NCBI RefSeq assembly: GCF_002300165.1
Contig: NZ_MLCE01000021.1
Location: 310,001-374,000 of the forward strand
Direction: 5' to 3'
DNA: 64,000 nt
Source: Streptomyces sp. Tue6028
Lineage (GTDB): Bacteria > Actinomycetota > Actinomycetes > Streptomycetales > Streptomycetaceae
A program made the position numbers and the translations under genes. Position 1 is the first letter of the stretch; the number at the start of each line of letters is the position of its first letter. The notes below the pieces were generated by a model that was not told the DNA's origin, ran no database searches, and was given only the letters and a program-made list of their open reading frames with translations. This document shows, piece after piece, positions 1 through 64,000 of this stretch.

Positions 1-1
1 G

Positions 2-58
2 TCGGAATCCGCGGAGACCGCCGACGACAAGGAGAACGGTGGCCCGGACGAGGGCTGA
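2..58 (+). CDS. grpE: GrpE nucleotide exchange factor, C-terminal end only
   Basis: Only the last 18 codons lie in the window, reading SESAETADDKENGGPDEG and ending at TGA 56-58. The acidic disordered tail and the position 33 bp before dnaJ fit the end of grpE in the actinobacterial dnaK-grpE-dnaJ-hspR operon. GrpE releases ADP from DnaK. The identification rests on context, since no conserved GrpE domain is visible in this fragment. Confidence 0.75.
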   Translation, partial: SESAETADDKENGGPDEG

Positions 59-91
59 CGTTGAACGCATGAGGAAGGAGGGACGTCGAGG

Positions 92-1270
92 ATGAGCACC
101 AAGGACTTCATCGAGAAGGACTTCTACAAGGTCCTCGGCGTCCCCAAGGACGCCACCGAGGCCGAGATCAAGAAGGCGTACCGGAAGCTCGCCCGCGAGT
201 TCCACCCGGACGCCAACAAGGGCAACGCCAAGGCCGAGGAGCGCTTCAAGGAGATCTCCGAGGCCAACGACGTGCTCGGTGACCCCAAGAAGCGCAAGGA
301 GTACGACGAGGCACGCGCCCTCTTCGGCAACGGCGGCTTCCGGCCGGGTCCCGGCGCCGGTGGCGGCTCCTTCAACTTCGACCTGGGCGACCTCTTCGGA
401 GGCGGCGCCCAGGGCGGAGGCACAGGGGGCTTCGGCGGCGGCATCGGCGACGTCTTCGGGGGCCTGTTCAACCGCGGTGGCGCCACCACCGGCACCCGTA
501 CGCAGCCCCGGCGCGGCCAGGACATCGACACCGAGGTCACGCTGAGCTTCACGGAGGCCGTGGACGGCGCGACCGTACCGCTGCGCATGACCTCACAGTC
601 GCCCTGCAAGGCCTGCTCGGGCACCGGCGACAAGAACGGCACGCCGCGCGTGTGCCCGACCTGTGTCGGCACCGGCCAGGTCGCGCGGGGTTCGGGCGGC
701 GGGTTCTCGCTCACCGACCCCTGCCCGGACTGCAAGGGCCGCGGCCTGATCGCGGAGCACCCCTGCCTGGTCTGCAACGGGTCGGGGCGCGCCAAGTCCT
801 CCCGGACCATGCAGGTCCGTATCCCGGCCGGAGTCAGTGACAGCCAGCGGATCCGGCTGCGCGGCAAGGGCGCTCCCGGCGAACGGGGCGGCCCGGCGGG
901 TGACCTGTACGTCACCGTCCACGTCGACGCCCACCCGGTCTTCGGCCGCAAGGACGACAACCTCACCGTCACCGTGCCCGTCACCTTCGCGGAGGCGGCG
1001 CTCGGTGGAGAGGTCCGCGTCCCGACGCTCGGCGGACCGCCGGTCACCCTCAAGCTGCCCCCGGGCACGCCCAACGGCCGCACCATGCGCGCCCGCGGCA
1101 AGGGCGCGGTCCGCAAGGACGGCACCCGGGGCGACCTCCTGGTGACCGTCGAGGTGACGGTCCCCACCGACCTCTCGGGCAAGGCGCGTGACGCCCTGGA
1201 GGCGTATCGCGAGGCGACCGCGGATGAGGACCCGCGGGCGGAGCTGTTCCAGGCCGCGAAGGGAGCATGA
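92..1270 (+). CDS. dnaJ: Chaperone protein DnaJ
   Basis: Type I Hsp40 co-chaperone of 392 residues, a normal full length. The J domain (about residues 10-75) carries HPD at 38-40, which stimulates DnaK ATPase. A Gly/Phe-rich linker follows (about 78-150). The zinc domain has all four repeats: CKACSGTG, CPTCVGTG, CPDCKGRG and CLVCNGSG (about 172-235). The C-terminal substrate-binding domains follow. AGGAAGGAGGG just upstream is a strong ribosome binding site. The gene ends inside hspR with an ATGA overlap, so the two are translationally coupled. Transcription should come from the dnaK promoter outside the window and be repressed by HspR. Confidence 0.97.
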   Translation: MSTKDFIEKDFYKVLGVPKDATEAEIKKAYRKLAREFHPDANKGNAKAEERFKEISEANDVLGDPKKRKEYDEARALFGNGGFRPGPGAGGGSFNFDLGDLFGGGAQGGGTGGFGGGIGDVFGGLFNRGGATTGTRTQPRRGQDIDTEVTLSFTEAVDGATVPLRMTSQSPCKACSGTGDKNGTPRVCPTCVGTGQVARGSGGGFSLTDPCPDCKGRGLIAEHPCLVCNGSGRAKSSRTMQVRIPAGVSDSQRIRLRGKGAPGERGGPAGDLYVTVHVDAHPVFGRKDDNLTVTVPVTFAEAALGGEVRVPTLGGPPVTLKLPPGTPNGRTMRARGKGAVRKDGTRGDLLVTVEVTVPTDLSGKARDALEAYREATADEDPRAELFQAAKGA

Positions 1271-1722
1271 AAGAGATGGACGGTCGTCGACGCAACCCGT
1301 ACGAAATGACCGAGGAGACCCCGGTCTACGTCATCTCGGTGGCGGCCCAGCTCTCCGGACTGCACCCGCAGACACTTCGCCAGTACGACCGCCTGGGCCT
1401 GGTCTCGCCCGACCGCACCGCGGGGCGGGGCCGGCGCTACTCGGCCCGCGACATCGAACTGCTGCGCACCGTCCAGCAGTTGTCGCAGGACGAGGGCATC
1501 AACCTGGCCGGCATCAAGCGCATCATCGAGCTGGAGAACCAGGTCGCCGCGCTCCAGTCCCGCGTCGCCGAGCTCCAGTCGGCCCTGGACGGCGCGGCCG
1601 CGGCGATGCAGCAGCGGGAAGCGGCCGTCCACGCCTCCTACCGCCGTGACCTGGTCCCCTATCAGGAGGTCCAGCAGACGAGCGCACTGGTGGTGTGGCG
1701 CCCGAAGCGCCAGCCCGAGTAG
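1267..1722 (+). CDS. hspR: Heat-shock repressor HspR (MerR family)
   Basis: A 151-residue MerR-type regulator that in Streptomyces represses dnaK and clpB operons by binding HAIR operators with DnaK as co-repressor. The winged HTH covers about residues 18-85, with PVYVISVAAQLSGLHPQTLR and GRGRRYSARDIELL. A coiled coil rich in Glu/Gln/Leu follows (about 90-125). It overlaps dnaJ by 4 bp and is the last gene of the operon, before a strong terminator. The presence of a HAIR site in front of clpB in this same window supports the assignment. Confidence 0.96.
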   Translation: MKEMDGRRRNPYEMTEETPVYVISVAAQLSGLHPQTLRQYDRLGLVSPDRTAGRGRRYSARDIELLRTVQQLSQDEGINLAGIKRIIELENQVAALQSRVAELQSALDGAAAAMQQREAAVHASYRRDLVPYQEVQQTSALVVWRPKRQPE

Positions 1723-1733
1723 GACAAGCACCA

Positions 1734-1770
1734 CGAAGGGGCCCGGAGGTCGAACCTCCGGGCCCCTTCG
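1734..1770 (+). terminator. Terminator of the dnaK-grpE-dnaJ-hspR operon
   Basis: A perfect 17-bp inverted repeat (1734-1750 and 1754-1770) with a CGA loop starts 11 bp after the hspR stop. There is no U-tract, as is common in Streptomyces. Confidence 0.9.
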
Positions 1771-2281
1771 CGTCGTTCCCGCCGGGGCACGGCGACGGGG
1801 TGGTGCCCGGCCGCCCGGTCGTCCGTCTTCTTCGGTGTGCCCGCGAATGCCGTGTTCACAGAGAACTGCCGCTTGTGGGCCGGATAGGGCAATTCATCGC
1901 GGCGGCGGCGTTTGCGTCCGCAGAAGTGAACGGACCGCCCGATGTGGCGGGTGCGGGGGCGAAGGGGTCGCGGACGCCGTCTCCCCGGCCGGTTCCATGT
2001 GCTCCTCCGGGCCGTTCCGGGCCGTCGAGGGCGGGTGGATTTCCGGCCGATCAGCGCCCCTGACCACGGCAGTTGGCCGTGCGGACGTGGACGACAGAAG
2101 GTGAAGCCGAGGGGATTGGTGGAAGAGAGGGCGTACCCTCTTCCCATCGTGTTCACTTGGGGAACACAGAACGCCGTTGCCATCTCGTTAAGTGGTTACT
2201 CCTTGACGCTGAGGTGATCGCCGCGTTGGCTTTCAGCCACCTGGGTCGCAATGCTGCAACCTCGCCCGGAAGGCACCTGAT
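1771..2281. other. Non-coding region upstream of the sugar-binding lipoprotein
   Basis: No convincing gene is seen. Two short inverted repeats may be operators: AGAGGG-CGTA-CCCTCT (2126-2141) and GTGTTC-N7-GAACAC (2149-2167). TTGACG at 2203-2208 could be a -35 element for the lipoprotein gene, but no good -10 is evident. GGAAGG at 2269-2274 is its likely ribosome binding site. Confidence 0.5.
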
Positions 2282-3418
2282 GTGAACACTCGTACCACCC
2301 GTCTGCGTCGTACCGTCATATCCCTGGCCTCGTCCGCCATGGCCGTCTCACTCGCCGGCTGCGGCGTCGTGGACGGAATCGGCGGCGACGGAACCAAGGC
2401 CAGCCCCTCGAAGGGCGACGACATCACGGTGGGCCTGCTCCTCCCCGAGAAGGAGAACAGCCGTTACGAGAGGTTCGACTACCCGATCATCAAGGAGACG
2501 GTGGAGAAGCTCACCAGCCACAAGGGCACGGTGACCTACGCCAACGCCCAGCAGGACGCGGCCAAGCAGAACGACCAGCTCCAGCAGATGGTCGACGACA
2601 AGGTCGACGTGATCCTCGTGGACGCGGTGGACTCCAAGGCCATAGCCGCCGGTGTGAAGAAGGCCAAGGACGCGGGCATCCCCGTCATCGCCTACGACCG
2701 GCTCGCGCAGGGCCCCATCGACGCGTACATCTCCTTCGACAACGAACTCGTCGGCGAGGTCCAGGGCAAGGCACTGCTCCAGGCGGTCCAGGACGAGAGC
2801 GGCAGCGCCACCTCGAAGAAGATCATCATGATGAACGGGTCGCCCACCGACCCGAACGCCGCGCAGTTCAAGGCAGGTGCCCTGTCCGAGCTCAAGGACA
2901 AGGTTGTCATCGCCAAGACGTACGACACCACGGACTGGAACCCGGTCAACGCCAAGGCCAACATGGAGAAGGCCATCACGGCCGTCGGCCTCGACAACAT
3001 CGCGGGCGTCTACTCGGCCAACGACGGCCTCGCGGGCGCCGTCATCGACGTCCTGAAGACCGCCGGCGTCAGCAAGGTCCCGCCGGTCACCGGCCAGGAC
3101 GCCGAGCTCAACGCGGTGCAGCGCATCGTCAAGGGCGACCAGTACATGAGCGTCTACAAGTCGTACCCGCAGGAGGCCAGCGCCGCCGCCGAGATGGCCG
3201 TGGCGAAGGTCCAGGGCCGGTCGATCGAGTTCGACGCGCTCACCCGCGACAAGGTCGACAGCCCCACGAACAAGGGCATCCCGGCCCAGCTCGTGCCCGT
3301 CGTCGACCTCACCAGGGCGAACATCGACGACACGGTGATCCAGGACGGCATCTACACCGTCAAGCAGATCTGCACGGCCGCGTACAAGGCGGCGTGCAAC
3401 TCCGCCGGCCTCAAGTAG
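2282..3418 (+). CDS. Sugar ABC transporter substrate-binding lipoprotein (XylF/ChvE-like)
   Basis: A 378-residue periplasmic-binding-type protein anchored as a lipoprotein. The N-terminus has RLRR, a hydrophobic stretch and the lipobox LAGC with the lipidated Cys at 27. The mature part follows the D-xylose-binding pattern, for example VGLLLPEKENSRYERFDYP, VILVDAVDSKAIAAGVKKA and GIPVIAYDRL. It starts at GTG. Such proteins deliver a pentose or hexose to an ATPase-permease pair. Here no ATPase or permease gene is adjacent, so it either serves transporter parts encoded elsewhere or is a remnant. The sugar cannot be fixed from sequence alone. Confidence 0.88.
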   Translation: MNTRTTRLRRTVISLASSAMAVSLAGCGVVDGIGGDGTKASPSKGDDITVGLLLPEKENSRYERFDYPIIKETVEKLTSHKGTVTYANAQQDAAKQNDQLQQMVDDKVDVILVDAVDSKAIAAGVKKAKDAGIPVIAYDRLAQGPIDAYISFDNELVGEVQGKALLQAVQDESGSATSKKIIMMNGSPTDPNAAQFKAGALSELKDKVVIAKTYDTTDWNPVNAKANMEKAITAVGLDNIAGVYSANDGLAGAVIDVLKTAGVSKVPPVTGQDAELNAVQRIVKGDQYMSVYKSYPQEASAAAEMAVAKVQGRSIEFDALTRDKVDSPTNKGIPAQLVPVVDLTRANIDDTVIQDGIYTVKQICTAAYKAACNSAGLK

Positions 3419-3536
3419 GGCGACGGCTGAACCGATCCGGGCCCGTGGGTGTCTCACAGGGGGACCGCACGCCGTGGTGCCGTCGTGGACCCGGCGCCGT
3501 GCGGTCGTCCCGCCGTCGTCCCGCTGGAGGCACCCC

Positions 3537-4034
3537 GTGGCCATGATCGGCCTGTTCTGGATCACCGAGGAGAGCGTGTACCTGGGCGCCGAGCCCGAGG
3601 GGCACGCACGCGGTGTGCGGCTCACGGCCGAGGGGATCCAGGCCGTGGGCACGGACCAGCAGGCCTTCTGGCCGTGGCCGCAGGTGCGCGGTGTCGCCGT
3701 GCACTACGCCCCGGTGCGGTCCAGCACGCGCTGGCTGGTGAACAGCGTGGCCGACACGGTCATCGACCTGGCGACGGGCGGAGTCGACACCCCGCCCGCC
3801 TTCGAGGTCCACGTCCGCACCGACACGGAGACGGCCGAGCTGACCGTGTACGGCGCGGCCGTCGGCGGCTACGTCCAGTCCGAGTACGAGCTCTCCGTCG
3901 ACCTGCTGGAGCGGCTCGTGGACGGCACGGCGGACGTGGACCGACTGCTGGAGTGGGGACGCACGGACGGCGCCGGAGCGACACCCTGGCGCCCCGCCCG
4001 CGAGGCCCTGCTCAGGAGCTGGGCCTCCGGGTGA
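3537..4034 (+). CDS. Hypothetical protein
   Basis: Encodes about 165 residues. I do not recognise a named family. The protein is soluble and acidic with no signal peptide or membrane segment. It begins near MIGLFWITEESVYLGA and reads as a compact mixed alpha/beta domain with several Trp and Tyr. GTG 3537 is preferred because GGAGG (3526-3530) lies 6 bp upstream. ATG 3543 or an upstream start at 3474 are possible. It ends 22 bp beyond the stop of the convergent AraC gene, so the two 3' ends overlap. Confidence 0.6.
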   Translation: MAMIGLFWITEESVYLGAEPEGHARGVRLTAEGIQAVGTDQQAFWPWPQVRGVAVHYAPVRSSTRWLVNSVADTVIDLATGGVDTPPAFEVHVRTDTETAELTVYGAAVGGYVQSEYELSVDLLERLVDGTADVDRLLEWGRTDGAGATPWRPAREALLRSWASG

Positions 4035-4791
4035 CCGCGGCCCGCCGGGCGTCCCGGCCGTGGGCCCCTGGCGTGCAGCCGAAGGCCCGGCGGAAGACCT
4101 CGATGAAGGCGCTCGCCGAGGACCAGCCGCAGCGGTGCGCCACGGTGGTGACCGGGACGCCGTCGGCCAGCAGCCGCAGGGCGTGATACAGCCGCGACTG
4201 GGTGCGCCACTGCGGGAAGGTCATGCCCAGCTCCGAGCGGAAGAGGCGGCTGAGCGTGCGTTCGCCGGCCCCGGTCGCGGCACCGAGTTCGGCCAGGGTG
4301 CGCGGGTCCGCGGGGTTGTCGTGGACGAGAGCGCAGACCGCCACGAGACGGGGGTCGGCCGGAGCGGGCAGCCGCAGCGGCTCCTGGGGGGAGGCCCTCA
4401 ACCGGTCGCGCAGGACGGCGAGAAGACGGCCCCGCTCGGCACTCGTGTCGCCGGGCGTCCGGGTGTACGCGCGGATCAGCTCGCGCAGCAGCGGGCTCAC
4501 CGCCAGCACCGTCGGGGTGTCCAGGCCCAGCGGGTTGTCGTCGGCCGGCAGGCCCACCAGATGCAGTTCCAGGTGGCCGTGGGCGCGGTGGGCGTGCACG
4601 GTCCCGGCGGGCACCCAGATGGCTCGGGTGCCGGGCGCGAACCAGGTGCCGGCGTCCGTGGTGACCGCGAGGACACCGGAGCCCGCGTAGACGATCTGGT
4701 GTTCGTCGTGCCGGTGCGCGTCGATGCGCTCCCCGGCGGCGAGGACCTGCGCCCGGGTCGGGGCGACCGGCGTGTGGCGGATGTTCGGCAC
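4012..4791 (-). CDS. AraC-family transcriptional regulator with cupin sensor domain
   Basis: A protein of about 259 residues. The N-terminal cupin has HRHDEHQIVYAGSGVL and WVPAGTVHAH, a typical small-molecule or metal pocket. The C-terminal double HTH has LAELGAATGAGERTLSRLFRSELGMTFPQWR and VTTVAHRCGWSSASAFIEVFRRAFG. Start is GTG 4791, as no ATG is suitable; the Shine-Dalgarno match is weak. It is divergent from the MFS gene with about 54 bp between the starts, so it most likely controls that transporter. The 3' end overlaps the convergent hypothetical gene by 23 bp. Confidence 0.85.
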   Translation of the reverse strand: MPNIRHTPVAPTRAQVLAAGERIDAHRHDEHQIVYAGSGVLAVTTDAGTWFAPGTRAIWVPAGTVHAHRAHGHLELHLVGLPADDNPLGLDTPTVLAVSPLLRELIRAYTRTPGDTSAERGRLLAVLRDRLRASPQEPLRLPAPADPRLVAVCALVHDNPADPRTLAELGAATGAGERTLSRLFRSELGMTFPQWRTQSRLYHALRLLADGVPVTTVAHRCGWSSASAFIEVFRRAFGCTPGAHGRDARRAAVTRRPSS

Positions 4792-4845
4792 AGGACGGCA
4801 GGTTATCGAAAGCGCGACAGCCGGGTCCTCGCCCAGGGTCGAGGG

Positions 4846-6342
4846 GTGACGAACCGACAGACCTCCCGCGGGCCGCGGTCCGTGCCCGGCGCCCGAGGGC
4901 CCGTGGCCCTGATGTCCCTCGGCCACGCCTGCGTGGACGTCTACCAGGGGGCGGTGGCCGCACTGGTGCCGTACTTCGTCGCGGAGCGCGCCTACACCTA
5001 CGCCACCGCGTCCGGCATCGTCCTCGCCGCCTCGCTGCTGTCGTCGGTCGTGCAGCCGCTGTTCGGGGCGCTCGCCGACCGCTGGGCGATGCCGTGGCTG
5101 CTGTCGCTGAGCGCGCTGCTCGGCGGTGCGGGCGTCGCGCTGAGCGGGGTCGGCGGCTCCTACGCGCTCACCCTGGCCGCGGTCGCCGTGTCCGGGATCG
5201 GCGTGGCCGCGTACCACCCGGAGGCCGCGCGGGTGGCGCGCCGGGTGAGCCGCGGCAGCCACACCGCGATGAGCTGGTTCTCCCTGGGCGGCAATCTGGG
5301 CTTCGCCGCCGCCCCGCTCGCCGTCTCCGCGGTGGTCGCCGCGGGCGGCGGTCTGCGGGCCACTCCGCTGCTCGTGGCGCCCTCGCTCGCGGGCGCGGTG
5401 CTGTGCGCGGCGGCCGTGCGCGCGGCCCGGCCCGCCCCGACGGCGGACGCCGTCGGCGAGGTCTGCGGAGCGGTCCCCGGCGTGGTCTCCGGTGCGGCCC
5501 CCGACCCGGCCTCCGGTGCGGCCCCCGACCCGGTCTCCGGTGCGGCCCCCGGCGAGGTCTCCGGTGCGGCCCCCCACCCGGTCTCCGGTGCGGTCCCCGA
5601 CCCGGCCTCCGGTGCGGTCTCCGGAGCGCTCCCCGACCTGGCCTCCGGTGCGGTCTCCGGTGCGGTCCCCGGCGTGGTCTCCGGTGCGGCCCCCGACCCG
5701 GCCTCCGGTGCGGTCCCCGGAGCGCTCCCCGACCTGGCCTCCGGTGCGGTCTCCGGTGCGGTCCCCGACACCGTCTCCGGCAGCAACGACTGGCCGTCCT
5801 TCCTGCGCCTCTCCGGGGCCGTGGTCTGCCGGTCGGTCGTCTTCGTCGGGCTCGGCACATTCATCTCGCTCTACGCGTCCCGGCGCGCCCCGGGCGGTGA
5901 AGTCGCGGGCACGACGGCCCTGTTCGTGCTCTACCTCGGCGGCGCGGCGGGCACGCTGGCCGGGGGACGGCTCGCCACCCGGTACGGCCGTGTGCGGGTC
6001 GTGCGGTGGTCGTACGCGCTGACGGGCCTCGCCGTCGCGGGGGTCGTCCTCGTCCCGGGGCCGCTGCTCCACCTCTTCGTCGCCCTCGCGTCGGCCGGCC
6101 TGTACGTGCCGTTCTCCCTGCACATCACCCTGGGCCAGGACTACCTGCCGACACGCATGGGCACCGCGGGTGGGGTCACCCTGGGCCTGACCGTCAGCGT
6201 CGGCGGCCTCGCGAGCCCCCTCATCGGTCGTCTGGCCGACGCCACGTCCCTGCGCACCGCCCTGCTCCCGCTGATCGTCCTGCCCGCCGTCGGCTGCCTC
6301 TTCCTGCGCCGCCTGCGGGAGCCGGCGGCGGCCGGCCCGTGA
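4846..6342 (+). CDS. MFS efflux transporter, fosmidomycin-resistance (Fsr)-like
   Basis: About 498 residues with twelve predicted membrane segments in two halves. MSLGHACVDVYQGAVAALVP, the QPLFGALADRW loop and VAAYHPEAARVARRVS with GGNLGFAAAPL are characteristic of the fosmidomycin resistance subfamily. GTG 4846 follows GGTCGAGGG. The odd feature is the central cytoplasmic loop between the halves: about 100 residues of repeats such as VSGAAPDP and ASGAVSGALPDL (nucleotides about 5467-5780), absent from ordinary family members. The divergent AraC gene is the likely regulator. Substrate is unproven; MFS efflux is well supported. Confidence 0.85.
   Translation: MTNRQTSRGPRSVPGARGPVALMSLGHACVDVYQGAVAALVPYFVAERAYTYATASGIVLAASLLSSVVQPLFGALADRWAMPWLLSLSALLGGAGVALSGVGGSYALTLAAVAVSGIGVAAYHPEAARVARRVSRGSHTAMSWFSLGGNLGFAAAPLAVSAVVAAGGGLRATPLLVAPSLAGAVLCAAAVRAARPAPTADAVGEVCGAVPGVVSGAAPDPASGAAPDPVSGAAPGEVSGAAPHPVSGAVPDPASGAVSGALPDLASGAVSGAVPGVVSGAAPDPASGAVPGALPDLASGAVSGAVPDTVSGSNDWPSFLRLSGAVVCRSVVFVGLGTFISLYASRRAPGGEVAGTTALFVLYLGGAAGTLAGGRLATRYGRVRVVRWSYALTGLAVAGVVLVPGPLLHLFVALASAGLYVPFSLHITLGQDYLPTRMGTAGGVTLGLTVSVGGLASPLIGRLADATSLRTALLPLIVLPAVGCLFLRRLREPAAAGP
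5467..5780 (+). repeat. In-frame tandem repeat in the MFS central loop
   Basis: Degenerate 24-bp and 36-bp units coding for (V/A)SGA(A/V)PDP and ASGAVSGA(L/V)PDL/GV, about a dozen copies. The array leaves long open frames on both strands. Confidence 0.85.
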
Positions 6343-6702
6343 CGACCGGCACTGCCCGCGGACCGTCGTGTTCAAGCCACCCGTGCGCGCCGCGCCGGGT
6401 GCGTCGGTGAACCCCGTGATCCGCGCGCGCAGCGGGAACTCCCGTGCAGAGAGCGCGGATTCAGCCATGTGCGGACCGCCGACGAAGTCCCCGTGGGTCC
6501 GCGTGCGGCCGCGGACTCCACCACCGACAGCTTGTTGCAGGGGCCGGTGGCTGAGGTGGGGACGTTCCGTCATCAAGGCGGGCGAAAAGGCGTGTGCGGA
6601 CGGTACAGCCGTGTTGCGATGCCGGTCCGCTCCGCGCATAGTTGCGCTGCGGAAGGCGCGAAGGCGGCCTGCCGCAGAAGGGGCTGGAGCCAGGGGTGGG
6701 AG
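6343..6702. other. Intergenic region upstream of the first LuxR-type regulator
   Basis: 360 bp without a supported gene. Several frames stay open but none has a plausible start, domain or ribosome binding site. No clear promoter or palindrome was found. Confidence 0.4.
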
Positions 6703-7746
6703 ATGGCCGGGCACGGGACGGACATGCATCCGCACGGCGCTGACCGACTGTGCGAGGCCGGCGACCGGGTGTACTCCCGGGCTGTGCGGCGCGGGCGTGT
6801 GCCCCGTGAGGACGCGGAGGCGGTGCCCTGCCTCCTGGAGCTTGCGCTGCTGCACCCCGACCCCGACGACATGGGCTGGCTGGTGCCGACCTCGCCGCAG
6901 GAGGTCATGACCCGGCTGCTGCGCGGGGTCTACGAGGAGGTCAACGCCAGCCAGGCGCGCGTCGGCGACGCGGTGTCCGCCTTCGAGTGGTACGCGGGGC
7001 TCGGCGGACGGGTCCAGGCGCCGGCCGAGGGTGTGGCGATCCGCGTCCTGGACGGGCTGCCGCGCATCCGGGCCGCCATGGACAAGGCGACCGAGGAGTG
7101 CACGAGCGAGGTTCTCACGGTGCAGCCGGGCGGCATCCGGCGTGAGGACGAGTTGTCGGAAGGCCTGCACCGGGCGCTGGAGATGCGCCGCCGGGGCGTG
7201 CGGATGCGCGACCTGTACACGCATGTCGCCCGGCACGGCCAGGGCCTGCTCAACTACATGGAGCTGATGGGCGATTCGGCGGAGGCCCGCACGCTCGACG
7301 AGGTCGTCGAGCGGCTGATCCTCTTCGATCGCAGGGTCGCCTTCATCCCGGCGAACCCGGATCGCACGATCGCGCTGGAGCTGCGTCACCCGGCGCTGGT
7401 GGACTACCTGGTGACCGTGTTCGAGCGGTTGTGGCGGCTGGCGATCCCGCTGGCCTCGCCGCTGCCCTCGACGGGGATCGAGGGCATCACCCACCGGGAA
7501 CGCTCGATCGCGGCTCTGCTGGCGGAGGGCCACCAGGACGCGGTGGTCGCCGAGCGGCTGGGCATCAGCGTGCGGACCTGCCGGGCGCACATCGCCCGGC
7601 TCTCGGAGACCCTGGGCGCGGCCAGCCGCACCCAGCTCGGCGTCCGCATCGCCCAGGCGGGCCTGGACGGCCCGCCGCGCTCTCCGGAGCTCCAGACGGT
7701 CACTGCCCCTGGACTTTCTGCTCCAGAATCCCCGACCGCCCGATGA
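6703..7746 (+). CDS. LuxR-family (GerE HTH) regulator, paralogue 1
   Basis: About 347 residues. N-terminal LCEAGDRVYSRAVRRGR and PCLLELALLHPDPDD are shared with the two neighbouring regulators. A large sensor part includes SEVLTVQPGG and VAFIPANPDRTIALELRHPAL. The C-terminal LuxR HTH (about 258-318) has RERSIAALLAEG, AERLGISVRTCRAHI. ATG 6703 has GGGTGGGAG just upstream. The last roughly 25 residues, after RIAQAGLDG, have no counterpart in the paralogues and read through DNA antisense to the neighbouring gene, which it overlaps by 47 bp. The ligand is unknown. Confidence 0.85.
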   Translation: MAGHGTDMHPHGADRLCEAGDRVYSRAVRRGRVPREDAEAVPCLLELALLHPDPDDMGWLVPTSPQEVMTRLLRGVYEEVNASQARVGDAVSAFEWYAGLGGRVQAPAEGVAIRVLDGLPRIRAAMDKATEECTSEVLTVQPGGIRREDELSEGLHRALEMRRRGVRMRDLYTHVARHGQGLLNYMELMGDSAEARTLDEVVERLILFDRRVAFIPANPDRTIALELRHPALVDYLVTVFERLWRLAIPLASPLPSTGIEGITHRERSIAALLAEGHQDAVVAERLGISVRTCRAHIARLSETLGAASRTQLGVRIAQAGLDGPPRSPELQTVTAPGLSAPESPTAR

Positions 7747-8701
7747 GGTAGCCGAGTTGGGCCCGGCTCTCGCTGCCGAGGAAGGCCGCGAGCTTGGCGA
7801 TGTGGACGCGGGCGGTGCGGACGTTCATACCGAGGCGGTCGGCGACGACGGCGTCGGTGTGCCCTTCGACGAGCAGGCTCGCGATGGCGCGTTGGCGGGG
7901 TGTGACGCCGTCCACGGAAGGCCGTTGGGTCGCCCGTGGATGCATGGGGACAGCCAGGTGCCAGAAGCGGTCGAAGGTGGTGACGAAGTGCTCGACGAGG
8001 GCTGGGTGCCGGACTTCCAGGCCGAGCGTGTTGTCCTTGCTGGCCGGGATGAAGGCCACGGTCCGGTCGATGACGATCAGCAGATGGATGACCTCGTCGA
8101 GAGTGCGGGCCTCCACGTCCCCCGTCAGCCATTCGTACCGGGCAAGGACGGTGGGCGCGTGCCGCAGTGTGTGCTGGTAGAGCGTGCGGATGCGGCCGCC
8201 GCGGTCCAGGAGCGCCTGGTCGCGCCGTATCGCCCGGTCGTGGATCTGCGGGGGTGGGCCGACGTGCGAGACATACGGCTGCACGGTGAGGAGCTCGGTG
8301 GCGTCGGACATGGCCTGCGTGATGGCCAGGTTGATCTGCTCCTTGCCGCTGAGAAGGCTGATCGGCGGCGCCTCGGGCGCCGTGCGGACCCCCTCGATCC
8401 GCATGAGCTGCTCGAACACCTCGGCCAGCCGCTCCTCGCGCCGCCGTTCGTCCGCGATGCGATCCCCCACCAGGCGTAGCTGACGGTGCAGGGCGACGGC
8501 GGGGGAGATCGGTTCCATCCAGAAGGGGTCCCCGACGTGCGGGTGCAGGAGGCCGAGGTCGACGAGGCACGGCACGGCTCGGGCGTCCTCGCCGGACACG
8601 CGTCCTTCGCGCAAGGCCCGCGTGTACACGGCCGTGCCTGCCTCGCACAGGTCCTCCAAGCCGTGCGGCCGGTGCCCCGTCGTCGATTCCTCCGTCGGCA
8701 T
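7700..8701 (-). CDS. LuxR-family (GerE HTH) regulator, paralogue 2
   Basis: 333 residues with the same architecture as its neighbours: N-terminal LCEAGTAVYTRALREGR and PCLVDLGLLHP, a central part with TELLTVQPYV and TVAFIPASKDNTLGLEVRHPAL, and a C-terminal HTH with RQRAIASLLVEGHTDAVVADRLGMNVRTARVHI. ATG 8701 abuts the stop of paralogue 3 (TGA 8704-8702) with no gap, so the two form an operon. It is convergent with paralogue 1, overlapping by 47 bp. Function is inferred to be transcriptional control by an unidentified signal. Confidence 0.87.
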   Translation of the reverse strand: MPTEESTTGHRPHGLEDLCEAGTAVYTRALREGRVSGEDARAVPCLVDLGLLHPHVGDPFWMEPISPAVALHRQLRLVGDRIADERRREERLAEVFEQLMRIEGVRTAPEAPPISLLSGKEQINLAITQAMSDATELLTVQPYVSHVGPPPQIHDRAIRRDQALLDRGGRIRTLYQHTLRHAPTVLARYEWLTGDVEARTLDEVIHLLIVIDRTVAFIPASKDNTLGLEVRHPALVEHFVTTFDRFWHLAVPMHPRATQRPSVDGVTPRQRAIASLLVEGHTDAVVADRLGMNVRTARVHIAKLAAFLGSESRAQLGYLIGRSGILEQKVQGQ

Positions 8702-9685
8702 TCAGTGATCCTGGTCCAGGATCCCTGACTGCGCTATCAGGAAGCCGAGTTGGGCGCGGCTGCCGCTGCCGAGAGCGGTGGCCAGCTTGGCTATGTGGGC
8801 ACGGCAGGTGCGGACGTTCATGCCCAGGCGGCGTGCGATGGCCTCGTCGACGTGGCCCTCCACCAGGAGTTTGGCGATGGAGTGCTGGATCTCCGTGATG
8901 CCGTCGGGGGCGGTTTCGTAGGGGGCGCCGGCGTTCAGCGGGACAGCGCGGTCCCACATGAACTCGAAGACCTTGATCAGATAGCGGACGAGTCCGGGGT
9001 GCCGCAGTTCCAGGGCGACCTGTCGGTCGTCCCGGGTGGGGATGAAGGCGACGGTCTCGTCGCAGATGATCAGCCGCTCGACGAGTTCGTCGATGGTTCG
9101 GTACTCCACCTTGCCGTTGGAGAACTGATCGACGTAGGCCTGTGTCTCGGGGCTGTAGCGGGCCGTGTGCTGGTAGAGGGTCCGGATGCTCACCCCGCGC
9201 TCGGTCAACGGCCGGTCGCGTTCCAGCCCTTGGACGAGTGTGTGCTCCAGGCGGCGGCCGCTGGGCTGGACCGTGAGCATCTCGTTCTGGCACTGTGCCG
9301 TGGCCAGGTCGAGTGCCGCGTTGATCCGGTCGAAGCCTTCCAGCACGGTGATGGAGTGCGTGGTCGCCGTGGCCTGCGCACTGAGCGTCATGAACGGCTC
9401 GAATGCATCGGCAAGTTCGATCGACAAGCGCCGGGCTTCGGTGATCTCGTGCTCTATGGGGTTGAGACGTTGGGCCAGGGCGATGGACGGTGGTACGGGA
9501 CGCAACCAGTTGGCGTCGTCGGGATCGGGGTGCAGCAGCGCGAACTCCATCAGGCAGGGAGCGGATTCCACGTCTGCGCGGGCGATCCGTCCCGTGCGCA
9601 GAGCATTCGCGTAGAGACGGCTTCCGTCCTCGCACAGCTGGGTCAGCGCATGGGGATGTATCCCTCTAGTCCCATTTGTTGCCAA
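8702..9685 (-). CDS. LuxR-family (GerE HTH) regulator, paralogue 3
   Basis: 327 residues. N-terminal LCEDGSRLYANALRTGRI and PCLMEFALLHPDPDD, a central sensor region with NEMLTVQPSGRR and TVAFIPTRDDRQVALELRHPGL, and a C-terminal HTH with IQHSIAKLLVEGHVDEAIARRLGMNVRTCRAHIAKL. TTG 9685 is the most upstream sensible start; no ATG in frame precedes the conserved HPHALTQLCE segment, so the exact start is uncertain. It is the first gene of the operon with paralogue 2 and is divergent from the DSTWG peptide gene (113 bp apart), making it the best candidate regulator or receptor for that peptide. Confidence 0.86.
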   Translation of the reverse strand: MATNGTRGIHPHALTQLCEDGSRLYANALRTGRIARADVESAPCLMEFALLHPDPDDANWLRPVPPSIALAQRLNPIEHEITEARRLSIELADAFEPFMTLSAQATATTHSITVLEGFDRINAALDLATAQCQNEMLTVQPSGRRLEHTLVQGLERDRPLTERGVSIRTLYQHTARYSPETQAYVDQFSNGKVEYRTIDELVERLIICDETVAFIPTRDDRQVALELRHPGLVRYLIKVFEFMWDRAVPLNAGAPYETAPDGITEIQHSIAKLLVEGHVDEAIARRLGMNVRTCRAHIAKLATALGSGSRAQLGFLIAQSGILDQDH

Positions 9686-9798
9686 ATCTCCACCCCCCAG
9701 GGTCCTGAACGTGCAGGAACATGATGCATCGATTGTGTGGCCATGACGTGCCCGAATGAGCCATCGTCGTAGACGACGGGGGAAGAGGAGACCTTCAA

Positions 9799-10023
9799 GT
9801 GAGGACGAAGCCGACTATGCGTAAGAGAATGCTTCGCTCGATGCTTGTCGCCGCCTTCTCCGCCGTCGTGGCCTTCGGAGCACTGAGTGGCCTTGCCGGT
9901 ACGAAGGGTGACAGTAGGGCGGACAGTACCTGGGGCCCGTCGGTGGCATCCGCCGCCCGCGCGGGTGACAGCACCTGGGGTGTGGGTTCTCCCACCAGCG
10001 CAGATGACAGCACATGGGGCTGA
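9799..10023 (+). CDS. Small secreted peptide precursor with three DSTWG repeats
   Basis: 74 residues; I do not recognise a named family. A basic N-terminus (MRTKPTMRKRM) is followed by a hydrophobic stretch LVAAFSAVVAFGALSGLAG, giving a Sec signal peptide with cleavage likely near residues 31-36. The remaining roughly 40 residues contain DSTWG at 42-46, 57-61 and 70-74, the last at the extreme C-terminus. Codons of the three copies differ (AGT/AGC, ACC/ACA, GGC/GGT), so the repeat is kept at protein level. GTG 9799 has GAGGAG 8 bp upstream. The Rieske-like gene starts 3 bp after the stop. Multi-copy short motifs in a secreted precursor suggest a signalling or modified peptide; this is inference. 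Confidence 0.8.
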   Translation: MRTKPTMRKRMLRSMLVAAFSAVVAFGALSGLAGTKGDSRADSTWGPSVASAARAGDSTWGVGSPTSADDSTWG

Positions 10024-10026
10024 CTG

Positions 10027-10363
10027 ATGACGACTCCTCCCGACGACCGCTCGTTCCGTCGCGAAATGGCCACGGCCTACCGCTCCGGCTGGCACTTCAT
10101 CGACCTGGTCACCGCCATCCCCCACAGCGGTGACTCGTTGATGGTGACCGTGTTCGGAGAGCCCGTGGTGGTCACGCGGGACGAGGACGAGGACGTACGG
10201 GCGTACCGCTGTCTGCGACGGCCTCGGGGGGGCGCCGCAGCCGGTGCGGTGCGCCATCCGATACGGAATGATCTTTGTGAACCTCGACCAGCGCGACCAC
10301 CGACTGGCCGAACCGGATGAGCCGGACGTACAGACCATTGCAGCCACCCCCCGCAGTGCCTGA
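10027..10363 (+). pseudogene. Small Rieske-fold-like protein, frameshifted at a G7 run
   Basis: The frame from ATG 10027 (MTTPPDDRSFRREMATAYRS) runs on to TGA 10318-10320 with a low-quality tail. Removing one G from the run at 10226-10232 joins it to a frame reading APQPVRCAIRYGMIFVNLDQ and ending at TGA 10361-10363, giving 111 residues. The joined protein resembles the Rieske region of ring-hydroxylating oxygenases (WHFIDLVTAIPHSGDS, VTVFGEPVVVTRDED, YGMIFVNLD). The cluster ligands CxH and CxxH are instead CLR and CAIR. It sits 3 bp after the DSTWG peptide. It may be a real frameshift, a sequencing error in the homopolymer, or a slippage switch. Confidence 0.6.
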
Positions 10364-10406
10364 CGCGATTCCCCCGTCGTAGTAGATCGCTCAGGTACTT
10401 CCCCCC

Positions 10407-10447
10407 GCAGCGGCGTCACCGTGACCTGAACACGGTGACGCCGCTGC
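10407..10447. terminator. Bidirectional terminator between the Rieske-like gene and the PPOX gene
   Basis: A perfect 17-bp stem (10407-10423 with 10431-10447) and a 7-nt loop ACCTGAA, between two convergent genes. Confidence 0.88.
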
Positions 10448-10497
10448 AGTTTCACGCGAAATCTCCTGGTATCGACGGGTACCGACAGAGGCCGAAA

Positions 10498-10911
10498 TCA
10501 GCCGCGCCCCATCGCCGAGGTGAGCACGATCTCGATGACCACGCGTGACGGGTTGGGCGACGGGGTGCGTCCGTAGCGCTCCGCGTACCGGCGTTCCGCC
10601 TCCGCGATGCGCGCCGGCTCCACCGACACCGTGGCCCGGCCCTCCAGCGTGGCCCAGCGGCGGCCGTCCACCTGGCAGACCGCGACGCGCGCCCCGTCCG
10701 CCCCCGCCGCGAGCACGTGCCGCACCTTGGCGCTGGATTTGTTGGCGATCACCCGAGCGAGACCGGCGCCGGGGTCGTATGTCACTCCGACGGGCACCAC
10801 GTGCGGTCCGCCGTCGGGCCGGAGCGTGGTGAGCGTGCACAGGTGTCGTTCGCGCCAGAAGCTGAGGTAGGCGGCGTCGGGCTGCCGCGGGTCCACCGGA
10901 TACGAAGCCAT
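10498..10911 (-). CDS. PPOX-class F420-dependent oxidoreductase (pyridoxamine-5'-phosphate-oxidase fold)
   Basis: 137 residues, the normal size for this split-barrel family. YLSFWRERHLCTLTTLRPDGGPHVVPVGV is the usual first strand pair, followed by SAKVRHVLA, VAVCQVDGRRWATLEGRATV and the closing ERRYAERYGR ... RVVIEIVL. Related actinobacterial enzymes use F420H2 or flavin to reduce small molecules; the substrate here is unknown. ATG 10911 is divergent from clpB, with 131 bp between the starts and the HAIR operator in between, so HspR could influence it as well. That last point is inference. Confidence 0.8.
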   Translation of the reverse strand: MASYPVDPRQPDAAYLSFWRERHLCTLTTLRPDGGPHVVPVGVTYDPGAGLARVIANKSSAKVRHVLAAGADGARVAVCQVDGRRWATLEGRATVSVEPARIAEAERRYAERYGRTPSPNPSRVVIEIVLTSAMGRG

Positions 10912-10962
10912 GAGACCCGAATCTACTTCCCCGGCGGGGTCCGCTCCGCTTCCGCCACCATC

Positions 10963-10983
10963 CTTGAGTGGAATGGACTCAAC
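10963..10983 (+). promoter_or_regulatory. HAIR operator for HspR upstream of clpB
   Basis: CTTGAGT-N7-ACTCAAC matches the consensus CTTGAGT-N7-ACTCAAG at 13 of 14 defined positions. It lies 60 bp upstream of the clpB start, where bound HspR would block transcription until heat shock titrates DnaK away. Confidence 0.92.
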
Positions 10984-11042
10984 TTTGTGTACGCTGGAAG
11001 GGTCAGGTAGACGGTCGGGCAGACCAGGAGGAGAAAGCGAAC

Positions 11043-13640
11043 GTGGACGCCGAGCTGACCAACAGGAGCCGGGACGCGATCAACGCGGCCAGCAGCCGTG
11101 CCGTGTCCGAGGGGCACCCGGACCTCACCCCCGCCCACCTGCTGCTCGCTCTGCTGGAGGGGCAGGACAACGAGAACATCGTCGATCTGCTGGCCGCCGT
11201 CGACGCGGACCAGCCCTCCGTCCGCTCCGGCACCGAACGCGTCCTCGCGGGCCTGCCCAGCGTGACCGGGTCCACCGTCGCTCCGCCGCAGCCCAACCGT
11301 GAACTGCTCGCCGTCCTCGCCGACGCCGGCGAGCGCGCGAAGGAGCTCGGGGACGAGTTCCTCTCCACCGAGCACCTGCTGATCGGCATCGCCGCGAAGG
11401 GCGGCCGGACGGGCGACGTACTCTCCCGGCAGGGCGCCAGTGCCAAGAAGCTCCTTGAGGCGTTCCGGAAGACCAGGGGAGGGCGCCGGGTGACGACTCC
11501 GGATCCCGAGGGCCAGTACAAGGCGCTCGAAAAGTTCGGTACCGACTTCACCGCCGCGGCGCGCGAAGGGAAGCTCGACCCGGTCATCGGCCGGGACCAG
11601 GAGATCCGCCGCGTCGTGCAGGTGCTGTCGCGCCGCACCAAGAACAACCCGGTCCTCATCGGTGAGCCCGGCGTCGGCAAGACCGCCGTCGTCGAGGGAC
11701 TCGCCCAGCGGATCGTGAAGGGCGACGTCCCCGAGTCGCTCAAGGACAAGCGGCTCGTAGCCCTGGACCTCGGCGCCATGGTCGCGGGCGCGAAGTACCG
11801 CGGCGAGTTCGAGGAGCGGCTGAAGACGGTCCTCGCCGAGATCAAGGACTCCGACGGGCAGATCATCACCTTCATCGACGAGCTGCACACCGTCGTCGGC
11901 GCGGGCGCCGGCGGCGACTCCGCCATGGACGCGGGCAACATGCTCAAGCCGATGCTCGCGCGCGGTGAGCTGCGCATGGTCGGCGCGACCACCCTCGACG
12001 AGTACCGCGAGCGGATCGAGAAGGACCCCGCGCTGGAGCGCAGGTTCCAGCAGGTGCTGGTCGCCGAGCCGACCGTCGAGGACACCATCGCGATCCTGCG
12101 CGGCCTGAAGGGCCGGTACGAGGCCCATCACAAGGTCCAGATCGCCGACAGCGCGCTGGTCGCCGCCGCGACCCTCTCCGACCGGTACATCACCTCCCGC
12201 TTCCTGCCCGACAAGGCCATCGACCTGGTCGACGAGTCCGCCTCCCGGCTCCGCATGGAGATCGACTCGTCCCCCGTCGAGATCGACGAACTCCAGCGCG
12301 CCGTGGACCGGCTCCGGATGGAGGAGCTGGCGATCGGCAAGGAGACCGACGCCGCCAGCAAGGAGCGTCTGGAGAAGCTGCGCCGCGACCTCGCCGACAA
12401 GGAGGAGGAGCTGCGCGGCCTGACCGCACGCTGGGAGAAGGAGAAGCAGTCCCTCAACCGCGTCGGTGAGCTGAAGGAGCGGCTGGACGACCTGCGCGGC
12501 CAGGCCGAGCGCGCCCAGCGCGACGGCGACTTCGACACCGCGTCCAAGGTGCTCTACGGCGAGATCCCGGCCCTGGAGCGGGACCTGGAGGAGGCGTCCG
12601 AGGCCGAGGAGGAGGCCGCCAAGGACACCATGGTCAAGGAGGAGGTGGGCCCCGACGACATCGCCGACGTCGTGGGTTCCTGGACCGGCATCCCCGCCGG
12701 ACGGCTCCTGGAGGGCGAGACGCAGAAGCTGCTGCGTATGGAGGAGGAGCTGGGCCGCCGGCTCATCGGCCAGACGGAGGCCGTGCGGGCCGTGTCGGAC
12801 GCCGTGCGGCGCACCCGTGCGGGCATCGCCGACCCGGACCGCCCGACCGGTTCGTTCCTCTTCCTCGGCCCGACGGGCGTCGGCAAGACCGAACTGGCCA
12901 AGGCCCTGGCCGACTTCCTCTTCGACGACGAGCGGGCCATGGTCCGCATCGATATGAGCGAGTACGGCGAGAAGCACAGCGTCGCCCGGCTCGTCGGTGC
13001 CCCGCCCGGCTACGTGGGGTACGAGGAGGGCGGCCAGCTCACCGAGGCCGTGCGTCGGCGCCCGTACGGCGTCGTCCTGCTCGACGAGGTCGAGAAGGCG
13101 CACCCGGAGGTCTTCGACGTCCTCCTCCAGGTGCTGGACGACGGACGGCTGACGGACGGCCAGGGACGCACGGTCGACTTCCGCAACACCATCCTGGTCC
13201 TCACCTCGAACCTGGGCAGCCAGTTCCTGGTGGACCCGATGACCTCCGAGGAGGAGAAGAAGCAGCAGGTGCTGGAGACCGTGCGGCTCTCCTTCAAGCC
13301 CGAGTTCCTGAACCGGCTCGACGACCTGGTGGTGTTCTCCGCGCTCGACAAGGAGGAGCTCAAGCGCATCGCCGGGCTCCAGATCGACCGGCTCGCCAAG
13401 CGGCTGGCCGAACGCCGGCTCGGCCTGGAGGTCACCGAGGCGGCCCTGGCCTGGCTGGCCGACGAGGGCAACGACCCGGCGTACGGCGCGCGCCCGCTGC
13501 GCCGCCTCGTCCAGACCGCCATCGGGGACCGGCTCGCCCGGGAGATCCTCGCGGGCGAGGTCAAGGACGGCGACACGGTCCGCGTGGACCAGTTCGGCGC
13601 GGGTCTGATCGTGGGGCCGGCGACCGGCAAGACTCTGTGA
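11043..13640 (+). CDS. clpB: ATP-dependent disaggregase ClpB
   Basis: Hsp100 chaperone that extracts and refolds aggregated proteins with DnaK/DnaJ. 865 residues, full length. An N domain (about 1-140) is followed by NBD1 with [10 protein letters not shown] (207 onward) and [13 protein letters not shown] long coiled-coil middle domain spans roughly 390-520, and NBD2 has [10 protein letters not shown] (609 onward) and [17 protein letters not shown] 11043 is chosen because AGGAGGAG (11026-11033) precedes it. An upstream ATG at 10968 falls inside the HAIR operator and is not credible. Expression should be HspR-controlled. Confidence 0.97.
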
Positions 13641-13650
13641 CCCTTCCGGG

Positions 13651-13669
13651 GGCCCACGACGCGTGGGCC
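13651..13669 (+). terminator. Likely clpB terminator
   Basis: An 8-bp perfect stem GGCCCACG/CGTGGGCC with a 3-nt loop begins 10 bp after the clpB stop. Confidence 0.6.
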
Positions 13670-13873
13670 TCCGGGCCTACGAGGGCGGTGTCCCCGTCCT
13701 CGTACGCCATGCCCGCCGCGCCCCGCTCCCCATGTTCATGACCGGAACATGCCGGCCCGGGGCGGGGCAGTGTCCGGATCTTGTCAGCCACCGGCGGAAG
13801 GACCGGCCAGGGGTTGCCACTCCCCGCCCCGGATGGGAGAGGATGACAGCATCCGTACGAAGGGAAATACACG

Positions 13874-14404
13874 GTGAGCATCGACCCGTCCTCGATTCCG
13901 AACTTCGGGGGCCAGCCCGAGCCGCAGCCCCAAGGGCCGGCGGGCCCCGTGGTCCCGGATCAGGACCTCGTGAAGCAGCTCCTGGACCAGATGGAGCTGA
14001 AGTATGTCGTCGACGAAGAGGGTGACCTCGCGGCGCCGTGGGAGCAGTTCCGTACGTACTTCATGTTCCGCGGCGAGGGTGACCAGCAGGTCTTCTCGGT
14101 GCGGACGTTCTACGACCGGCCGCACCAGATCGACGAGAAGCCCGCGCTGCTGGAGTCCATCGACGACTGGAACCGCCGCACGCTGTGGCCCAAGGTCTAC
14201 AGCCACACCCACGACGACGGCACCGTCCGCCTGATCGGCGAGGCGCAGATGCTGATCGGCACCGGCGTCAGCCTGGAGCACTTCGTGTCCTCCACGGTCA
14301 GCTGGGTGCGCGCCGCCATCGAGTTCGACAAGTGGCTCGTCGAGCAGCTCGGCCTGGAGCAGGAGATCAACGAGGCGGACAAGCCCGAGGACGGCGAGGA
14401 GTAG
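13874..14404 (+). CDS. YbjN domain-containing protein
   Basis: 176 residues with no signal or membrane segment. After a Pro/Gln-rich N-terminus, the segment about 30-160 (LVKQLLDQMELKYVVDEEGD, YFMFRGEGDQQVFSVRTFYD, WNRRTLWPKVYSHTHDDGTV, GVSLEHFVSSTVSWVRAAIE) follows the YbjN/type III secretion chaperone-like fold, and a Glu-rich tail ends it. Members of this family are thought to act as chaperone-like or regulatory proteins, but the role is not established. GTG 13874 follows GAAGGGAAA. It is monocistronic between clpB and the convergent membrane-protein gene. Confidence 0.8.
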   Translation: MSIDPSSIPNFGGQPEPQPQGPAGPVVPDQDLVKQLLDQMELKYVVDEEGDLAAPWEQFRTYFMFRGEGDQQVFSVRTFYDRPHQIDEKPALLESIDDWNRRTLWPKVYSHTHDDGTVRLIGEAQMLIGTGVSLEHFVSSTVSWVRAAIEFDKWLVEQLGLEQEINEADKPEDGEE

Positions 14405-14510
14405 TCCTCCGGCCCCTCCTTCGGCCCGCCCGCTGCGTCCGGCCCCTGTGGTCCGGGCCCGGGGCACGCTCCCCGCGCCCGGCCCCGACGGGGCACGCCT
14501 GCCGGCGGCC

Positions 14511-15710
14511 CTACAGCGGCGTGTGCGCGAGCACCACCAGATACGCGCCGTACGCGAAAGAGAGCCCGGCCAGGGCGCCGACCACCACGGTCGCGTGCCA
14601 GGGCCGGGCTCTCGCCGTGCGCACCAGCGCCCGCGCCAGCGGCAGCAGCAGCGGGAAGGCCGGGAGCAGGAAGCGCGGTTTCGACTCGAAGAAGCCGGAG
14701 CCGCCGAGGGCGATCAGCAGCAGGACGCCGCTGTACACGATCAGCGGCAGCGGTGCGCGGTCGGCGATCAGCAGCGCGTACAGCACCGTGGCCGCTGCCA
14801 CGATGCCCAGCGTCACGGGGAACACGAAGCGGTCGCCGTCCAGCAGCAGGTGCTTGACGAAGCGGAGCGATCCCTCGCCGAAGTCGAAGCGCGAGCCCCA
14901 CAGCCGCTGCACCTCGAAGTAGCCGCGGAGCGGATCGCCCCGGCGGCGCCCCACCCACAGCACGTAACCCACCCAGCCCAGCGGTGCGAGCGCGGCGCCT
15001 GTCCACAGCCTGTGGGGAACTTTCCGCGCGCGCAGCCGCCAGACCTCGTACGCCGCCGCCGCGAGGACGGCCGCGGCCACCGCGAAGCCGTTCGGCCGGG
15101 ACAGCCCCGCGAGCGCCGCCAGCACGCCCGCCCACACCCAGTGCCCGCCGAGCACCGCGTACAGCGACCAGGCGGCGAAGGCCGTCAGCACGGGCTCCGT
15201 GTACGCCATCGACAGCACCACCGAGTGCGGGAGCAGCCCCCAGAGCAGGACGACGGCGGTGCCGACCGCGCGCCCGTACAGCCTGGCCCCGATCGCGTAC
15301 ATCCCGCAGGCGGCGGCCCCGGCGGCGAGCCACGACACCAGCAGGCCCGCCGTGGACGCGTTGAGCGGGGTCACGGCCGTGACGCCGCGTACCAGCGCGG
15401 GGTACAGCGGGAAGAACGCCAGGTCGCTGTGGACGACGGTGGGACGGAAGTAGAGCGTGCGGCCGTACCCGTGCGCCGCGATCCCCAGGTACCAGATCGA
15501 GTCCCAGGACCGTGCGAGCAGGACGATCGGGTGCCTGCCGGTGGCCCAGGCCGTCGCGGCGAGCGCGAGGATGCCGGTGAGGCGCGCGGCGGCGAACAGC
15601 CCCAGCGCGGTCATCGCGGCGCCCGGCAGGCTGGGCGCGAGGCGGGACGGTCGGGCACGGTCCCCGGGCTCCGTCAGAGCCGGGCGAGCGAGGGTACTCG
15701 GGTGGGTCAC
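14511..15710 (-). CDS. GT-C-type integral membrane glycosyltransferase (PIG-V/mannosyltransferase-like)
   Basis: 399 residues with about ten membrane segments. The first extracytoplasmic loop has WDSIWYLGIAAHGY, where the acidic D and nearby residues match the GT-C signature for polyprenyl-phosphate sugar donors. FFPLYPALVRG and SMAYTEPVLTAFAAWSLY are typical of PIG-V-like proteins. It would transfer a sugar, probably mannose, on the outer face of the membrane; the acceptor is unknown. The start could be ATG 15710 or an internal ATG near residue 33, ahead of the first membrane segment. It is convergent with the YbjN-like gene. Confidence 0.78.
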   Translation of the reverse strand: MTHPSTLARPALTEPGDRARPSRLAPSLPGAAMTALGLFAAARLTGILALAATAWATGRHPIVLLARSWDSIWYLGIAAHGYGRTLYFRPTVVHSDLAFFPLYPALVRGVTAVTPLNASTAGLLVSWLAAGAAACGMYAIGARLYGRAVGTAVVLLWGLLPHSVVLSMAYTEPVLTAFAAWSLYAVLGGHWVWAGVLAALAGLSRPNGFAVAAAVLAAAAYEVWRLRARKVPHRLWTGAALAPLGWVGYVLWVGRRRGDPLRGYFEVQRLWGSRFDFGEGSLRFVKHLLLDGDRFVFPVTLGIVAAATVLYALLIADRAPLPLIVYSGVLLLIALGGSGFFESKPRFLLPAFPLLLPLARALVRTARARPWHATVVVGALAGLSFAYGAYLVVLAHTPL

Positions 15711-15893
15711 ACCGGAACTGTGCGTAACTTACGGGGCATTTGCGAGCTTTGCTCGGCTGTGCGGGTAGCGTTCGTGGGGCTCCGGCGCGCCGCCCGCACG
15801 GACGGCGCCCACGGTGCTAGAGCGGTTCCGGACGCGCTGCGGCGCCCCATTCCGCCGCCTCGGGCGGGGCGGGCCGAGCGGGCGGCACCGGGC

Positions 15894-17072
15894 TCACCAC
15901 GCGGCCTTGAGCCGCTTCGCCGCCTCCTCCAGCACCTGCGTCTGCTTGCAGAACGCGAACCGCACGAAGGGCGCTCCCGCCTCCCGGTGGTCGTAGAAGA
16001 CCGCGTTCGGGATCGCGACGACACCGGCGCGCTCCGGCAGGGCGCGGCAGAACGCGAAGCCGTCCGACTCGCCGAGCGGCCGGATGTCGGTCGTGATGAA
16101 GTACGTGCCCTGCGGACGGAAGACCTCGAAGCCCGCCTCCGCGAGACCCGCCGCCAGCACGTCCCGCTTGGCGAGCATGTCCGCGCGGAACGCCTCGAAG
16201 TACGAGTCCGGCAGCGCCAGCGCCTCGGCCACGGCGTACTGGAACGGCCCCGACGCCACGTAGGTCAGGAACTGCTTCGCCGACCGCACCGCGCCGACCA
16301 GGGCGGGCGGCGCCGTCACCCAGCCCACCTTCCAGCCGGTGAACGAGAACGTCTTCCCGCTCGAACCGATCGTGACCGTCCGCTCGCGCATGCCCGGGAA
16401 GGACGCCAGCGGTACGTGCTCGGCGCCGTCGAAGACGAGGTGCTCGTACACCTCGTCCGTCACCACCAGCAGGTCCCGCTCCACGGCGAGCTTCGCGATC
16501 TCGGCGAGCTCCTCGCGGGTGAGCACCGTGCCGGTGGGGTTGTGCGGCGTGTTGACCAGCAGCAGGCGCGTCCGGTCGGTGACGGCGTCGCGCAGCTCGT
16601 CGAGGTCGAGACGGAAGCTGCCCTCGTGCGGGCGCAGCGTCACCGGCACCCGGGTCCCGCCCGCCATCGCGATGCACGCGGCGTACGAGTCGTAGTACGG
16701 CTCGAACGCGATCACCTCGTCGCCGGGCTCCAGCAGGGCGAGCAGCGCGGCGGCGATCGCCTCCGTGGCCCCGGCCGTCACCAGGACCTCCGTGTCGGGG
16801 TCGTACGACAGTGCGTAGCGGCGCTCCTGGTGCGCGGACACCGCCGCGCGCAGCTCGGGCACGCCGGGCCCCGGCGGGTACTGGTTGCCCCGTCCGTCCC
16901 GCAGCGCCCGCACGGCCGCCTCCCGGATCTCCTGCGGACCGTCCGTGTCGGGGAAGCCCTGACCGAGATTGATCGAACCGGTACTCACCGCGAGCGCCGA
17001 CATCTCGGCGAAGATCGTCGTTCCGAACTCGGCGAGCCGGCGGTTGAGGAAGGGGCGTTCGCTGGAGGTCAT
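15894..17072 (-). CDS. PLP-dependent class I/II aminotransferase (KAT/DapC-like)
   Basis: About 392 residues, fold type I. GQGFPDTDGPQEIREAA and NQYPPGPGVPELRAAV are signatures of the kynurenine/glutamine transaminase and N-succinyldiaminopimelate aminotransferase subgroup. VNTPHNPTGTVL, VVTDEVYEHLVFDG and SSGKTFSFTGWKVGW (catalytic Lys in SSGKTF) are present. ATG 17072 (MTSSERPF) is preferred over 17081 because AGG then sits 9 bp upstream. The true amino donor is uncertain. A kynurenine pathway lies 10 kb away, but that is not proof of a shared role. Confidence 0.9.
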   Translation of the reverse strand: MTSSERPFLNRRLAEFGTTIFAEMSALAVSTGSINLGQGFPDTDGPQEIREAAVRALRDGRGNQYPPGPGVPELRAAVSAHQERRYALSYDPDTEVLVTAGATEAIAAALLALLEPGDEVIAFEPYYDSYAACIAMAGGTRVPVTLRPHEGSFRLDLDELRDAVTDRTRLLLVNTPHNPTGTVLTREELAEIAKLAVERDLLVVTDEVYEHLVFDGAEHVPLASFPGMRERTVTIGSSGKTFSFTGWKVGWVTAPPALVGAVRSAKQFLTYVASGPFQYAVAEALALPDSYFEAFRADMLAKRDVLAAGLAEAGFEVFRPQGTYFITTDIRPLGESDGFAFCRALPERAGVVAIPNAVFYDHREAGAPFVRFAFCKQTQVLEEAAKRLKAAW

Positions 17073-17267
17073 GCCGGTCATCCTGCGCCCAAGCTCTGGA
17101 GTTCCTCAACTCTGCTTTGGCCCGCCGGGCGCGGGGGCATCCCCCTCTCACGCACGACAGCGGCACCTGGAACGACACGAAGCGACAAGAGAAGCGAACA
17201 AGACAACAGATCCGGGAAGCACGGCCCACGGGGGGCCTCTTCGGGGGAACGAAAGGAGGGTGACGCC

Positions 17268-17582
17268 ATGGTCATCGGCATCATCCTGGCGGTCGTCTGC
17301 ATCGTGGTCGTCGTGGCCTTCATGGCCACCGACCGCAGCCAGAACAAGGTGGGGCAGGTCAACCTCTCGAAGAGGGGCCGCCGTTCACGCCGTGGCTCCT
17401 CGGGCAGCGGCAGCAGCTGGTGGGCCGGCGGGGCGGGCGGTGTCTCGTCCTGCGGCAGCGGTTCGTCCGGCGGACACCACGGCGGTCACTCGTGCGGTGG
17501 CCACTCGTCGTGCGGCGGGGGCTCGTCCTGCGGAGGCGGGTCCTCGTGCGGCGGCGGGGGCGGATGCGGAGGAGGCAGCTGA
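17268..17582 (+). CDS. Small membrane protein with Gly/Cys-rich tail
   Basis: 104 residues. One N-terminal membrane segment (VIGIILAVVCIVVVVAFMA) is followed by a basic patch KRGRRSRRG. The last 60 residues are almost only Gly, Ser, Cys and His, with repeated SSCGGG ending SCGGGGGCGGGS. Eight or more Cys plus several His make metal binding or cross-linking possible, though unproven. Similar tails occur on actinobacterial membrane proteins of unknown role. AAAGGAGGG 8 bp upstream of ATG 17268 is an excellent ribosome binding site, and a perfect terminator follows. Confidence 0.8.
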   Translation: MVIGIILAVVCIVVVVAFMATDRSQNKVGQVNLSKRGRRSRRGSSGSGSSWWAGGAGGVSSCGSGSSGGHHGGHSCGGHSSCGGGSSCGGGSSCGGGGGCGGGS

Positions 17583-17631
17583 CACGGGGCAGCTGAGCTC
17601 CCTTCGGGGGAAGCGCATCCGCAGCACGCGA

Positions 17632-17666
17632 ACGTGCCCGTCGGCCGGCAACGCCGACGGGCACGT
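17632..17666 (+). terminator. Terminator after the Gly/Cys-rich protein gene
   Basis: A perfect 14-bp stem (17632-17645 with 17653-17666) with a 7-nt loop. The right-arm 13-mer GCCGACGGGCACG recurs at 17709-17721. Confidence 0.85.
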
Positions 17667-18170
17667 CCGCGTCGGGGGGGCAGGCGTCCGTGCCTGCCGG
17701 GCAGCGCCGCCGACGGGCACGCCCGTGTCGTGAGAGACGCGCCGTCGCCCGGGAGGGCACGGGCCGCGCGCCGTGGCACGCCGGGGGTACGCGCGCACGG
17801 CATATGCGACGGCGCGCCGAGAGGGGCGGATCCGGCGGACCCGGTCGCGTACCGGGGGCGGCTTCCGGCAGACGCGGGCGCGCGCCGGGCGCACGCCGTA
17901 GTTGAACAGTTGAGCTGTGGAGCCCTCGGGGGGATGGAAACCCCACGAAGTTGGGTAAAAACGCTGTGGTGGCGCCACAGTTCATGATTCCCTCTAAATC
18001 ACCAACGCAGCCCTGGGCCTACAGGCCTGGGACGCCCGTGGGACCGGTCCTTCTCCCCTTCAGGTCCGTCCTTCGGGCGTCCTCCTGACCGGGCTGGCCG
18101 GGCCGTTCCCCCGGTGCCGACCGGGTGCGCCGGAACCCCACCTCTCTTTGCGTGCTAGCGGAGCCGACCC
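17667..18170. other. Non-coding region upstream of the DUF2617 gene
   Basis: No supported gene. It holds further short hairpins: CAGGC-N6-GCCTG (17681-17696), ACGGGC-AC-GCCCGT (17713-17726) and CTGTGG-N5-CCACAG (17964-17980). A locally AT-richer stretch (about 17955-18000) is a plausible promoter region. GGAG at 18160-18163 serves the downstream ATG. Confidence 0.4.
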
Positions 18171-18689
18171 ATGCTCACGACCCTGAACACCTCGTACACC
18201 GACACGCGCGCGGCCGACCTCGCCTGGGCCCTCGGCCGCGAACCGCTGCCGGCCCTGGCCACGCTCGACCTCGAACTGGAAGGGGTGGAGCTTCAGTTGA
18301 GACTCCTCGGCGCGTCCCACCAGGTGCTCCTGGAGGAGGAGCGAGGCCGCTGTTCCGAGACCGTCGCCTGCATCCCGGGCAGCAGCACACCCCTTCCGCT
18401 CGGCGTGGCCAAGCGGATCAACGACTGGGAGTACGAGTTCGCGGCCCGCGTCGAGGTGCTGTCGCCCGGCTCCTTCGCCGGCCGCGCCCAGGAGTTGCTG
18501 GCCCTCGTCTCCGACCACCCCCACGGCCTCGCGGGCGTCTTCCCCGGCAGCCCGCACGCCTTCACCGCCATGCTCGCCCAGCGCCACGAGGGGCAGATCC
18601 ACTGGCGCACCTGGCACGCGTACCCGCAGGACGGCCAGTTGGTGGCGACCCGCACCAGGGTCGGAGTCCGGGTGGCGGCGGCGTTGTGA
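18171..18689 (+). CDS. DUF2617 family protein
   Basis: 172 residues, soluble. LAWALGREPLPALATLDLELEGVELQLRLLGASHQV, followed by a conserved central part (CSETVACIPG, INDWEYEFAARVEVL, HGLAGVFPGSPHAFTAM, IHWRTWHAYPQDGQLVATRT), matches the actinobacterial DUF2617 family, whose members are commonly found beside a spermidine-synthase-like gene as here. The biochemical function is unknown. ATG 18171 has GGAG 7 bp upstream. The next gene starts 107 bp downstream on the same strand. Confidence 0.85.
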   Translation: MLTTLNTSYTDTRAADLAWALGREPLPALATLDLELEGVELQLRLLGASHQVLLEEERGRCSETVACIPGSSTPLPLGVAKRINDWEYEFAARVEVLSPGSFAGRAQELLALVSDHPHGLAGVFPGSPHAFTAMLAQRHEGQIHWRTWHAYPQDGQLVATRTRVGVRVAAAL

Positions 18690-18796
18690 CCGCGCGAGCC
18701 GGGAGCGGCGCCGGACGGACAGGGTGCCACAAAGCGCCGCGGTTCCACACGTGTGGGTGACGAGGCGTAGTGGCGGCGTGACGTAGCGTTCCCAGC

Positions 18797-20446
18797 GTGA
18801 TCGATCCGCACGCGCCAGCTCCCCCCGGCGCGCCGCCGTCCTGGGGCGTCCAGGGCCAGGCGCGGCTGCCGGTCCGCCCGGGCATCGGGAGGTTCCTCGT
18901 CCTCGCCGGTGTCTTCGTCTGCGCGGCGTGCGGACTGGTGTACGAACTCGAACTCGTCGCCCTCGCCTCGTACTTGATCGGCGACTCGGTCACCCAGGCC
19001 TCCGTCGTGCTGTCCGTCATGGTCTTCGCGATGGGGATCGGCTCGCTCGCCGCGAAACGCCTGCGCCCGCGCGCCGCGGCGGGCTTCGGCGCCGTCGAGG
19101 CGGCCCTCGCGCTGATCGGCGGGTGCAGCGCGATGGCCCTGTACGCGGTGTTCGCGTGGACCGGCGGCTGGGGAGGCCTATGGGCCGACGGATGCCGCTA
19201 TCTGCTGGTGGCCTTCTCCCTGGCCATCGGTCTGCTCATCGGCGCCGAAGTCCCCCTCCTCATGGAGCTGATACAGCGCATCCGCCGCCAGGACCCGGGC
19301 GGAGCGGTGGCGGACCTGTTCGCGGCGGACTACGTGGGCGCCCTCGTCGGCGGACTCGCCTTCCCCTTCCTGCTGCTCCCGATGTTCGGCCAGCTCACCG
19401 GCGCCCTGCTCACCGGCATGGTGAACGCCGTCGCGGGCGGCGCCCTCGTCCTCGGTCTGTTCCGCCGGGACCTGACCCGCCGCGCCCGCTGGACCCTGCT
19501 CGTCGTCAACGTCACCGTCCTCGGACTCCTCGCCTCGGCCGCCGCGCTGGTCGACGACTTCGAACGGGCCGCGCGGCACGCGGTGTACGGGGCGGACGTG
19601 CGCGTCGCGCTCCGCACCGGCGTCCAGGAGGTCGTCCTCACCGGCGGCACCCACGGCCGCCCCCTCCACCTCTTCCTCGACGGCCGCCTGCGGTTCAGCG
19701 GCCGCGACGAGAAGCGCTACCACGAAGCACTCGTGCACCCCGCGATGAACGGCCCGCACGCGCGCGTGCTCATCCTCGGCGGCGGCGACGGCCTCGCCGC
19801 GCGCGAAGTGCTGCGCCACCCCGGGGTGCGCAGCGTCGACGTCGTCGAACTCGACTCCCAGGTAGTGCGGTTGGCGCGCTCCGACCCCGCCCTGTCCGCC
19901 CTCAACCGGCACGCCTACGACGACCCGCGTGTGCACGTCGTCACCGCCGACGCCTTCCGCTGGCTGCGCTCGGCCCCCTCCACGTACGACGTGGTGATCT
20001 CGGACCTCCCCGACCCGGGCATCACCGCGAGCACCAAGCTGTACTCCCAGGAGTTCTACGGACTCGCCCGCCGCGTCCTGGCCCCCGACGGCCGCCTCGT
20101 CGTGCACGCGGGACCCGTCTCCGCCCGCCCCCGCGCCTTCTGGACCGTGGACGCGACGATGCGCGCGGCCGGTCTGCGCACCACCCCCTACCGCGTGAGC
20201 GGCCGCAACTCCGGCTTCGCGGCGGGCCCCGACCGCGCCCGGGGCGGCGAGCCCGGCGCACCGGGCGACTGGGGCTTCGTCCTGGCCGGCCGGACGGCCG
20301 TGCCCCTGCGGCTGCCGTCGGACGGCCCACGGCCGCGCACCCTCACCCAGGCGGGTCTGACGGCCGACGCCCGCGCGGTCCGGCGCACCCGGGTCGGCCG
20401 CGACCTGCCGCCGTCGGAGCTGGTGCACCCGCGGTACGCCGACTGA
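18797..20446 (+). CDS. Membrane-fused spermidine synthase-like aminopropyltransferase
   Basis: 549 residues. The N-terminal half (about 30-250) has about seven membrane segments, including [21 protein letters not shown]. The C-terminal half is a Rossmann-type polyamine synthase domain with [38 protein letters not shown] (nucleotide-binding loop), [10 protein letters not shown] and [11 protein letters not shown]. Known SpeE enzymes move aminopropyl from decarboxylated SAM to putrescine. For this membrane-fused branch the substrate is uncertain. GTG 18797 is the likely start, and it follows DUF2617 as a probable partner. Confidence 0.87.
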
Positions 20447-20513
20447 GGAGCACGTGGGGGAATCCGGTGATACCCGGGTGCGTTCCGCGCCGTGCTGGGT
20501 AGGCTCGGCAGAC

Positions 20514-21539
20514 ATGGAGCATGAGGTGTTCGTTCCGGTTCCGCCCGAGCGGCTGAGGGAGGCGCTGGCCGACCCCGCCCGGGTGGCCCGCGCGGTTCCC
20601 GGTCTCCAGCAGGACGCGGGGACGCCGCCCGTCTCCGGCCGTCTGAAGGTCCGCGTCGGCGGCCACAGCATCACCTATCGCGGCAGGCTCGCCGTCACCC
20701 CGCAGGACGACGGGTCCTACGCCGTCGAGGGCGACGCGAGCGAGGTCCGCGGCGGCGGCTCCGTGAAACTCGCCCTCACCGCACGCCTCCGTCCCGCCGA
20801 CGGCGGTACGACGCTCGCCTTCGGCGGCACGGCCACCGGCGACGGCCGCGTGGCGGAGCTGCCCGCGGACGCGGTGTCCTCGGCCGGCACCCGGCTGCTG
20901 AGCCGCTTCGCGGAGGGCCTGGCCGCGGGCCCCGCCCCGACGGCGGCCGCGGAACCGGAGCCGGAGCGGCCCACCGGGCCCGCCGCCGGGCCGGAGGCGG
21001 TCACGGACGCGCCGCCGGCCGCCGCGAACGGGCCGGCCGGCCGGCCCGAGCCCGATTCCGGAACCGCGCCCGAGCCCACGCCCGAGCCCGAATCCGCGCC
21101 AGAGCCCACGCCCGAGCCCGAATCCGGACGCGCGCCCGACGCCGCCGCCTCCGACTCCACACCCGACTCCGCTCCTGACTCCTCTCCCGCCTCCGGTTCG
21201 GTCTTCGAGACGGAGGTGCCGCCCCCGTCCCTCGACCCGCTGAACGACGACGACCTCCTGGAAGGGGAGTTCGTGGGGGAGGAGTTCGACATGGAGGAGG
21301 ACGGCGAGGACGTGCTGGACGGCGAGGACGCCATGGCCGAGGCGGCGCACGCCCGCCGGACGATGATCGGCCGCAGCGCCGAGGAGGTGGACCACGCTCC
21401 CCCGCGCGGCCGGTACGCGCCGGTCCCGCCCCCGGAGGCCACCGCCGCCCGGGCCACCCTCCGCTGGGCCGCCCCGGCGGCCGCCCTCGCCCTGGCCTCG
21501 GCCATCGCCCTGACCCGGGCCCTGCGCAAGCGCCGTTGA
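20514..21539 (+). CDS. SRPBCC/CoxG-like protein with C-terminal membrane anchor
   Basis: 341 residues. The first about 145 (EHEVFVPVPPERLREALADPARVARAVPG, RLKVRVGGHSITYRGRL, GDGRVAELPADAVSSAGTRLLSRFAEGL) match the CO-dehydrogenase subunit G (CoxG) type of START/SRPBCC fold, a hydrophobic-ligand cavity. A long disordered Pro/Glu/Ser linker with PEPTPEPES repeats follows, then one membrane segment near the C-terminus (RWAAPAAALALASAIALTRAL) and a basic tail. No CO dehydrogenase genes are nearby, so a role in lipid or membrane binding is as likely. ATG 20514 is chosen because it opens the conserved domain. Confidence 0.75.
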   Translation: MEHEVFVPVPPERLREALADPARVARAVPGLQQDAGTPPVSGRLKVRVGGHSITYRGRLAVTPQDDGSYAVEGDASEVRGGGSVKLALTARLRPADGGTTLAFGGTATGDGRVAELPADAVSSAGTRLLSRFAEGLAAGPAPTAAAEPEPERPTGPAAGPEAVTDAPPAAANGPAGRPEPDSGTAPEPTPEPESAPEPTPEPESGRAPDAAASDSTPDSAPDSSPASGSVFETEVPPPSLDPLNDDDLLEGEFVGEEFDMEEDGEDVLDGEDAMAEAAHARRTMIGRSAEEVDHAPPRGRYAPVPPPEATAARATLRWAAPAAALALASAIALTRALRKRR

Positions 21540-21574
21540 CCACGAGGGGCCCGCACCCCAGTAGGGTCAACTCC

Positions 21575-22366
21575 GTGAGTAACGAAGACATCACGCTGAC
21601 CGCGGGCGACGCGGAGGCGACCGTGGCGCCGGCCAACGGCGGACGGATCGGAAGTCTGCGGATCGGCGGCGTCGAACTGCTGAGGCAGGGCGCGAAGTTC
21701 GGGTGCTTCCCGATGGTCCCGTGGTGCGGACGCATCCGCGACGGCCGCTTCCTCGACGGCGCCACCGTACGCCAGATGCCGCTGAACTCCCCGCCGCACG
21801 CCATCCACGGCACGGCCCGCGACGGCGCCTGGCGCACCGCCCGCGCGGGCAAGGACGAGGCCGTGATCACCTACGACCTCGTGGAGCCCTGGCCGCACCC
21901 CGCGCGCGTCACGCACGCCGTCACGCTGGCCGAGGACTCCCTCACGCTGACGATGTCCGTGGAGACCTACGGCTCCTCGTTCCCCGCCCAGATCGGCTGG
22001 CATCCCTGGTTCAACCGCAGCCTCGACGGCGGCGACGACGTCCGCGTCGACTTCGCCCCCGCCTGGCAGGAGGAACGCGGCGACGACCACCTGCCCACCG
22101 GCCGGCGGACCGAGCCGAGGCCCGGGCCCTGGGACGACTGCTTCGGCATGCCGGGCGGTGTCGACGTGACGCTCACCTGGCCGGGGCAGATCGAGCTGAA
22201 GGTCGCCAGCCGCGAGGAGTGGGTCGTCGTCTACGACGAGCAGGAGGCCGCCGTCTGCGTGGAGCCGCAGACCGGGCCGCCCAACGGCCTGAACACCCTC
22301 CCCCGCCTGGTCACCCCCATCGAGCCCCTGGAGGCGACCACCACCTGGAGCTGGCGGCGCCTCTAA
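21575..22366 (+). CDS. Aldose 1-epimerase (mutarotase) family protein
   Basis: 263 residues of galactose-mutarotase-like beta-sandwich. AEATVAPANGGRIGSLRIGGVELLRQ, FPMVPWCGRIRDGRF, the catalytic-type His in PPHAIHGTARDGAW, QIGWHPWFNR and the C-terminal EPQTGPPNGLN (Glu base) are all in place. It interconverts anomers of a free or modified sugar; the substrate is unknown. GTG 21575 is preferred over a longer frame starting over the previous stop. pyrE begins 10 bp after its stop, suggesting co-transcription. Confidence 0.88.
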   Translation: MSNEDITLTAGDAEATVAPANGGRIGSLRIGGVELLRQGAKFGCFPMVPWCGRIRDGRFLDGATVRQMPLNSPPHAIHGTARDGAWRTARAGKDEAVITYDLVEPWPHPARVTHAVTLAEDSLTLTMSVETYGSSFPAQIGWHPWFNRSLDGGDDVRVDFAPAWQEERGDDHLPTGRRTEPRPGPWDDCFGMPGGVDVTLTWPGQIELKVASREEWVVVYDEQEAAVCVEPQTGPPNGLNTLPRLVTPIEPLEATTTWSWRRL

Positions 22367-22376
22367 GCTGGCGGAC

Positions 22377-22949
22377 ATGAGTGACGTCAACGCAGCAATG
22401 CCGCCAGGCACACGCGGCGAGCTGCTGCAGCAGATCAAGGACAAGGCCGTGGTGCACGGCAAGGTGACCCTCTCCTCGGGTCTTGAGGCCGACTACTACG
22501 TGGATCTGCGCCGGATCACGCTGGACGGCGAGGCCGCCCCGCTGGTCGGGCAGGTGCTCCTCGACCTCACCGCCGACCTCGACTTCGACGCCGTGGGCGG
22601 GCTGACCATGGGGGCCGACCCGGTGGCCGCGGCCATGCTGCACGCCGCCGCCGCGCGCGGGCGCAGGCTCGACGCCTTCGTCGTGCGCAAGGCCGCCAAG
22701 GCGCACGGGCTGCAGCGCCGGGTCGAGGGCCCCGAGATCAAGGGGCGGCGCGTGCTCGTCGTCGAGGACACGTCGACCACCGGCGGTTCCCCGCTGACCG
22801 CGGTCGAGGCGGTCCGTGAGGCCGGCGCGGAGGTCGTCGGCGTCGCCACGATCGTCGACCGGGCGACCGGCGCGGCCGAGAAGATCGAGGCCGGCGCCGG
22901 GGTGCCGTACCTCTTCGCCTACTCGAAGGACGAGCTGGGCCTCGACTGA
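22377..22949 (+). CDS. pyrE: Orotate phosphoribosyltransferase
   Basis: 190 residues. It joins orotate to PRPP to give OMP in pyrimidine synthesis. The PRPP loop VLVVEDTSTTGGSPLTAVEAVREAG and FVVRKAAKAHG are the family hallmarks, and GKVTLSSGLEADYYVDLRRITL is the typical N-terminal flap. ATG 22377 opens a normal-length protein, 10 bp after the mutarotase gene. Its standing in this order before fba is a conserved Streptomyces arrangement. Confidence 0.96.
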   Translation: MSDVNAAMPPGTRGELLQQIKDKAVVHGKVTLSSGLEADYYVDLRRITLDGEAAPLVGQVLLDLTADLDFDAVGGLTMGADPVAAAMLHAAAARGRRLDAFVVRKAAKAHGLQRRVEGPEIKGRRVLVVEDTSTTGGSPLTAVEAVREAGAEVVGVATIVDRATGAAEKIEAGAGVPYLFAYSKDELGLD

Positions 22950-23180
22950 GGCCCGGCACCGGCATACGCTCGCGGTCCCGCGCGACGGCCGGACGGACCC
23001 CGCCGGCGGCGGGGTCCCGCGGCTCGGTCCCGTATCCCGGACAGGGTGTCTCAAGCATCCGGCCAAGTCTGGAAAGATGGGGACGACGATGACGTCGCCC
23101 CCCTAGGTCAGGGCCGTAAGCACCAGTCCCTACGTACCGCACCAGCCGTACGCAGACCCGCACATACAAGGAGCGGACAG

Positions 23181-24203
23181 ATGCCCATCGCAACCCCCGA
23201 GGTCTACAACGAGATGCTCGACCGGGCGAAGGCAGGCAAGTTCGCCTACCCGGCCATCAACGTGACCTCGTCCCAGACCCTGCACGCTGCGCTGCGCGGC
23301 TTCGCGGAGGCCGAGAGCGACGGCATCATCCAGATCTCCACCGGTGGTGCGGAGTTCCTGGGCGGCCAGTACAACAAGGACATGGTGACCGGCGCGGTCG
23401 CCCTCGCCGAGTACGCGCACATCGTGGCCGCCAAGTACGACATCACCGTCGCGCTGCACACGGACCACTGCCCCAAGGACAAGCTGGACGGCTACGTCCG
23501 TCCGCTGCTCGACATCTCCGCCGAGCGCGTCGCCAAGGGCGCGAACCCGCTGTTCCAGTCGCACATGTGGGACGGCTCCGCCGAGACCCTCGCCGACAAC
23601 CTGGCCATCGCCCAGGAGCTGCTCGCGAAGGCCGCCGCCGCGAAGATCATCCTCGAGGTCGAGATCACCCCGACCGGCGGCGAGGAGGACGGCGTCAGCC
23701 ACGAGATCAACGACGAGCTGTACACCACCGTCGAGGACGCCCTGCGCACCGCCGAGGCCCTCGGCCTGGGCGAGAAGGGCCGCTACCTGCTCGCCGCGTC
23801 CTTCGGCAACGTGCACGGCGTGTACAAGCCCGGCAACGTCGTGCTGCGTCCCGAGCTCCTCAAGGACCTCCAGGAGGGCGTCGCCGCCAAGCACGGCAAG
23901 GCCGACCCGTTCGACTTCGTCTTCCACGGCGGCTCCGGCTCCACGGCCGAGGAGATCGCCACCGCGCTGGAGAACGGCGTCGTGAAGATGAACCTCGACA
24001 CCGACACCCAGTACGCCTTCACGCGTCCCGTCGCGGACCACATGTTCAAGAACTACGACGGCGTCCTGAAGGTCGACGGCGAGGTCGGCTCCAAGAAGAC
24101 CTACGACCCGCGCACCTGGGGCAAGCTCGCCGAGGCCGGCATGGCCAAGCGCGTCGGCGAGGCCTGTGTGGCGCTGCGTTCCGCGGGCACCAAGCTGAAG
24201 TAG
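23181..24203 (+). CDS. fba: Class II fructose-bisphosphate aldolase
   Basis: 340 residues. A zinc enzyme that cleaves fructose-1,6-bisphosphate to GAP and DHAP in glycolysis and works in reverse in gluconeogenesis. VALHTDHCPKDKLDGY carries the first zinc His pair, EVEITPTGGEEDGV the Glu region, GNVHGVYKPGNV and FVFHGGSGSTAEEI the later ligands, and KMNLDTDTQYAFTR the phosphate site. ATG 23181 has AAGGAG 7 bp upstream. A 230-bp upstream gap should hold its promoter. A perfect terminator follows. Confidence 0.97.
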   Translation: MPIATPEVYNEMLDRAKAGKFAYPAINVTSSQTLHAALRGFAEAESDGIIQISTGGAEFLGGQYNKDMVTGAVALAEYAHIVAAKYDITVALHTDHCPKDKLDGYVRPLLDISAERVAKGANPLFQSHMWDGSAETLADNLAIAQELLAKAAAAKIILEVEITPTGGEEDGVSHEINDELYTTVEDALRTAEALGLGEKGRYLLAASFGNVHGVYKPGNVVLRPELLKDLQEGVAAKHGKADPFDFVFHGGSGSTAEEIATALENGVVKMNLDTDTQYAFTRPVADHMFKNYDGVLKVDGEVGSKKTYDPRTWGKLAEAGMAKRVGEACVALRSAGTKLK

Positions 24204-24274
24204 CGGGCGCGCGGGAGCCCCGCGGCGGCCGGACCACGGCCGCCCGGGTCCTTTCGCGGCAGTACCGCGCGGCC

Positions 24275-24304
24275 GGGCCCGGCACCTCCCACGGTGCCGG
24301 GCCC
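24275..24304 (+). terminator. fba terminator
   Basis: A perfect 12-bp stem GGGCCCGGCACC / GGTGCCGGGCCC with a 6-nt loop, only 18 bp before the MFS start codon. Confidence 0.85.
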
Positions 24305-24322
24305 TTCCGTATCCTCCGAGGT

Positions 24323-25849
24323 ATGGCTGCGCCTTCGCAGAAGAGTGCACAGGAGACGCCGGGAACGGGACCGGACGTACGGATCTCCTCGACCACGGGC
24401 AAGTGGATCCTGCTCACCACCGTCCTCGGCTCCAGCATGGCGTTGCTGGACTCGACGGTCGTGAACGTGGCGCTGCCGCGCATCGGCCGCGACCTGGACG
24501 CCGGACTCACGACCCTCCAGTGGACCGTGAACGCGTACATGCTGACGCTGGCGGGTCTGATCCTGCTGGGCGGGTCGCTCGGCGACCGCTTCGGGCGGCG
24601 CCGGATCTTCGTGCTGGGCGTGGTGTGGTTCGCGGCCGCGTCCCTGCTGTGCGGGCTCGCGCCGACCGACACCGTGCTCGTCGCCGCGCGCGCCCTGCAG
24701 GGGGTCGGGGGAGCGTTGCTGACCCCTGGTTCCCTGGCGCTCATCCAGGCGTCCTTCCATCCCGACGACCGGGCCCGGGCCGTCGGGCTGTGGTCGGGCT
24801 TCGGCGGCGTCGGTGCCGCCGTGGGCCCGTTCCTGGGCGGCTGGCTGGTGGACGGTCCCGGCTGGCGCTGGGTCTTCCTGCTGAACGTCCCGGTGGCGCT
24901 GCTGTGCGCCCCGATCGCGCTGCGGCACGTCCCGGAGTCGTCCGACGAGCGCGCCCATCAGGGCTTCGACGTGCTCGGGGCGGCTCTCGGCGCCCTCTCG
25001 CTGGCGCTGGTGACGTACGCCCTGATCGAGGCCCGCAGCGGGTCCGTGGTGGTCGCCGTGACGGCGGTCGCGGGCGTGGCGGCGGGCGTGGCCTTCGTGT
25101 TCGTCGAACGGCGGCGGCCCGACCCGATGCTGCCGCTCGACATCTTCGCGTCGCGCCAGTTCACGGCGGTCAATCTGGTGACCCTGTGCGTGTACGCGGC
25201 CTTCGGCGGTTTCTTCTTCCTCACCGCGCTCCAGCTCCAGGTGGTGGCGGGGTACTCGCCGCTCCAGGCCGGTACGGCGCTGCTGCCGACGACGGTCCTG
25301 ATGCTGCTGTTCTCCGCCCGCTCGGGTGAACTGGCCCAGCACATCGGGCCGCGCATCCCGCTCACGGTGGGGCCGCTGCTGTGCGCGGCGGGGATGCTGC
25401 TGATGCTGCGGGTGGGCCCCGACGCCTCGTACGCGGCGGACGTGCTGCCCGCGCTGCTCGTGATGGGGGCGGGCATGGTCACCCTGGTCGCGCCGCTGAC
25501 CGCCACCGTCCTCGCCTCCGTCACCACCGAGCGGGCGGGCCTGGCCAGCGGGATCAACAACGCGGCGGCCCGCGCGGCGGGCCTGATCGCCGTGGCCGCG
25601 CTGCCGCTGCTCGCCGGGATGGGCCCGGAGGCCTACCGCGAGGCGGACGCCTTCAACGCCGCGTTCCGGCGTGCGATGCCGTTGTGCGCGGCCGTCCTGG
25701 TGGTCGGGGCGGTGCTGGCCTTCGCGACCGTACGGCGTCCGGCGCCCGGCTGCCGACGGCCAGAGTGCCTCACCCACGGCTCCGTCACGGCGCCCCCGCT
25801 GGAGCCCCGGCGAGCGGCCCCGGACCCTCCCGTCCCGGGGGGCGCCTAG
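24323..25849 (+). CDS. DHA2-family (EmrB/QacA) MFS drug exporter
   Basis: 508 residues with 14 predicted membrane segments. LLDSTVVNVALPRIGRDL is motif D1 of the 14-TM DHA2 group. GGSLGDRFGRRRIFVLG is the MFS loop 2-3 motif and ALQGVGGALLTPGSLALI motif B/C, with the antiporter motif at GLWSGFGGVGAAVGPFLGG. It should export drugs by proton antiport; no substrate can be inferred and no regulator gene is adjacent. ATG 24323 is preceded by CCGAGGT. The stop shares CTAG with that of the convergent lipoprotein gene. Confidence 0.92.
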   Translation: MAAPSQKSAQETPGTGPDVRISSTTGKWILLTTVLGSSMALLDSTVVNVALPRIGRDLDAGLTTLQWTVNAYMLTLAGLILLGGSLGDRFGRRRIFVLGVVWFAAASLLCGLAPTDTVLVAARALQGVGGALLTPGSLALIQASFHPDDRARAVGLWSGFGGVGAAVGPFLGGWLVDGPGWRWVFLLNVPVALLCAPIALRHVPESSDERAHQGFDVLGAALGALSLALVTYALIEARSGSVVVAVTAVAGVAAGVAFVFVERRRPDPMLPLDIFASRQFTAVNLVTLCVYAAFGGFFFLTALQLQVVAGYSPLQAGTALLPTTVLMLLFSARSGELAQHIGPRIPLTVGPLLCAAGMLLMLRVGPDASYAADVLPALLVMGAGMVTLVAPLTATVLASVTTERAGLASGINNAAARAAGLIAVAALPLLAGMGPEAYREADAFNAAFRRAMPLCAAVLVVGAVLAFATVRRPAPGCRRPECLTHGSVTAPPLEPRRAAPDPPVPGGA

Positions 25850-26403
25850 GCCATCCGGCGCTGGTCCAGCTTCGTGACCGTGCCGGTCTTGTCGATCGTG
25901 TAGGCGAAGTACATCCGGCTCGCGGTCGCCGCAGCGTCGGCCTTGTCCAGGAAGGTGCGGACGTCCATCGGCTTGTTGACTTCGGTGTCGTAGAGCGGAT
26001 GGTTCACGGTGATCTTCGCCGTCGCGGAGAGCGGTATCTCGTGCTTCGGGCCGATCGTGTGCCAGACGGGCATGTCGATTCTCGGGCAGGACCAGGTGCC
26101 TTCCTGGACTTTCAGATAGGCGCGGTCGCCCTCGGTCCGCACGCCGGGCAGCAGCATGAGGTCGATGCCCTTCCAGCCCTTGCAGGCGGGGTCCTTCGCG
26201 GTGGCGGACGCCGTCGCGGAGGGGGCGTCGGACGCGTCGGCGGAGGGGGAGGCCTCGGCGCCGGCCGAGGCGGTGGACGACGGGGACGCCGCTCCCTGCG
26301 CCTCGTCCTCCGGCTGGCAGGCGGTGGTGGCCAGCAGGGCCGCGGCGGTGAGAGCGCCCAGGGCGCCGGTCCTGCGCAGCCGGGCAGCGGTCGTCGTACG
26401 CAT
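25846..26403 (-). CDS. Putative lipoprotein
   Basis: 185 residues. A signal peptide (RRTGALGALTAAALLATTAC) ends in a lipobox with the lipidated Cys, followed by a Ser/Ala/Glu-rich linker of about 50 residues. A folded domain begins near CKGWKGIDLMLLPGVRTEGD and continues EGTWSCPRIDMPVWHTIGPKHEI to the C-terminus. I do not recognise the domain; two Cys could form a disulfide. ATG 26403 is the evident start with GGGGGAC upstream; an upstream extension would precede the signal peptide and is not credible. Confidence 0.78.
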   Translation of the reverse strand: MRTTTAARLRRTGALGALTAAALLATTACQPEDEAQGAASPSSTASAGAEASPSADASDAPSATASATAKDPACKGWKGIDLMLLPGVRTEGDRAYLKVQEGTWSCPRIDMPVWHTIGPKHEIPLSATAKITVNHPLYDTEVNKPMDVRTFLDKADAAATASRMYFAYTIDKTGTVTKLDQRRMA

Positions 26404-26555
26404 GTGGTCCCCCGTCGTCGTCACACGTCCCCGTGCGCGCGTTGTCGTGCGCACGATCAGTTCGGGCGTGATCGCAGTGTGCCCGCGGAACCCGTCGTTC
26501 CATAAGGGCCGCGGGCGACCGTTACCGATCACGGACAATGCAGCAGACTGAACCC

Positions 26556-26969
26556 ATGACGATTCACGAGAACCTCCTCGGGGGACCGCCCCCGACCCAC
26601 CTCCCCGACGACCCGGAGCCGCGCGAGCTCCTGGCGAACGGCACGCCCCCCGCCGACGTCGCCGCCAAGTACCCCACCTCCTCACTCGCCTGGGCGCAGC
26701 TCGCCGACGAGGCGTACGAGCGGGGCAGCGTCGTCGAGTCGTACGCCTACGCCCGCACCGGCTACCACCGTGGCCTGGACGCCCTGCGCCGCAACGGCTG
26801 GAAGGGCCACGGCCCGGTGCCCTGGGAGCACGAGCCGAACCGCGGCTTCCTGCGCGCCCTGCACGGCCTCGCCCGCGCCGCCCAGGCGATCGGCGAGCAG
26901 GAGGAGTACGAGCGCTGCAGCCAGTTCCTGAAGGACTCCTCGCCGACGGCGGCCCAGACCCTGGGCTAG
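26556..26969 (+). CDS. DUF3151 domain-containing protein
   Basis: 137 residues, soluble. ENLLGGPPPTHLPDDPEPRELLANG, SSLAWAQLADEAYERGSVVESYAYARTGYHRGLDALRRNGWKGHGPVPWEHEPNRGFLRAL and EEYERCSQFLKDSSP match DUF3151, a helical family of Actinobacteria usually placed just after fba. Here the exporter and lipoprotein genes have been inserted between. ATG 26556 opens the conserved domain; ATG 26538 is an alternative 6 codons upstream. Function unknown. Confidence 0.87.
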   Translation: MTIHENLLGGPPPTHLPDDPEPRELLANGTPPADVAAKYPTSSLAWAQLADEAYERGSVVESYAYARTGYHRGLDALRRNGWKGHGPVPWEHEPNRGFLRALHGLARAAQAIGEQEEYERCSQFLKDSSPTAAQTLG

Positions 26970-27001
26970 CCCCGGAACCCGGCCCGCGGCCGGGCGGGTG
27001 C

Positions 27002-27030
27002 AGGTCCGCCTGGTGTGACCAGGCGGACCT
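27002..27030 (+). terminator. Terminator of the DUF3151 gene
   Basis: A perfect 13-bp stem AGGTCCGCCTGGT / ACCAGGCGGACCT with a GTG loop, followed by TGCGGTTT. Confidence 0.88.
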
Positions 27031-27137
27031 TGCGGTTTCGGGGCACGATTGTGGAGGATGCCCGGTGGGGACCGGGGCCCCCGTGTCGGTAACGGCAGGG
27101 GCGGACCGCTACCCGGAGCACATTGCAGGAGACAGCG

Positions 27138-27983
27138 ATGTCCCATCAGGCTCAGCCCGTCGAGGCCACGGAGCCCGAGACCCCGCATCTCGACTTCCAG
27201 GGAACGACTCCGTACGAGGACTACGTCCAGGCGGACGTCCTGACCCACCTCCAGCACACCCTCTCCGACGACCCCGGAGAGATGGTCTTCCTGGTGACGA
27301 CCCAGGTCATGGAGCTGTGGTTCACCGTCATCGTCCACGAGTGGGAGACCGCGGCGAACGCGCTGCGCGAGGACCGGGTGCCGGTCGCCGTCGCCGCGCT
27401 GAAGCGGTCCGTACGGGAGCTGGAGGCGCTGAACGCGTCCTGGCGCCCGCTCTCCCAGCTCACCCCCGCCCAGTTCAACGCGTACCGCTCCGCCCTCGGC
27501 GAGGGTTCCGGCTTCCAGTCCGCGATGTACCGCCGGATGGAGTTCCTGCTCGGCGAGAAGTCCGCGTCCATGCTGGTCCCGCACCGGGGTGCGCCGCGCG
27601 TCCACGCCGAGCTGGAGAAGGCCCTGCACGAGCCGAGCCTGTACGACGAGGTCCTGCGACTGCTCGCCCGGCGCGGGCACGCCGTCCCGGCATCCGTGCT
27701 GCAGCGTGACGTCTCCCTCCGCTACGAGCCGTCCCACGACGTCGAGGCCGTGTGGACGGCCCTGTACGCGGGCCCCGAGGACGACGAACTCGCCCGCCTC
27801 GGCGAGGCGCTGACCGACGTCGCCGAACTGGTCTGGCGCTGGCGCAACGACCATCTCGTCGCCACCCGCCGCGCGATGGGCGCGAAGGCCGGCACGGGTG
27901 GCTCCGCCGGCGTGGCCTGGCTGGAGAAGCGCGCCCAGAAGAACGTGTTCCCCGAGCTGTGGACGGCGAGGTCCCATGTCTGA
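27138..27983 (+). CDS. kynA: Tryptophan 2,3-dioxygenase
   Basis: 281 residues. A heme enzyme that opens the indole ring of L-tryptophan to N-formylkynurenine, the first step of the kynurenine pathway. TPYEDYVQADVLTHLQ, FLVTTQVMELWFTVIVHEWE and FNAYRSALGEGSGFQSAMYRRMEFLLG are diagnostic, and LVWRWRNDHL has the proximal heme His region near the C-terminus. ATG 27138 follows GCAGGAG by 6 bp, better than a TTG at 27123 that precedes the ribosome binding site. It overlaps kynU by 8 bp. Confidence 0.95.
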   Translation: MSHQAQPVEATEPETPHLDFQGTTPYEDYVQADVLTHLQHTLSDDPGEMVFLVTTQVMELWFTVIVHEWETAANALREDRVPVAVAALKRSVRELEALNASWRPLSQLTPAQFNAYRSALGEGSGFQSAMYRRMEFLLGEKSASMLVPHRGAPRVHAELEKALHEPSLYDEVLRLLARRGHAVPASVLQRDVSLRYEPSHDVEAVWTALYAGPEDDELARLGEALTDVAELVWRWRNDHLVATRRAMGAKAGTGGSAGVAWLEKRAQKNVFPELWTARSHV

Positions 27984-29190
27984 GCCGCGCGGCAACGCCG
28001 TGCAGTCCGAGCCGAGCGCACGAGCCGCACAGCTGGACGCGGCCGACGAACTCGCCGGACTGCGCAAGAGGTTCGTGCTCGACGACGCGGTCTACCTCGA
28101 CGGGAACTCGCTCGGCGCGCTGCCGGCCGACGTCCCCGCCCGCGTCGACGACGTCGTCCGCCGCCAGTGGGGCGAACTCCGTATCCGCTCCTGGGAGGAG
28201 AGCGGCTGGTGGACGGCGCCGGAACGCATCGGCGACCGCATCGCGCCGCTCGTCGGGGCGGCCCCGGGCCAGATCGTGGTCGGGGACTCCACGAGCGTCA
28301 ACGTCTTCAAGGCCCTGGTCGGAGCCGTCCGGCTGGCGGGCGACGGCCGCGACGAGATCGTCGTCGACGCGACCACCTTCCCGACCGACGGCTATATCGC
28401 CGCGTCCGCCGCCCGCCTGACGGGCTGCGAGCTGCGCCCCGTGGAACCCGCCGAGGTGCCCGGCGTGCTGGGCCCGCGCACGGCGGCCGTCCTCCTCAAC
28501 CACGTCGACTACCGCACCGGCCGGCTGCACGACCTGCCCTCCCTCACCGCCGCGATCCACGACGCGGGGGCGCTCGCGGTCTGGGACCTGTGCCACAGCG
28601 CGGGCGCCCTGCCCGTCGGCCTGGACGCCCACGGGGTGGACCTGGCGGTCGGCTGTACATACAAGTACCTGAACGGCGGGCCCGGTTCGCCGGCCTACCT
28701 GTACGTCGCCGCCGCCCATCAGGACCGCTTCGACTCGCCGCTGCCCGGCTGGAACTCCCACGCCGAACCCTTCGGCATGAGCCCGGCGTACGCCCCCGCT
28801 CCGGGCGCGCTGCGCGGCCGGGTCGGCACCCCCGACATCCTGTCGATGCTCGCCCTGGAGGCCGCGCTCGACGTGTGGGACGGCGTCTCCGTCGACTCCG
28901 TCCGCGCCAAGTCGCTGGCCCTCACGGACTTCTTCCTCGACTGCGTCTCGCAGTACGTCCCCGAGGGCCGGGTCGAGTCCCTCACCCCGCCCGCCCACGC
29001 CGACCGCGGCAGCCAGGTCGCCCTGCGCTGCGCCGACGCGGGCACCGTGATGAAGTCCCTCATCGAGCAGGGCGTGATCGGCGACTTCCGCCACCCCGAC
29101 GTCCTCCGCTTCGGCTTCACCCCTCTGTACGTGGGCTTCGCCGACGTGGAGAGGGCGGCACGGGTACTGGGGCGGACGCTGGGGGCGTAG
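27976..29190 (+). CDS. kynU: Kynureninase
   Basis: 404 residues, PLP fold type I. Hydrolyses kynurenine to anthranilate and alanine. VYLDGNSLGALPADVPARV, STSVNVFKALVGAVRL, WDLCHSAGALPVGLDAHGVDLAVGCTYKYLNGGPGSPAYLYV (the PLP Lys is in TYKYLNGG), and the C-terminal HPDVLRFGFTPLYVGF are typical. ATG 27976 lies within the end of kynA, so the pair is translationally coupled. A hairpin at 29410-29428 is the nearest terminator-like structure downstream. Confidence 0.95.
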   Translation: MSEPRGNAVQSEPSARAAQLDAADELAGLRKRFVLDDAVYLDGNSLGALPADVPARVDDVVRRQWGELRIRSWEESGWWTAPERIGDRIAPLVGAAPGQIVVGDSTSVNVFKALVGAVRLAGDGRDEIVVDATTFPTDGYIAASAARLTGCELRPVEPAEVPGVLGPRTAAVLLNHVDYRTGRLHDLPSLTAAIHDAGALAVWDLCHSAGALPVGLDAHGVDLAVGCTYKYLNGGPGSPAYLYVAAAHQDRFDSPLPGWNSHAEPFGMSPAYAPAPGALRGRVGTPDILSMLALEAALDVWDGVSVDSVRAKSLALTDFFLDCVSQYVPEGRVESLTPPAHADRGSQVALRCADAGTVMKSLIEQGVIGDFRHPDVLRFGFTPLYVGFADVERAARVLGRTLGA

Positions 29191-29265
29191 CCCGTCCGGG
29201 CCGGGGGCACGTTTCAGCCCGTCGCCTGGGCGCCGGGCTCGTTCCTTGAGGCCAGGGCGGCAGAT

Positions 29266-29306
29266 TTCAGCCCGTCCGGCGCTTGAGGACGAGGCCGTCC
29301 AGGCCG
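29266..29306 (-). repeat. Dispersed 41-bp intergenic repeat, copy A
   Basis: Written on the opposite strand it is CGGCCTGGACGGCCTCGTCC + TCAAGCGCCGGACGGGCTGAA, the same unit as the copies near 42.5 and 52.7 kb. Confidence 0.85.
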
Positions 29307-29359
29307 TTTTCCCAGGCCCGGGGCGACGGGCTCGTCGCCTTGAGGCCGGGGCGGCAGAT

Positions 29360-29400
29360 TTCAGCCCGTCCGGCGCTTGAGGACGAGGCCGTCCAGGCCG
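29360..29400 (-). repeat. Dispersed 41-bp intergenic repeat, copy B
   Basis: Identical to copy A over all 41 bp, 94 bp further on. The longer identical context (GGCGGCAGATTTCAG...) shows a local duplication. Confidence 0.85.
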
Positions 29401-29409
29401 ATCGGGGGT

Positions 29410-29428
29410 CTGGGGGCGAAGCCCCCAG
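29410..29428 (+). terminator. Hairpin after kynU
   Basis: A perfect 8-bp stem CTGGGGGC-GAA-GCCCCCAG. This short element is itself common between Streptomyces genes. Confidence 0.6.
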
Positions 29429-29748
29429 GTGTACGGGTCGGGCAGGGGCGGAGGGGGCGAAAACCCCGCTCCGGCCCCCGCCCGACGACCTCGCCCCGCC
29501 CCGACGAAGGCCCACCCTCGCGAAGGTCGCCCCCCGGGGACCCCGCCCCGCCCCGACTGGGGTCCACCTCGCGAAGGGCGCCCCCGGCGACCCGCACAGG
29601 CCCCCGGACACCCCCGGCCCGCCCGCACCACCCTCACCGAGCGTGACAACCCCATGTCGACGCACGTCACCGGCCTGATACCGTCCCCGCCAACGGCCGA
29701 ATACTCCCCTGGTCCGCCAAAACCGTTTCACCCTTGAGAGGTTGGAGC

Positions 29749-30684
29749 ATGCAGGACGACGCCGGCGCAGAGCGCGAGTCAGCCGCCCAGCGCGACGCAG
29801 CGGAAGAGGCGTCAGCCTTCTCGCACCCGCCCGTGGACCCCGACATCACCGTCGCGTACGGCGACCACCCCGACCAGGTGATCGACTTCTACACCCCGCG
29901 CGAGCCCGACCCGTCGGTCCCCGCCCCCCTCGTCGTCGTCCTGCACGGCGGCGCCTGGCGAGCCCCGTACGACCGCCGCCACATCACCCCGTTCGCGGAC
30001 TTCCTGGCCCGCCGCGGCTTCGCCGTGGCGAACGTCGAGTACCGGCGGGGCGCCGCGATCCCCGCGCAGGGCGGTCCGGCGGACGCGGGCCCCGGCGGAC
30101 CGGGTCCGTCGCAAGGCCCGGTGGCGGGCCGCTGGCCGGACACCTTCGACGACGTGGCGGCCGCGCTCGACGCCCTGCCCGCCCTGGCCCGTGAGGCGCT
30201 CCCACAGGCCGACCTCCGGCGCACGGTGGTCACGGGCCACTCGGCGGGCGGGCACCTGGCGCTGTGGGCCGCCGCCCGGCACGTCCTGCCCGCCGACGCG
30301 CCCTGGCGCACCGACGGGCCGGCCCCGCTGCGCGGTGTCGTCGCGCTCGCGCCGATCGCGGACTTCCAGGTGGCGGAGAAGCTCGACGTCTGCGGCGGAG
30401 CCTCCCGTCAATTCCTCGGCGGAGAAGCCAAGTTCGCGGAACGACTGCCCTACGCCGACCCGGTTCTGCTGATGCCCACCGGCATCGCCACCACCCTCGT
30501 CCAGGGGCGTAACGACATCGTGGTGCCGCAGGCGGTCGCCGAGTCGTACGCCGACGCGGCGGCCAGGGCGGGCGAGGTGGTGGGCCTGACGCTCCTGGAG
30601 GACGTCGGCCACTTCCCCCTGATCGACCCGGCCGCGGACGCCTGTGCGGTGGTGGCGGAGGAGATCGCCCAACTGGCCTGGTGA
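29749..30684 (+). CDS. kynB: Alpha/beta hydrolase, likely kynurenine formamidase
   Basis: 311 residues. VVLHGGAWRAPYDRRH is the oxyanion-hole HGGxW motif of the kynurenine formamidase/HSL group. VVTGHSAGGHLALWAA carries the Ser nucleophile, VQGRNDIVVPQAVAES the Asp region and LLEDVGHFPLIDP the catalytic His. Formamidase hydrolyses N-formylkynurenine between the kynA and kynU steps, and the position just downstream of both supports the call. A general esterase cannot be excluded. ATG 29749 has GGAG 4-5 bp upstream. It is separated from kynU by the repeat region and so may have its own promoter. Confidence 0.75.
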   Translation: MQDDAGAERESAAQRDAAEEASAFSHPPVDPDITVAYGDHPDQVIDFYTPREPDPSVPAPLVVVLHGGAWRAPYDRRHITPFADFLARRGFAVANVEYRRGAAIPAQGGPADAGPGGPGPSQGPVAGRWPDTFDDVAAALDALPALAREALPQADLRRTVVTGHSAGGHLALWAAARHVLPADAPWRTDGPAPLRGVVALAPIADFQVAEKLDVCGGASRQFLGGEAKFAERLPYADPVLLMPTGIATTLVQGRNDIVVPQAVAESYADAAARAGEVVGLTLLEDVGHFPLIDPAADACAVVAEEIAQLAW

Positions 30685-30729
30685 TCCGACCGTGGACGGG
30701 CCGCCCCGGCGGCCCGCACGGCACAACTG

Positions 30730-30754
30730 GCGTCACACCACGCATATGTGACGC
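30730..30754 (+). promoter_or_regulatory. Inverted repeat upstream of the DUF1023 operon
   Basis: GCGTCACA-N9-TGTGACGC, 8-bp perfect arms with centre spacing typical of a dimeric regulator site. It could equally be the terminator of the hydrolase gene, which stops 46 bp upstream. Confidence 0.5.
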
Positions 30755-30787
30755 ACCATCACGCACCCTCGGCGCCACCCCCGGTCA

Positions 30788-30805
30788 TACCCGTAATACC
30801 TGAGA
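30788..30805 (+). promoter_or_regulatory. Shared 18-bp motif of the two-component operons, copy 1
   Basis: TACCCGTAATACCTGAGA. The second copy at 35629-35646 differs in one base. A -10-like hexamer TAACTT (30859-30864) begins 54 bp after the motif ends. Likely a response-regulator or activator site. Confidence 0.6.
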
Positions 30806-30912
30806 GCTACCTCCCAGGTGAGCTCCCCAGCGGGACGCCGACGACACGTCACGATCCGTAACTTCCCCTTCGAGGACGCCCGAAGCACGGGCACCCCGAA
30901 GGGAAGGACACC

Positions 30913-32052
30913 ATGGGATTCCGGGCGAGGCGGAGCGGGACGGGACGATCACCCAACGCGCGCCCTCAGCCTGCCCGGCCGGGAGACCCGCGCTCCCCGC
31001 TTGCCGATCCCCCGGACGCGAAGCCGTCGCTCGCCGCGCCGTCGGACACGAAGCCGCCCCCTGCCGTCCCGTCGGCTGCGAAGCCACCCCTCACGCACCG
31101 ACTCCGACTCGGACTCCGGAGACACCTGCGCCGCACCCTCCTCGCCGTACTGGTGATGGGCGCCGTCGTCGTCCCCGTGTCCGCCGCCTCCCGCCCGCGG
31201 ATCCCCGCCCCAGAGCCCGTGGACGTAGCGCCTCTGACGCCGGCGACGCTGGACAGGGCGTACGAGGCGAACCGCGCCAACGCCGCGGAGGCGGCCCGCA
31301 TGGCCGCGGGTCACGGCGATCGCAGCCGCGCCGCCGCGGACCGCGCCATGGCCGCACCCTCCCGCCACTTGCTCTCCTTCGACGGACGGGGGCCGGGGCA
31401 GGCGGTCGAGGTCTTCGGCGACCTGGCCCGCGCCGACCGGGTGGCGGTCCTGGTCCCGGGCTCCGACACCACCCTGGAGACGTACGACCGCTTCCGTGCC
31501 GGGGCGCGCGCCCTGCACCGTGACGTCGGCCCGGGCACGGCCGTCGTGGCCTGGCTGGGCTACGAGACCCCGGGCACGGTGAGCACGACGGTGCTGACGA
31601 CGGCCCGGGCCGGGAAGGCGGCCCCTCGACTGCGCGGCTTCGTCCGCGAACTGCGGGGCATCGTCGGTGAGTCGGCGCACGTGTCCCTGCTGTGCCACTC
31701 GTACGGCACGGTGGTCTGCGGCAGCGCGGCCAGAGGCCTGGACACGGACGAGCTGGTCCTCCTCGGCAGCCCGGGCACCGGTGTCGACTCGGCGGCCCGG
31801 CTGCGCACGTCCGCACGCGTATGGGCGGCCCGGGGCGCGGACGACTGGGTCGCGCACGTCCCGCACACCCGGGCGCACTTCTTCGGCACGACCGTCGGCT
31901 TCGGCAGAGACCCGATGAACCCCGCCTTCGGCGCCCACGCCTTCGCCGCGGGCCGCGGCGGGCACAGCGACTACTTCAAGCCGGGCTCGGTGTCCCTGGA
32001 CAACCTCGCCCGCATCGTCCTCGGTGACACCTCGGAGGTGACCCGTGCGTGA
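30913..32052 (+). CDS. DUF1023 alpha/beta hydrolase, membrane-anchored or secreted
   Basis: 379 residues. A basic, Pro/Ala-rich N-terminus of about 70 residues leads to one hydrophobic segment (TLLAVLVMGAVVVPVSAA), a long signal or anchor. The hydrolase part has RVAVLVPGSDTTLETYDRF, AWLGYETPGTVS, the nucleophile elbow LLCHSYGTVVCGSA, and LLGSPGTGVDSAARL; the His near GGHSDYFKPGS closes the family pattern. DUF1023 proteins are actinobacterial exported hydrolases without known substrate. ATG 30913 follows GAAGGGAAGGAC. It overlaps the acyltransferase gene by 8 bp and begins a four-gene operon. Confidence 0.85.
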   Translation: MGFRARRSGTGRSPNARPQPARPGDPRSPLADPPDAKPSLAAPSDTKPPPAVPSAAKPPLTHRLRLGLRRHLRRTLLAVLVMGAVVVPVSAASRPRIPAPEPVDVAPLTPATLDRAYEANRANAAEAARMAAGHGDRSRAAADRAMAAPSRHLLSFDGRGPGQAVEVFGDLARADRVAVLVPGSDTTLETYDRFRAGARALHRDVGPGTAVVAWLGYETPGTVSTTVLTTARAGKAAPRLRGFVRELRGIVGESAHVSLLCHSYGTVVCGSAARGLDTDELVLLGSPGTGVDSAARLRTSARVWAARGADDWVAHVPHTRAHFFGTTVGFGRDPMNPAFGAHAFAAGRGGHSDYFKPGSVSLDNLARIVLGDTSEVTRA

Positions 32053-33421
32053 GTCGACCCTGCGTGAGCCCCACGGCCGGAAGGGCACACGACCGGACGA
32101 CCCCGGCGACCGCGGCACAGCGACGGGAGTCCGGGGAGCTTCGGAAGGCCAGGAGACGACAGGCGCACCGGGGACGCCAGGGACGCCGATGGCACCGGGC
32201 GCGCGGGGCAGGGTCCGCCGGACACGACGGGCGGCGGTGGACACCCTGCGAGGCGGCGTCCGCCGCATCGACGAGGCGACCCCGAGGGATCGGGACCGCG
32301 CCGTCGACGCCCTGCGGGCCCTGGCGATCCTCGGCGTCGTGCTCGGCCACTGGCTGGTGACGGCCCTCGTCGCGGACGGCGGGGCCCTGCACGCGGCGAG
32401 CCCGTTGCAGCGCATGCCGTGGCTGGCCCCGATCTCCTGGATCTTCCAGACGCTCGCCGTGTTCTTCCTGGTGGGCGGGCATGTGGCGACGAAGAGTCAT
32501 GCGTCGGCGCGGACGCGGGGCATGTCGTACGGGCGGTGGCTGCGGGCCCGGCTGGGACGCCTGTTCAGGCCGGTGGCCGCGGTGCTGAGCCTCTGGGCGG
32601 TGGCCACGGCGTGCCTGCTCGCCGCGGGCACGGACTACGGCACCGTCCACACCCTGGTGAAACTGGCCCTGTCGCCACTGTGGTTCCTCGTGGTCTTCGC
32701 CGGACTGACCGCGGCGACACCCCTGTTGACGAGGATCAACCCGCTGTGGCCGCTGGCCGTCGTGCTCCACGTGGACCTCATTCGCTTCGGCCTGGGCGGC
32801 CCCTCGTGGCTCGGCTGGGTGAACGTGGTGGCGGGCTGGCTGGTGCCGTACACCTTGGGCGCGGCCTGGACACGCGGTGAACTGGACCGACGGCGGGCGG
32901 GCCTGCTGCTGTTCGCCGGTGGCGCCGCGGCGACGGCGGCGCTCGTGGCGTGGGCGGGCTATCCGGCGTCGATGGTCGGTGTGCCGGGCGCCGCGGTCTC
33001 GAACCTGAACCCGCCGACGCTCGCGGTGGTCACCTTCGGCCTGGCCCAGTGCGGCCTCGCGCTGCTGCTGCGTGAGCCGCTGCGCCGGGCGATGCGACGC
33101 CCCGCGGCCTGGGCGGTGACAGCCTTCGTCAACCTCTCCGCGATGACGATATTCCTCTGGCACCAGACGTCCATGATGGCGGTCACCGCTCTGGGGCTGC
33201 GGGCGGGGCGGCTGGCCGGCCTGCACACCGTGCCCGACGGACTGGGCTGGGTCGCGGCCCGGCTGGCCTGGCTGCCCGTGTTCCTGCTCGCGCTGACCGT
33301 CTGCTGGTCCGCCTTCCGCGTCCACGAGCAGGGGCCGCGCCGTCGGACCGGCCGACCGTCCCGGGTCGTGCGGGCCCACGACCTCGGTCAGGGAGGAGCG
33401 AAGGGAACGCCTCATGCCTAG
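32045..33421 (+). CDS. Acyltransferase family membrane protein (acyltransferase 3-like)
   Basis: 458 residues. After a charged 75-residue N-terminus, RDRAVDALRALAILGVVLGHWLV holds the R and H expected of acyltransferase-3 membrane enzymes, followed by about nine further membrane segments (for example FFLVGGHVATKSH, NLSAMTIFLWHQTSMMAV). Such enzymes acylate sugars, lipids or peptidoglycan at the membrane. The substrate is unknown. GTG 32045 overlaps the hydrolase gene and its end overlaps the histidine kinase by 8 bp. The pairing with a hydrolase and a sensor suggests modification of the cell envelope (inference). Confidence 0.8.
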   Translation: MRESTLREPHGRKGTRPDDPGDRGTATGVRGASEGQETTGAPGTPGTPMAPGARGRVRRTRRAAVDTLRGGVRRIDEATPRDRDRAVDALRALAILGVVLGHWLVTALVADGGALHAASPLQRMPWLAPISWIFQTLAVFFLVGGHVATKSHASARTRGMSYGRWLRARLGRLFRPVAAVLSLWAVATACLLAAGTDYGTVHTLVKLALSPLWFLVVFAGLTAATPLLTRINPLWPLAVVLHVDLIRFGLGGPSWLGWVNVVAGWLVPYTLGAAWTRGELDRRRAGLLLFAGGAAATAALVAWAGYPASMVGVPGAAVSNLNPPTLAVVTFGLAQCGLALLLREPLRRAMRRPAAWAVTAFVNLSAMTIFLWHQTSMMAVTALGLRAGRLAGLHTVPDGLGWVAARLAWLPVFLLALTVCWSAFRVHEQGPRRRTGRPSRVVRAHDLGQGGAKGTPHA

Positions 33422-34898
33422 GGTTGATCAGGTGACGAGCGAGGAGCACCGGGCCGTGGACGACGACCCCTCTGTGCCTCCTCCACCCCGCCCGGCGGAC
33501 CCGGCGAAGCCGTCCGGCACGGATACCGATCCTCCTGGCGGACGCACCCGCTCACGCCGCCTGCTCGGCACGGGAGTTGTCCTGCGTTCGGTCCTGGCCG
33601 ACCTCGCCTCGCCGGCGGCCGCCCCGCTGCCCCCGCTGTCGCGGCCGAGGTGGCTGCGCCTGCTGCCGCACGTCGTGGTGTGCTGGCTCGCTTTCGGGCT
33701 CGCGTTCGCGGCGTCGGCGGAGCTGAACGAAGGCTATGGACTGGGTCTCGCGCTGAGCGCGGTGACCGGTGCCGCGCAGGGTGCGGCGATGGCCCTCGCC
33801 CTGTGGCGGCCCGTACCGGCCCTGTGGCTGTCGCTGGGCGCCACCGTGCTGGCCGCCACGGCCGCCAGGTCGCACATGGTGACGAGCTTCCCGGGCCCGC
33901 GGCCGGACTGGCCGTGGAGCGCACTGGCGATCATCACGCACGCCTTCGTGCTCTTCCTCCTCGCCCTGCGGGTGTCCGCGCGCGTCGCAGTCGGCGCGCT
34001 GTCGGTGACCGTCCTGGTGACCTACTTCCTGCAAGGGCTGGTCGGCGGCACGGTCTACCGGTCGACGGGGGTACTGGCGGTCGTCGTGTTCGCCGCGGTC
34101 GTCCTCCTCGGCACCGCGCTGCGGGGCCGCCGCGAGGCCCGTACCCAGCTGGTCGAGCAGGCCTCGCTGACCGCGGAGGAACGGGCCCGGCGCACCCTCC
34201 TGGAGGAGCGCAACCGCATCGCCCGCGAACTGCACGACGTGGTCGCCCACCACATGTCCGTGATCTCCATCCAGGCCCAGGTCGCGCCCCATCTCGTCGA
34301 GAACCCCACCGACGAGCTGAAGGAGAATCTGGAGGGCATCCGGCAGAACGCGCTGGAGGCCCTGACCGAACTGCGCCGCGTCCTCGGTGTGCTGCGTTCG
34401 GAGAACCCCGAGGACCCGTACGGTCTCGGCGCGGGCACGGGCGCGGCGCCCGACTCCCCGCAGCCCACGCTGGACCGTCTCGACGCCCTCGTGGAGAACA
34501 CGCGCGCCGCGGGACTGGTCGTGACGACGGAGATCACCGGCGAACAGCTTCCCCTCGCGCCGGGCGTGGAGCTGTCGGCGTACCGGATCGTCCAGGAGGC
34601 GCTGAGCAACGCCCTGCGGCACGCGCCCGGTTCCGCGGTCCACGTCGAGCTGTGGCACTTCCCGCGCGGCCTCCAGGTGCGTGTCGTCAACTCGCGTCCC
34701 GCACACCCCGCACCACCGTCCCCCGGTGCCGGGCACGGCCTGCTCGGCATGAGGGAGCGGGCCGCGATGCTCGGTGGCACCCTCGTGACCTCGGAGACGG
34801 CGTGCGGCGGCTTCGCGGTGGCGGCGTTCCTGCCGCGCCACGGCGTCGCCGTCCCGCTCGACGATCCCACCGCCCCTGAGGGAGAAGAGACTTCATGA
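33414..34898 (+). CDS. NarL-type sensor histidine kinase
   Basis: 494 residues. The N-terminal 70 residues are Pro-rich, then four to five membrane segments lead to a HisKA_3 domain with ERNRIARELHDVVAHHMSVI (phospho-acceptor His 274) and an HATPase with SAYRIVQEALSNALRHAPGS and GAGHGLLGMRERAAMLGG. It autophosphorylates and passes the phosphate to the regulator encoded next, with which it overlaps by 4 bp. The stimulus is unknown; with so little extracellular sequence it probably senses the membrane. It resembles the kinase at 35.7 kb. Confidence 0.92.
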   Translation: MPRVDQVTSEEHRAVDDDPSVPPPPRPADPAKPSGTDTDPPGGRTRSRRLLGTGVVLRSVLADLASPAAAPLPPLSRPRWLRLLPHVVVCWLAFGLAFAASAELNEGYGLGLALSAVTGAAQGAAMALALWRPVPALWLSLGATVLAATAARSHMVTSFPGPRPDWPWSALAIITHAFVLFLLALRVSARVAVGALSVTVLVTYFLQGLVGGTVYRSTGVLAVVVFAAVVLLGTALRGRREARTQLVEQASLTAEERARRTLLEERNRIARELHDVVAHHMSVISIQAQVAPHLVENPTDELKENLEGIRQNALEALTELRRVLGVLRSENPEDPYGLGAGTGAAPDSPQPTLDRLDALVENTRAAGLVVTTEITGEQLPLAPGVELSAYRIVQEALSNALRHAPGSAVHVELWHFPRGLQVRVVNSRPAHPAPPSPGAGHGLLGMRERAAMLGGTLVTSETACGGFAVAAFLPRHGVAVPLDDPTAPEGEETS

Positions 34899-35575
34899 CG
34901 ACCGCGAGCGGCACCATTCGCGTACTGATCGCCGACGACCAGCAGATGGTCCGGCAGGGCTTCACCGTGCTGCTCAACACCCAGCCGGACATCGAGGTGG
35001 TGGGTCAGGCGGTCGACGGCCTCGACGCGATCGCCAAGGTCTCCGAACTCGCCCCCGACGTCGTCCTGATGGACATCCGCATGCCCGAGCTGGGCGGCAT
35101 CGACGCCACCCGCCGCATCACCGACGACACGCCCCGGATCAAGGTGCTGGTGCTCACCACCTTCGACCTCGACGAGTACGTGTACGACGCCCTGCGCGCC
35201 GGCGCCTCCGGTTTCCTGCTCAAGGACGCCTCCGCCGACCAGCTGGCCGAGGCGGTACGCGTGGTCGCGGCGGGCGACGCGCTGCTCGCGCCGGGCATCA
35301 CCCGCCGCCTCATCGCCGAGTTCTCCCGCCTGCACGCCGCACCGCGGTCCCCGCTCAAGCAGCGCGTGGGCGAGCTGACCGAGCGCGAGACCGAGGTACT
35401 GGCCCACATCGCCCAGGGCCTGTCGAACGCGGAGATCGCCGACCGCCTGGTCGTGGCCGAACAGACCGTGAAGACCCACGTCGGCCGCATCCTCGTCAAG
35501 CTGGGCCTGCGCGACCGTACCCAGGCAGCAGTCTTCGCCTACGAATCGGGCCTGGTCCGCCCCTCGGGCTACTGA
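34895..35575 (+). CDS. NarL/FixJ-type response regulator
   Basis: 226 residues. The receiver has IRVLIADDQQMVRQGF (acidic pair), phospho-acceptor Asp 60 in VVLMDIRMPELGG, and conserved Thr and Lys in VLTTFDLDEYVY and FLLKDASADQL. The C-terminal LuxR HTH has LTERETEVLAHIAQGLSNAEIADRLVVAEQTVKTHVGRILVKLGLRDR. Last gene of the four-gene operon. It may act at the motif 30788-30805 upstream of its own operon and at the copy 35629-35646 just downstream of it. Confidence 0.93.
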   Translation: MTTASGTIRVLIADDQQMVRQGFTVLLNTQPDIEVVGQAVDGLDAIAKVSELAPDVVLMDIRMPELGGIDATRRITDDTPRIKVLVLTTFDLDEYVYDALRAGASGFLLKDASADQLAEAVRVVAAGDALLAPGITRRLIAEFSRLHAAPRSPLKQRVGELTERETEVLAHIAQGLSNAEIADRLVVAEQTVKTHVGRILVKLGLRDRTQAAVFAYESGLVRPSGY

Positions 35576-35628
35576 CCCCGCAGCCAGCCGAAACCCCCAG
35601 CCCCCACCCCCAGCCCCGGCCCACCGAC

Positions 35629-35646
35629 TACCCGTAGTACCTGAGA
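35629..35646 (+). promoter_or_regulatory. Shared 18-bp motif of the two-component operons, copy 2
   Basis: TACCCGTAGTACCTGAGA, 17 of 18 bases identical to copy 1. TACCGT (35700-35705) begins 54 bp after the motif ends, the same spacing as TAACTT in copy 1. Confidence 0.6.
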
Positions 35647-35712
35647 CGGACCCACAAGGACCCTCCTCACAGGGGACGACCACGCACCCCCCACCGTCCT
35701 ACCGTTTTGAAC

Positions 35713-37059
35713 GTGACCGAGACGACCCAGACGCAGATGACGCCGCCGGGCAGGGCCAAGCCCCGCAGCCCGGAGTTCAGGCTGGCCGCGGACGCCCTGC
35801 GCGGGCTGCGCCAGGACCTGTTCCACGACGCCTTCGCCTACCGCCCGCTCCCGCGCATGCGAGTGGACGGCCCCGTCACCCGCCGCCTGCCCCAGGGGAT
35901 ACGGCAGTACGCGGTCTGGACGCCGCACGCGGCAGTGGCGGCGATCGGCCTGGTGGCGATGATCGCGGCCACCGCCGAAGGCGACGGCCGCGGCGGAATC
36001 GGCCTCCCGATCTGCGCCCTCCTCGCCCTGCTCCCGGTCCTGGCCACACTGATCCGCCCCGTGGGCGCCTTCTGGTTCTCCCTCGCGGCAACCCCCGTGG
36101 CCGCGGTGTTCAGCGACTCCTGGAGCGACTGGCCGTGGATGCCGGGCGCCTTCGTCGCCCATGTGTCGGTGCTGACGGTCGTGGCCCTGCGCTCACGCCC
36201 TCGCACCGCCGCATGGATGTGGCTGCTCACCGCCGCGTACGGACTGACCGCGGAGACCCTCTTCGGCGCGGGCCACTTCAGTGACAACACCATGCCGCTG
36301 CTGTTCGTCTCGGCCCTGGCCCTCCTGGTCGTCACGGTCCTGCACATACGACGCACGGCGGAGCAGGAGGTGACCGCCCAGCAGTCCGAGACGGCACAGG
36401 AGCGTTCCAAGCGTGCGCTGCTGGAGGAGCGCACGACTATCGCCCGGGAGCTGCACGACGTCGTGGCCCACCACATGTCGGTGGTCGCCATCCAGGCGGA
36501 GGCCGCCCCGTACCGCGTGGAGAACGCCCCGCCGGAGCTGGAGCAGGCCTTCCGCACCATCCGGGAGAACGCGGTGGCGGCGCTCACCGAGCTGCGCCGC
36601 GTACTGGGCGTGGTCCGCGCCGAGGACTACGAGGCCCCGGACGCCCCGCAGCCCACGCTCGCCGACCTGGACGCCCTCCTGGCGAATGTGCGGGAGGCGG
36701 GTCTGACGGTGGACAAGGTGGTCACGGGCGCGGTGCGCGAGCTTCCGCAGGGCGTCGAGCTGTCGGCGTACCGAATAGTCCAGGAGGCCCTGAGCAACGC
36801 GCTGCGGCACGCGCCGGGCGCGGTCGCCCGAGTGGAGATCGGCTACGTCCTCGGCGGGCTGGGCCTGCGTATAGTCAACGGCCCCGCACCGGCGACGAGT
36901 CTGGAGAAGTCCACGCACGGCGCGGGGCACGGCATCACCGGCATGCGCGAGCGGGTCACGATGCTGGACGGTGAGATGACGACGGGCGGCACGGACGACG
37001 GGGGCTATGAGGTCACGGTGTTCCTGCCGGTGCCGGCCGCGGAGGAGGAGACCGGATGA
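35713..37059 (+). CDS. NarL-type sensor histidine kinase (paralogue)
   Basis: 448 residues. The N-terminus (VTETTQTQMTPPG) leads to five or six membrane segments, then HisKA_3 with ERTTIARELHDVVAHHMSVV (phospho-acceptor His 248) and an HATPase with SAYRIVQEALSNALRHAPGA and GAGHGITGMRERVTML. GTG 35713 lies 7 bp after TACCGT, a possible -10, so the transcript could be leaderless; a TTG at 35707 is an alternative start. It overlaps its response regulator by 4 bp. Kinase core and partner closely match the preceding pair, indicating duplication. Confidence 0.9.
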   Translation: MTETTQTQMTPPGRAKPRSPEFRLAADALRGLRQDLFHDAFAYRPLPRMRVDGPVTRRLPQGIRQYAVWTPHAAVAAIGLVAMIAATAEGDGRGGIGLPICALLALLPVLATLIRPVGAFWFSLAATPVAAVFSDSWSDWPWMPGAFVAHVSVLTVVALRSRPRTAAWMWLLTAAYGLTAETLFGAGHFSDNTMPLLFVSALALLVVTVLHIRRTAEQEVTAQQSETAQERSKRALLEERTTIARELHDVVAHHMSVVAIQAEAAPYRVENAPPELEQAFRTIRENAVAALTELRRVLGVVRAEDYEAPDAPQPTLADLDALLANVREAGLTVDKVVTGAVRELPQGVELSAYRIVQEALSNALRHAPGAVARVEIGYVLGGLGLRIVNGPAPATSLEKSTHGAGHGITGMRERVTMLDGEMTTGGTDDGGYEVTVFLPVPAAEEETG

Positions 37060-37730
37060 CGGACGGCCCCATCCGGGTCCTGATAGCGGACGACCAGGTG
37101 ATGGTCCGCGAGGGCTTCTCCGTCCTGCTGGGCGCGATGCCGGACATCGAGGTGGTCGGTGAGGCGGTCAACGGCAGGGAGGCGGTGGAGCGGGTCCGTG
37201 ACCTGGCGCCGGACGTCGTGCTGATGGACGTCCGCATGCCGGAGATGAACGGGCTGGAGGCGACCCGGGAGATCGTCGCCGCGGACAGTTCCGCGAAGGT
37301 GCTGGTCCTGACGACGTTCGACCTCGACGAGTACGTGTACCAGGCGCTGCGCGCGGGGGCCTCCGGCTTCCTGCTGAAGGATGCCTCGGCACGCCAGCTC
37401 GCCGACGGGGTGAGGGTGGTCGCGTCGGGGGAGGCGTTGCTGGCCCCGTCCGTCACGAAGCGGCTGATCACCGAGTTCTCCAGGCTCGCGGACGCGCCCC
37501 GGCTTCCGGCCACGGCGCACGCGGCGTACGGGGATCTGACCGAGCGGGAGACGGAGGTGCTGGTCCTCATCGCCCAGGGCCTGTCGAACTCCGAGATCGC
37601 GGAGCGTCTCGTGGTCGCCGAGTCCACGATCAAGACCCATGTGAGCCGCATCCTGGTGAAGCTGGGGCTGCGCGACCGTACCCAGGCGGCGGTGTTCGCG
37701 TACGAGGCCAGGCTGGTCACCCCCAGGTGA
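37056..37730 (+). CDS. NarL/FixJ-type response regulator (paralogue)
   Basis: 224 residues. Receiver with IRVLIADDQVMVREGFSVLL, phospho-acceptor Asp 58 in VVLMDVRMPEMNG, and FLLKDASARQL. LuxR HTH with LTERETEVLVLIAQGLSNSEIAERLVVAESTIKTHVSRILVKLGLRDR. Highly similar to the regulator at 34.9-35.6 kb. The recognition helices are nearly the same (VVAEQTVKTHVGRI versus VVAESTIKTHVSRI), so the two may share target sites. Confidence 0.93.
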   Translation: MTDGPIRVLIADDQVMVREGFSVLLGAMPDIEVVGEAVNGREAVERVRDLAPDVVLMDVRMPEMNGLEATREIVAADSSAKVLVLTTFDLDEYVYQALRAGASGFLLKDASARQLADGVRVVASGEALLAPSVTKRLITEFSRLADAPRLPATAHAAYGDLTERETEVLVLIAQGLSNSEIAERLVVAESTIKTHVSRILVKLGLRDRTQAAVFAYEARLVTPR

Positions 37731-37976
37731 CCCGCTCGCGGAACTGCCCTGCCCCCACCGAGCCGCGCCGCAGCCCACAAACCTGAGCGCCCCCAAAGCC
37801 GCCCTGCCCACTCCACGGCTGCCCTGCTCCGCTCGCAATGCCGCTCCGCCCCCCCGAAGCTTCTCCGCCCCACTCGCCATGCCGCCCTGCCCACTCCAAA
37901 GCCGTCATGCCTCCCGAGGTCCCCCCGAACCAAGACCCCCCTGTTCAGAGCGCTCGTGCCGGGCTAGCGTCCGTTC

Positions 37977-39197
37977 ATGGCAGCTTTGGAGATTCCGCAG
38001 TCCTTCGACCCGTGGGACCAGGCGTTCGTGGCGGACCCGTACCCGGCGTACGAGGAGTTGCGGGCGCGCGGCCGGGTGCACTACTACGAGCCCACCGACC
38101 AGTGGCTGGTGCCGCACCACGCGGACGTGTCGGCATTGCTGCGGGACCGCCGGCTGGGCCGGACGTATCAGCACCGGTTCACGCACGAGGACTTCGGGCG
38201 GACGGCGCCGCCGCCGGAGCACGAGCCGTTCCACGTGCTGAACGACCACGGGATGCTGGACCTGGAGCCCCCGGACCACACGCGTATCCGGCGGCTGGTG
38301 TCGAAGGCGTTCACGCCGCGCACCGTGGAGCGGCTGAAGCCGTATGTGGACCAGTTGGCGGGTGAGCTGGTCGAGCGGCTGGTGGCGGCGGGCGGCGGCG
38401 ATCTGCTGTCCGATGTCGCCGAGCCCCTGCCGGTGGCGGTGATCGCGGAGATGCTGGGCATCCCGGAGTCGGACCGGGCGCCGTTGCGGCCCTGGTCGGC
38501 GGACATCTGCGGGATGTACGAGCTGAACCCGTCCGAGGAGACGGCGGCGAAGGCGGTGCGCGCGTCGGTCGAGTTCACCGAGTATCTGACGGAGCTGATC
38601 GAGGCGCGCCGCAAGGAGCCGGGGGACGATCTGATCTCGGGTCTCATCGCGGCCCATGACGAGGGCGACCGGCTCACCGAGCAGGAGATGATCTCGACCT
38701 GCGTGCTGCTGCTGAACGCGGGGCACGAGGCGACGGTCAACGCCACGGTGAACGGCTGGTGGGCACTGTTCCGCAACCCGGGCCAGCTGGCGGCGCTGCG
38801 CGCGGACCACGGATTGATCCCCCGGGCGGTGGAGGAGCTGATGCGTTACGACACTCCGCTTCAGCTCTTCGAGCGCTGGGTGCTCGACGAGATCGAGATC
38901 GACGGTACGACGATCCCCCGCGGGGCGGAGATCGCGATGCTCTTCGGGTCGGCGAACCACGACCCGGCGGTCTTCGCGGCGCCGGGCGATCTGGACCTGA
39001 CCCGCACGGACAACCCGCACATCTCGTTCAGCGCCGGTATCCACTACTGCATCGGTGCGCCGTTGGCCCGTATCGAACTGGCGGCGTCCATGGGTGCGTT
39101 GCTGGCGAAGGCCCCGACGCTGGACCTCGCCGAGGAGCCGTCGCGGAAGCCGAATTTCGTGATCAGGGGGCTGGAGTCCCTGAGGGTGCAGGTCTGA
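37977..39197 (+). CDS. Cytochrome P450 (CYP107-like)
   Basis: 406 residues, soluble bacterial class I P450. The I-helix is LLLNAGHEATVN (oxygen-activating Thr 253), the heme loop is FSAGIHYCIGAPLARIE with axial Cys 358, and EPPDHTRIRRLVSKAFTPRT is the C-helix signature. The family usually has AGxET(T/S); here the residue before Thr is Ala. It hydroxylates an unknown substrate with external ferredoxin partners, none encoded nearby. From memory the S. coelicolor gene at this position is CYP107U1. ATG 37977 is used. The 246 bp upstream contain only a short C-rich direct repeat (37798-37815 and 37881-37898). Confidence 0.93.
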   Translation: MAALEIPQSFDPWDQAFVADPYPAYEELRARGRVHYYEPTDQWLVPHHADVSALLRDRRLGRTYQHRFTHEDFGRTAPPPEHEPFHVLNDHGMLDLEPPDHTRIRRLVSKAFTPRTVERLKPYVDQLAGELVERLVAAGGGDLLSDVAEPLPVAVIAEMLGIPESDRAPLRPWSADICGMYELNPSEETAAKAVRASVEFTEYLTELIEARRKEPGDDLISGLIAAHDEGDRLTEQEMISTCVLLLNAGHEATVNATVNGWWALFRNPGQLAALRADHGLIPRAVEELMRYDTPLQLFERWVLDEIEIDGTTIPRGAEIAMLFGSANHDPAVFAAPGDLDLTRTDNPHISFSAGIHYCIGAPLARIELAASMGALLAKAPTLDLAEEPSRKPNFVIRGLESLRVQV

Positions 39198-39270
39198 CAC
39201 CGTCGCCCCGCGCGCCTGCACGGGTGAGTGTCCGTGCAGGCGCTCAGGAACGCGGGGACTCAGCGCCGGC

Positions 39271-40881
39271 TCAGGTGCTCAGGTCGCGCCGGCGGAGACC
39301 GGCAAGGCCTGTCGCCGTGGCCGCGGCGGCGATCCCCGTGAGGACGAGCAGCGGTGTCCAGGCCATGTCGCCGCCGGGCAGCTTGGGGAGATGCCCGAAG
39401 GGGGAGAGGTCCATGACGGTCTGCGGGATGTTCAGGGCAGGGCCGATCCAGCCGAGCAGGAGCGCGAGCCCGGCGGCACCCCAGGCCCCGGGGGCCAGGA
39501 GGGGGGAGAGGCCGTACAGGAGGGCGGCGAGTCCGCCGAGGGTCCAGATCGCGGGGAGTTGGACGAGGCAGGCGCCGAGGATGGGGCCGAGTTCGGCTCC
39601 GTAGCCGAGGGCGAGTCCGAAGCCGCCCAGCAGCATGATGAGGACGCTGCCGCCGAAGGCGATGGTGAGGTGGCCGAGGGCCCAGCGCAGGCGGCCGACC
39701 GCGTTCGCCAGCACCGGTTCGGCACGCTGCGAGGTCTCTTCGCCGTGCAGTCGCAGTACGGAGGAGACGATGTAGAGGGCGGCGACCATGCCCAGCATGT
39801 TGACCATCGTGGCGAGGAAGGCGTCCGTGATCCCGCTCTGTCCGCCCATCCGCTCGATGATCTCGCGGGTCTTGTCGTTGTCGCCGACGAGGTCGGAGGC
39901 TCCCTTGGTGATCCCGCCGAAGGCGGCTCCGGCGGCGAGGAATCCCAGGCTCCAGCCGAGCAGGGCGCCGCGCTGCAGGCGCAGGGCGAGCGCTCCGGCC
40001 GTGCGGAGGCGTCCCGTGGCGGGGCCGGGCCGGGTGGGCAGGAAGCTCATGCCGATGTCGCGGCGGCCGGCGAGTTCGTAGGCGACGGCGCCCTGTACGA
40101 GGGCCGCGGCGGCGAACAGCAGGAGCACCCACCAGCGTTCGTCGGCGAAGGAGCGCAGTTCCTCCAGCCAGCCGACGGGTGAGATCCAGGTGAGTACGGA
40201 CGAGCCGTCGGCGGTGGCGGAGTCCCCGGCGGCCTTGAGGACGAAGGCGGCGCCGAGCAGCCCTCCGGTGAGCCCTTTCGCGAGCCGTGCGCTCTCGGTC
40301 AGCTGGGCGACGATCGCCGCCATGGTGGCGAAGACCATGCCGACCCCGGCGACGGCGAGCCCCAGCGCCAGTGCTCCGGGACCGCCCTGTCCGGCGAGGC
40401 CGCCGGCGATCAGCAGGGCGAGGGCGCCGTTGGCGACGAGGGCCGCGAGCAGCGCGGCGGTGAGCGGGGCGCGCCGTCCGACCATGGCGGACGAGATGAG
40501 TTCCTGGCGTCCGGTCTCCTCCTCGTCGCGGGTGTGCCGGACGACGATGAGCAGGCTCATGATCGCGGCGAACACTCCGGCGTAGCCGCCGATGCGCCAG
40601 GCGGTGAGTCCGCCGAGGGTGTCGCTGAACACCGGCCCGTAGGTGGCGCGCAAGGAGCTGTTGGTGAGCATCTGCCGTGCCACGTCGGCGCGTTCGGCGG
40701 CGGTGCCGTAGATGGACTTGAGGGAGTTCGGCATGGAGACGACGAGCAGGCCGATGACGCCGACCCACAGCGGCATCATCAGGCGGTCGCGGCGCAGCGC
40801 GAATCTCAGCAGGGTGGCGGTGCCCGCGAGTTGACGGGACCCGCCGGGCCGGGTGGCGAAGCGCGCGGTGGCGGTGGTCAT
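39271..40881 (-). CDS. ABC-2-type exporter permease
   Basis: 536 residues with about twelve hydrophobic segments. [21 protein letters not shown] and the extracytoplasmic stretch [18 protein letters not shown] open the first half, and [18 protein letters not shown] separates it from the second. It fits the large two-half permeases of Streptomyces antibiotic exporters (TnrB2/ABC-2). ATG 40881 overlaps the ATPase stop as ATGA, so subunits are co-translated. Substrate unknown; likely a drug or lipid given the divergent MarR-type gene. Confidence 0.88.
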
Positions 40882-41816
40882 CGGGTGACCGCCTTCGCCG
40901 ACGTCGACGTGGACGTGGGGGCGGTCTCGGTCGCGTCGTCCTGGTAGTGCCTCAGGAAGAGTTCTTCCAGGGTGGGGGGTGTCGAGGTCAGCGACCGTAC
41001 GCCCGAGGCGGTCAGGGACCGCAGGACGGCGTCGAGCTTGTCGGTGTCGACCTGGAGTTTGACGCGCAGGCCCTGGACGTCGAGGTCGTGGACGCCGGGC
41101 AGGTGCGCGAGCCCGTCGGGCGGGCCGGCGAGTTCGGCCGTGATGCTGGTCCGGGTGAGGTGGCGCAGGTCGGCCAGGGAGCCGGTCTCGACGGTGACGC
41201 CCTTGCGGATGATGCTCACCCGGTCGCAGAGCTCCTCGACCTCGCTGAGGATGTGGGACGACAGCAGAACGGTGCGGCCGCGGGCGCGTTCCTCCTCGAC
41301 GCAGCCCTGGAAGACCTCTTCCATCAGCGGGTCGAGGCCGGAGGTGGGCTCGTCGAGGATCAGCAGGTCGACGTCCGAGGCGAAGGCGGCGACGAGGGCG
41401 ACCTTCTGGCGGTTCCCCTTGGAGTAGGTGCGCCCCTTCTTGGTCGGGTCGAGCTCGAAGCGTTCGATCAGGTCGGCGCGCCGGGCCGGGTCCAGGCCGC
41501 CGCGCAGCCGCCCGTACAGATCGATGACCTCGCCGCCGGACAGGTTGCGCCACAGCGTCACGTCACCGGGGACGTAGGCGACGTGCCGGTGGAGTTCCAC
41601 CGCGTCGGCCCACGGGTCGCGGCCCAGCAGCTGTGCGGCGCCCGAGTCGGCGCGGAGCAGGCCGAGCAGGACGCGGATGGTGGTGGACTTCCCGGCGCCG
41701 TTCGGGCCGAGGAAGCCGTGCACCTCGCCGGCCTCGACTTCCAGGTCGAGGCCGGCCAGGGCGTGGGTGCTGCCGAACGACTTGTGCAGTCCGGAGACGG
41801 TGATTGCCTTCGTCAT
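40878..41816 (-). CDS. ABC transporter ATP-binding protein
   Basis: 312 residues. Walker [17 protein letters not shown] (about 36-51), Q-loop near [11 protein letters not shown], signature-like [15 protein letters not shown], Walker [14 protein letters not shown] and H-loop VLLSSHIL. The roughly 90-residue C-terminal extension ([16 protein letters not shown] ...) is that of DrrA-type exporter ATPases. It drives the permease encoded downstream. ATG 41816 lies 21 bp from a 16-bp palindrome, so binding there should block initiation. Confidence 0.93.
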
Positions 41817-41836
41817 GTTTCAGAACGTACGCTTCT

Positions 41837-41852
41837 TTCAGAAATTTGTGAA
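41837..41852 (-). promoter_or_regulatory. Candidate GbsR/MarR operator between the ABC operon and its regulator
   Basis: TTCAGAAATTTGTGAA, a palindrome TTCAnAAATTTnTGAA at 14 of 16 positions, in a strikingly AT-rich patch. TTTCAGAA also recurs 18 bp away (41818-41825 and 41836-41843). Confidence 0.65.
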
Positions 41853-41932
41853 GTTAAGGAAGAGTAGAAATGCCGGATACACTGAGTGGTGGTGCGCGGC
41901 CGGCGGGGGACGAGCAGGGGAGATGATCCGGG

Positions 41933-42430
41933 ATGACCGAAGCCATGGCGGGCCGGCGGGACGCGGGGGCGGTCTCCGAGTTCGTCGAGAGCTTCGCGGC
42001 GCAGCTCGTCGAGGCCGGCATGCAGCGGATGCCCGCCCGTGTCTTCGCGGCCCTGCTCTCCTCCGACACCGGCGCCCTGACCTCCGCCGAACTCGGCGAA
42101 CAGCTGCAGATCAGCCCGGCCGCGGTCTCCGGTGCCGTGCGCTATCTCGCCCAGCAGCACATGGTCTCGCGCGAGCGTGAGCCCGGCTCACGGCGCGAGC
42201 GCTACCGCGTGCACAGCGACCAGTGGTACGAGGCGATCACCAACCGGGAGGCGGTCCTCAAACGCTGGCAGTACGCCTTGCGCGACGGCGTCGACCGACT
42301 CGGCGCCGAGACGCCGGCGGGCCGGCGGATCGCCGAGACCCTGGCGTTCTTCGACTTCATCGACGGCGAGATCTCCCAGATGATGGACCGCTGGCGCGCC
42401 CACCGGGAAAAGCACTTCGGCAACGGTTGA
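41933..42430 (+). CDS. GbsR/MarR-family transcriptional regulator
   Basis: 165 residues. SEFVESFAAQLVEAGMQRMPARVFAALLSSDTGALTSAELGEQLQISPAAVSGAVRYLAQQHMVSREREPGSRRERYRV is the winged HTH of the GbsR type (N-terminal 90 residues), followed by helices for dimerisation (VLKRWQYALRDGVDRLG, FFDFIDGEISQMMDRWR). Divergent from the ABC exporter operon, 116 bp between starts, with one palindrome in the gap. It most probably represses the exporter and is relieved by its substrate. ATG 41933 is the first start after GGGGAGATG. Confidence 0.88.
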   Translation: MTEAMAGRRDAGAVSEFVESFAAQLVEAGMQRMPARVFAALLSSDTGALTSAELGEQLQISPAAVSGAVRYLAQQHMVSREREPGSRRERYRVHSDQWYEAITNREAVLKRWQYALRDGVDRLGAETPAGRRIAETLAFFDFIDGEISQMMDRWRAHREKHFGNG

Positions 42431-42513
42431 AGCCCACCGGCACCCCGCCTCGCCCGCAATGACCGCACCCCGGACGCACCCGCACCCGTAAGCCACCCGG
42501 GACTGGACCGGAT

Positions 42514-42555
42514 CGGCCTGGACGGCCTCGTCCTCAATCGCCGGACGGGCTGAGG
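42514..42555 (+). repeat. Dispersed 41-bp intergenic repeat, copy C
   Basis: CGGCCTGGACGGCCTCGTCC + TCAATCGCCGGACGGGCTGAGG; same core as the copies at 29.3, 52.7, 52.8 and 52.9 kb. Confidence 0.85.
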
Positions 42556-42650
42556 GGTTGCTCTCTGCCCTCAAGGCGGGACGGAACTGCCGCCGGACCG
42601 GACGGGAGCTGCCGTCGGGCGGGCCGCTGGCTGGACCTCAGCCCCCCTCG

Positions 42651-42814
42651 CACCCGCAGTCGCGCTCTCACCGAAGGGGCCGTGCCGGTGAATCAAATGC
42701 CCGTTGCGGACAGCACCACGCACCCACTGAGGCCCTACCAGCACCGCCCCGCACAAGGGCTGCAACGGGCGGATCACCGGCACGGACCCGACCCACCCAC
42801 CGGACAGACGGCGA
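42651..42814 (+). repeat. Hairpin-forming dispersed element, copy 1
   Basis: About 164 bp matching 53025-53184. Outer arms GCCGTGCCGGTG (42679-42690) and CACCGGCACGG (42775-42785), inner arms GCCCGTTGC (42699-42707) and GCAACGGGC (42762-42770). The loop differs between copies while both stems are identical. Confidence 0.8.
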
Positions 42815-42984
42815 CCCACCCACCGGCCGGTCGGCGACCCACCCACCGGACACACGGCGCCCACCCACCGGACCGGAGGCAACCGACCCACCCACCGGCC
42901 CGGCGGCAAACCCACCGGACCGACCGGTGGCGACAAGACCCACCCATCGGCCCGGCCGCCACCCACCGGCAGACCCCCCGACCT

Positions 42985-43842
42985 CTACGGGAACCCCAGC
43001 GGCAGGGTCAGCCCCCACGCCTCCTCCCGAACGGTCCACGTCCGCGTCCGCACGGGCCCGGACACCACCGCGTCCGCCCGGTACCGGAAGTCCGCCCCCG
43101 ACACGGTGACCCGCCGCCCGAACGCGCGCAGCGGGACGACGGCGGCCCCGTCCGTGGCGGGCCGCACCTCCACCTCCGCACCGCCGGGCCCCCCGGGCGT
43201 CACCGACACCGCCTCCACCGGCTGGTCCAGATCGACGACCGTCACCCCGTCGACCTCGACCCGGAGCCGGGTCGCCCCGGGCCCGGGCATCGCAGCCGTG
43301 CGGGCGGGCCGCGAGGCGAGCGTGCGGACCAGTGACTGGCAGGTGCGCAGCCAGGCGTGGGAGGCCGCCTCCGGGGCGACGCCCGCCGCCGTGGGAACCG
43401 GGGCGGGCGCGGACGGGATGCGGAGCGTGCCGAGGACGACGCCGTCGCTGTCGTCCACGAGCAGGTCGAGCCGCCGTTCGGACCCGTCGAGCACGGCCCG
43501 CGCCGCGGCCACCGCCCCGGTGGGCACGCCGAGGGACCGCGCGAGCGACAGCACGCCGCCGACGGGCACCATCGACAGCGCGCACACCCCCAGCTCGCGG
43601 CGCCGGTGCAAAAGGGACACCGCGCGCATCAGGGTACGGTCGTCGCCGACCACCACGGGCCGCCGCGTGCCCCTGCGGGCCAGTGCGCGGGCGAATTCCT
43701 CGGGCCCGTCCGGCAGGCACACCTTCGTCGCCGCACCCGCGCTGAGCACGTCTTTCGCGATCCGTACAGACTCGCCGTCCGTCCGACGGGCGACCGGGTC
43801 GATGACCACCAGGAGCTGGTCGGAAGCCGCCACCTCGGTCAT
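42985..43842 (-). CDS. Diacylglycerol kinase-like protein with degenerate catalytic motifs
   Basis: 285 residues. [62 protein letters not shown] and [10 protein letters not shown] align with the diacylglycerol/lipid kinase catalytic domain. The hallmark GGDGT is replaced by VGDDRT and PxGTGND by PVGGVLS, so ATP binding is doubtful. The C-terminal half keeps the beta-sandwich pattern ([35 protein letters not shown]). ATG 43842 has GAGGAAGCGAGG upstream; longer starts would run into the purA leader. It is divergent from purA. Function is uncertain. Confidence 0.75.
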
Positions 43843-43875
43843 GCCTCGCTTCCTCGGGTAGCATCTTTGTGCAAG

Positions 43876-43903
43876 AGCCCCTTGCGCTATTGCGCCAGGG
43901 GCT
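43876..43903. promoter_or_regulatory. Hairpin in the purA / DGK-like divergent intergenic region
   Basis: AGCCCCT-T-GCGC-TATT-GCGC-C-AGGGGCT: an 11-bp stem with a single T/C mismatch and a TATT loop, 34 bp from the DGK-like start and 131 bp before purA. With divergent neighbours it cannot be an ordinary terminator, so a leader structure or regulator site is likelier. Confidence 0.5.
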
Positions 43904-44033
43904 TCGTCTATTCCGGGGCATCCGGTCCGACGGTCGCGGCCAAAGGAGGTCGCCGGCGTACGCAGCCGTACCGAAAAGCAGCCGCGTACGTCCCCGACCT
44001 TGGACATGCCCCGCCCGGAAGGGGTGTACGCCT

Positions 44034-45320
44034 GTGCCCGCACTTGTGCTGCTCGGTGCTCAGTGGGGTGACGAAGGCAAGGGAAAGGCCACCGACCTGC
44101 TCGGTGGATCTGTGGACTATGTGGTGCGCTACCAGGGCGGCAACAACGCCGGCCACACGGTGGTCGTGGGTGATCAGAAGTACGCCCTGCACCTCCTCCC
44201 TTCCGGGATCCTCACGCCGGAGTGCACGCCGGTGATCGGAAACGGAGTCGTCGTCGACCCGTCGGTCCTGTTCTCCGAGCTGAACGGACTGAACGAGCGC
44301 GGCGTCGACACGTCCAAGCTTCTGATCAGCGGAAACGCCCACATCATCACGCCGTACAACGTCACCGTCGACAAGGTGACGGAGCGCTTCCTCGGGAAGC
44401 GGAAGATCGGCACGACGGGGCGCGGCATCGGGCCGACGTACGCGGACAAGATCAACCGTGTCGGTATCCGCATCCAGGACCTGTACGACGAGTCGATCCT
44501 GACGCAGAAGGTCGAAGCGGCTCTCGAGGTCAAGAACCAGCTGCTCACCAAGCTGTACAACCGTCGCGCCATCGAGGCGGGCCAGGTCGTCGAGGAGCTG
44601 CTGGGCTACGCGGACCGGCTGAAGCCGTACGTCGCGGACACCGTCCTGATCCTCAACGAGGCTCTGGAGCAGGACAAGGTCGTGCTCTTCGAGGGCGGCC
44701 AGGGCACGCTGCTGGACATCGACCACGGCACGTATCCGTTCGTGACGTCGTCCAACCCGACCGCGGGCGGCGCCTGCACGGGCACGGGCGTGGGTCCGAC
44801 GAAGATCAGCCGGGTCATCGGCATCCTCAAGGCGTACACCACCCGCGTCGGCTCGGGTCCGTTCCCGACCGAGCTGTTCGACGAGGACGGCGAGGCGCTG
44901 CGCCGCATCGGTGGCGAGCGTGGTGTGACGACCGGCCGTGACCGGCGCTGCGGCTGGTTCGACGCGGTCATCGCCCGCTACGCGACGCGCGTGAACGGCC
45001 TGACCGACTTCTTCCTCACCAAGCTGGACGTGCTGACCGGCTGGGAGGAGATCCCGGTCTGCGTGGCGTACGAGATCGACGGCAAGCGCGTCGAGGAACT
45101 GCCCTACTCCCAGACGGACTTCCACCACGCGAAGCCGGTCTACGAGACGCTTCCGGGCTGGTCCGAGGACATCACGACGGCCAAGACGTTCGCGGATCTG
45201 CCGAAGAACGCGCAGGCGTACGTGAAGGCGCTCGAGGAGATGTCCGGTGCGCCGATCTCCGCGATCGGTGTCGGTCCGGGCCGCGACGAGACCATCGAGA
45301 TCAACTCGTTCATCGACTAA
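44034..45320 (+). CDS. purA: Adenylosuccinate synthetase
   Basis: 428 residues. Joins IMP and aspartate using GTP in AMP synthesis. [17 protein letters not shown] is the N-terminal GTP loop, [15 protein letters not shown] the IMP loop, [16 protein letters not shown] the switch, [28 protein letters not shown], and [16 protein letters not shown] the aspartate loop. GTG 44034 ([15 protein letters not shown]) is the standard start, preceded by GGAAGGGG. Divergent from the DGK-like gene; a 12-bp stem terminator follows. Confidence 0.97.
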
Positions 45321-45357
45321 GGCCCCTGGGCCCTTCACGGGTCCGTACGGCGTTCGC

Positions 45358-45395
45358 ACGCGCCCCCGGTCGGCTTCGGCCCGCCGGGGGCGCGT
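45358..45395 (+). terminator. purA terminator
   Basis: A perfect 12-bp stem ACGCGCCCCCGG / CCGGGGGCGCGT with a 14-nt loop, 37 bp after the purA stop. Confidence 0.8.
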
Positions 45396-45411
45396 CGCGT
45401 TTCCGCCGAAG

Positions 45412-45650
45412 CCGACCACACTCCACCCGCCACCGTCCCGCCGTTTTCGTCACCAACCCCCCGCCACCGACCACACCCCACCCGCCACCGTCCCCCCGTT
45501 GCCGTCACCACCCGCCCCGCCACCGACCGCACCCTGCCGTCCCCTGCCGTCCCCTTCCCTCACCGACCGCGCCCTGCCGTGCCCTTCCCTCACCGCCTCC
45601 CGCCACCGACCGCACCCTGCCGCCCCCTTCCCCCACCGAAGGCCCCGTCA
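45412..45650 (+). repeat. Degenerate tandem repeat CCGACCRCACCC...
   Basis: Units starting CCGACC at 45412, 45467, 45523, 45563 and 45606 (spacing 55, 56, 40 and 43 bp) with internal CCGCCACCGTCCC and CCTGCCGTCCC blocks. Confidence 0.6.
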
Positions 45651-45926
45651 CCACCGCCCCGAGCGCGGCGTAATTGCGCCGACCTGCCCCAACTCCCGTA
45701 CTTTTGCTTGTCTTTGGTGATCAAGCTGTGGCTATGGTGATCGTCACGCGCCCGGCGCCCGCCCACCGGCGGCCGGGCGCACGGTGACCGACGACCGGGG
45801 GGAACGGTGTCGTCCGGGGGGTCGCATCGGCATGCCGTGATGTCGGCGGTCGCGGACGCCTGCCCGGCCGCGCTCCTGTCCGCCACGTCGAACGCCGTCC
45901 GACCCCGAGACGGAACAGGAGCCCCC

Positions 45927-48146
45927 GTGGCCGACGAGATGGTGCGCAAGGCGCAGCAGTTCATCAACGGTGCCTACGAAGGCAAGCTGGGCATCGACCG
46001 GATCCCCGAGACCGGGGTGACCGGCTGGACGACGATGTTCGGCCTCACCCGTGCCCTCCAGTACGAACTGGGGATCACGAGCCTGTCGGACACCTTCGGC
46101 CCCACCACTCTGTCCACGCTCACGTCCAAGTACCCGACGCTCAACAGCGATACGGTCCCGTCGGCGAACTTCGCCCGCATCATCCAGTCGGCCCTCTACT
46201 GCAAGGGATACGACGGCGGCGACATCGACGGGACGTACAACTCCCGCGTCTACGCCTCGATCACCCGGCTGAAGCAGAACATGGGCGTGGACTTCACCTA
46301 CCCCGGCGGCAACCTGGTGCCCAAGGTGTTCAAGGGCCTGCTGAACATGGACGCCTACGTCACCGTCAACGGCGGCTCGGACAGCATCCAGGCCGTGCAG
46401 AGATGGCTGAACGGGCAGTACGTGACCCGCAAGGACTTCTTCATCATCCCCGCGGACGGCCACCACTCGCGCGACGTCGCCAAGTCCATGCTGTTCGCCG
46501 TCCAGTACGAGCTGGGCATGGCCGACGGCACGGCCAACGGGGTGTTCGGCCCCGGCACCCAGAGCGGTCTGAAGAGCCACACCGTGGCCACCGGGGACTC
46601 CGGGCCCTGGGTGCAGCTGTTCTCCGCCGGCATGGTCCTCAACCACCGGCCCGTGTCCTTCGGCGGGACCTTCACCAGCGGTCTGGCCTCGGCCGTCTCC
46701 GACTTCCAGTCGTTCGCGAAGCTGCCCGTCACCGGCAAGGGCGACTTCTCGACCTGGGCCTCCCTCCTCGTCTCCTACGGCGATCAAGCGCGCAAGGGCG
46801 AGGCCTGCGACGGCGTCACCCGGATCACCCCGGCCCGCGCGGCGGCGCTGAAGGCCGAGGGCATCAAGTACATCGGGCGCTATCTCACCAACCCGACCGG
46901 CGGGAAGCCGTACGAGAAGGCGATCCAGGAGGGCGAGCTCCAGACCATCGCCGACGCCGGGCTGCGCTGTTTCCCGATCTACCAGACCTACGGCCGGGAC
47001 GCCTCGGACTTCAACTACATCGCGGGCCGCACCGCCGGACAGGCCGCGGTCAACGCGGCCCTGGACCACGGCTTCAAGGCCGGCGCGAGGATCTTCTTCG
47101 CCGTCGACTTCGACGCCCTCGACGAGGACGTCACCTCCAGCGTCCTGCCCCACTTCAAGGGCATCGAGGACGCGATAGCCGACGACGGCAACCGGTACGC
47201 GGTCGGTGTGTACGGGCCGCGCAACGTGTGCACCCGCGTCTCCGAGGCCGGCCACGCGACCGCCGCGTTCGTCTCCGACATGTCCTCCGGTTTCTCCGGG
47301 AACTTCGGCTATCCGCTGCCCGAGAACTGGGCCTACGACCAGATCGTCACCCGCACGGTGGGCTCGGGCGACGGGGCGATCGAGATCGACAACAACATCG
47401 CCTCGGGCCGCGACACGGGCCAGGGCTCCTTCAACGCGCCGCGCACCCAGAAGCCCGACACCCGCCTCGACGACTCCGTCCTCACCGCCATGCAGACGGA
47501 CGTCGGCAAGTACATGGAGTCCCTCGGCTACCCGCTCGACGGCGGTACGCGCAGCTACCAGCACTGGAAGTGCTTCCAGTCGACGGTGGTCGACCACGAC
47601 GCGCTCATCACGAGCCTGTCGAACAAGTACAACCTGCGCAAGGCACTCATCCAGACGTCGGCGTACTGGGAGATGCGGCACATCGAGCCGCTCGACGAGG
47701 CGGCCTGGGAGGCCACGATCCTCGCGTACAACACGACGGGGAAGTTCATCAAGGACTCGTCCACCGGTATCGCCAAGCAGCGGGCCCTCACTCTCGTCGG
47801 CGCCTGGAACCACTGCCTGACCAAGGGCTACGCGACCGGACGGCCGATCCTCGACCCGTCGAGTGACGACGACAAGTACTCGATCTGGAAAAAGGCGCAC
47901 GACGACGAGGAGTTCGCCCTCACCAGCGTCTTCATGATCGACATGTGGGACATCGACGGGAAGCCCGGCGGGGACGACAACTCCCCCGCGATGCGCTCCC
48001 CGCGCCTGGACTACAACGACTCGGAGATCTACGACGTCCTGCGCCGCTACCAGGGCCCCGCGGAGCCCGCGTTCAGCGAGGCGAAGAAGCGGCTGGGGCT
48101 CTACTACGTGATGGAGAAGTACAACGCGATCTCCCGGAACCTGTGA
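45927..48146 (+). CDS. Large protein with peptidoglycan-binding-like repeats and DUF1906 glycoside-hydrolase-like domain
   Basis: 739 residues. About 1-285: four segments resembling peptidoglycan-binding domains (for example ALQYELGITSLSDTFGPTTL, CKGYDGGDIDGTYNSRVY, AVQYELGMADGTANGVFGPG, DFQSFAKLPVTGKGDFSTW). About 291-500: the DUF1906 TIM-barrel (CDGVTRITPARAAALKAEGI, YIGRYLTN, GARIFFAVDFDALDEDV, YAVGVYGPRNVC), the Rv2525c-like glycosidase fold. About 510-739: a C-terminal part I do not recognise. GTG 45927 with AGGAG 5 bp upstream gives no signal peptide, odd for a wall-binding protein. First of three genes. Enzyme activity is unproven. Confidence 0.82.
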   Translation: MADEMVRKAQQFINGAYEGKLGIDRIPETGVTGWTTMFGLTRALQYELGITSLSDTFGPTTLSTLTSKYPTLNSDTVPSANFARIIQSALYCKGYDGGDIDGTYNSRVYASITRLKQNMGVDFTYPGGNLVPKVFKGLLNMDAYVTVNGGSDSIQAVQRWLNGQYVTRKDFFIIPADGHHSRDVAKSMLFAVQYELGMADGTANGVFGPGTQSGLKSHTVATGDSGPWVQLFSAGMVLNHRPVSFGGTFTSGLASAVSDFQSFAKLPVTGKGDFSTWASLLVSYGDQARKGEACDGVTRITPARAAALKAEGIKYIGRYLTNPTGGKPYEKAIQEGELQTIADAGLRCFPIYQTYGRDASDFNYIAGRTAGQAAVNAALDHGFKAGARIFFAVDFDALDEDVTSSVLPHFKGIEDAIADDGNRYAVGVYGPRNVCTRVSEAGHATAAFVSDMSSGFSGNFGYPLPENWAYDQIVTRTVGSGDGAIEIDNNIASGRDTGQGSFNAPRTQKPDTRLDDSVLTAMQTDVGKYMESLGYPLDGGTRSYQHWKCFQSTVVDHDALITSLSNKYNLRKALIQTSAYWEMRHIEPLDEAAWEATILAYNTTGKFIKDSSTGIAKQRALTLVGAWNHCLTKGYATGRPILDPSSDDDKYSIWKKAHDDEEFALTSVFMIDMWDIDGKPGGDDNSPAMRSPRLDYNDSEIYDVLRRYQGPAEPAFSEAKKRLGLYYVMEKYNAISRNL

Positions 48147-48164
48147 CAGAGAGCGGAGCGCCCC

Positions 48165-48623
48165 ATGTCCGGAGACCAGCCGTACGCCGGCCACGACGGC
48201 ACCGTCGTCCTCCTGCTGACCCTGGCCGGACTGGTGGCCACCCCGTGGCTCCTGGTGCGCGGGGTGCGGCTGCTGGTCCGCGCGAGGGCGGCCCGGACGG
48301 CGACGGCGGCCCTCGGGTCCGCCGCCGCACTGGCGTGGGCCGCGGCGCTCGGCATGTACACCTGGGGCGTTCTGCACCTGGTCCTCTTCGACGACCAGGA
48401 CCGGTCCCGGGCGTGCAACACGGCGGTCGGCGACCGGCGACTCACCGGATACGACCCCTCGTTCATCCCGCTCCACTTCGGCTGCCGTACCGGTGACGGA
48501 CACACGGTCGAAGCGGTCATCCCGTCGTACATCAACCCGGCAGTGACCGTGCTGGGGGTGTGCGCCCTGGCGCTCACCCTCGCCGGATTCGCGACCGCCC
48601 GACGCAAGGAGGAAATCTCATGA
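48165..48623 (+). CDS. Membrane protein of unknown function
   Basis: 152 residues, no family recognised. Three to four membrane segments: TVVLLLTLAGLVATPWLLV, ALGSAAALAWAAALGMYTWGVL and INPAVTVLGVCALALTLAGF. Between the last two lies a roughly 50-residue outside loop with two Cys (SRACNTAVGDRR ... FIPLHFGCRTGDGH) that could form a disulfide. It starts 19 bp after the DUF1906 gene with AGAGAGCGGAG upstream and ends with an ATGA overlap into the Tat protein gene, so the three genes form an operon. Confidence 0.75.
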   Translation: MSGDQPYAGHDGTVVLLLTLAGLVATPWLLVRGVRLLVRARAARTATAALGSAAALAWAAALGMYTWGVLHLVLFDDQDRSRACNTAVGDRRLTGYDPSFIPLHFGCRTGDGHTVEAVIPSYINPAVTVLGVCALALTLAGFATARRKEEIS

Positions 48624-49372
48624 CGGCGAACCTGCCGCGACGCACCGTGCTGCGCCGCGCCGTCCTCATGGCCGCAGGCGCCACGGCCGGATCACAACTG
48701 CTCGCCACCCCTGGATACGCGGCGGACCACAGGCCCGACCCGGCCAAGTTGCGCGAAGCGGTGAAGAAGGCCCAGCAGCGGGCCGACGAGCGGAAGGCCC
48801 ACGTGCTCAACGGCCTTCGCTCGAAGAACGGCTGGGAGATGGAGAAGGTCGTCGACGACCGCGGCAACATCTACACCAGACCCGTGACGGGCACTCCGGT
48901 GGACGTGCGGGTGCGCATGGGAGACGTCGAGACCGTCCTCGTGCACGTCGTCCGCCGCTTCCACTACGAGATCGACGCCCTGCGCAAGGGCGACGTCGTC
49001 GGCTGGCGCACCCCGGGCTCGGTGCGCAGGGGACTGGCCGAGTCCAACCAGGCCTCCGGCACGGCGGTGCAGATCCGGCCCGGCTCCTACCCCTTGGGGG
49101 TGCGCGGCGGGTTCTACCCCCTCCAGGAGCTGGTGATCCGCGACATCCTCGCGGACGCCGAGGGCGTGGTCCGCTGGGGCGGCGACGACCGCAAGCCGGA
49201 CGAGTCGCTGTTCTCCATCGACGTGGGCCCGGGCGACGCGCGCCTGACCGCGGTGGCGGAGAAGATCCGCCGCTGGGCCGAGACGCCCGGTCTGGGCTCG
49301 GGTGTGCTCGTCGATCCGCTCCAGCCGCGGCGCCGCAAGGCCGCGAAGCGGCTCGCCGCCCAGCAGGTCTGA
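48620..49372 (+). CDS. Tat-exported M15-peptidase-like protein lacking zinc ligands
   Basis: 250 residues. A twin-arginine signal (RRTVLRRAVLMAAGATAGSQ) ends near ATPGYA (34). About 100-220 resembles LAS/M15 D-Ala carboxypeptidases: ESNQASGTAVQI (141-152) aligns with SxHxxGxAxDI and RWGGDDRKPDESLFSI (185-200) with WGGxW...DxxHFEI. The His, Asp and His zinc ligands appear as Gln, Gln and Leu, so the protein may bind rather than cut. ATG 48620 lies inside the end of the membrane gene with AAGGAGG upstream. Family call is moderate. Confidence 0.65.
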   Translation: MTANLPRRTVLRRAVLMAAGATAGSQLLATPGYAADHRPDPAKLREAVKKAQQRADERKAHVLNGLRSKNGWEMEKVVDDRGNIYTRPVTGTPVDVRVRMGDVETVLVHVVRRFHYEIDALRKGDVVGWRTPGSVRRGLAESNQASGTAVQIRPGSYPLGVRGGFYPLQELVIRDILADAEGVVRWGGDDRKPDESLFSIDVGPGDARLTAVAEKIRRWAETPGLGSGVLVDPLQPRRRKAAKRLAAQQV

Positions 49373-49383
49373 CCGGTGGGCCG

Positions 49384-49422
49384 CGGGCCCGGTCCGCACC
49401 CTCACGGGTGGGGCCGGGCCCG
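49384..49422. terminator. Bidirectional terminator
   Basis: CGGGCCCGGTCCGCACCC-TCAC-GGGTGGGGCCGGGCCCG, a near-perfect 17-bp stem between convergent genes. Confidence 0.75.
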
Positions 49423-49487
49423 TGCCCGTGGCTGTCGCCCGGACCGGGCACCGCCGGCACCCCGCGGCCCGGTCCGGGCGTCGGCCG

Positions 49488-50138
49488 CTAGCTGAAGATG
49501 ATCATCGACCCCTGGGCGAGGCTGCGGGTCGCGGCGGCGTGCAGGCCGAGCCAGACGTGGCGCTCCCGGGCGAAGGGGCTGGCGTCGTAGGGCGCCGGCG
49601 CGGCCGGCTCCTCCAGCTCCGTGGGCGCCGCGGGCGGCTGCGGGGCGGCGGGCGGGTTGGCCGGGTCGATGCCGATCGACGGGGCCACGAATTCGAGTTC
49701 GCGCAGCAGCGCGTGGGAGGAGCCCAGGGGGCCGCCGCCCGCGAGGAGTTCGTCGTTGGCGAGTGGGTGCGGGAAGTCGACGGGGACGTAGGCGCCCGCG
49801 TGGTCGTAGTGCCAGACCAGGTGTGACTGCTGGGCGTTGGTCTCGAACATCTCCAGCAGCTGTTCGTAGTCGCCGCCGAGTTCGTCCACCGGGGTGACCG
49901 CCAGACCGCACATCTGGAGCAGGTAGGCGCGGCGCAGGAAGTGCAGCGCGTCGTAGTCGAAGCCGGCGACCGGGGCGACGTCGCCGGACAGCCCCGGCAT
50001 GTACGCGTACACCGGGACGGGTGGGAGTCCCGCCTCGGCCAGCGCCTTGTCGTAGAGCGCGAGTTCCTCGGCGAAGGGGTTGTCGGGGGTGTGGCACAAC
50101 ACGTCGACGAGCGGGACCAACCACAGGTCACAGGCCAA
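49488..50138 (-). CDS. Conserved hypothetical protein
   Basis: 216 residues, soluble, no family name recognised. CDLWLVPLVDVLCHTPDNPFAEELALYDKALAEAGLP and FDYDALHFLRRAYLLQMCGL suggest a helical domain; QQSHLVWHYDHAGAYVPVDFPHPLANDELLAGGGPLGSSHALLREL is a distinct middle part. A Pro-rich segment (PANPPAAPQPPAAPTE) precedes the end. TTG 50138 is preferred since AAGAGGAG stands 7 bp upstream; longer frames run over this site. It is convergent with the Tat-protein gene and downstream of the GntR gene on the same strand. Confidence 0.7.
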   Translation of the reverse strand: MACDLWLVPLVDVLCHTPDNPFAEELALYDKALAEAGLPPVPVYAYMPGLSGDVAPVAGFDYDALHFLRRAYLLQMCGLAVTPVDELGGDYEQLLEMFETNAQQSHLVWHYDHAGAYVPVDFPHPLANDELLAGGGPLGSSHALLRELEFVAPSIGIDPANPPAAPQPPAAPTELEEPAAPAPYDASPFARERHVWLGLHAAATRSLAQGSMIIFS

Positions 50139-50295
50139 CAGACGGCTCCTCTTCCTCGGGTGCACGGTGGTCAGGGCAGCGTAATGCGCGCGGCGGTCCT
50201 GGGAAGGCCCCGGTGCACAACTGGGGTTTCCGGTGGCCGGGGCGCGCGGTGCCGCCCCGGGCCGCGTCCCCAACCCCCCGATCGCCCGCGGGGGC

Positions 50296-50317
50296 CCTCC
50301 TCAAACGCCGGACGGGC
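50296..50317 (+). repeat. Partial copy G of the 41-bp repeat, overlapping the GntR stop codon
   Basis: CCTCCTCAAACGCCGGACGGGC matches the right half of the dispersed unit (CGTCCTCAATCGCCGGACGGGC). Confidence 0.7.
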
Positions 50318-51032
50318 CGTCGTCTGCGGTCAGGTGCTCGATGAGGGCCAGCGAGTGTGCGTTGTAGGCCACGACGATCGCCTGGGCCGTGTCCGCGTCG
50401 CGGCGGGCCAGGGCGTCCACGAGCTCCGTGTGCCCGGCCCACAGGTGGCCCCGCAGGTCGGCGACCCGGCGCAGGTGCTGGACGGTGCACACCCAGGACT
50501 GGACGCGCAGCCGGTGCAGGAAGTCGGCGAGGTAGGGGTTGCCGAAGAGGCCGCTGAGTTCGCGCCAGAAGCGGAGGTCGTAGCCGATGAGGATGTTGAG
50601 CTCGCCGGCGGTCGCGGCGCGCTGGGCCTCCTCGCCGCGGCGGCGCACGGCGGCCAGCGCGGCGACGGCGCGCTGGTCGTCGAGCTGGCGCAGACCACCT
50701 GCGACGAGGCTGCGGAACATGCCCTCGGTGACCAGGCTGCGGGCCTCGATCATGTCGCGGTAGTCGTCGGCGGAGTACTCCTGCACGCGGAAGCCGCGGT
50801 GCTGGTCCGCCTCCAGCAGACCCTGCGCCGACAGGTCTACCAGGGCCTCGCGCACGGGGGTGGCGGAGACGCCGTACTGGTCCGCGATCTCCTTCACCGT
50901 GAACGCCTGGCCCGGCTGGAGGCGGCCCGCGAGCACCTCGTCGCGCAGCGCGTCCGCGATCTGCTGCCGCAGGGTGCTGCGGGTCACGGCGCCATTGCCG
51001 CCGATGCCGGGCATGGTGTCTGACTCCCCCAT
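50301..51032 (-). CDS. GntR-family transcriptional regulator (FadR-type, FCD domain)
   Basis: 243 residues. The winged HTH (about 18-85) has TLRQQIADALRDEVLAGRLQPGQAFTVKEIADQYGVSATPVREALVDLSAQGLLE. The all-helical FCD effector domain has SADDYRDMIEARSLVTEGMF, DLRFWRELSGLFGNPYL and GHTELVDALARRDADTAQAIV; its metal-site pattern (D, H, H) is only partly clear. The last residues and the stop lie in a partial copy of the intergenic repeat. The start may also be the ATG at 51014. Target could be the adjacent aminotransferase gene (inference). Confidence 0.88.
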   Translation of the reverse strand: MGESDTMPGIGGNGAVTRSTLRQQIADALRDEVLAGRLQPGQAFTVKEIADQYGVSATPVREALVDLSAQGLLEADQHRGFRVQEYSADDYRDMIEARSLVTEGMFRSLVAGGLRQLDDQRAVAALAAVRRRGEEAQRAATAGELNILIGYDLRFWRELSGLFGNPYLADFLHRLRVQSWVCTVQHLRRVADLRGHLWAGHTELVDALARRDADTAQAIVVAYNAHSLALIEHLTADDGPSGV

Positions 51033-51112
51033 CGCGTGGATGTGGTGGTGGGTCTACTCGCGTATCACTACGAGCAGGACACCTTACGCGGTGGAGGGGC
51101 CGCAGACGCCGA

Positions 51113-51146
51113 ACCCCCGGCCGGGCTCGACAGCCCGGCCGGGGGT
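51113..51146 (-). terminator. Terminator of the class III aminotransferase gene
   Basis: A perfect 15-bp stem ACCCCCGGCCGGGCT / AGCCCGGCCGGGGGT with a 4-nt loop, 22 bp after the stop. Confidence 0.9.
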
Positions 51147-51168
51147 CGGAAGGTGACGGGATCGCGCT

Positions 51169-52524
51169 CTACGCGGTGTGCTCGTCCGCCACGGACAGCG
51201 CCTCGTCCAGGGCCGCCAGACCCTCCTTGGCCTCGGCCTCGGAGATGTTGCACGGCGGCACGACGTGGGTGCGGTTCATGTTGATGAAGGGCCACAGGCC
51301 GCGGGCCTTGGCCGCGGCACCGAACGCGGCCATCGGCGCGTTCGCCTCGCCCGCCGCGTTGTACGGAACCAGCGGCTCCCGCGTCTCCCGGTTCTTCACC
51401 AGCTCCAGCGCCCAGAAGACACCGGTGCCGCGCACTTCGCCGACGCTCGGGTGCCGCTCGGCGAGCTCGCGCAGCGCCGGCCCGAGGACGTTCTCGCCGA
51501 TGGCCGCGGCCTGGTCGACGATGCCCTCCTCCTCCATGACGTTGATCGTCGCGACGGCGGCGGCACAGGCCAGCGGGTGCCCGGAGTAGGTGAGCCCGCC
51601 CGGGTAGGGCCGCCGGGCGAAGGTCTCCGCGATGGCTCCGGAGATCGCGACACCGCCGAGCGGCACGTATCCGGAGTTCACGCCCTTCGCGAAGGTCATC
51701 AGGTCGGGCGTCACACCGAAGTGGTCCGCGGCGAACCACTTGCCGGTCCGCCCGAAGCCGGCCATGACCTCGTCCAGGACGAAGACGATCCCGTACCGGT
51801 CGCATATCTCGCGCACACCGGCGAGGTAGCCGGCGGGCGGCGTCATGATGCCCGCCGTGCCCGGGACCGTCTCCAGGATCACCGCGGCGACGGTGGCCGG
51901 CCCCTCGAAGGTGATGGTGTCCTCGAGGTGCTGGAGCGCCCGCTCGCACTCCTGCTGCTCGTTGTCCGAGTAGAAGGGGCTGCGGTACAGGAACGGCGCC
52001 CAGAAGTGGACGACACCGGCGGCGGCGCTGTCGCTGGGCCAGCGGCGCGGGTCACCGGTGAGGTTGATCGCGGTCGAGGTGGCGCCGTGGTACGAGCGGT
52101 AGGCGGAGAGCACCTTCGGACGGCCGGTGTGCAGCCGGGCCATCCGCGTGGCGTTCTCGACGGCCTCCGCGCCGCCGTTGGTGAAGAAGATCTTGTCCAG
52201 GTCGCCGGGGGTGCGCTCGGCGATCAGCCGGGCCGCCTCCGAACGCGCCTCGACGGCGAAGGCGGGTGCGAACGTGGACAGGGTTGCGGCCTGCTCCTGG
52301 ATCGCGGCGACGACCTTCGGGTGCTGGTATCCGATGTTGGTGAAGACGAGCCCACTGGTGAAGTCCAGATACCGCTTGCCTTCGTAGTCCCAGAAGTACG
52401 ACCCCTCCGCGCCGGCGACGGCGAGCGGGTCGATGAGCTCCTGCGCGGACCAGGAGTGGAACACGTGCGCGCGGTCCGCGGCCTTCACGGCGGCACCGAC
52501 CTGAGGGTTGGGCTGAGGGGTCAT
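51169..52524 (-). CDS. Class III (omega) PLP aminotransferase
   Basis: 451 residues. HVFHSWSAQELIDPLAVAGAEGSYFWDYEGKRYLDFTSGLVFTNIGYQHPKV opens a typical class III fold. SYHGATSTAINLTGDPRRW, FVLDEVMAGFGRTGKWFAADHFGVTPDLMTFAKGVNSGYVPLGGV (PLP Lys in FAKGVNSG) and GTGVFWALELVKN follow. Substrates may be beta-alanine, GABA or another amine; taurine/pyruvate aminotransferases look similar. ATG 52524 is the start, with the adjacent GntR gene as possible regulator. A good terminator follows. Confidence 0.9.
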   Translation of the reverse strand: MTPQPNPQVGAAVKAADRAHVFHSWSAQELIDPLAVAGAEGSYFWDYEGKRYLDFTSGLVFTNIGYQHPKVVAAIQEQAATLSTFAPAFAVEARSEAARLIAERTPGDLDKIFFTNGGAEAVENATRMARLHTGRPKVLSAYRSYHGATSTAINLTGDPRRWPSDSAAAGVVHFWAPFLYRSPFYSDNEQQECERALQHLEDTITFEGPATVAAVILETVPGTAGIMTPPAGYLAGVREICDRYGIVFVLDEVMAGFGRTGKWFAADHFGVTPDLMTFAKGVNSGYVPLGGVAISGAIAETFARRPYPGGLTYSGHPLACAAAVATINVMEEEGIVDQAAAIGENVLGPALRELAERHPSVGEVRGTGVFWALELVKNRETREPLVPYNAAGEANAPMAAFGAAAKARGLWPFINMNRTHVVPPCNISEAEAKEGLAALDEALSVADEHTA

Positions 52525-52668
52525 GCGCCGAAGCGTAAATGTCCACGGAGTGGACGCGATATCGGCGTCCTGTCTGCCGCCGGGGGCATTCCGCGACAGT
52601 CTGTCGGGCTTGACCACGCCGCCGACTCCGCTGCCGCCGCCATTCCGTCCCCCTGAGCCGGCGTGGAT

Positions 52669-52710
52669 CGGCCTGGACGGCCTCGTCCTCAATCGCCGGA
52701 CGGGCTGAGG
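52669..52710 (+). repeat. Dispersed 41-bp intergenic repeat, copy D
   Basis: Identical to copy C over the CGGCCTGGACGG...GGGCTGAGG unit. Confidence 0.85.
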
Positions 52711-52786
52711 GGGGGCGCCCTCTGCTCCCAGGCGGGACGGGGCGGGGCCCACCGGATCTCGTAAGGCACCCGGACCTGACCCAGAT

Positions 52787-52826
52787 CGGCCTGGACGGCC
52801 TCGTCCTCAATCGCCGGACGGACTGG
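52787..52826 (+). repeat. Dispersed 41-bp intergenic repeat, copy E
   Basis: Matches copy D, with GGACTGG instead of GGGCTGA at its end. Confidence 0.85.
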
Positions 52827-52926
52827 GGGTGGCTCTCTGTCCTCAAGGCGGGGCGGGGGTAGGTGGTGGCGCCCGGGTGGGAAGGGACGCACCGGCCCCC
52901 GTGAGGCACCCGGAGCTCAGCCCGAT

Positions 52927-52968
52927 CGGCCTGGACGGCCTCGTCCTCAATCGCCGGACGGGCTGAGG
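52927..52968 (+). repeat. Dispersed 41-bp intergenic repeat, copy F
   Basis: Identical to copies C and D. Confidence 0.85.
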
Positions 52969-53024
52969 CACTGCCCTCAACCCCGACAGGTCCAATCCCT
53001 GGGTCTTGGGCGCAACCCTGATCT

Positions 53025-53184
53025 CACCCGCGGTCGCCCTCTCACGGAAGGGGCCGTGCCGGTGCATCACATGCCCGTTGCGGACGGCGCCATGAACCCA
53101 CCGCACTGGCTCGCCGGACCAGACAAGGGCTGCAACGGGCGGATCACCGGCACGGCCCCGACCCACCCACCGGACAGACGGCGA
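53025..53184 (+). repeat. Hairpin-forming dispersed element, copy 2
   Basis: Outer arms GCCGTGCCGGTG (53053-53064) and CACCGGCACGGC (53145-53156), inner arms GCCCGTTGC (53073-53081) and GCAACGGGC (53132-53140). Matches copy 1 outside the loop. Confidence 0.8.
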
Positions 53185-53249
53185 GACGGTCCGGCAGCGA
53201 GGCCCCAGTCGGCAGCGAGGCCCCGGCCGGCAGCGAAGCCCCGAGTATT

Positions 53250-53282
53250 GACAGCATGCTGTCCAATTGACAGCATGCTTAC
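53250..53282 (+). promoter_or_regulatory. Paired palindromic operators upstream of the DJ-1/PfpI-MarR operon
   Basis: GACAGCATGCTGTC (53250-53263) is a perfect 14-bp palindrome; GACAGCATGCTTAC (53269-53282) repeats its left part 19 bp on. Each is preceded by TT, giving TTGACA, a -35-like hexamer, so a repressor bound here would cover the promoter. Confidence 0.75.
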
Positions 53283-53307
53283 ATCGAGCAGAACCCGAGG
53301 AGGAGCC

Positions 53308-53925
53308 ATGAGCAGCACCCCGCGCCAGCCCGTCCACCTCGCCGTCTACGACACCTTCGCCGACTGGGAGACCGGCCACACGACCGCGCACCTCGCCCGC
53401 GCCGGCTACGAGATCCGCACCGTCGGCCCCACCCGCGAACCGGTCACCACCATGGGCGGGATCCGTATCCTCCCCGACCTCGCCCTCGACGAGCTCCGCC
53501 CCGAGGACAGTTCGCTGCTCGTCCTCACCGGCGCGGACCTCTGGGACTCCGGCGACGACCTCGCCCCCTTCGCCCGCACGGCACGCACGTTCCTCGAAGC
53601 CGACGTGCCCGTGCCCGTGGCCGCGATCTGCGGCGCGACGGCGGGACTCGCACGCGAGGGCCTGCTCGACGACCGCGCCCACACCAGTGCCGTGTCCTTC
53701 TACCTCGCCGCCACCGGCTACGCGGGCGCCGAACGGTACGTGGACGCCGACGCCGTCACCGACGGCGCGCTCGTCACCGCGGGCCCCACCGAACCGGTCG
53801 CCTTCGCCCGCGAGGTGTTCCGCCTGCTCGGGGTGTACGAGGGCGAGGTCCTCGACGCCTGGTACCGGCTGTTCCACGACTCCGACGCCGAGGCGTACGC
53901 CGTCCTGGAAAAGGCCGCCCGGTGA
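53308..53925 (+). CDS. DJ-1/PfpI family protein
   Basis: 205 residues, type 1 glutamine amidotransferase-like fold. VHLAVYDTFADWETGH opens the domain, and VPVAAICGATAGLAREGLL is the nucleophile elbow with the reactive Cys. The C-terminal FAREVFRLLGVYEGEVLDAWYRLFHD is typical of the subgroup coupled to MarR genes. Members include glutaminases, isonitrile hydratases and stress proteins; activity here is unknown. ATG 53308 has GAGGAGGAG upstream. It overlaps the MarR gene by 4 bp, so the MarR protein probably represses both via the palindromes upstream. Confidence 0.87.
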   Translation: MSSTPRQPVHLAVYDTFADWETGHTTAHLARAGYEIRTVGPTREPVTTMGGIRILPDLALDELRPEDSSLLVLTGADLWDSGDDLAPFARTARTFLEADVPVPVAAICGATAGLAREGLLDDRAHTSAVSFYLAATGYAGAERYVDADAVTDGALVTAGPTEPVAFAREVFRLLGVYEGEVLDAWYRLFHDSDAEAYAVLEKAAR

Positions 53926-54401
53926 GCCGGGAGCACCAGGACCTGCTCAGCCGCAGCGCCCTCGGAGTCTTCCGCCTGAACGGTCAGTTCCTCTCCGTCG
54001 CCGAGGAGCTCGCCAGCCCGGCCGGACTGACCGCCGCCTGGTGGCAGGTGCTCGGCGCCGTGCTCACCGAACCGCTCCCGGTGTCCGGGATCGCCCGGGC
54101 CATGGGCATCACCCGGCAGAGCGTGCAGCGCATCGCCGACCTGCTGGTGGACAAGGAGCTGGCCCGGTACCTGCCCAATCCGGCCCACCGGCGCGCCAAG
54201 CTGCTCTCCCCGACGGAGTCCGGCCGCGCCGCGATCGCGCGGATCGGCCCCGGGCACGCCGCCTTCGCCGACCGGCTCGCCGAGGCGTTCGGCGAAGGAG
54301 GGCTGGCCGAGGCGGTACGCGTCCTGGAGCGCCTGTCGACGGTCCTCGACGAGCTCGCCGCGAACGTCACGGAATCACCACGCGCTGTTACGGAACCGTA
54401 G
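53922..54401 (+). CDS. MarR-family transcriptional regulator
   Basis: 159 residues. Winged HTH with AAWWQVLGAVLTEPLPVSGIARAMGITRQSVQRIADLLVDKELARYLPNPAHRRAKLLSPTESG, flanked by dimerisation helices (LLSRSALGVFRLNGQFLSVAEEL and the C-terminal AVRVLERLSTVLDELAANV). GTG 53922 overlaps the DJ-1 gene. Palindromes at 53250-53282 are the most likely autoregulatory operators. Confidence 0.92.
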   Translation: MSREHQDLLSRSALGVFRLNGQFLSVAEELASPAGLTAAWWQVLGAVLTEPLPVSGIARAMGITRQSVQRIADLLVDKELARYLPNPAHRRAKLLSPTESGRAAIARIGPGHAAFADRLAEAFGEGGLAEAVRVLERLSTVLDELAANVTESPRAVTEP

Positions 54402-54480
54402 ACACCGCCCCACCCACCTCCCCGTACGACCGGATTATCCTCGGTCTGTTGCACACACACGGGGGAAGGTGGGCGCGGGC

Positions 54481-56523
54481 ATGGAGAAGCTGGGGGCGGG
54501 GGATCCGCAGCGGATCGGCGCATATCGGCTGCTGGCTCGGCTCGGCGCGGGCGGGATGGGGCACGTGTACCTCGCCCGGTCCGACCGGGGACGCACCGTC
54601 GCGGTCAAGCTGGTGCGCGAGGAGCTCGCGGAGCAGGAGGAGTTCCGGGCCCGCTTCCGGCAGGAGGTGCAGGCCGCACGACGGGTCGGCGGGTACTGGA
54701 CCGCCCCGGTGCTCGACGCGGACACCGAGGCCGTGATCCCGTGGGTCGCCACCGGCTACGTCGCGGGGCCGTCCCTGCAGACCGTCGTCGGCCACGACCA
54801 CGGCGCGCTGCCCGAGCGCTCCGTCCGCATCCTCGCCGCCGGCCTCGCGCACGCACTCCAGGACATCCACGCCGCGGGCCTCATCCACCGCGACCTCAAG
54901 CCGTCGAACGTCCTGGTCACCATCGACGGCCCCCGCGTGATCGACTTCGGCATCGCGCGCGCCCTGGAGACGGTGACCGACGGCGGCCTCACCCGCACCG
55001 GCGCGCTCGTCGGCTCACCCGGCTTCATGGCGCCCGAGCAGGTCCGCGGCGACCGGGTCACGCCCGCCTGCGACGTGTTCTGCCTCGGCTCGGTCCTCTC
55101 GTACGCCGCCACGGGCGCCCTCCCCTTCGGGGCGGCCAACAGCGGGGTGCACGCGATGATGTTCCGCATCGCGCAGGAGGAGCCGGACCTCGAAGGCGTG
55201 CCCGAGGGGCTCGCCGACCTCGTGCGCGACTGTCTGCGCAAGGACCCGGCCGCCCGGCCGAGCCTCGCCCAGGTGCTGGAGCGCACCGGCGCGGAGGACA
55301 CGGTCTCGGACGGCCGCACCCGCGACCCGTGGCTGCCGAGCGCGTTGGTCGCCCAGCTCGGCCGGCACGCGGTGCAGCTGCTGGACACCGAGAACCCCGA
55401 CGACGGGCAGCCGCAGATGCCCGCCCTGCCGGCCGGAGCGCCTCCCGTGCCGCCGGCTCTGCCCGCCGCGCCGCCGCCCGCCGCGCCCCCGGCCCCCGAC
55501 CTGTCGAAGGCACCGCCCGCACTCCCGCCCGCACAGCCGGCCACCCCACCCCATGCTTCGCCCGAGGCCCCGCCGGAGCACGCCCCGGCCGCGGCCGAGG
55601 AGGGCGCCACCCCGCCCGCACCCGGGCAGCCCGCCCCGCTCGACCACCTGCCGACGATGGTGGCGGGCGCGGGCCCGACGCCCCCTCCGGCCGCCCCGCC
55701 GGCCACCGCGCACCCCGCGTACGGCTATCCCCAGCAGCATCCGCAGCAGCACCCCCAGCCCACCGGCCCCGCCGCGCCCCACCCCGGGTACGGCTATCCG
55801 CAGCAGGGCGGCTGGGGCGGACAGCCGGCCCCGTACGGCGCGACGCCTCCGTACGGGCCGGGCGTCGCCTCGCCGTACGGTCCCGGTGACGCGACGCCGC
55901 CGTACGGACCGGGCGGCGCCCCGCTGCCGCCCGAACCCCCGCGCAGAAGCGGCCGGTCCACCGCCCTCCTGATCGTCGTGGCGCTGGTCGTCGCGCTCGG
56001 CGCGGGCGGCAGCGTCTACGCGCTGATGAAGGGCACCGGGGGCGACAAGGACCACGACGACGCCAAGGCGTCGGCGTCCGCCTCCGGCGCGCCCACCACG
56101 CCGGGCCCGAGCACCACGGAGCCGTCCACGGCCTCCCAGTCGCCCAGCGCGCAGGAGTCGACGGACGGCACCATCCCGGACGAGTTCCTCGGCACCTGGA
56201 ACACCAGCATCGACAACGCGACGGGACACAACACCCGCCGGCTCACGATCCAGCAGGGCAAGGTCGGGGACACCGTGCTGTCCCTCGTCGCGGACGGCCC
56301 GGCCGGCAGCGGCACCTACCACTGCGTCTTCGAGGCCAGGCTCGCCGAGGAGCCCTCCGCGGGCGGCCCTCTGGAGATCAGCGCCTCCGACGTCACCGTC
56401 GGAGAGCCGGCCACGTCCTGCTCGCCGGGCGCGGCCTCCGAGGTCACCCTCCTCTCGGACGGCCGGCTGCGCCGCGTGAACAAGGACTCGGGCGAGGCCC
56501 TGACGTACACGAAGGGCGGCTGA
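54481..56523 (+). CDS. Transmembrane serine/threonine protein kinase (PknB-like)
   Basis: About 680 residues. Kinase domain about 10-270: LGAGGMGHVYLARS (Gly loop), TVAVKLV (Lys), LIHRDLKPSNVLV (catalytic Asp 138), VIDFGIARAL, GFMAPEQVRGD and DVFCLGSVLSYAATG. A Pro/Ala-rich linker of about 200 residues with PYG(P/A) repeats leads to one membrane segment (TALLIVVALVVALGAGGSVYAL), a Ser/Thr linker and an outside domain of about 120 residues with two Cys (YHCVFEARL ... TSCSPG). No PASTA repeats. ATG 54481 is preferred to GTG 54469. Its ligand and targets are unknown. Confidence 0.92.
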   Translation: MEKLGAGDPQRIGAYRLLARLGAGGMGHVYLARSDRGRTVAVKLVREELAEQEEFRARFRQEVQAARRVGGYWTAPVLDADTEAVIPWVATGYVAGPSLQTVVGHDHGALPERSVRILAAGLAHALQDIHAAGLIHRDLKPSNVLVTIDGPRVIDFGIARALETVTDGGLTRTGALVGSPGFMAPEQVRGDRVTPACDVFCLGSVLSYAATGALPFGAANSGVHAMMFRIAQEEPDLEGVPEGLADLVRDCLRKDPAARPSLAQVLERTGAEDTVSDGRTRDPWLPSALVAQLGRHAVQLLDTENPDDGQPQMPALPAGAPPVPPALPAAPPPAAPPAPDLSKAPPALPPAQPATPPHASPEAPPEHAPAAAEEGATPPAPGQPAPLDHLPTMVAGAGPTPPPAAPPATAHPAYGYPQQHPQQHPQPTGPAAPHPGYGYPQQGGWGGQPAPYGATPPYGPGVASPYGPGDATPPYGPGGAPLPPEPPRRSGRSTALLIVVALVVALGAGGSVYALMKGTGGDKDHDDAKASASASGAPTTPGPSTTEPSTASQSPSAQESTDGTIPDEFLGTWNTSIDNATGHNTRRLTIQQGKVGDTVLSLVADGPAGSGTYHCVFEARLAEEPSAGGPLEISASDVTVGEPATSCSPGAASEVTLLSDGRLRRVNKDSGEALTYTKGG

Positions 56524-56650
56524 AAGCGCCCTGGGAAGGGCCTCCAACTCGCTTGACGTGAAACCCCGTTGAAGTTCACCTCGCGTATGCCGGGGGTTCC
56601 CGGGCCAGGTCGTACCGTGACCGGACGACAGGCTCGGGGGAGTGGCTCAC

Positions 56651-58183
56651 GTGGAGTGGCTGAGCGCGGAGAACGTCGTGGCCGTGGCGACGGCCGTCGT
56701 CGGCATCGTGGCCTCCGCCGGCATGGTCTGGTACGAGCGCCGGGTGCCGCGCCGCAAGAGGATCGGCTACCGGGTGCAGATGGACAACCCGATAGGCGAC
56801 GACGTGCGTTCGGGCCGCGCCAACGTAAGGCTCGGGCTGTTCGACGAGACACCGGGCATGACGGACGCCACCCTGGTGCTGCTGCGCATCGAGAACGACG
56901 GCTCGCAGAGCATCGCCGGGGACGACTACACCAGTCGCGAACGGCACGGCCTGACCGCCGTGTTCACCGACCGGACCATCCGCGGTGTGTCCGTCACCCA
57001 GCCGCCCGGCACCGACCACCTCATGGACCACTTCACGCCGGCCGCGGGCCTCAGCTACGAGGACGGCGTGCTGCGCATCCCGCGCGTGCCGCTCAACCGG
57101 GGTGAGCACTTCAAGCTGCTCGTGCTGCTGTCCGGCGGGGACGTGGGGCGCGGGATCCGGCTGATCGGCGGGCTGCGGGACGGCGAGGTCAGCCCCAACC
57201 GCAGCACCACTCCCGACGATCAGCCGCCCCTGTTCAGCCGTGCCGCCCGGCTGATCACCGTGCTGCTGACGGTGTGCGTCGTCACGCTCGCGCTGATCGT
57301 CGTGCTGCGCGACGACAGCCCGCCCCCGATCGGCTGCGAGCGGGGCACCCTCAAGGTCACCGGTTCCACCGCCTTCGAACCGGTGATGCGGGAACTCGCC
57401 GAGAAGTACGAGGAGGACTGCGCGGGCGCCACCGTCACCGTGGACCCGCACGGCAGTACGGCCGGCGTACGTGAACTCGCCGCGGCGGGCGCGAAGTCGG
57501 GCAGCGGATCCCCGGCCGTCGTCGCCCTCTCCGACGGCCCCAAGCCGAGCGGTTTCCCGGAGCTGCGCGAGAACCGGGTCGCGGTCTCGGTCTTCGCGCT
57601 CGTCGTCAACGACGACATCGGGGTCAAGAACCTCTCCCTCGCCGACGTACGGCGCCTCTACCGCGGCGAGATCAGGAACTGGAAGCAGCTCGGCGGGCCC
57701 GACCGGCCCGTCCTGCTGGTCAGCCGTGACGCCAACTCCGGTACCCGGCAGGTCTTCCAGCGGCGCGTGCTCGCGCGGGGCGAGATCGCGAACTCCTCGC
57801 TGGACTGCGTCCACAAGGACGATGCGACCGCTCCGGTCGTGCGCTGCGAACTCGACTCCACCGAGCAGGTGCTGAGCACGGTCGCCCGGCTGCCCGGGGC
57901 GATCGGCTACAGCGAACTGAACAACGCCACCGGCCGCCGTGGCCTGCACCAGCTCACCCTGGACGGCCACACCCCGTCCGTGGAGGCGCTGGAACACGGC
58001 TCCTCCGCGTACCCGTACCGGGAGATCGAGTACGCCTACACGTTCGGCCAGCCGCCCGCCGACTCCCTCGCCTCCAGCTTCCTCTCCTACGTCAGCCGGG
58101 GCAGCGGCCAGGACGTGATCCGCACACACGGGCACCTGCCGTGCGGGACACCGGTGGGACTGCGGATCTGCGGCGAGGGCTGA
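56651..58183 (+). CDS. Membrane-anchored PstS-like substrate-binding protein
   Basis: 510 residues. An N-terminal membrane segment (VVAVATAVVGIVASAGMVWY), a cytoplasmic domain of about 170 residues (YRVQMDNPIGDDVRSGRANVRLG ... GEHFKLLVLLSGG), a second membrane segment (LITVLLTVCVVTLALIVVL) and an outside PBP type 2 domain: KVTGSTAFEPVMRELAEKY, GSTAGVRELAAAGA, LSLADVRRLYRGEIRNWKQLGG and SRDANSGTRQVFQRR, the phosphate-binding pattern. GTG 56651 has GGGGGAG 8 bp upstream; GTG 56642 overlaps that site. It follows the kinase gene by 127 bp and may sense phosphate (inference). Confidence 0.82.
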   Translation: MEWLSAENVVAVATAVVGIVASAGMVWYERRVPRRKRIGYRVQMDNPIGDDVRSGRANVRLGLFDETPGMTDATLVLLRIENDGSQSIAGDDYTSRERHGLTAVFTDRTIRGVSVTQPPGTDHLMDHFTPAAGLSYEDGVLRIPRVPLNRGEHFKLLVLLSGGDVGRGIRLIGGLRDGEVSPNRSTTPDDQPPLFSRAARLITVLLTVCVVTLALIVVLRDDSPPPIGCERGTLKVTGSTAFEPVMRELAEKYEEDCAGATVTVDPHGSTAGVRELAAAGAKSGSGSPAVVALSDGPKPSGFPELRENRVAVSVFALVVNDDIGVKNLSLADVRRLYRGEIRNWKQLGGPDRPVLLVSRDANSGTRQVFQRRVLARGEIANSSLDCVHKDDATAPVVRCELDSTEQVLSTVARLPGAIGYSELNNATGRRGLHQLTLDGHTPSVEALEHGSSAYPYREIEYAYTFGQPPADSLASSFLSYVSRGSGQDVIRTHGHLPCGTPVGLRICGEG

Positions 58184-58223
58184 CGGCCGACGCACCCGAC
58201 CTTGCTCGGCACCCCCGACACTC

Positions 58224-58287
58224 CCCGGCGACCCGGCGACCCGGCGACCCGGCGACCCGGCGACCCGGCGACCCGGCGACCCGGCGA
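58224..58287 (+). repeat. Eight perfect copies of CCCGGCGA
   Basis: A short tandem array of exact 8-bp units between two convergent genes. A trailing CCC remains before the pattern breaks. Confidence 0.95.
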
Positions 58288-58324
58288 CCCGACCAGGGTC
58301 AGGTGCCCACCCGGATCCGGAGAC

Positions 58325-59065
58325 CTAACGGGGCTCCGGAGGCCGCTGCCGCGGCATGTTCGGCCGCGCGCCCGGAGGCAGCGGGGTGCGCCCCGGAGGC
58401 ACCGCCTCGGTGCGCGGCGCGCCCGACAGCGACGACTGGATCCCCATGGGCGCCGAGCCCGTCCGGAACTCGACCATCCAGTCCGCCGTCTCCGCCCGCA
58501 CCAGCTCCGTGACGTCCTCGCAGAACCGCCGCAGCACGCCGAGACACCGCTCCGCGGCCTCTCCGGCCGTCCCCTCCGTCGGCCCGAGGACCTCCCGCAC
58601 GCTCTCGGACGCCCAGTCGAACTGGAGTACCTGGAGCCGCCGGTGCACGGCCTGGGCCGTGGCCACGTCCCTTATCCACCCCGAGGTCACCCCGAAGAAC
58701 CGGTCACCGGCCACGCACGCGACCCCGAGGAGCAGCGCCAGATAGCCCCAGGGGGCGACCCCGCCCACCACCCCGGTGAGATCGAGCAGCGGAGCGGCCG
58801 CCCCGGACACGGCCCCGAGGGCCGCCCCGCAGCGCAGCACCCGCGCCCCGCGCCGCTTCCACACGCGGTCGGACAGGTACCAGGAGGCCGTGTCGAGCGC
58901 GCCGCGCTCCACCCACCGGTACAGCTCGTGGAGCCGCTCCGCGGGTTCGCCCCAGTCCCCCAGCGGGAACGGCCGGCCGGTCAGATCGCCCGGCACCAGC
59001 TCGGCCGCCCCGTCGCCCCGCCCGTCCTGGGGCGGCCCCTCGGGCTGCATCTCCGGCTGACTCAC
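58325..59065 (-). CDS. SLATT-like two-membrane-segment protein
   Basis: 246 residues. RLHELYRWVERGALDTASWYLSDRVWKRRGARVLR leads to two adjacent membrane segments (VLRCGAALGAVSGAAAPLL, WGYLALLLGVACVAGDRFFG), then helices TAQAVHRRLQVLQFDWASESVREVLG and CLGVLRRFCEDVTELVRAETADWMVEFR. This matches SLATT proteins, two-TM modules proposed to form pores. Pro-rich ends flank the domain. SLATT domains in defence islands partner nucleotide-sensing proteins; here neighbours are core genes (ybaB-recR), so a housekeeping role is likelier. ATG 59065 is the start. Confidence 0.72.
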   Translation of the reverse strand: MSQPEMQPEGPPQDGRGDGAAELVPGDLTGRPFPLGDWGEPAERLHELYRWVERGALDTASWYLSDRVWKRRGARVLRCGAALGAVSGAAAPLLDLTGVVGGVAPWGYLALLLGVACVAGDRFFGVTSGWIRDVATAQAVHRRLQVLQFDWASESVREVLGPTEGTAGEAAERCLGVLRRFCEDVTELVRAETADWMVEFRTGSAPMGIQSSLSGAPRTEAVPPGRTPLPPGARPNMPRQRPPEPR

Positions 59066-59341
59066 CCGGCACTCCCTACTGACGACGGTGACGGCAGTGA
59101 CGACGGCGTGTGACGTCGTGTGACGCCTGGTGCAAAAGCGCCGGACCCTTCCTACCTCCCAATGGGTGGCGATGGACCGGGTTTCATCGCTTTTCCGCCC
59201 GGAAGTGGGTCTTGATCAGGTATAGGACTCCCGACGCTCTCACTCGAAAGAGTGCTTGGGCGACGGGCCCGTCGAGCACGTAGGCTCAAGCTGGACAGGA
59301 AAAACGGTCCACTCAGCCGTACTCGAAACCAGGAGCTGATC

Positions 59342-59686
59342 GTGATTCCCGGTGGTGGCCAGCCCAATATGCAGCAGTTGCTCCAGCAGGCCCAGAAGAT
59401 GCAGCAGGACCTGGCGAACGCGCAGGAGGAGCTGGCGCGGACGGAGGTCGACGGCCAGGCGGGCGGCGGCCTGGTGAAGGCGACCGTGACGGGCTCCGGA
59501 GAACTCCGCGGCCTGGTGATCGACCCGAAGGCGGTCGACCCCGAGGACACGGAGACGCTCGCCGACCTGATCGTCGCGGCCGTCCAGGCGGCCAACGAGA
59601 ACGCCCAGACGCTCCAGCAGCAGAAGCTCGGCCCGCTCACCCAGGGCCTCGGCGGCGGCAGCGGCATCCCCGGCCTGCCGTTCTGA
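59342..59686 (+). CDS. YbaB/EbfC family nucleoid-associated protein
   Basis: 114 residues. [88 protein letters not shown] matches YbaB, a dimeric DNA-binding protein commonly encoded just before recR. A Gly-rich tail ends it. GTG 59342 follows AGGAG (59331-59335) by 6 bp; longer frames upstream lack a site. It should be co-transcribed with recR, 108 bp on. Confidence 0.94.
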
Positions 59687-59794
59687 GACCGGCGTGCCGT
59701 TCTGAGGCTCGGCCTGCCTTTCTAAGACGGGCGGCAGCCAACTACCGTACGCACAGGGACGAAGCAGGATTCAGGAACCAGGAAAGGCAGTCCG

Positions 59795-60394
59795 TTGTAC
59801 GAAGGCGTGGTCCAGGACCTCATCGACGAACTGGGGCGGCTCCCCGGCGTCGGTCCCAAGAGCGCGCAGCGGATCGCCTTCCACATCCTGCAGGCCGAGC
59901 CGACGGACGTGCGGCGCCTCGCGCAGGCCCTCATGGAGGTCAAGGCGAAGGTCCGCTTCTGCGCGACCTGCGGCAACGTGGCGCAGGAAGAGCTGTGCAA
60001 CATCTGCCGCGACCCGCGCCGGGACCTCTCGGTGATCTGTGTGGTCGAGGAGCCCAAGGACGTCGTCGCGATCGAGCGGACACGCGAGTTCCGCGGCAGG
60101 TACCACGTGCTGGGCGGCGCGATCAGCCCCATCGAGGGCGTCGGCCCCGACGACCTGCGGATAAGGGAATTGCTGGCCCGTCTCGCCGACGGCACGGTCA
60201 CGGAACTCATCCTCGCCACCGACCCGAACCTGGAGGGCGAGGCCACGGCCACGTACCTCGCCCGCATGATCAAGCCCATGGGCCTCAAGGTCACCCGCCT
60301 GGCCAGCGGCCTCCCGGTGGGTGGCGACCTGGAATACGCGGACGAGGTCACGCTCGGCCGCGCCTTCGAGGGGAGACGACTCCTAGATGTCTGA
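59795..60394 (+). CDS. recR: Recombination protein RecR
   Basis: 199 residues. Acts with RecF/RecO to load RecA at gaps. The helix-hairpin-helix part [24 protein letters not shown], the Cys4 zinc finger [18 protein letters not shown], the Toprim domain [15 protein letters not shown] with [21 protein letters not shown], and the end [30 protein letters not shown] are all present. TTG 59795 follows GGAAAGG and gives the standard N-terminus [10 protein letters not shown]. It overlaps the DUF5063 gene by 8 bp. Confidence 0.97.
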
Positions 60395-61046
60395 CGCCAC
60401 GCTGCACGCGACCAGTCAGGACCCCGACGACTTCGTGGTCCAGATCGCGGACCAGGTAGAGAGCTTCCTGGTCGCCGTCACCGAGGTGGCCAAGGGCGAC
60501 GAGCCGGACTCGGCCGTGCCCTTCCTCCTCCTGGAGGTCTCCCAGCTCCTCCTGGCCGGCGGCCGTCTCGGCGCACACGAGGACATCGTCCCCGAGGAGC
60601 GCTACGAGCCCGATCTGGGCCCCGAGCCGGACGTCGACGAGCTCCGCGAGCGCCTCGCGGTGATGCTGGAGCCGATCGACGTGTATTCGGAGGTCTTCGA
60701 CCCGTACGAGCCCCGCAAGGCGCCGGTCGCCTGCCGGATCTCCGACGACCTCGCCGACGTCATCACCGACCTCCGCCACGGCATGGCCCACTACCGCGCG
60801 GGCCGCACCACGGAGGCCCTGTGGTGGTGGCAGTTCTCGTACTTCTCCAACTGGGGTTCCACGGCCTCGGCCTCCCTGCGCGCCCTTCAGTCCGTGGTGG
60901 CGCACGTGCGCCTGAACCAGCCCCTGGACGACCTGAACGGCCTGGACACCGACCAGGATCTCGGCGACGACGCGCTCGCCGAGGAGGCCGGCAAGGTCAT
61001 GGTGGAGGAGATCGCGGGCCCGCTGGGCCTGCGCCCGGTCAAGTAG
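60387..61046 (+). CDS. DUF5063 domain-containing protein
   Basis: 219 residues, soluble and acidic. [62 protein letters not shown] and [43 protein letters not shown] are characteristic of DUF5063, an actinobacterial helical family routinely encoded after recR. Function unknown. ATG 60387 lies within the end of recR, implying translational coupling. Confidence 0.85.
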
Positions 61047-61252
61047 CGACAGCCGCCCGTGACGGCGGTTCGTCGTGCCGCCGGCCGACCGAGACGCCGA
61101 TCGGCCGTGACGGCGGTTCGTCGTCACGGCGGCGGGCAAAGACCGAGGCCGGCAGTGTCGGCAGCGGGTCGTGACAGCCGTCGACGCTGACGGCCGGCGC
61201 CCGTGACAGCCGTCGACCCCGACAGCCACTCGCTGCGACCGCGGTAGGCCAT

Positions 61253-61282
61253 GACGGCGGCCCGCCCGTGCGGGCCGCCGTC
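61253..61282 (-). terminator. Terminator of the TauE/SafE gene
   Basis: A perfect 13-bp stem GACGGCGGCCCGC / GCGGGCCGCCGTC with a CCGT loop, 7 bp after the stop. It may also stop transcription from the DUF5063 gene. Between 61047 and 61252 are direct repeats CCGTGACGGCGGTTCGTCGT (61058-61077, 61105-61124) and CGTGACAGCCGTCGAC (61170-61185, 61202-61217). Confidence 0.85.
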
Positions 61283-61289
61283 GGCGTCG

Positions 61290-62027
61290 TCACCGCAGCT
61301 CCCACAGCCCCTTGCCCAGCGTCGTGACCCCGCCGGCCAGCGCGAGCCCCAGGACCAGGAGCCGGGCCCGTCTCTCCGGCAGCCATCGCGCGAGGGCCCG
61401 TCCGGCCAGGGACCCCGCGACCATCCCCGCGATCGCGAGCGCCCACACCGGCGGGCCGAGCCGCGGCACCCCGTTCGCGGCCACCGAGAACGCGTTCACC
61501 AGCACCCCGTAGAACTGCGCGTTCGGCACGAACTCCCGTACCGTCCAACCCGCGTTGACGGCGTACAGGGACACCGGAGGGCCGCCCACCCCGGCCGCCG
61601 AGTTCATGAAACCGCCCAGGGCCCCCGCGGCCACCGCGCCCCCGCCGCCGCGCAGGGCGGGCACCTGGGCGCCCCGCATCACGAGCGCCACCGCCACCGT
61701 CACCAGCGCACCCATGCAGGCGAGCAGCGCGGGTTCGGGGAGCCGCCGGGCCAGCCAGGTCCCGGCCGGGACGGTGCACGCCGCCGCCGCGCACAGCGGC
61801 ACCATCGCGCCGAGCCGCACCCGCCGCCAGCCGCCCGCGAGTCCGACCACGCTGATCACGCCCGCCGCGCAGTTCGCGAGGACGACGCCCTCGGCGGGAC
61901 CGAGCAGCAGCACCAGCGCGGGCACGGCCACCAGGGCGAAGCCCATGCCGGTGAGCCACTGCACGCCCGACCCCAGCAGCACGATCCCGCCCAGCAGGAG
62001 ACTGTCCGCCCAACCACCACCCGTCAC
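61290..62027 (-). CDS. TauE/SafE-family (sulfite exporter) membrane protein
   Basis: 245 residues with seven to eight membrane segments. LLLGGIVLLGSGVQWLTGMGFALVAVPALVLLLGPAEGV is the first of the two family repeats and GGFMNSAAGVGGPPVSLYAVNAGW the second, with the conserved GxGG. The family moves organosulfonates, sulfite or other small anions; direction and substrate are not deducible. GTG 62027 is the first start in frame. No sulfur metabolism genes adjoin it. Confidence 0.88.
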   Translation of the reverse strand: MTGGGWADSLLLGGIVLLGSGVQWLTGMGFALVAVPALVLLLGPAEGVVLANCAAGVISVVGLAGGWRRVRLGAMVPLCAAAACTVPAGTWLARRLPEPALLACMGALVTVAVALVMRGAQVPALRGGGGAVAAGALGGFMNSAAGVGGPPVSLYAVNAGWTVREFVPNAQFYGVLVNAFSVAANGVPRLGPPVWALAIAGMVAGSLAGRALARWLPERRARLLVLGLALAGGVTTLGKGLWELR

Positions 62028-62397
62028 GCCCGACAGCGTCTTCCCGCGGGCACCGCGCGATCAACACCCGTGCAGGCCCGGACATCGCCCGGGAGGCCCG
62101 GACATCGCCCGACAGGGGCGGACGGGGCGCCGCGGACGGCCGGATCGCCGCCCTCCCGTGTGACACGGGGCACTTTCCGGAGTGGCGCGGCCGACCTGCG
62201 GGCAGGTGCCGTGTCGGAGCGGCCGGACCCGCCCCGCCCGAGGAGCCCTGACGACTCCGTCGGTCCGTTGGTCCGAGTGATCACGTCGTGAGCGGGACAT
62301 CTCACGATGCGATATCTCGGAGGGGAAATCCGGCCGCTCGTTAAACTGAGCCGACCGCAGTTGTGCGGTGCAGAGACGGATTGAGCGAGGAGCGCAC
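62028..62397. other. Upstream region of the ask-asd operon
   Basis: 370 bp without a gene. An 18-bp direct repeat AGGCCCGGACATCGCCCG (62074-62091, 62094-62111) lies near the TauE start. Closer to ask is an unusually AT-rich segment (62297-62323, ACATCTCACGATGCGATATCTCGGAGG) with CTC repeated, and GTTAAACTGAG (62340-62350); these are promoter or operator candidates. GAGGAG at 62387-62392 is the ask ribosome binding site. Confidence 0.45.
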
Positions 62398-63675
62398 GTG
62401 GGCCTTGTCGTGCAGAAGTACGGAGGCTCCTCCGTAGCCGATGCCGAGGGCATCAAGCGCGTCGCCAAGCGGATCGTGGAAGCGAAGAAGAACGGCCACC
62501 AGGTGGTCGTCGTCGTTTCCGCGATGGGCGACACGACGGACGAGCTGATCGATCTCGCCGAGCAGGTATCTCCGATGCCCAGCGGACGAGAGTTCGACAT
62601 GCTGCTGACCGCCGGGGAGCGGATCTCCATGGCCCTGCTGGCGATGGCGATCAAAAACCTGGGCCACAGCGCCCAGAGCTTCACCGGCAGCCAGGCAGGT
62701 GTCATCACCGACTCGGTCCACAACAAAGCGCGGATCATCGACGTCACGCCTGGCCGTATCCGTACGGCCCTCGACGAGGGCAACATCGCCATCGTCGCCG
62801 GCTTCCAGGGCGTCTCGCAGGACAAGAAGGACATCACCACCCTCGGCCGCGGCGGCTCCGACACGACCGCCGTCGCGCTGGCGGCGGCCCTCGACGCCGA
62901 GGTCTGCGAGATCTACACCGACGTGGACGGCGTGTTCACCGCCGACCCGCGCGTGGTGAAGAAGGCCCGGAAGATCGACTGGATCGCCTTCGAGGACATG
63001 CTGGAGCTGGCGGCCTCCGGCTCCAAGGTGCTGCTCCACCGCTGTGTGGAGTACGCCCGCCGCTACAACATCCCGATCCACGTGCGCTCGTCCTTCTCCG
63101 GACTCCAGGGCACCTGGGTCAGCAACGAGCCGATTCAGCAAGGGGACCGCAAGGTGGAGCAGGCCATCATCTCCGGTGTCGCGCACGACACCTCCGAGGC
63201 CAAGATCACGGTGGTCGGCGTTCCGGACAAGCCGGGCGAGGCCGCCTCGATCTTCCGCGCCATCGCCGACGCCGAGATCAACATCGACATGGTCGTGCAG
63301 AACGTGTCCGCGGCCTCCACCGGCCTGACGGACATCTCCTTCACCCTTCCCAAGACCGAGGGCCGCAAGGCCATCGACGCCCTGGAGAAGGCGAAGACCG
63401 CGATCGGCTTCGACTCCCTGCGTTACGACGACCAGATCGGCAAGATCTCCCTCGTCGGCGCCGGCATGAAGACGAACCCGGGTGTCACGGCGGGCTTCTT
63501 CGAGGCGCTGTCCGACGCGGGCGTGAACATCGAGCTGATCTCCACCTCCGAGATCCGCATCTCCGTCGTCACCCGTGCCGACGACGTCCCGGAGGCCGTC
63601 CGCGCCGTCCACACCGCCTTCGGACTCGACTCCGACAGCGACGAGGCCGTCGTCTACGGAGGCACCGGCCGCTGA
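62398..63675 (+). CDS. ask: Aspartokinase (alpha and beta products)
   Basis: 425 residues. Phosphorylates aspartate, the first step to lysine/diaminopimelate, threonine and methionine. [56 protein letters not shown] and [15 protein letters not shown] form the kinase domain (1-250). Two ACT domains follow ([33 protein letters not shown] and [33 protein letters not shown]). GTG 62398 has GAGGAG upstream. GTG 63154, preceded by AAGGGGA at 7 bp, is the expected internal start of the beta subunit (173 residues). It ends with TGATG into asd. Confidence 0.97.
63154..63675 (+). CDS. Aspartokinase beta subunit from an internal start
   Basis: In-frame GTG 63154 ([17 protein letters not shown]), with an internal Shine-Dalgarno AAGGGGA 7 bp upstream, would give a 173-residue regulatory protein with only the ACT domains. 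Actinobacterial aspartokinases are known alpha2beta2 enzymes made this way, so this is likely but not proven here. Confidence 0.65.
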
Positions 63676-64000
63676 TGGCCGGGTCCGTGGGACCCAAGAG
63701 GTCCTTGGCGCCGACGCTCGCGGTCGTGGGAGCGACCGGAGCGGTCGGCACGGTCATGCTCCAGATCCTGTCCCAGCACGCGGACATCTGGGGCGAGATC
63801 CGCTTGATCGCCTCCCCGCGCTCGGCCGGCCGCAAGCTGGCCGTGCGCGGCGAGGAGGTCGAGGTCGTGGCGCTGTCGGAGGAGGCCTTCGACGGGGTCG
63901 ACGTCGCCATGTTCGACGTACCGGACGAGGTGGCCGCCCAGTGGGCGCCGATCGCCGCCGCCAAGGGCGCGGTCGTCGTCGACAACTCCGGAGCCTTCCG
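63675..64000 (+). CDS. asd: Aspartate-semialdehyde dehydrogenase, N-terminal part
   Basis: Only the first 108 codons lie in the window. [18 protein letters not shown] is the NADP-binding GxTGxVG motif and [23 protein letters not shown] the usual second strand region; [34 protein letters not shown] fits the family. ATG 63675 overlaps the ask stop by one base (TGATG), so it is co-translated. The enzyme reduces aspartyl phosphate from ask. An extra N-terminal [10 protein letters not shown] before LAPTLAVV is slightly long, so a start within ask's end is as annotated but not certain. Confidence 0.93.

Follow-up and report, generated by a model that had tools for sequence, protein, structure and literature searches.

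A probable linear peptide pheromone and its proposed LuxR-type receptor in Streptomyces

We propose that a conserved Streptomyces locus encodes a linear peptide pheromone together with its dedicated cytoplasmic receptor, LuxR1, in which a TrmB/PLD-like sensor would be joined to a LuxR-type DNA-binding domain; we put the probability of this reading at about 0.85. The locus was studied in a 64,000-nucleotide stretch of the genome of Streptomyces sp. Tue6028 (the window) and in its relatives. A preliminary description of the window had suggested a peptide signalling or modified-peptide system. Signalling is supported by a layout found at 80 of 80 loci and by coupling between residues of the peptide core and of LuxR1, but modification of the peptide is not; layout conservation and residue-level coupling together are stronger evidence than layout alone. 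A search of the open-access literature, with most subscription papers outside its scope, returned no paper recognisable as treating the locus, the peptide or the receptor.

The precursor gene and its surroundings

The putative pheromone precursor is a 74-residue protein with a GTG start (9799..10023, + strand) and has homologs at other loci. Its N-terminus shows a basic n-region and a hydrophobic stretch, taken by inspection to be an export signal, followed by three copies of a DSTWG core at residues 42-46 (9922..9936, +), 57-61 (9967..9981, +) and 70-74 (10006..10020, +), the last at the extreme C-terminus. The copies are spelled with different codons (GACAGTACCTGGGGC, GACAGCACCTGGGGT and GACAGCACATGGGGC). 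At the DNA level DSTWG has four matches in the 7.96-Mb genome, three of them in the precursor, and a backwards control gave two. Start to start, the precursor lies 113 bp from the divergent LuxR1, the proposed self-receptor (8702..9685, - strand, TTG start). The paralogue LuxR2 (7700..8701, -) follows LuxR1 directly, and a third paralogue, LuxR3 (6469..7746, +, start codon uncertain), faces the two. On the precursor with its three copies, their differing codons and the arrangement of the regulators, our results agree with the preliminary description.

Between the divergent genes lies a dyad, TCCTGAACGTGCAGGA (9703..9718, +), which is a candidate operator. With its flank, as a 22-bp sequence, it occurs once in its own genome at up to three mismatches, and therefore no regulon is visible; the 16-bp dyad, with one mismatch allowed, is found four times in the window against a mean of 1.77, a number reached by 8 of 100 shuffles and so near chance. 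The "perfect terminator" reported after the operon is a perfect 17-bp inverted repeat (10407..10447), but it has no T run and a terminator scan found no terminator.

A truncated ring-hydroxylating-oxygenase (Rieske)-like gene begins 3 bp past the precursor stop, as had been described, and in the frame used by its relatives spans 10027..10363 (+). In the window this frame is broken by a run of 7 G, a length that no other of 171 loci has, and the window's own frame ends at 10320, 10363 being the stop of the relatives' frame. The protein, about 111 aa in relatives, matches over residues 6-69 residues 21-84 of the 3NT oxygenase alpha subunit (profile E 2.5e-5), a match confined to the first half of the Rieske domain. 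It lacks the CxH...CxxH ligand set of such domains: VCRHRG of 5xbp_A faces LRRPRG in relatives (RRP in the alignment), and the alignment to 5xbp_A stops at residue 69, with no match to the CxxH half. Since the CxH is replaced, the CxxH half is unmatched and there is no room for a catalytic domain, no Rieske cluster is expected. The earlier suggestion that this gene might supply a modifying partner finds no support, given the missing ligands and the frameshift in the window. The six proteins scanned around the precursor include no modifying enzyme.

The locus is widespread and syntenic, with clpB adjoining, and the downstream gene was found in 329 of 393 Streptomyces genomes; its protein is 92-98% identical to the first row at 25 loci and falls to 72% in divergent genomes, which also gave three weak hits at 37-46%. 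Gene order, LuxR3-(LuxR2)n-LuxR1-peptide-Rieske-like-clpB, was read from an 80-locus set, the best 80 of 482 relatives, which therefore leans to Rieske-like proteins close to the query; all 80 loci have the precursor. We added 90 loci (the 30 best of 329, plus 60 genomes chosen deliberately for weaker matches), giving with the window the above 171, of which 166 yielded a LuxR1 reading. After identical LuxR1 proteins, LuxR1 proteins shorter than 300 aa and loci without a core were dropped, 144 loci were left; these cannot be treated as independent, their effective number at 92% identity being about 99, and the cores of three loci (L079, L092, L158) were assigned by hand.

The leader of the precursor and the downstream gene are conserved, but the repeated core varies from species to species. 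It follows the scheme [D/E/N]-x-x-W, with 35 types in the 144 non-redundant loci. Within a precursor the copies agree in 102 of 109 multi-copy precursors, where drawing the copies from the pool would give about 2, and the remaining 7 have mixed cores. It is the leader and the [D/E/N]xxW scheme that recur beside related regulators (80/80 loci), not DSTWG itself, and DSTWG is not "held" across species; it changes between species, and the copies in one precursor change together. The locus of genome G499 also has a core of the DSTW type. Core position 5 differs between copies in 47 of the 109 multi-copy precursors, which makes the length of the mature peptide uncertain.

Covariation of the core with the LuxR1 sensor

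LuxR1 sensor distance is correlated with core difference, given ClpB and LuxR3, among 73 loci with 20 core types (partial r 0.53, 0/1000 permutations). In the same 73 loci no correlation with the core was found for the LuxR1 HTH with the sensor accounted for (128/1000 permutations), for ClpB (56/1000) or for LuxR3 (986/1000). In pairs of loci whose ClpB distance is below 0.04, sensor distance is 0.026 when the core is the same (19 pairs) versus 0.243 when it differs (41 pairs), and LuxR3 distance is 0.070 versus 0.066. The downstream Rieske-like DNA tracks the core marginally (r 0.096, 16/500 permutations); the nearest LuxR2 does not track the local core, or barely does so (r 0.085, 56/500).

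This covariation can be followed to two LuxR1 residues, 136 (Met in the window; codon at 9278..9280, -) and 157 (Asp; 9215..9217, -), which pair with core position 2. Across the 144 loci and their 35 core types, Ser at this position goes with M136/D157 (65/65), Thr with V136/D157 (23/24), Pro with L136 and Val or Met at 157 (16/16), and Ile, Leu or Val with Gly, Ser or Ala at 157 (39/39). Residue 136 alone separates Ser from non-Ser cores with zero errors, the next best column scoring 0.868. When 14 contact columns were left out of the tree, all 8 supported independent pairs showed Ser and M136 changing jointly (p 0.0078). Independent pairs for a coupling to core position 3 are too few, and in six pairs Gly at that position did not co-change with R145. 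One LuxR1-type locus outside the 144 (L222) runs contrary to the rule, with DVSW beside I136/V157.

In an AF2 model of middling confidence (pLDDT 72, pTM 0.44) the sensor region of LuxR1 (about residues 105-250) alternates strands and helices, and its fold is PLD/TrmB-like (TrmB sugar domain 2f5t, Z 11.1, rmsd 3.1, 111 aligned); the covarying residues map to strand 135-140, the next loop, helix 147-162 and strand 205-208. Like AHL-type LuxR receptors, LuxR1 ends in a GerE/LuxR HTH: model residues about 260-324 align with the LuxR-type HTH of VqmA (Z 10.5, rmsd 1.4, 64 aligned), and the GerE Pfam score is above cut-off in LuxR3 (37 vs 23.5 bits) and below it in LuxR2 (21.1) and LuxR1 (17.1). 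At E<=1 Pfam lists neither the autoinducer-binding domain of the AHL type nor the TPR family of RRNPP receptors in LuxR1-3.

Paralogous receptors and alternative explanations

The coupling recurs at other loci. In paralogous pairs, whose receptors are 40-41% identical, M136 again stands beside Ser in five of five, four of them independent, the cores being DSAWG, DSSWGGR (two), DSAWS and DSGWG; at three more M136 paralogue loci (L204, L234, L236) our ORF filter found no candidate peptide. Of these pairings, M136 with Ser is the only one that held outside LuxR1. V136/D157 stands beside Thr at L244 and L249 and beside other residues at L200, L201, L211 and L250, and the residue-157 rule fails in distant paralogues, where V136/D157 occurs with GLIW, NISW, SIGW and NYGW, and an N157 receptor with DLSW.

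A [DEN]xxW motif near the C-terminus of a small secreted-type ORF was present at 10 of 60 receptor-relative loci (two of which, L221 and L222, are LuxR1-type loci and not paralogues) versus none of 136 control segments, the controls being Streptomyces DNA and 30 of the 60 loci coming from other genera of the family and order. The same filter passed some ORF with a W near its end in 39 of the 136 controls, none with [DEN]xxW. An initial control set had given a candidate in 8 of 140 segments, of which the one in L053 is genuine, a paralogous peptide encoded next to a second receptor; the 136-segment set leaves out L053 and L073. Real and spurious candidates at paralogue loci were partly told apart by eye. 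ORFs at L224, L235, L245 and L246 and a second one at L201 passed the filter and were judged spurious, as were long, unrelated ORFs at L073 and L154. That second L201 ORF would read WSSW, that is, Ser beside V136, and a C-terminal DQGWN at L193 was found in one ORF scan only.

LuxR2 is present in 0-4 copies per locus, counting hits of at least 100 residues, some of which are pieces of one gene. It varies at the same two sites without tracking the local peptide, and 40 of 83 copies have L136/D157, a combination whose sole partner among the 144 loci is ITEW; for this reason the ligands of LuxR2 cannot be named. LuxR3 has V136/A157 in 76 of 76.

We consider it unlikely that the peptide acts outside the cell or at the membrane on another target while LuxR1 senses an intracellular precursor or leader fragment. 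The leader is indeed conserved and the scan of proteins at the locus turned up no importer, but the coupling concerns core residues and not the leader, and 13 SBP_bac_5 oligopeptide-binding proteins (15 matches) in the window's own genome offer a route of import. Less likely still is an exported RiPP or bacteriocin-like antimicrobial, with LuxR1 as a regulator or immunity-type sensor and signalling secondary: precursors with repeated cores, a small accessory gene in the same transcript and rapid evolution of the core would also suit defence molecules, but the accessory gene is a degenerate Rieske fragment without ligands, the scan of six proteins around the precursor yielded no modifying enzyme, and the bare C-terminal pentapeptides of the paralogous precursors are more signal-like than toxin-like. 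Least likely is linkage without contact, in which neighbouring peptide and LuxR1 genes recombine together; they are 113 bp apart with the sensor half nearer the peptide gene than the HTH half, so cassette exchange would give part of the signal, but the Rieske-like gene only 3 bp away tracks the core marginally, a single LuxR1 column parts Ser from non-Ser without error, the coupling recurs in all eight independent pairs and in paralogues elsewhere, and Ser or Thr with Asp157 and aliphatics with Gly, Ala or Ser157 make chemical sense.

Proposed mechanism and relation to known systems

The findings are consistent with the idea that the peptide is a pheromone read by LuxR1; export, cleavage, import, direct binding, the operator, the sign of regulation and the target genes are the parts of this scheme that we infer. 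The N-terminal signal would export the precursor, and proteases would then liberate short fragments spanning the repeated core, in the window DSTW or DSTWG. Such a peptide would build up outside, re-enter through an oligopeptide ABC permease and bind the PLD/TrmB-like domain of LuxR1 inside the cell, where residues 136 and 157 would read core position 2 and residues around 143-153 position 3. Once bound, the peptide would change how the LuxR-type HTH binds the dyad in the promoter region that the divergent genes share, and so would close an autoregulatory self-recognition loop.

A wider reading, to which we give somewhat less than an even chance, is that a combinatorial peptide language is common to Streptomyces: there would be at least 35 [D/E/N]xxW pherotypes, of which each species would make one and read it with its own LuxR1. 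Pherotypes might switch by exchange of peptide-sensor cassettes, the LuxR2 copies might hear other pherotypes, the invariant LuxR3 might read a shared ligand, and peptides and receptors of this kind, with C-terminal xxxW cores, might extend to other actinobacterial families.

Streptomyces, the chief producers of antibiotics, coordinate their development with extracellular signals, and the chemical signals usually named for them are mostly small molecules. If our reading is correct, the locus provides a peptide signal that is widespread and typed by species, with a receptor code that can be read; its short, defined peptides could be made synthetically and tried without delay. It would also provide a new class of receptor for peptide signals (TrmB/PLD-like sensor on LuxR-type HTH) and a natural data set on which to base the engineering of orthogonal signalling, as well as a testable candidate class for the oligopeptides that Streptomyces import as signals while developing. 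In S. coelicolor, BldK imports a signal of about 655 Da that contains Ser and Gly. The cores are DTVWS, DSHWP, DTIWS, DTVWD and DTSWN in the five of 392 genomes whose RamS is 100% identical to the RamS sequence taken as reference; of the two masses computed, DTVWS (606.3) and DSHWP (640.3), neither is 655, and a link to that signal gains no support from them.

The proposed system resembles the Phr, PapR and ComS pheromones of Bacillota, whose RRNPP receptors Rap, PlcR and ComR are TPR proteins, in its small exported precursor (beside the proposed receptor at 80/80 loci, with the export signal judged by inspection only), a short linear peptide near or at the C-terminus, an adjacent cytoplasmic regulator and strain-specific pairs. 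It differs in that precursors here often carry several core copies and in its unrelated receptor, an alpha/beta PLD/TrmB-like sensor with a GerE/LuxR HTH. As in agr and ComQXPA, a hypervariable putative signal and its proposed receptor evolve as a matched cassette within a conserved locus; in those systems the peptides are cyclised or prenylated and the receptors are membrane histidine kinases, but the six proteins scanned here include no modification enzyme or kinase. The LuxR1 sensor model shares the fold of TrmB and TrmBL2. TrmB, however, is an archaeal sugar sensor whose sole DNA-binding part is an N-terminal winged helix, while in LuxR1 a LuxR-type HTH lies at the C-terminus and the ligand is proposed to be a peptide. 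The downstream protein resembles Rieske ring-hydroxylating oxygenase alpha subunits over the matched segment, but differs from them in its missing ligands and catalytic domain. Several homogenised copies of one core per secreted precursor recall the yeast alpha-factor precursor, although the sequences are unrelated and the yeast receptor is a GPCR. Self-signalling through a cognate one-component receptor is likewise known from the gamma-butyrolactone signals of Streptomyces, in which, unlike here, the ligand is a small molecule and the receptor is of the TetR type.

Organization of the locus

The peptide locus picked out in the preliminary description stands up, and is of greater interest than was claimed there: we consider it very probable (about 0.85) that it represents a widespread pheromone-receptor pair, as proposed here, with a readable specificity code. 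The layout stands as described. A 74-residue precursor with three DSTWG copies, whose codons are unlike between copies, is encoded at 9799-10023 (+); LuxR1, its proposed receptor (8702-9685, -), is divergent from it at 113 bp and directly followed by LuxR2 (7700-8701, -); a third paralogue, LuxR3 (6469-7746, +), faces these two, and the Rieske-like gene (10027-10363, +) starts 3 bp past the peptide stop. The "perfect terminator" said to end the pair is a perfect 17-bp inverted repeat after the Rieske-like gene, but it lacks a T run. Elsewhere in the window, a long ORF at 4060-6342 (+), by eye an MFS-type transporter, contains a tandem array of 24/96-bp units (5454-5780) that would encode a VSGAAPDP-like repeat; a short repeat at 17480-17558 encodes the Cys/Gly/Ser-rich C-terminus (SSCGGGSSCGGG) of another long ORF, and 58224-58291 holds 8.5 copies of a perfect 8-bp tandem repeat, CCCGGCGA (100% matches).

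Among the best 80 of 482 relatives of the Rieske-like protein in the named genome collection (79 titled Streptomyces, the remaining one "Actinobacteria bacterium OV320"), a peptide gene lies immediately 5' of the Rieske-like gene at all 80 loci (77 found by a simple pattern, 3 by hand). The expectation that DSTWG peptides would recur near related regulators held for the peptide but not for its core, the repeated motif, which differs between species. The order LuxR3 (+), LuxR2 copies (-), LuxR1 (-), peptide (+), Rieske-like (+), clpB (+) is kept as far as each contig reaches, often with an F420-type oxidoreductase gene (-) before clpB. With the window included, LuxR1 is present in 81 of 81 loci (a few partial or broken, e.g. 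L069 and L093, and L029 cut by a contig end), ClpB in 79, LuxR3 in 76 and LuxR2 in 64, with one match of at least 100 residues in 44, two in 16, three in 3 and four in 1. The Rieske-like protein, counted by itself, occurs in 329 of 393 genomes of the genus (even draw, E<=1e-10).

A variable peptide core and a constant neighboring protein

Precursors share a leader with a basic n-region and a hydrophobic stretch, MRTKPTMRKRMLRSxLVAAFSAVVAFGALSG or related, and carry 1 to 10 core copies (143 parsed precursors). The core varies by species (DSTW, DSSW, DSHW, DSKW, DTRW, DTVW, DTAW, DVGW, DLGW, DISW, DIGW, DSGW, DTGW, NSSW, EPSW, EISW and DPGW among others), and the four-residue cores within a precursor are identical in 102 of 109 multi-copy precursors, where about 2 would be expected under a draw from the pool. 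The fifth residue is uniform in just 62 of the 109 and the motif forms the precursor end in 38 of 143, leaving both four and five residues as possible lengths of the mature peptide.

The Rieske-like protein is nearly invariant (mean column identity 97% at 25 named loci). It aligns with the N-terminal ~65 residues of ring-hydroxylating oxygenase alpha subunits, with Pfam scores under the cut-off (16.2 and 15.2 versus 20.3 bits); the cluster ligands have been lost, and its AF2 model is small, beta-rich and of low confidence (pLDDT 63.5). As the constant partner of a variable peptide it could serve as a chaperone or assist in export or processing. One genome (G023, contig 1, 93194-93502) has a second copy of the gene. 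The window copy is frameshifted by a 7-G run. Recent loss (a pseudogene), sequencing error or phase variation could each account for this; since the longest run is 6 in 71 of 171 loci and 7 in the window alone, recent loss or a sequence error is favored.

Covariation of LuxR1 with the core

Across 73 loci having LuxR1, LuxR3 and ClpB (20 core types), LuxR1 sensor distance correlates with core difference at a partial r of 0.534 after removal of ClpB and LuxR3 distances (maximum of 1000 permutations, 0.257), and the LuxR1 HTH part tracks the core solely through the sensor (0.06, 128 of 1000 permutations). At these loci neither ClpB (0.101, 56 of 1000) nor LuxR3 (-0.136, 986 of 1000) tracks it. 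In pairs with ClpB distance <0.04, sensor distance is 0.026 when cores are the same (19 pairs) versus 0.243 when they differ (41 pairs), while LuxR3 distance is 0.070 versus 0.066. The obvious rival is linkage, by which peptide and LuxR1 would covary merely as neighbors; however, the Rieske-like gene, nearer to the peptide than LuxR1, tracks the core at only 0.096 (16 of 500). For the nearest LuxR2 the value is 0.085 (56 of 500, 58 loci), versus 0.557 for the LuxR1 sensor in the same subset.

For each core position, the columns of 144 non-redundant LuxR1 sequences (35 core types) were ranked by the corrected mutual information that they share with it. For position 2 the best are 136 (z 6.6) and 157 (z 5.3), the third reaching z 2.0. 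Ser goes with M136/D157 (65 LuxR1); Thr with V136/D157 (23) or, for the odd ITEW peptide of L078, L136/D157 (1); Pro with L136/V157 (11) or L136/M157 (5); Ile with V136 or I136 and G/S/A157 (21); Leu with V136 or A136 and G/A157 (11); and Val with V136 and G/S157 (7). This rule, derived from the same loci, fits 143 of 144, and residue 136 alone splits Ser from non-Ser with zero errors (runner-up column 0.868, guessing 0.549). For position 3 the top columns are 145 (z 4.7) and 143 (z 4.4), and all 7 cores with His there pair with D143, as do 9 of 10 with Lys/Arg with S145. When 14 contact columns are left out of the FastTree tree, it shows 23 changes of the position-2 label. All 8 supported independent pairs have Ser and M136 changing in concert (two-sided p 0.0078; 14 pairs over all branches), and the Thr rule likewise holds in 8 of 8. 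Pairs were too few for Ser/Thr with D157 (2), the aliphatics (2), His with D143 (1) and K/R with S145 (3, 2 of them together), and Gly at position 3 showed no co-change with R145 in 6 pairs.

The LuxR1 AF2 model is middling (pLDDT 72, pTM 0.44), with a long helix in its N-terminal part, followed by a PLD-like alpha/beta domain (~105-250) and a LuxR-type HTH (260-323). Foldseek ranks TrmBL2 and then TrmB highest; VIA-align matches the sensor to NucT (Z 12.5, rmsd 3.8, 119 aligned) and the TrmB sugar domain (Z 11.1, rmsd 3.1, 111 aligned), and the HTH to VqmA (Z 10.5, rmsd 1.4, 64 aligned). In this model residues 136, 143-145, 149-157 and 206-208 lie on consecutive sensor elements (strand, loop, helix, strand). 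LuxR2 is variable at 136/157 (L/D in 40 of 83 copies, V/D in 21, and others), and because M136 occurs in merely 6 of the 83 versus 51 of 78 local LuxR1, it is not tuned to the local peptide; LuxR2 proteins are perhaps receptors of other ligands, possibly other pherotypes. LuxR3 has V136/A157 in 76 of 76.

Paralogues of the proposed receptor, candidate operator and related systems

More receptors of the LuxR1 family, mostly 30-44% identical to it, occur at other loci, whose surroundings we searched for short ORFs of secreted type with a terminal W motif; of 60 loci with receptor relatives, 10 have [DEN]xxW near the C-terminus of such an ORF, versus 0 of 136 control segments. Beside M136 paralogues (40-41% identical to LuxR1) position 2 is Ser in 5 of 5 candidate peptides: DSAWS (L053, 14849), DSGWG (L073, 14942), DSAWG (L226) and DSSWGGR at the close relatives L232 and L239. 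At L053 (13671-14849 onward) and L073 (13779-14942 onward) this second, paralogous receptor and its single C-terminal pentapeptide adjoin clpB. The search found no candidate beside the M136 receptors of L204, L234 and L236. Position 2 is never Ser beside non-M136 receptors with a candidate (L197, L198, L200, L201, L202, L211, L222, L227, L240, L243, L244, L249 and L250, and L154 and L185 from the main 171 loci), the ORFs of L240 and L243 lacking a clear signal peptide; some ORFs were dismissed as spurious by eye, one of them contrary to the M136-Ser reading (a second L201 ORF, WSSW, with V136). The residue-157 rule does not carry over to paralogues, V136/D157 occurring with DTGW (L244, L249) and also with GLIW, NYGW, NISW and SIGW, and L222, a LuxR1-type locus (60% identical), goes against it with DVSW and V157. 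In another family of the order, small secreted-type ORFs at L198, L200 and L211 end in DLSWG, GLIWD and NISWD beside receptors ~30-34% identical to LuxR1, which suggests that this kind of peptide and receptor extends beyond Streptomyces.

A dyad, TCCTG-N6-CAGGA (9703-9718 in the window), lies between the divergent genes in 107 of 144 loci, inside a longer conserved stretch, and is the natural candidate operator; its 22-mer has no copy besides this locus in the Tue6028 genome (~8 Mb, 39 contigs) at up to 3 mismatches. The peptide could be imported via one of the 13 SBP_bac_5 proteins of that genome (15 matches, three being parts of one ORF). A search of a mainly open-access literature collection turned up nothing recognizable as the peptide-LuxR1 system. 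In its proposed mode of working this system resembles Phr/PapR-type signaling, but the receptor domain of LuxR1 places it outside the RRNPP family.
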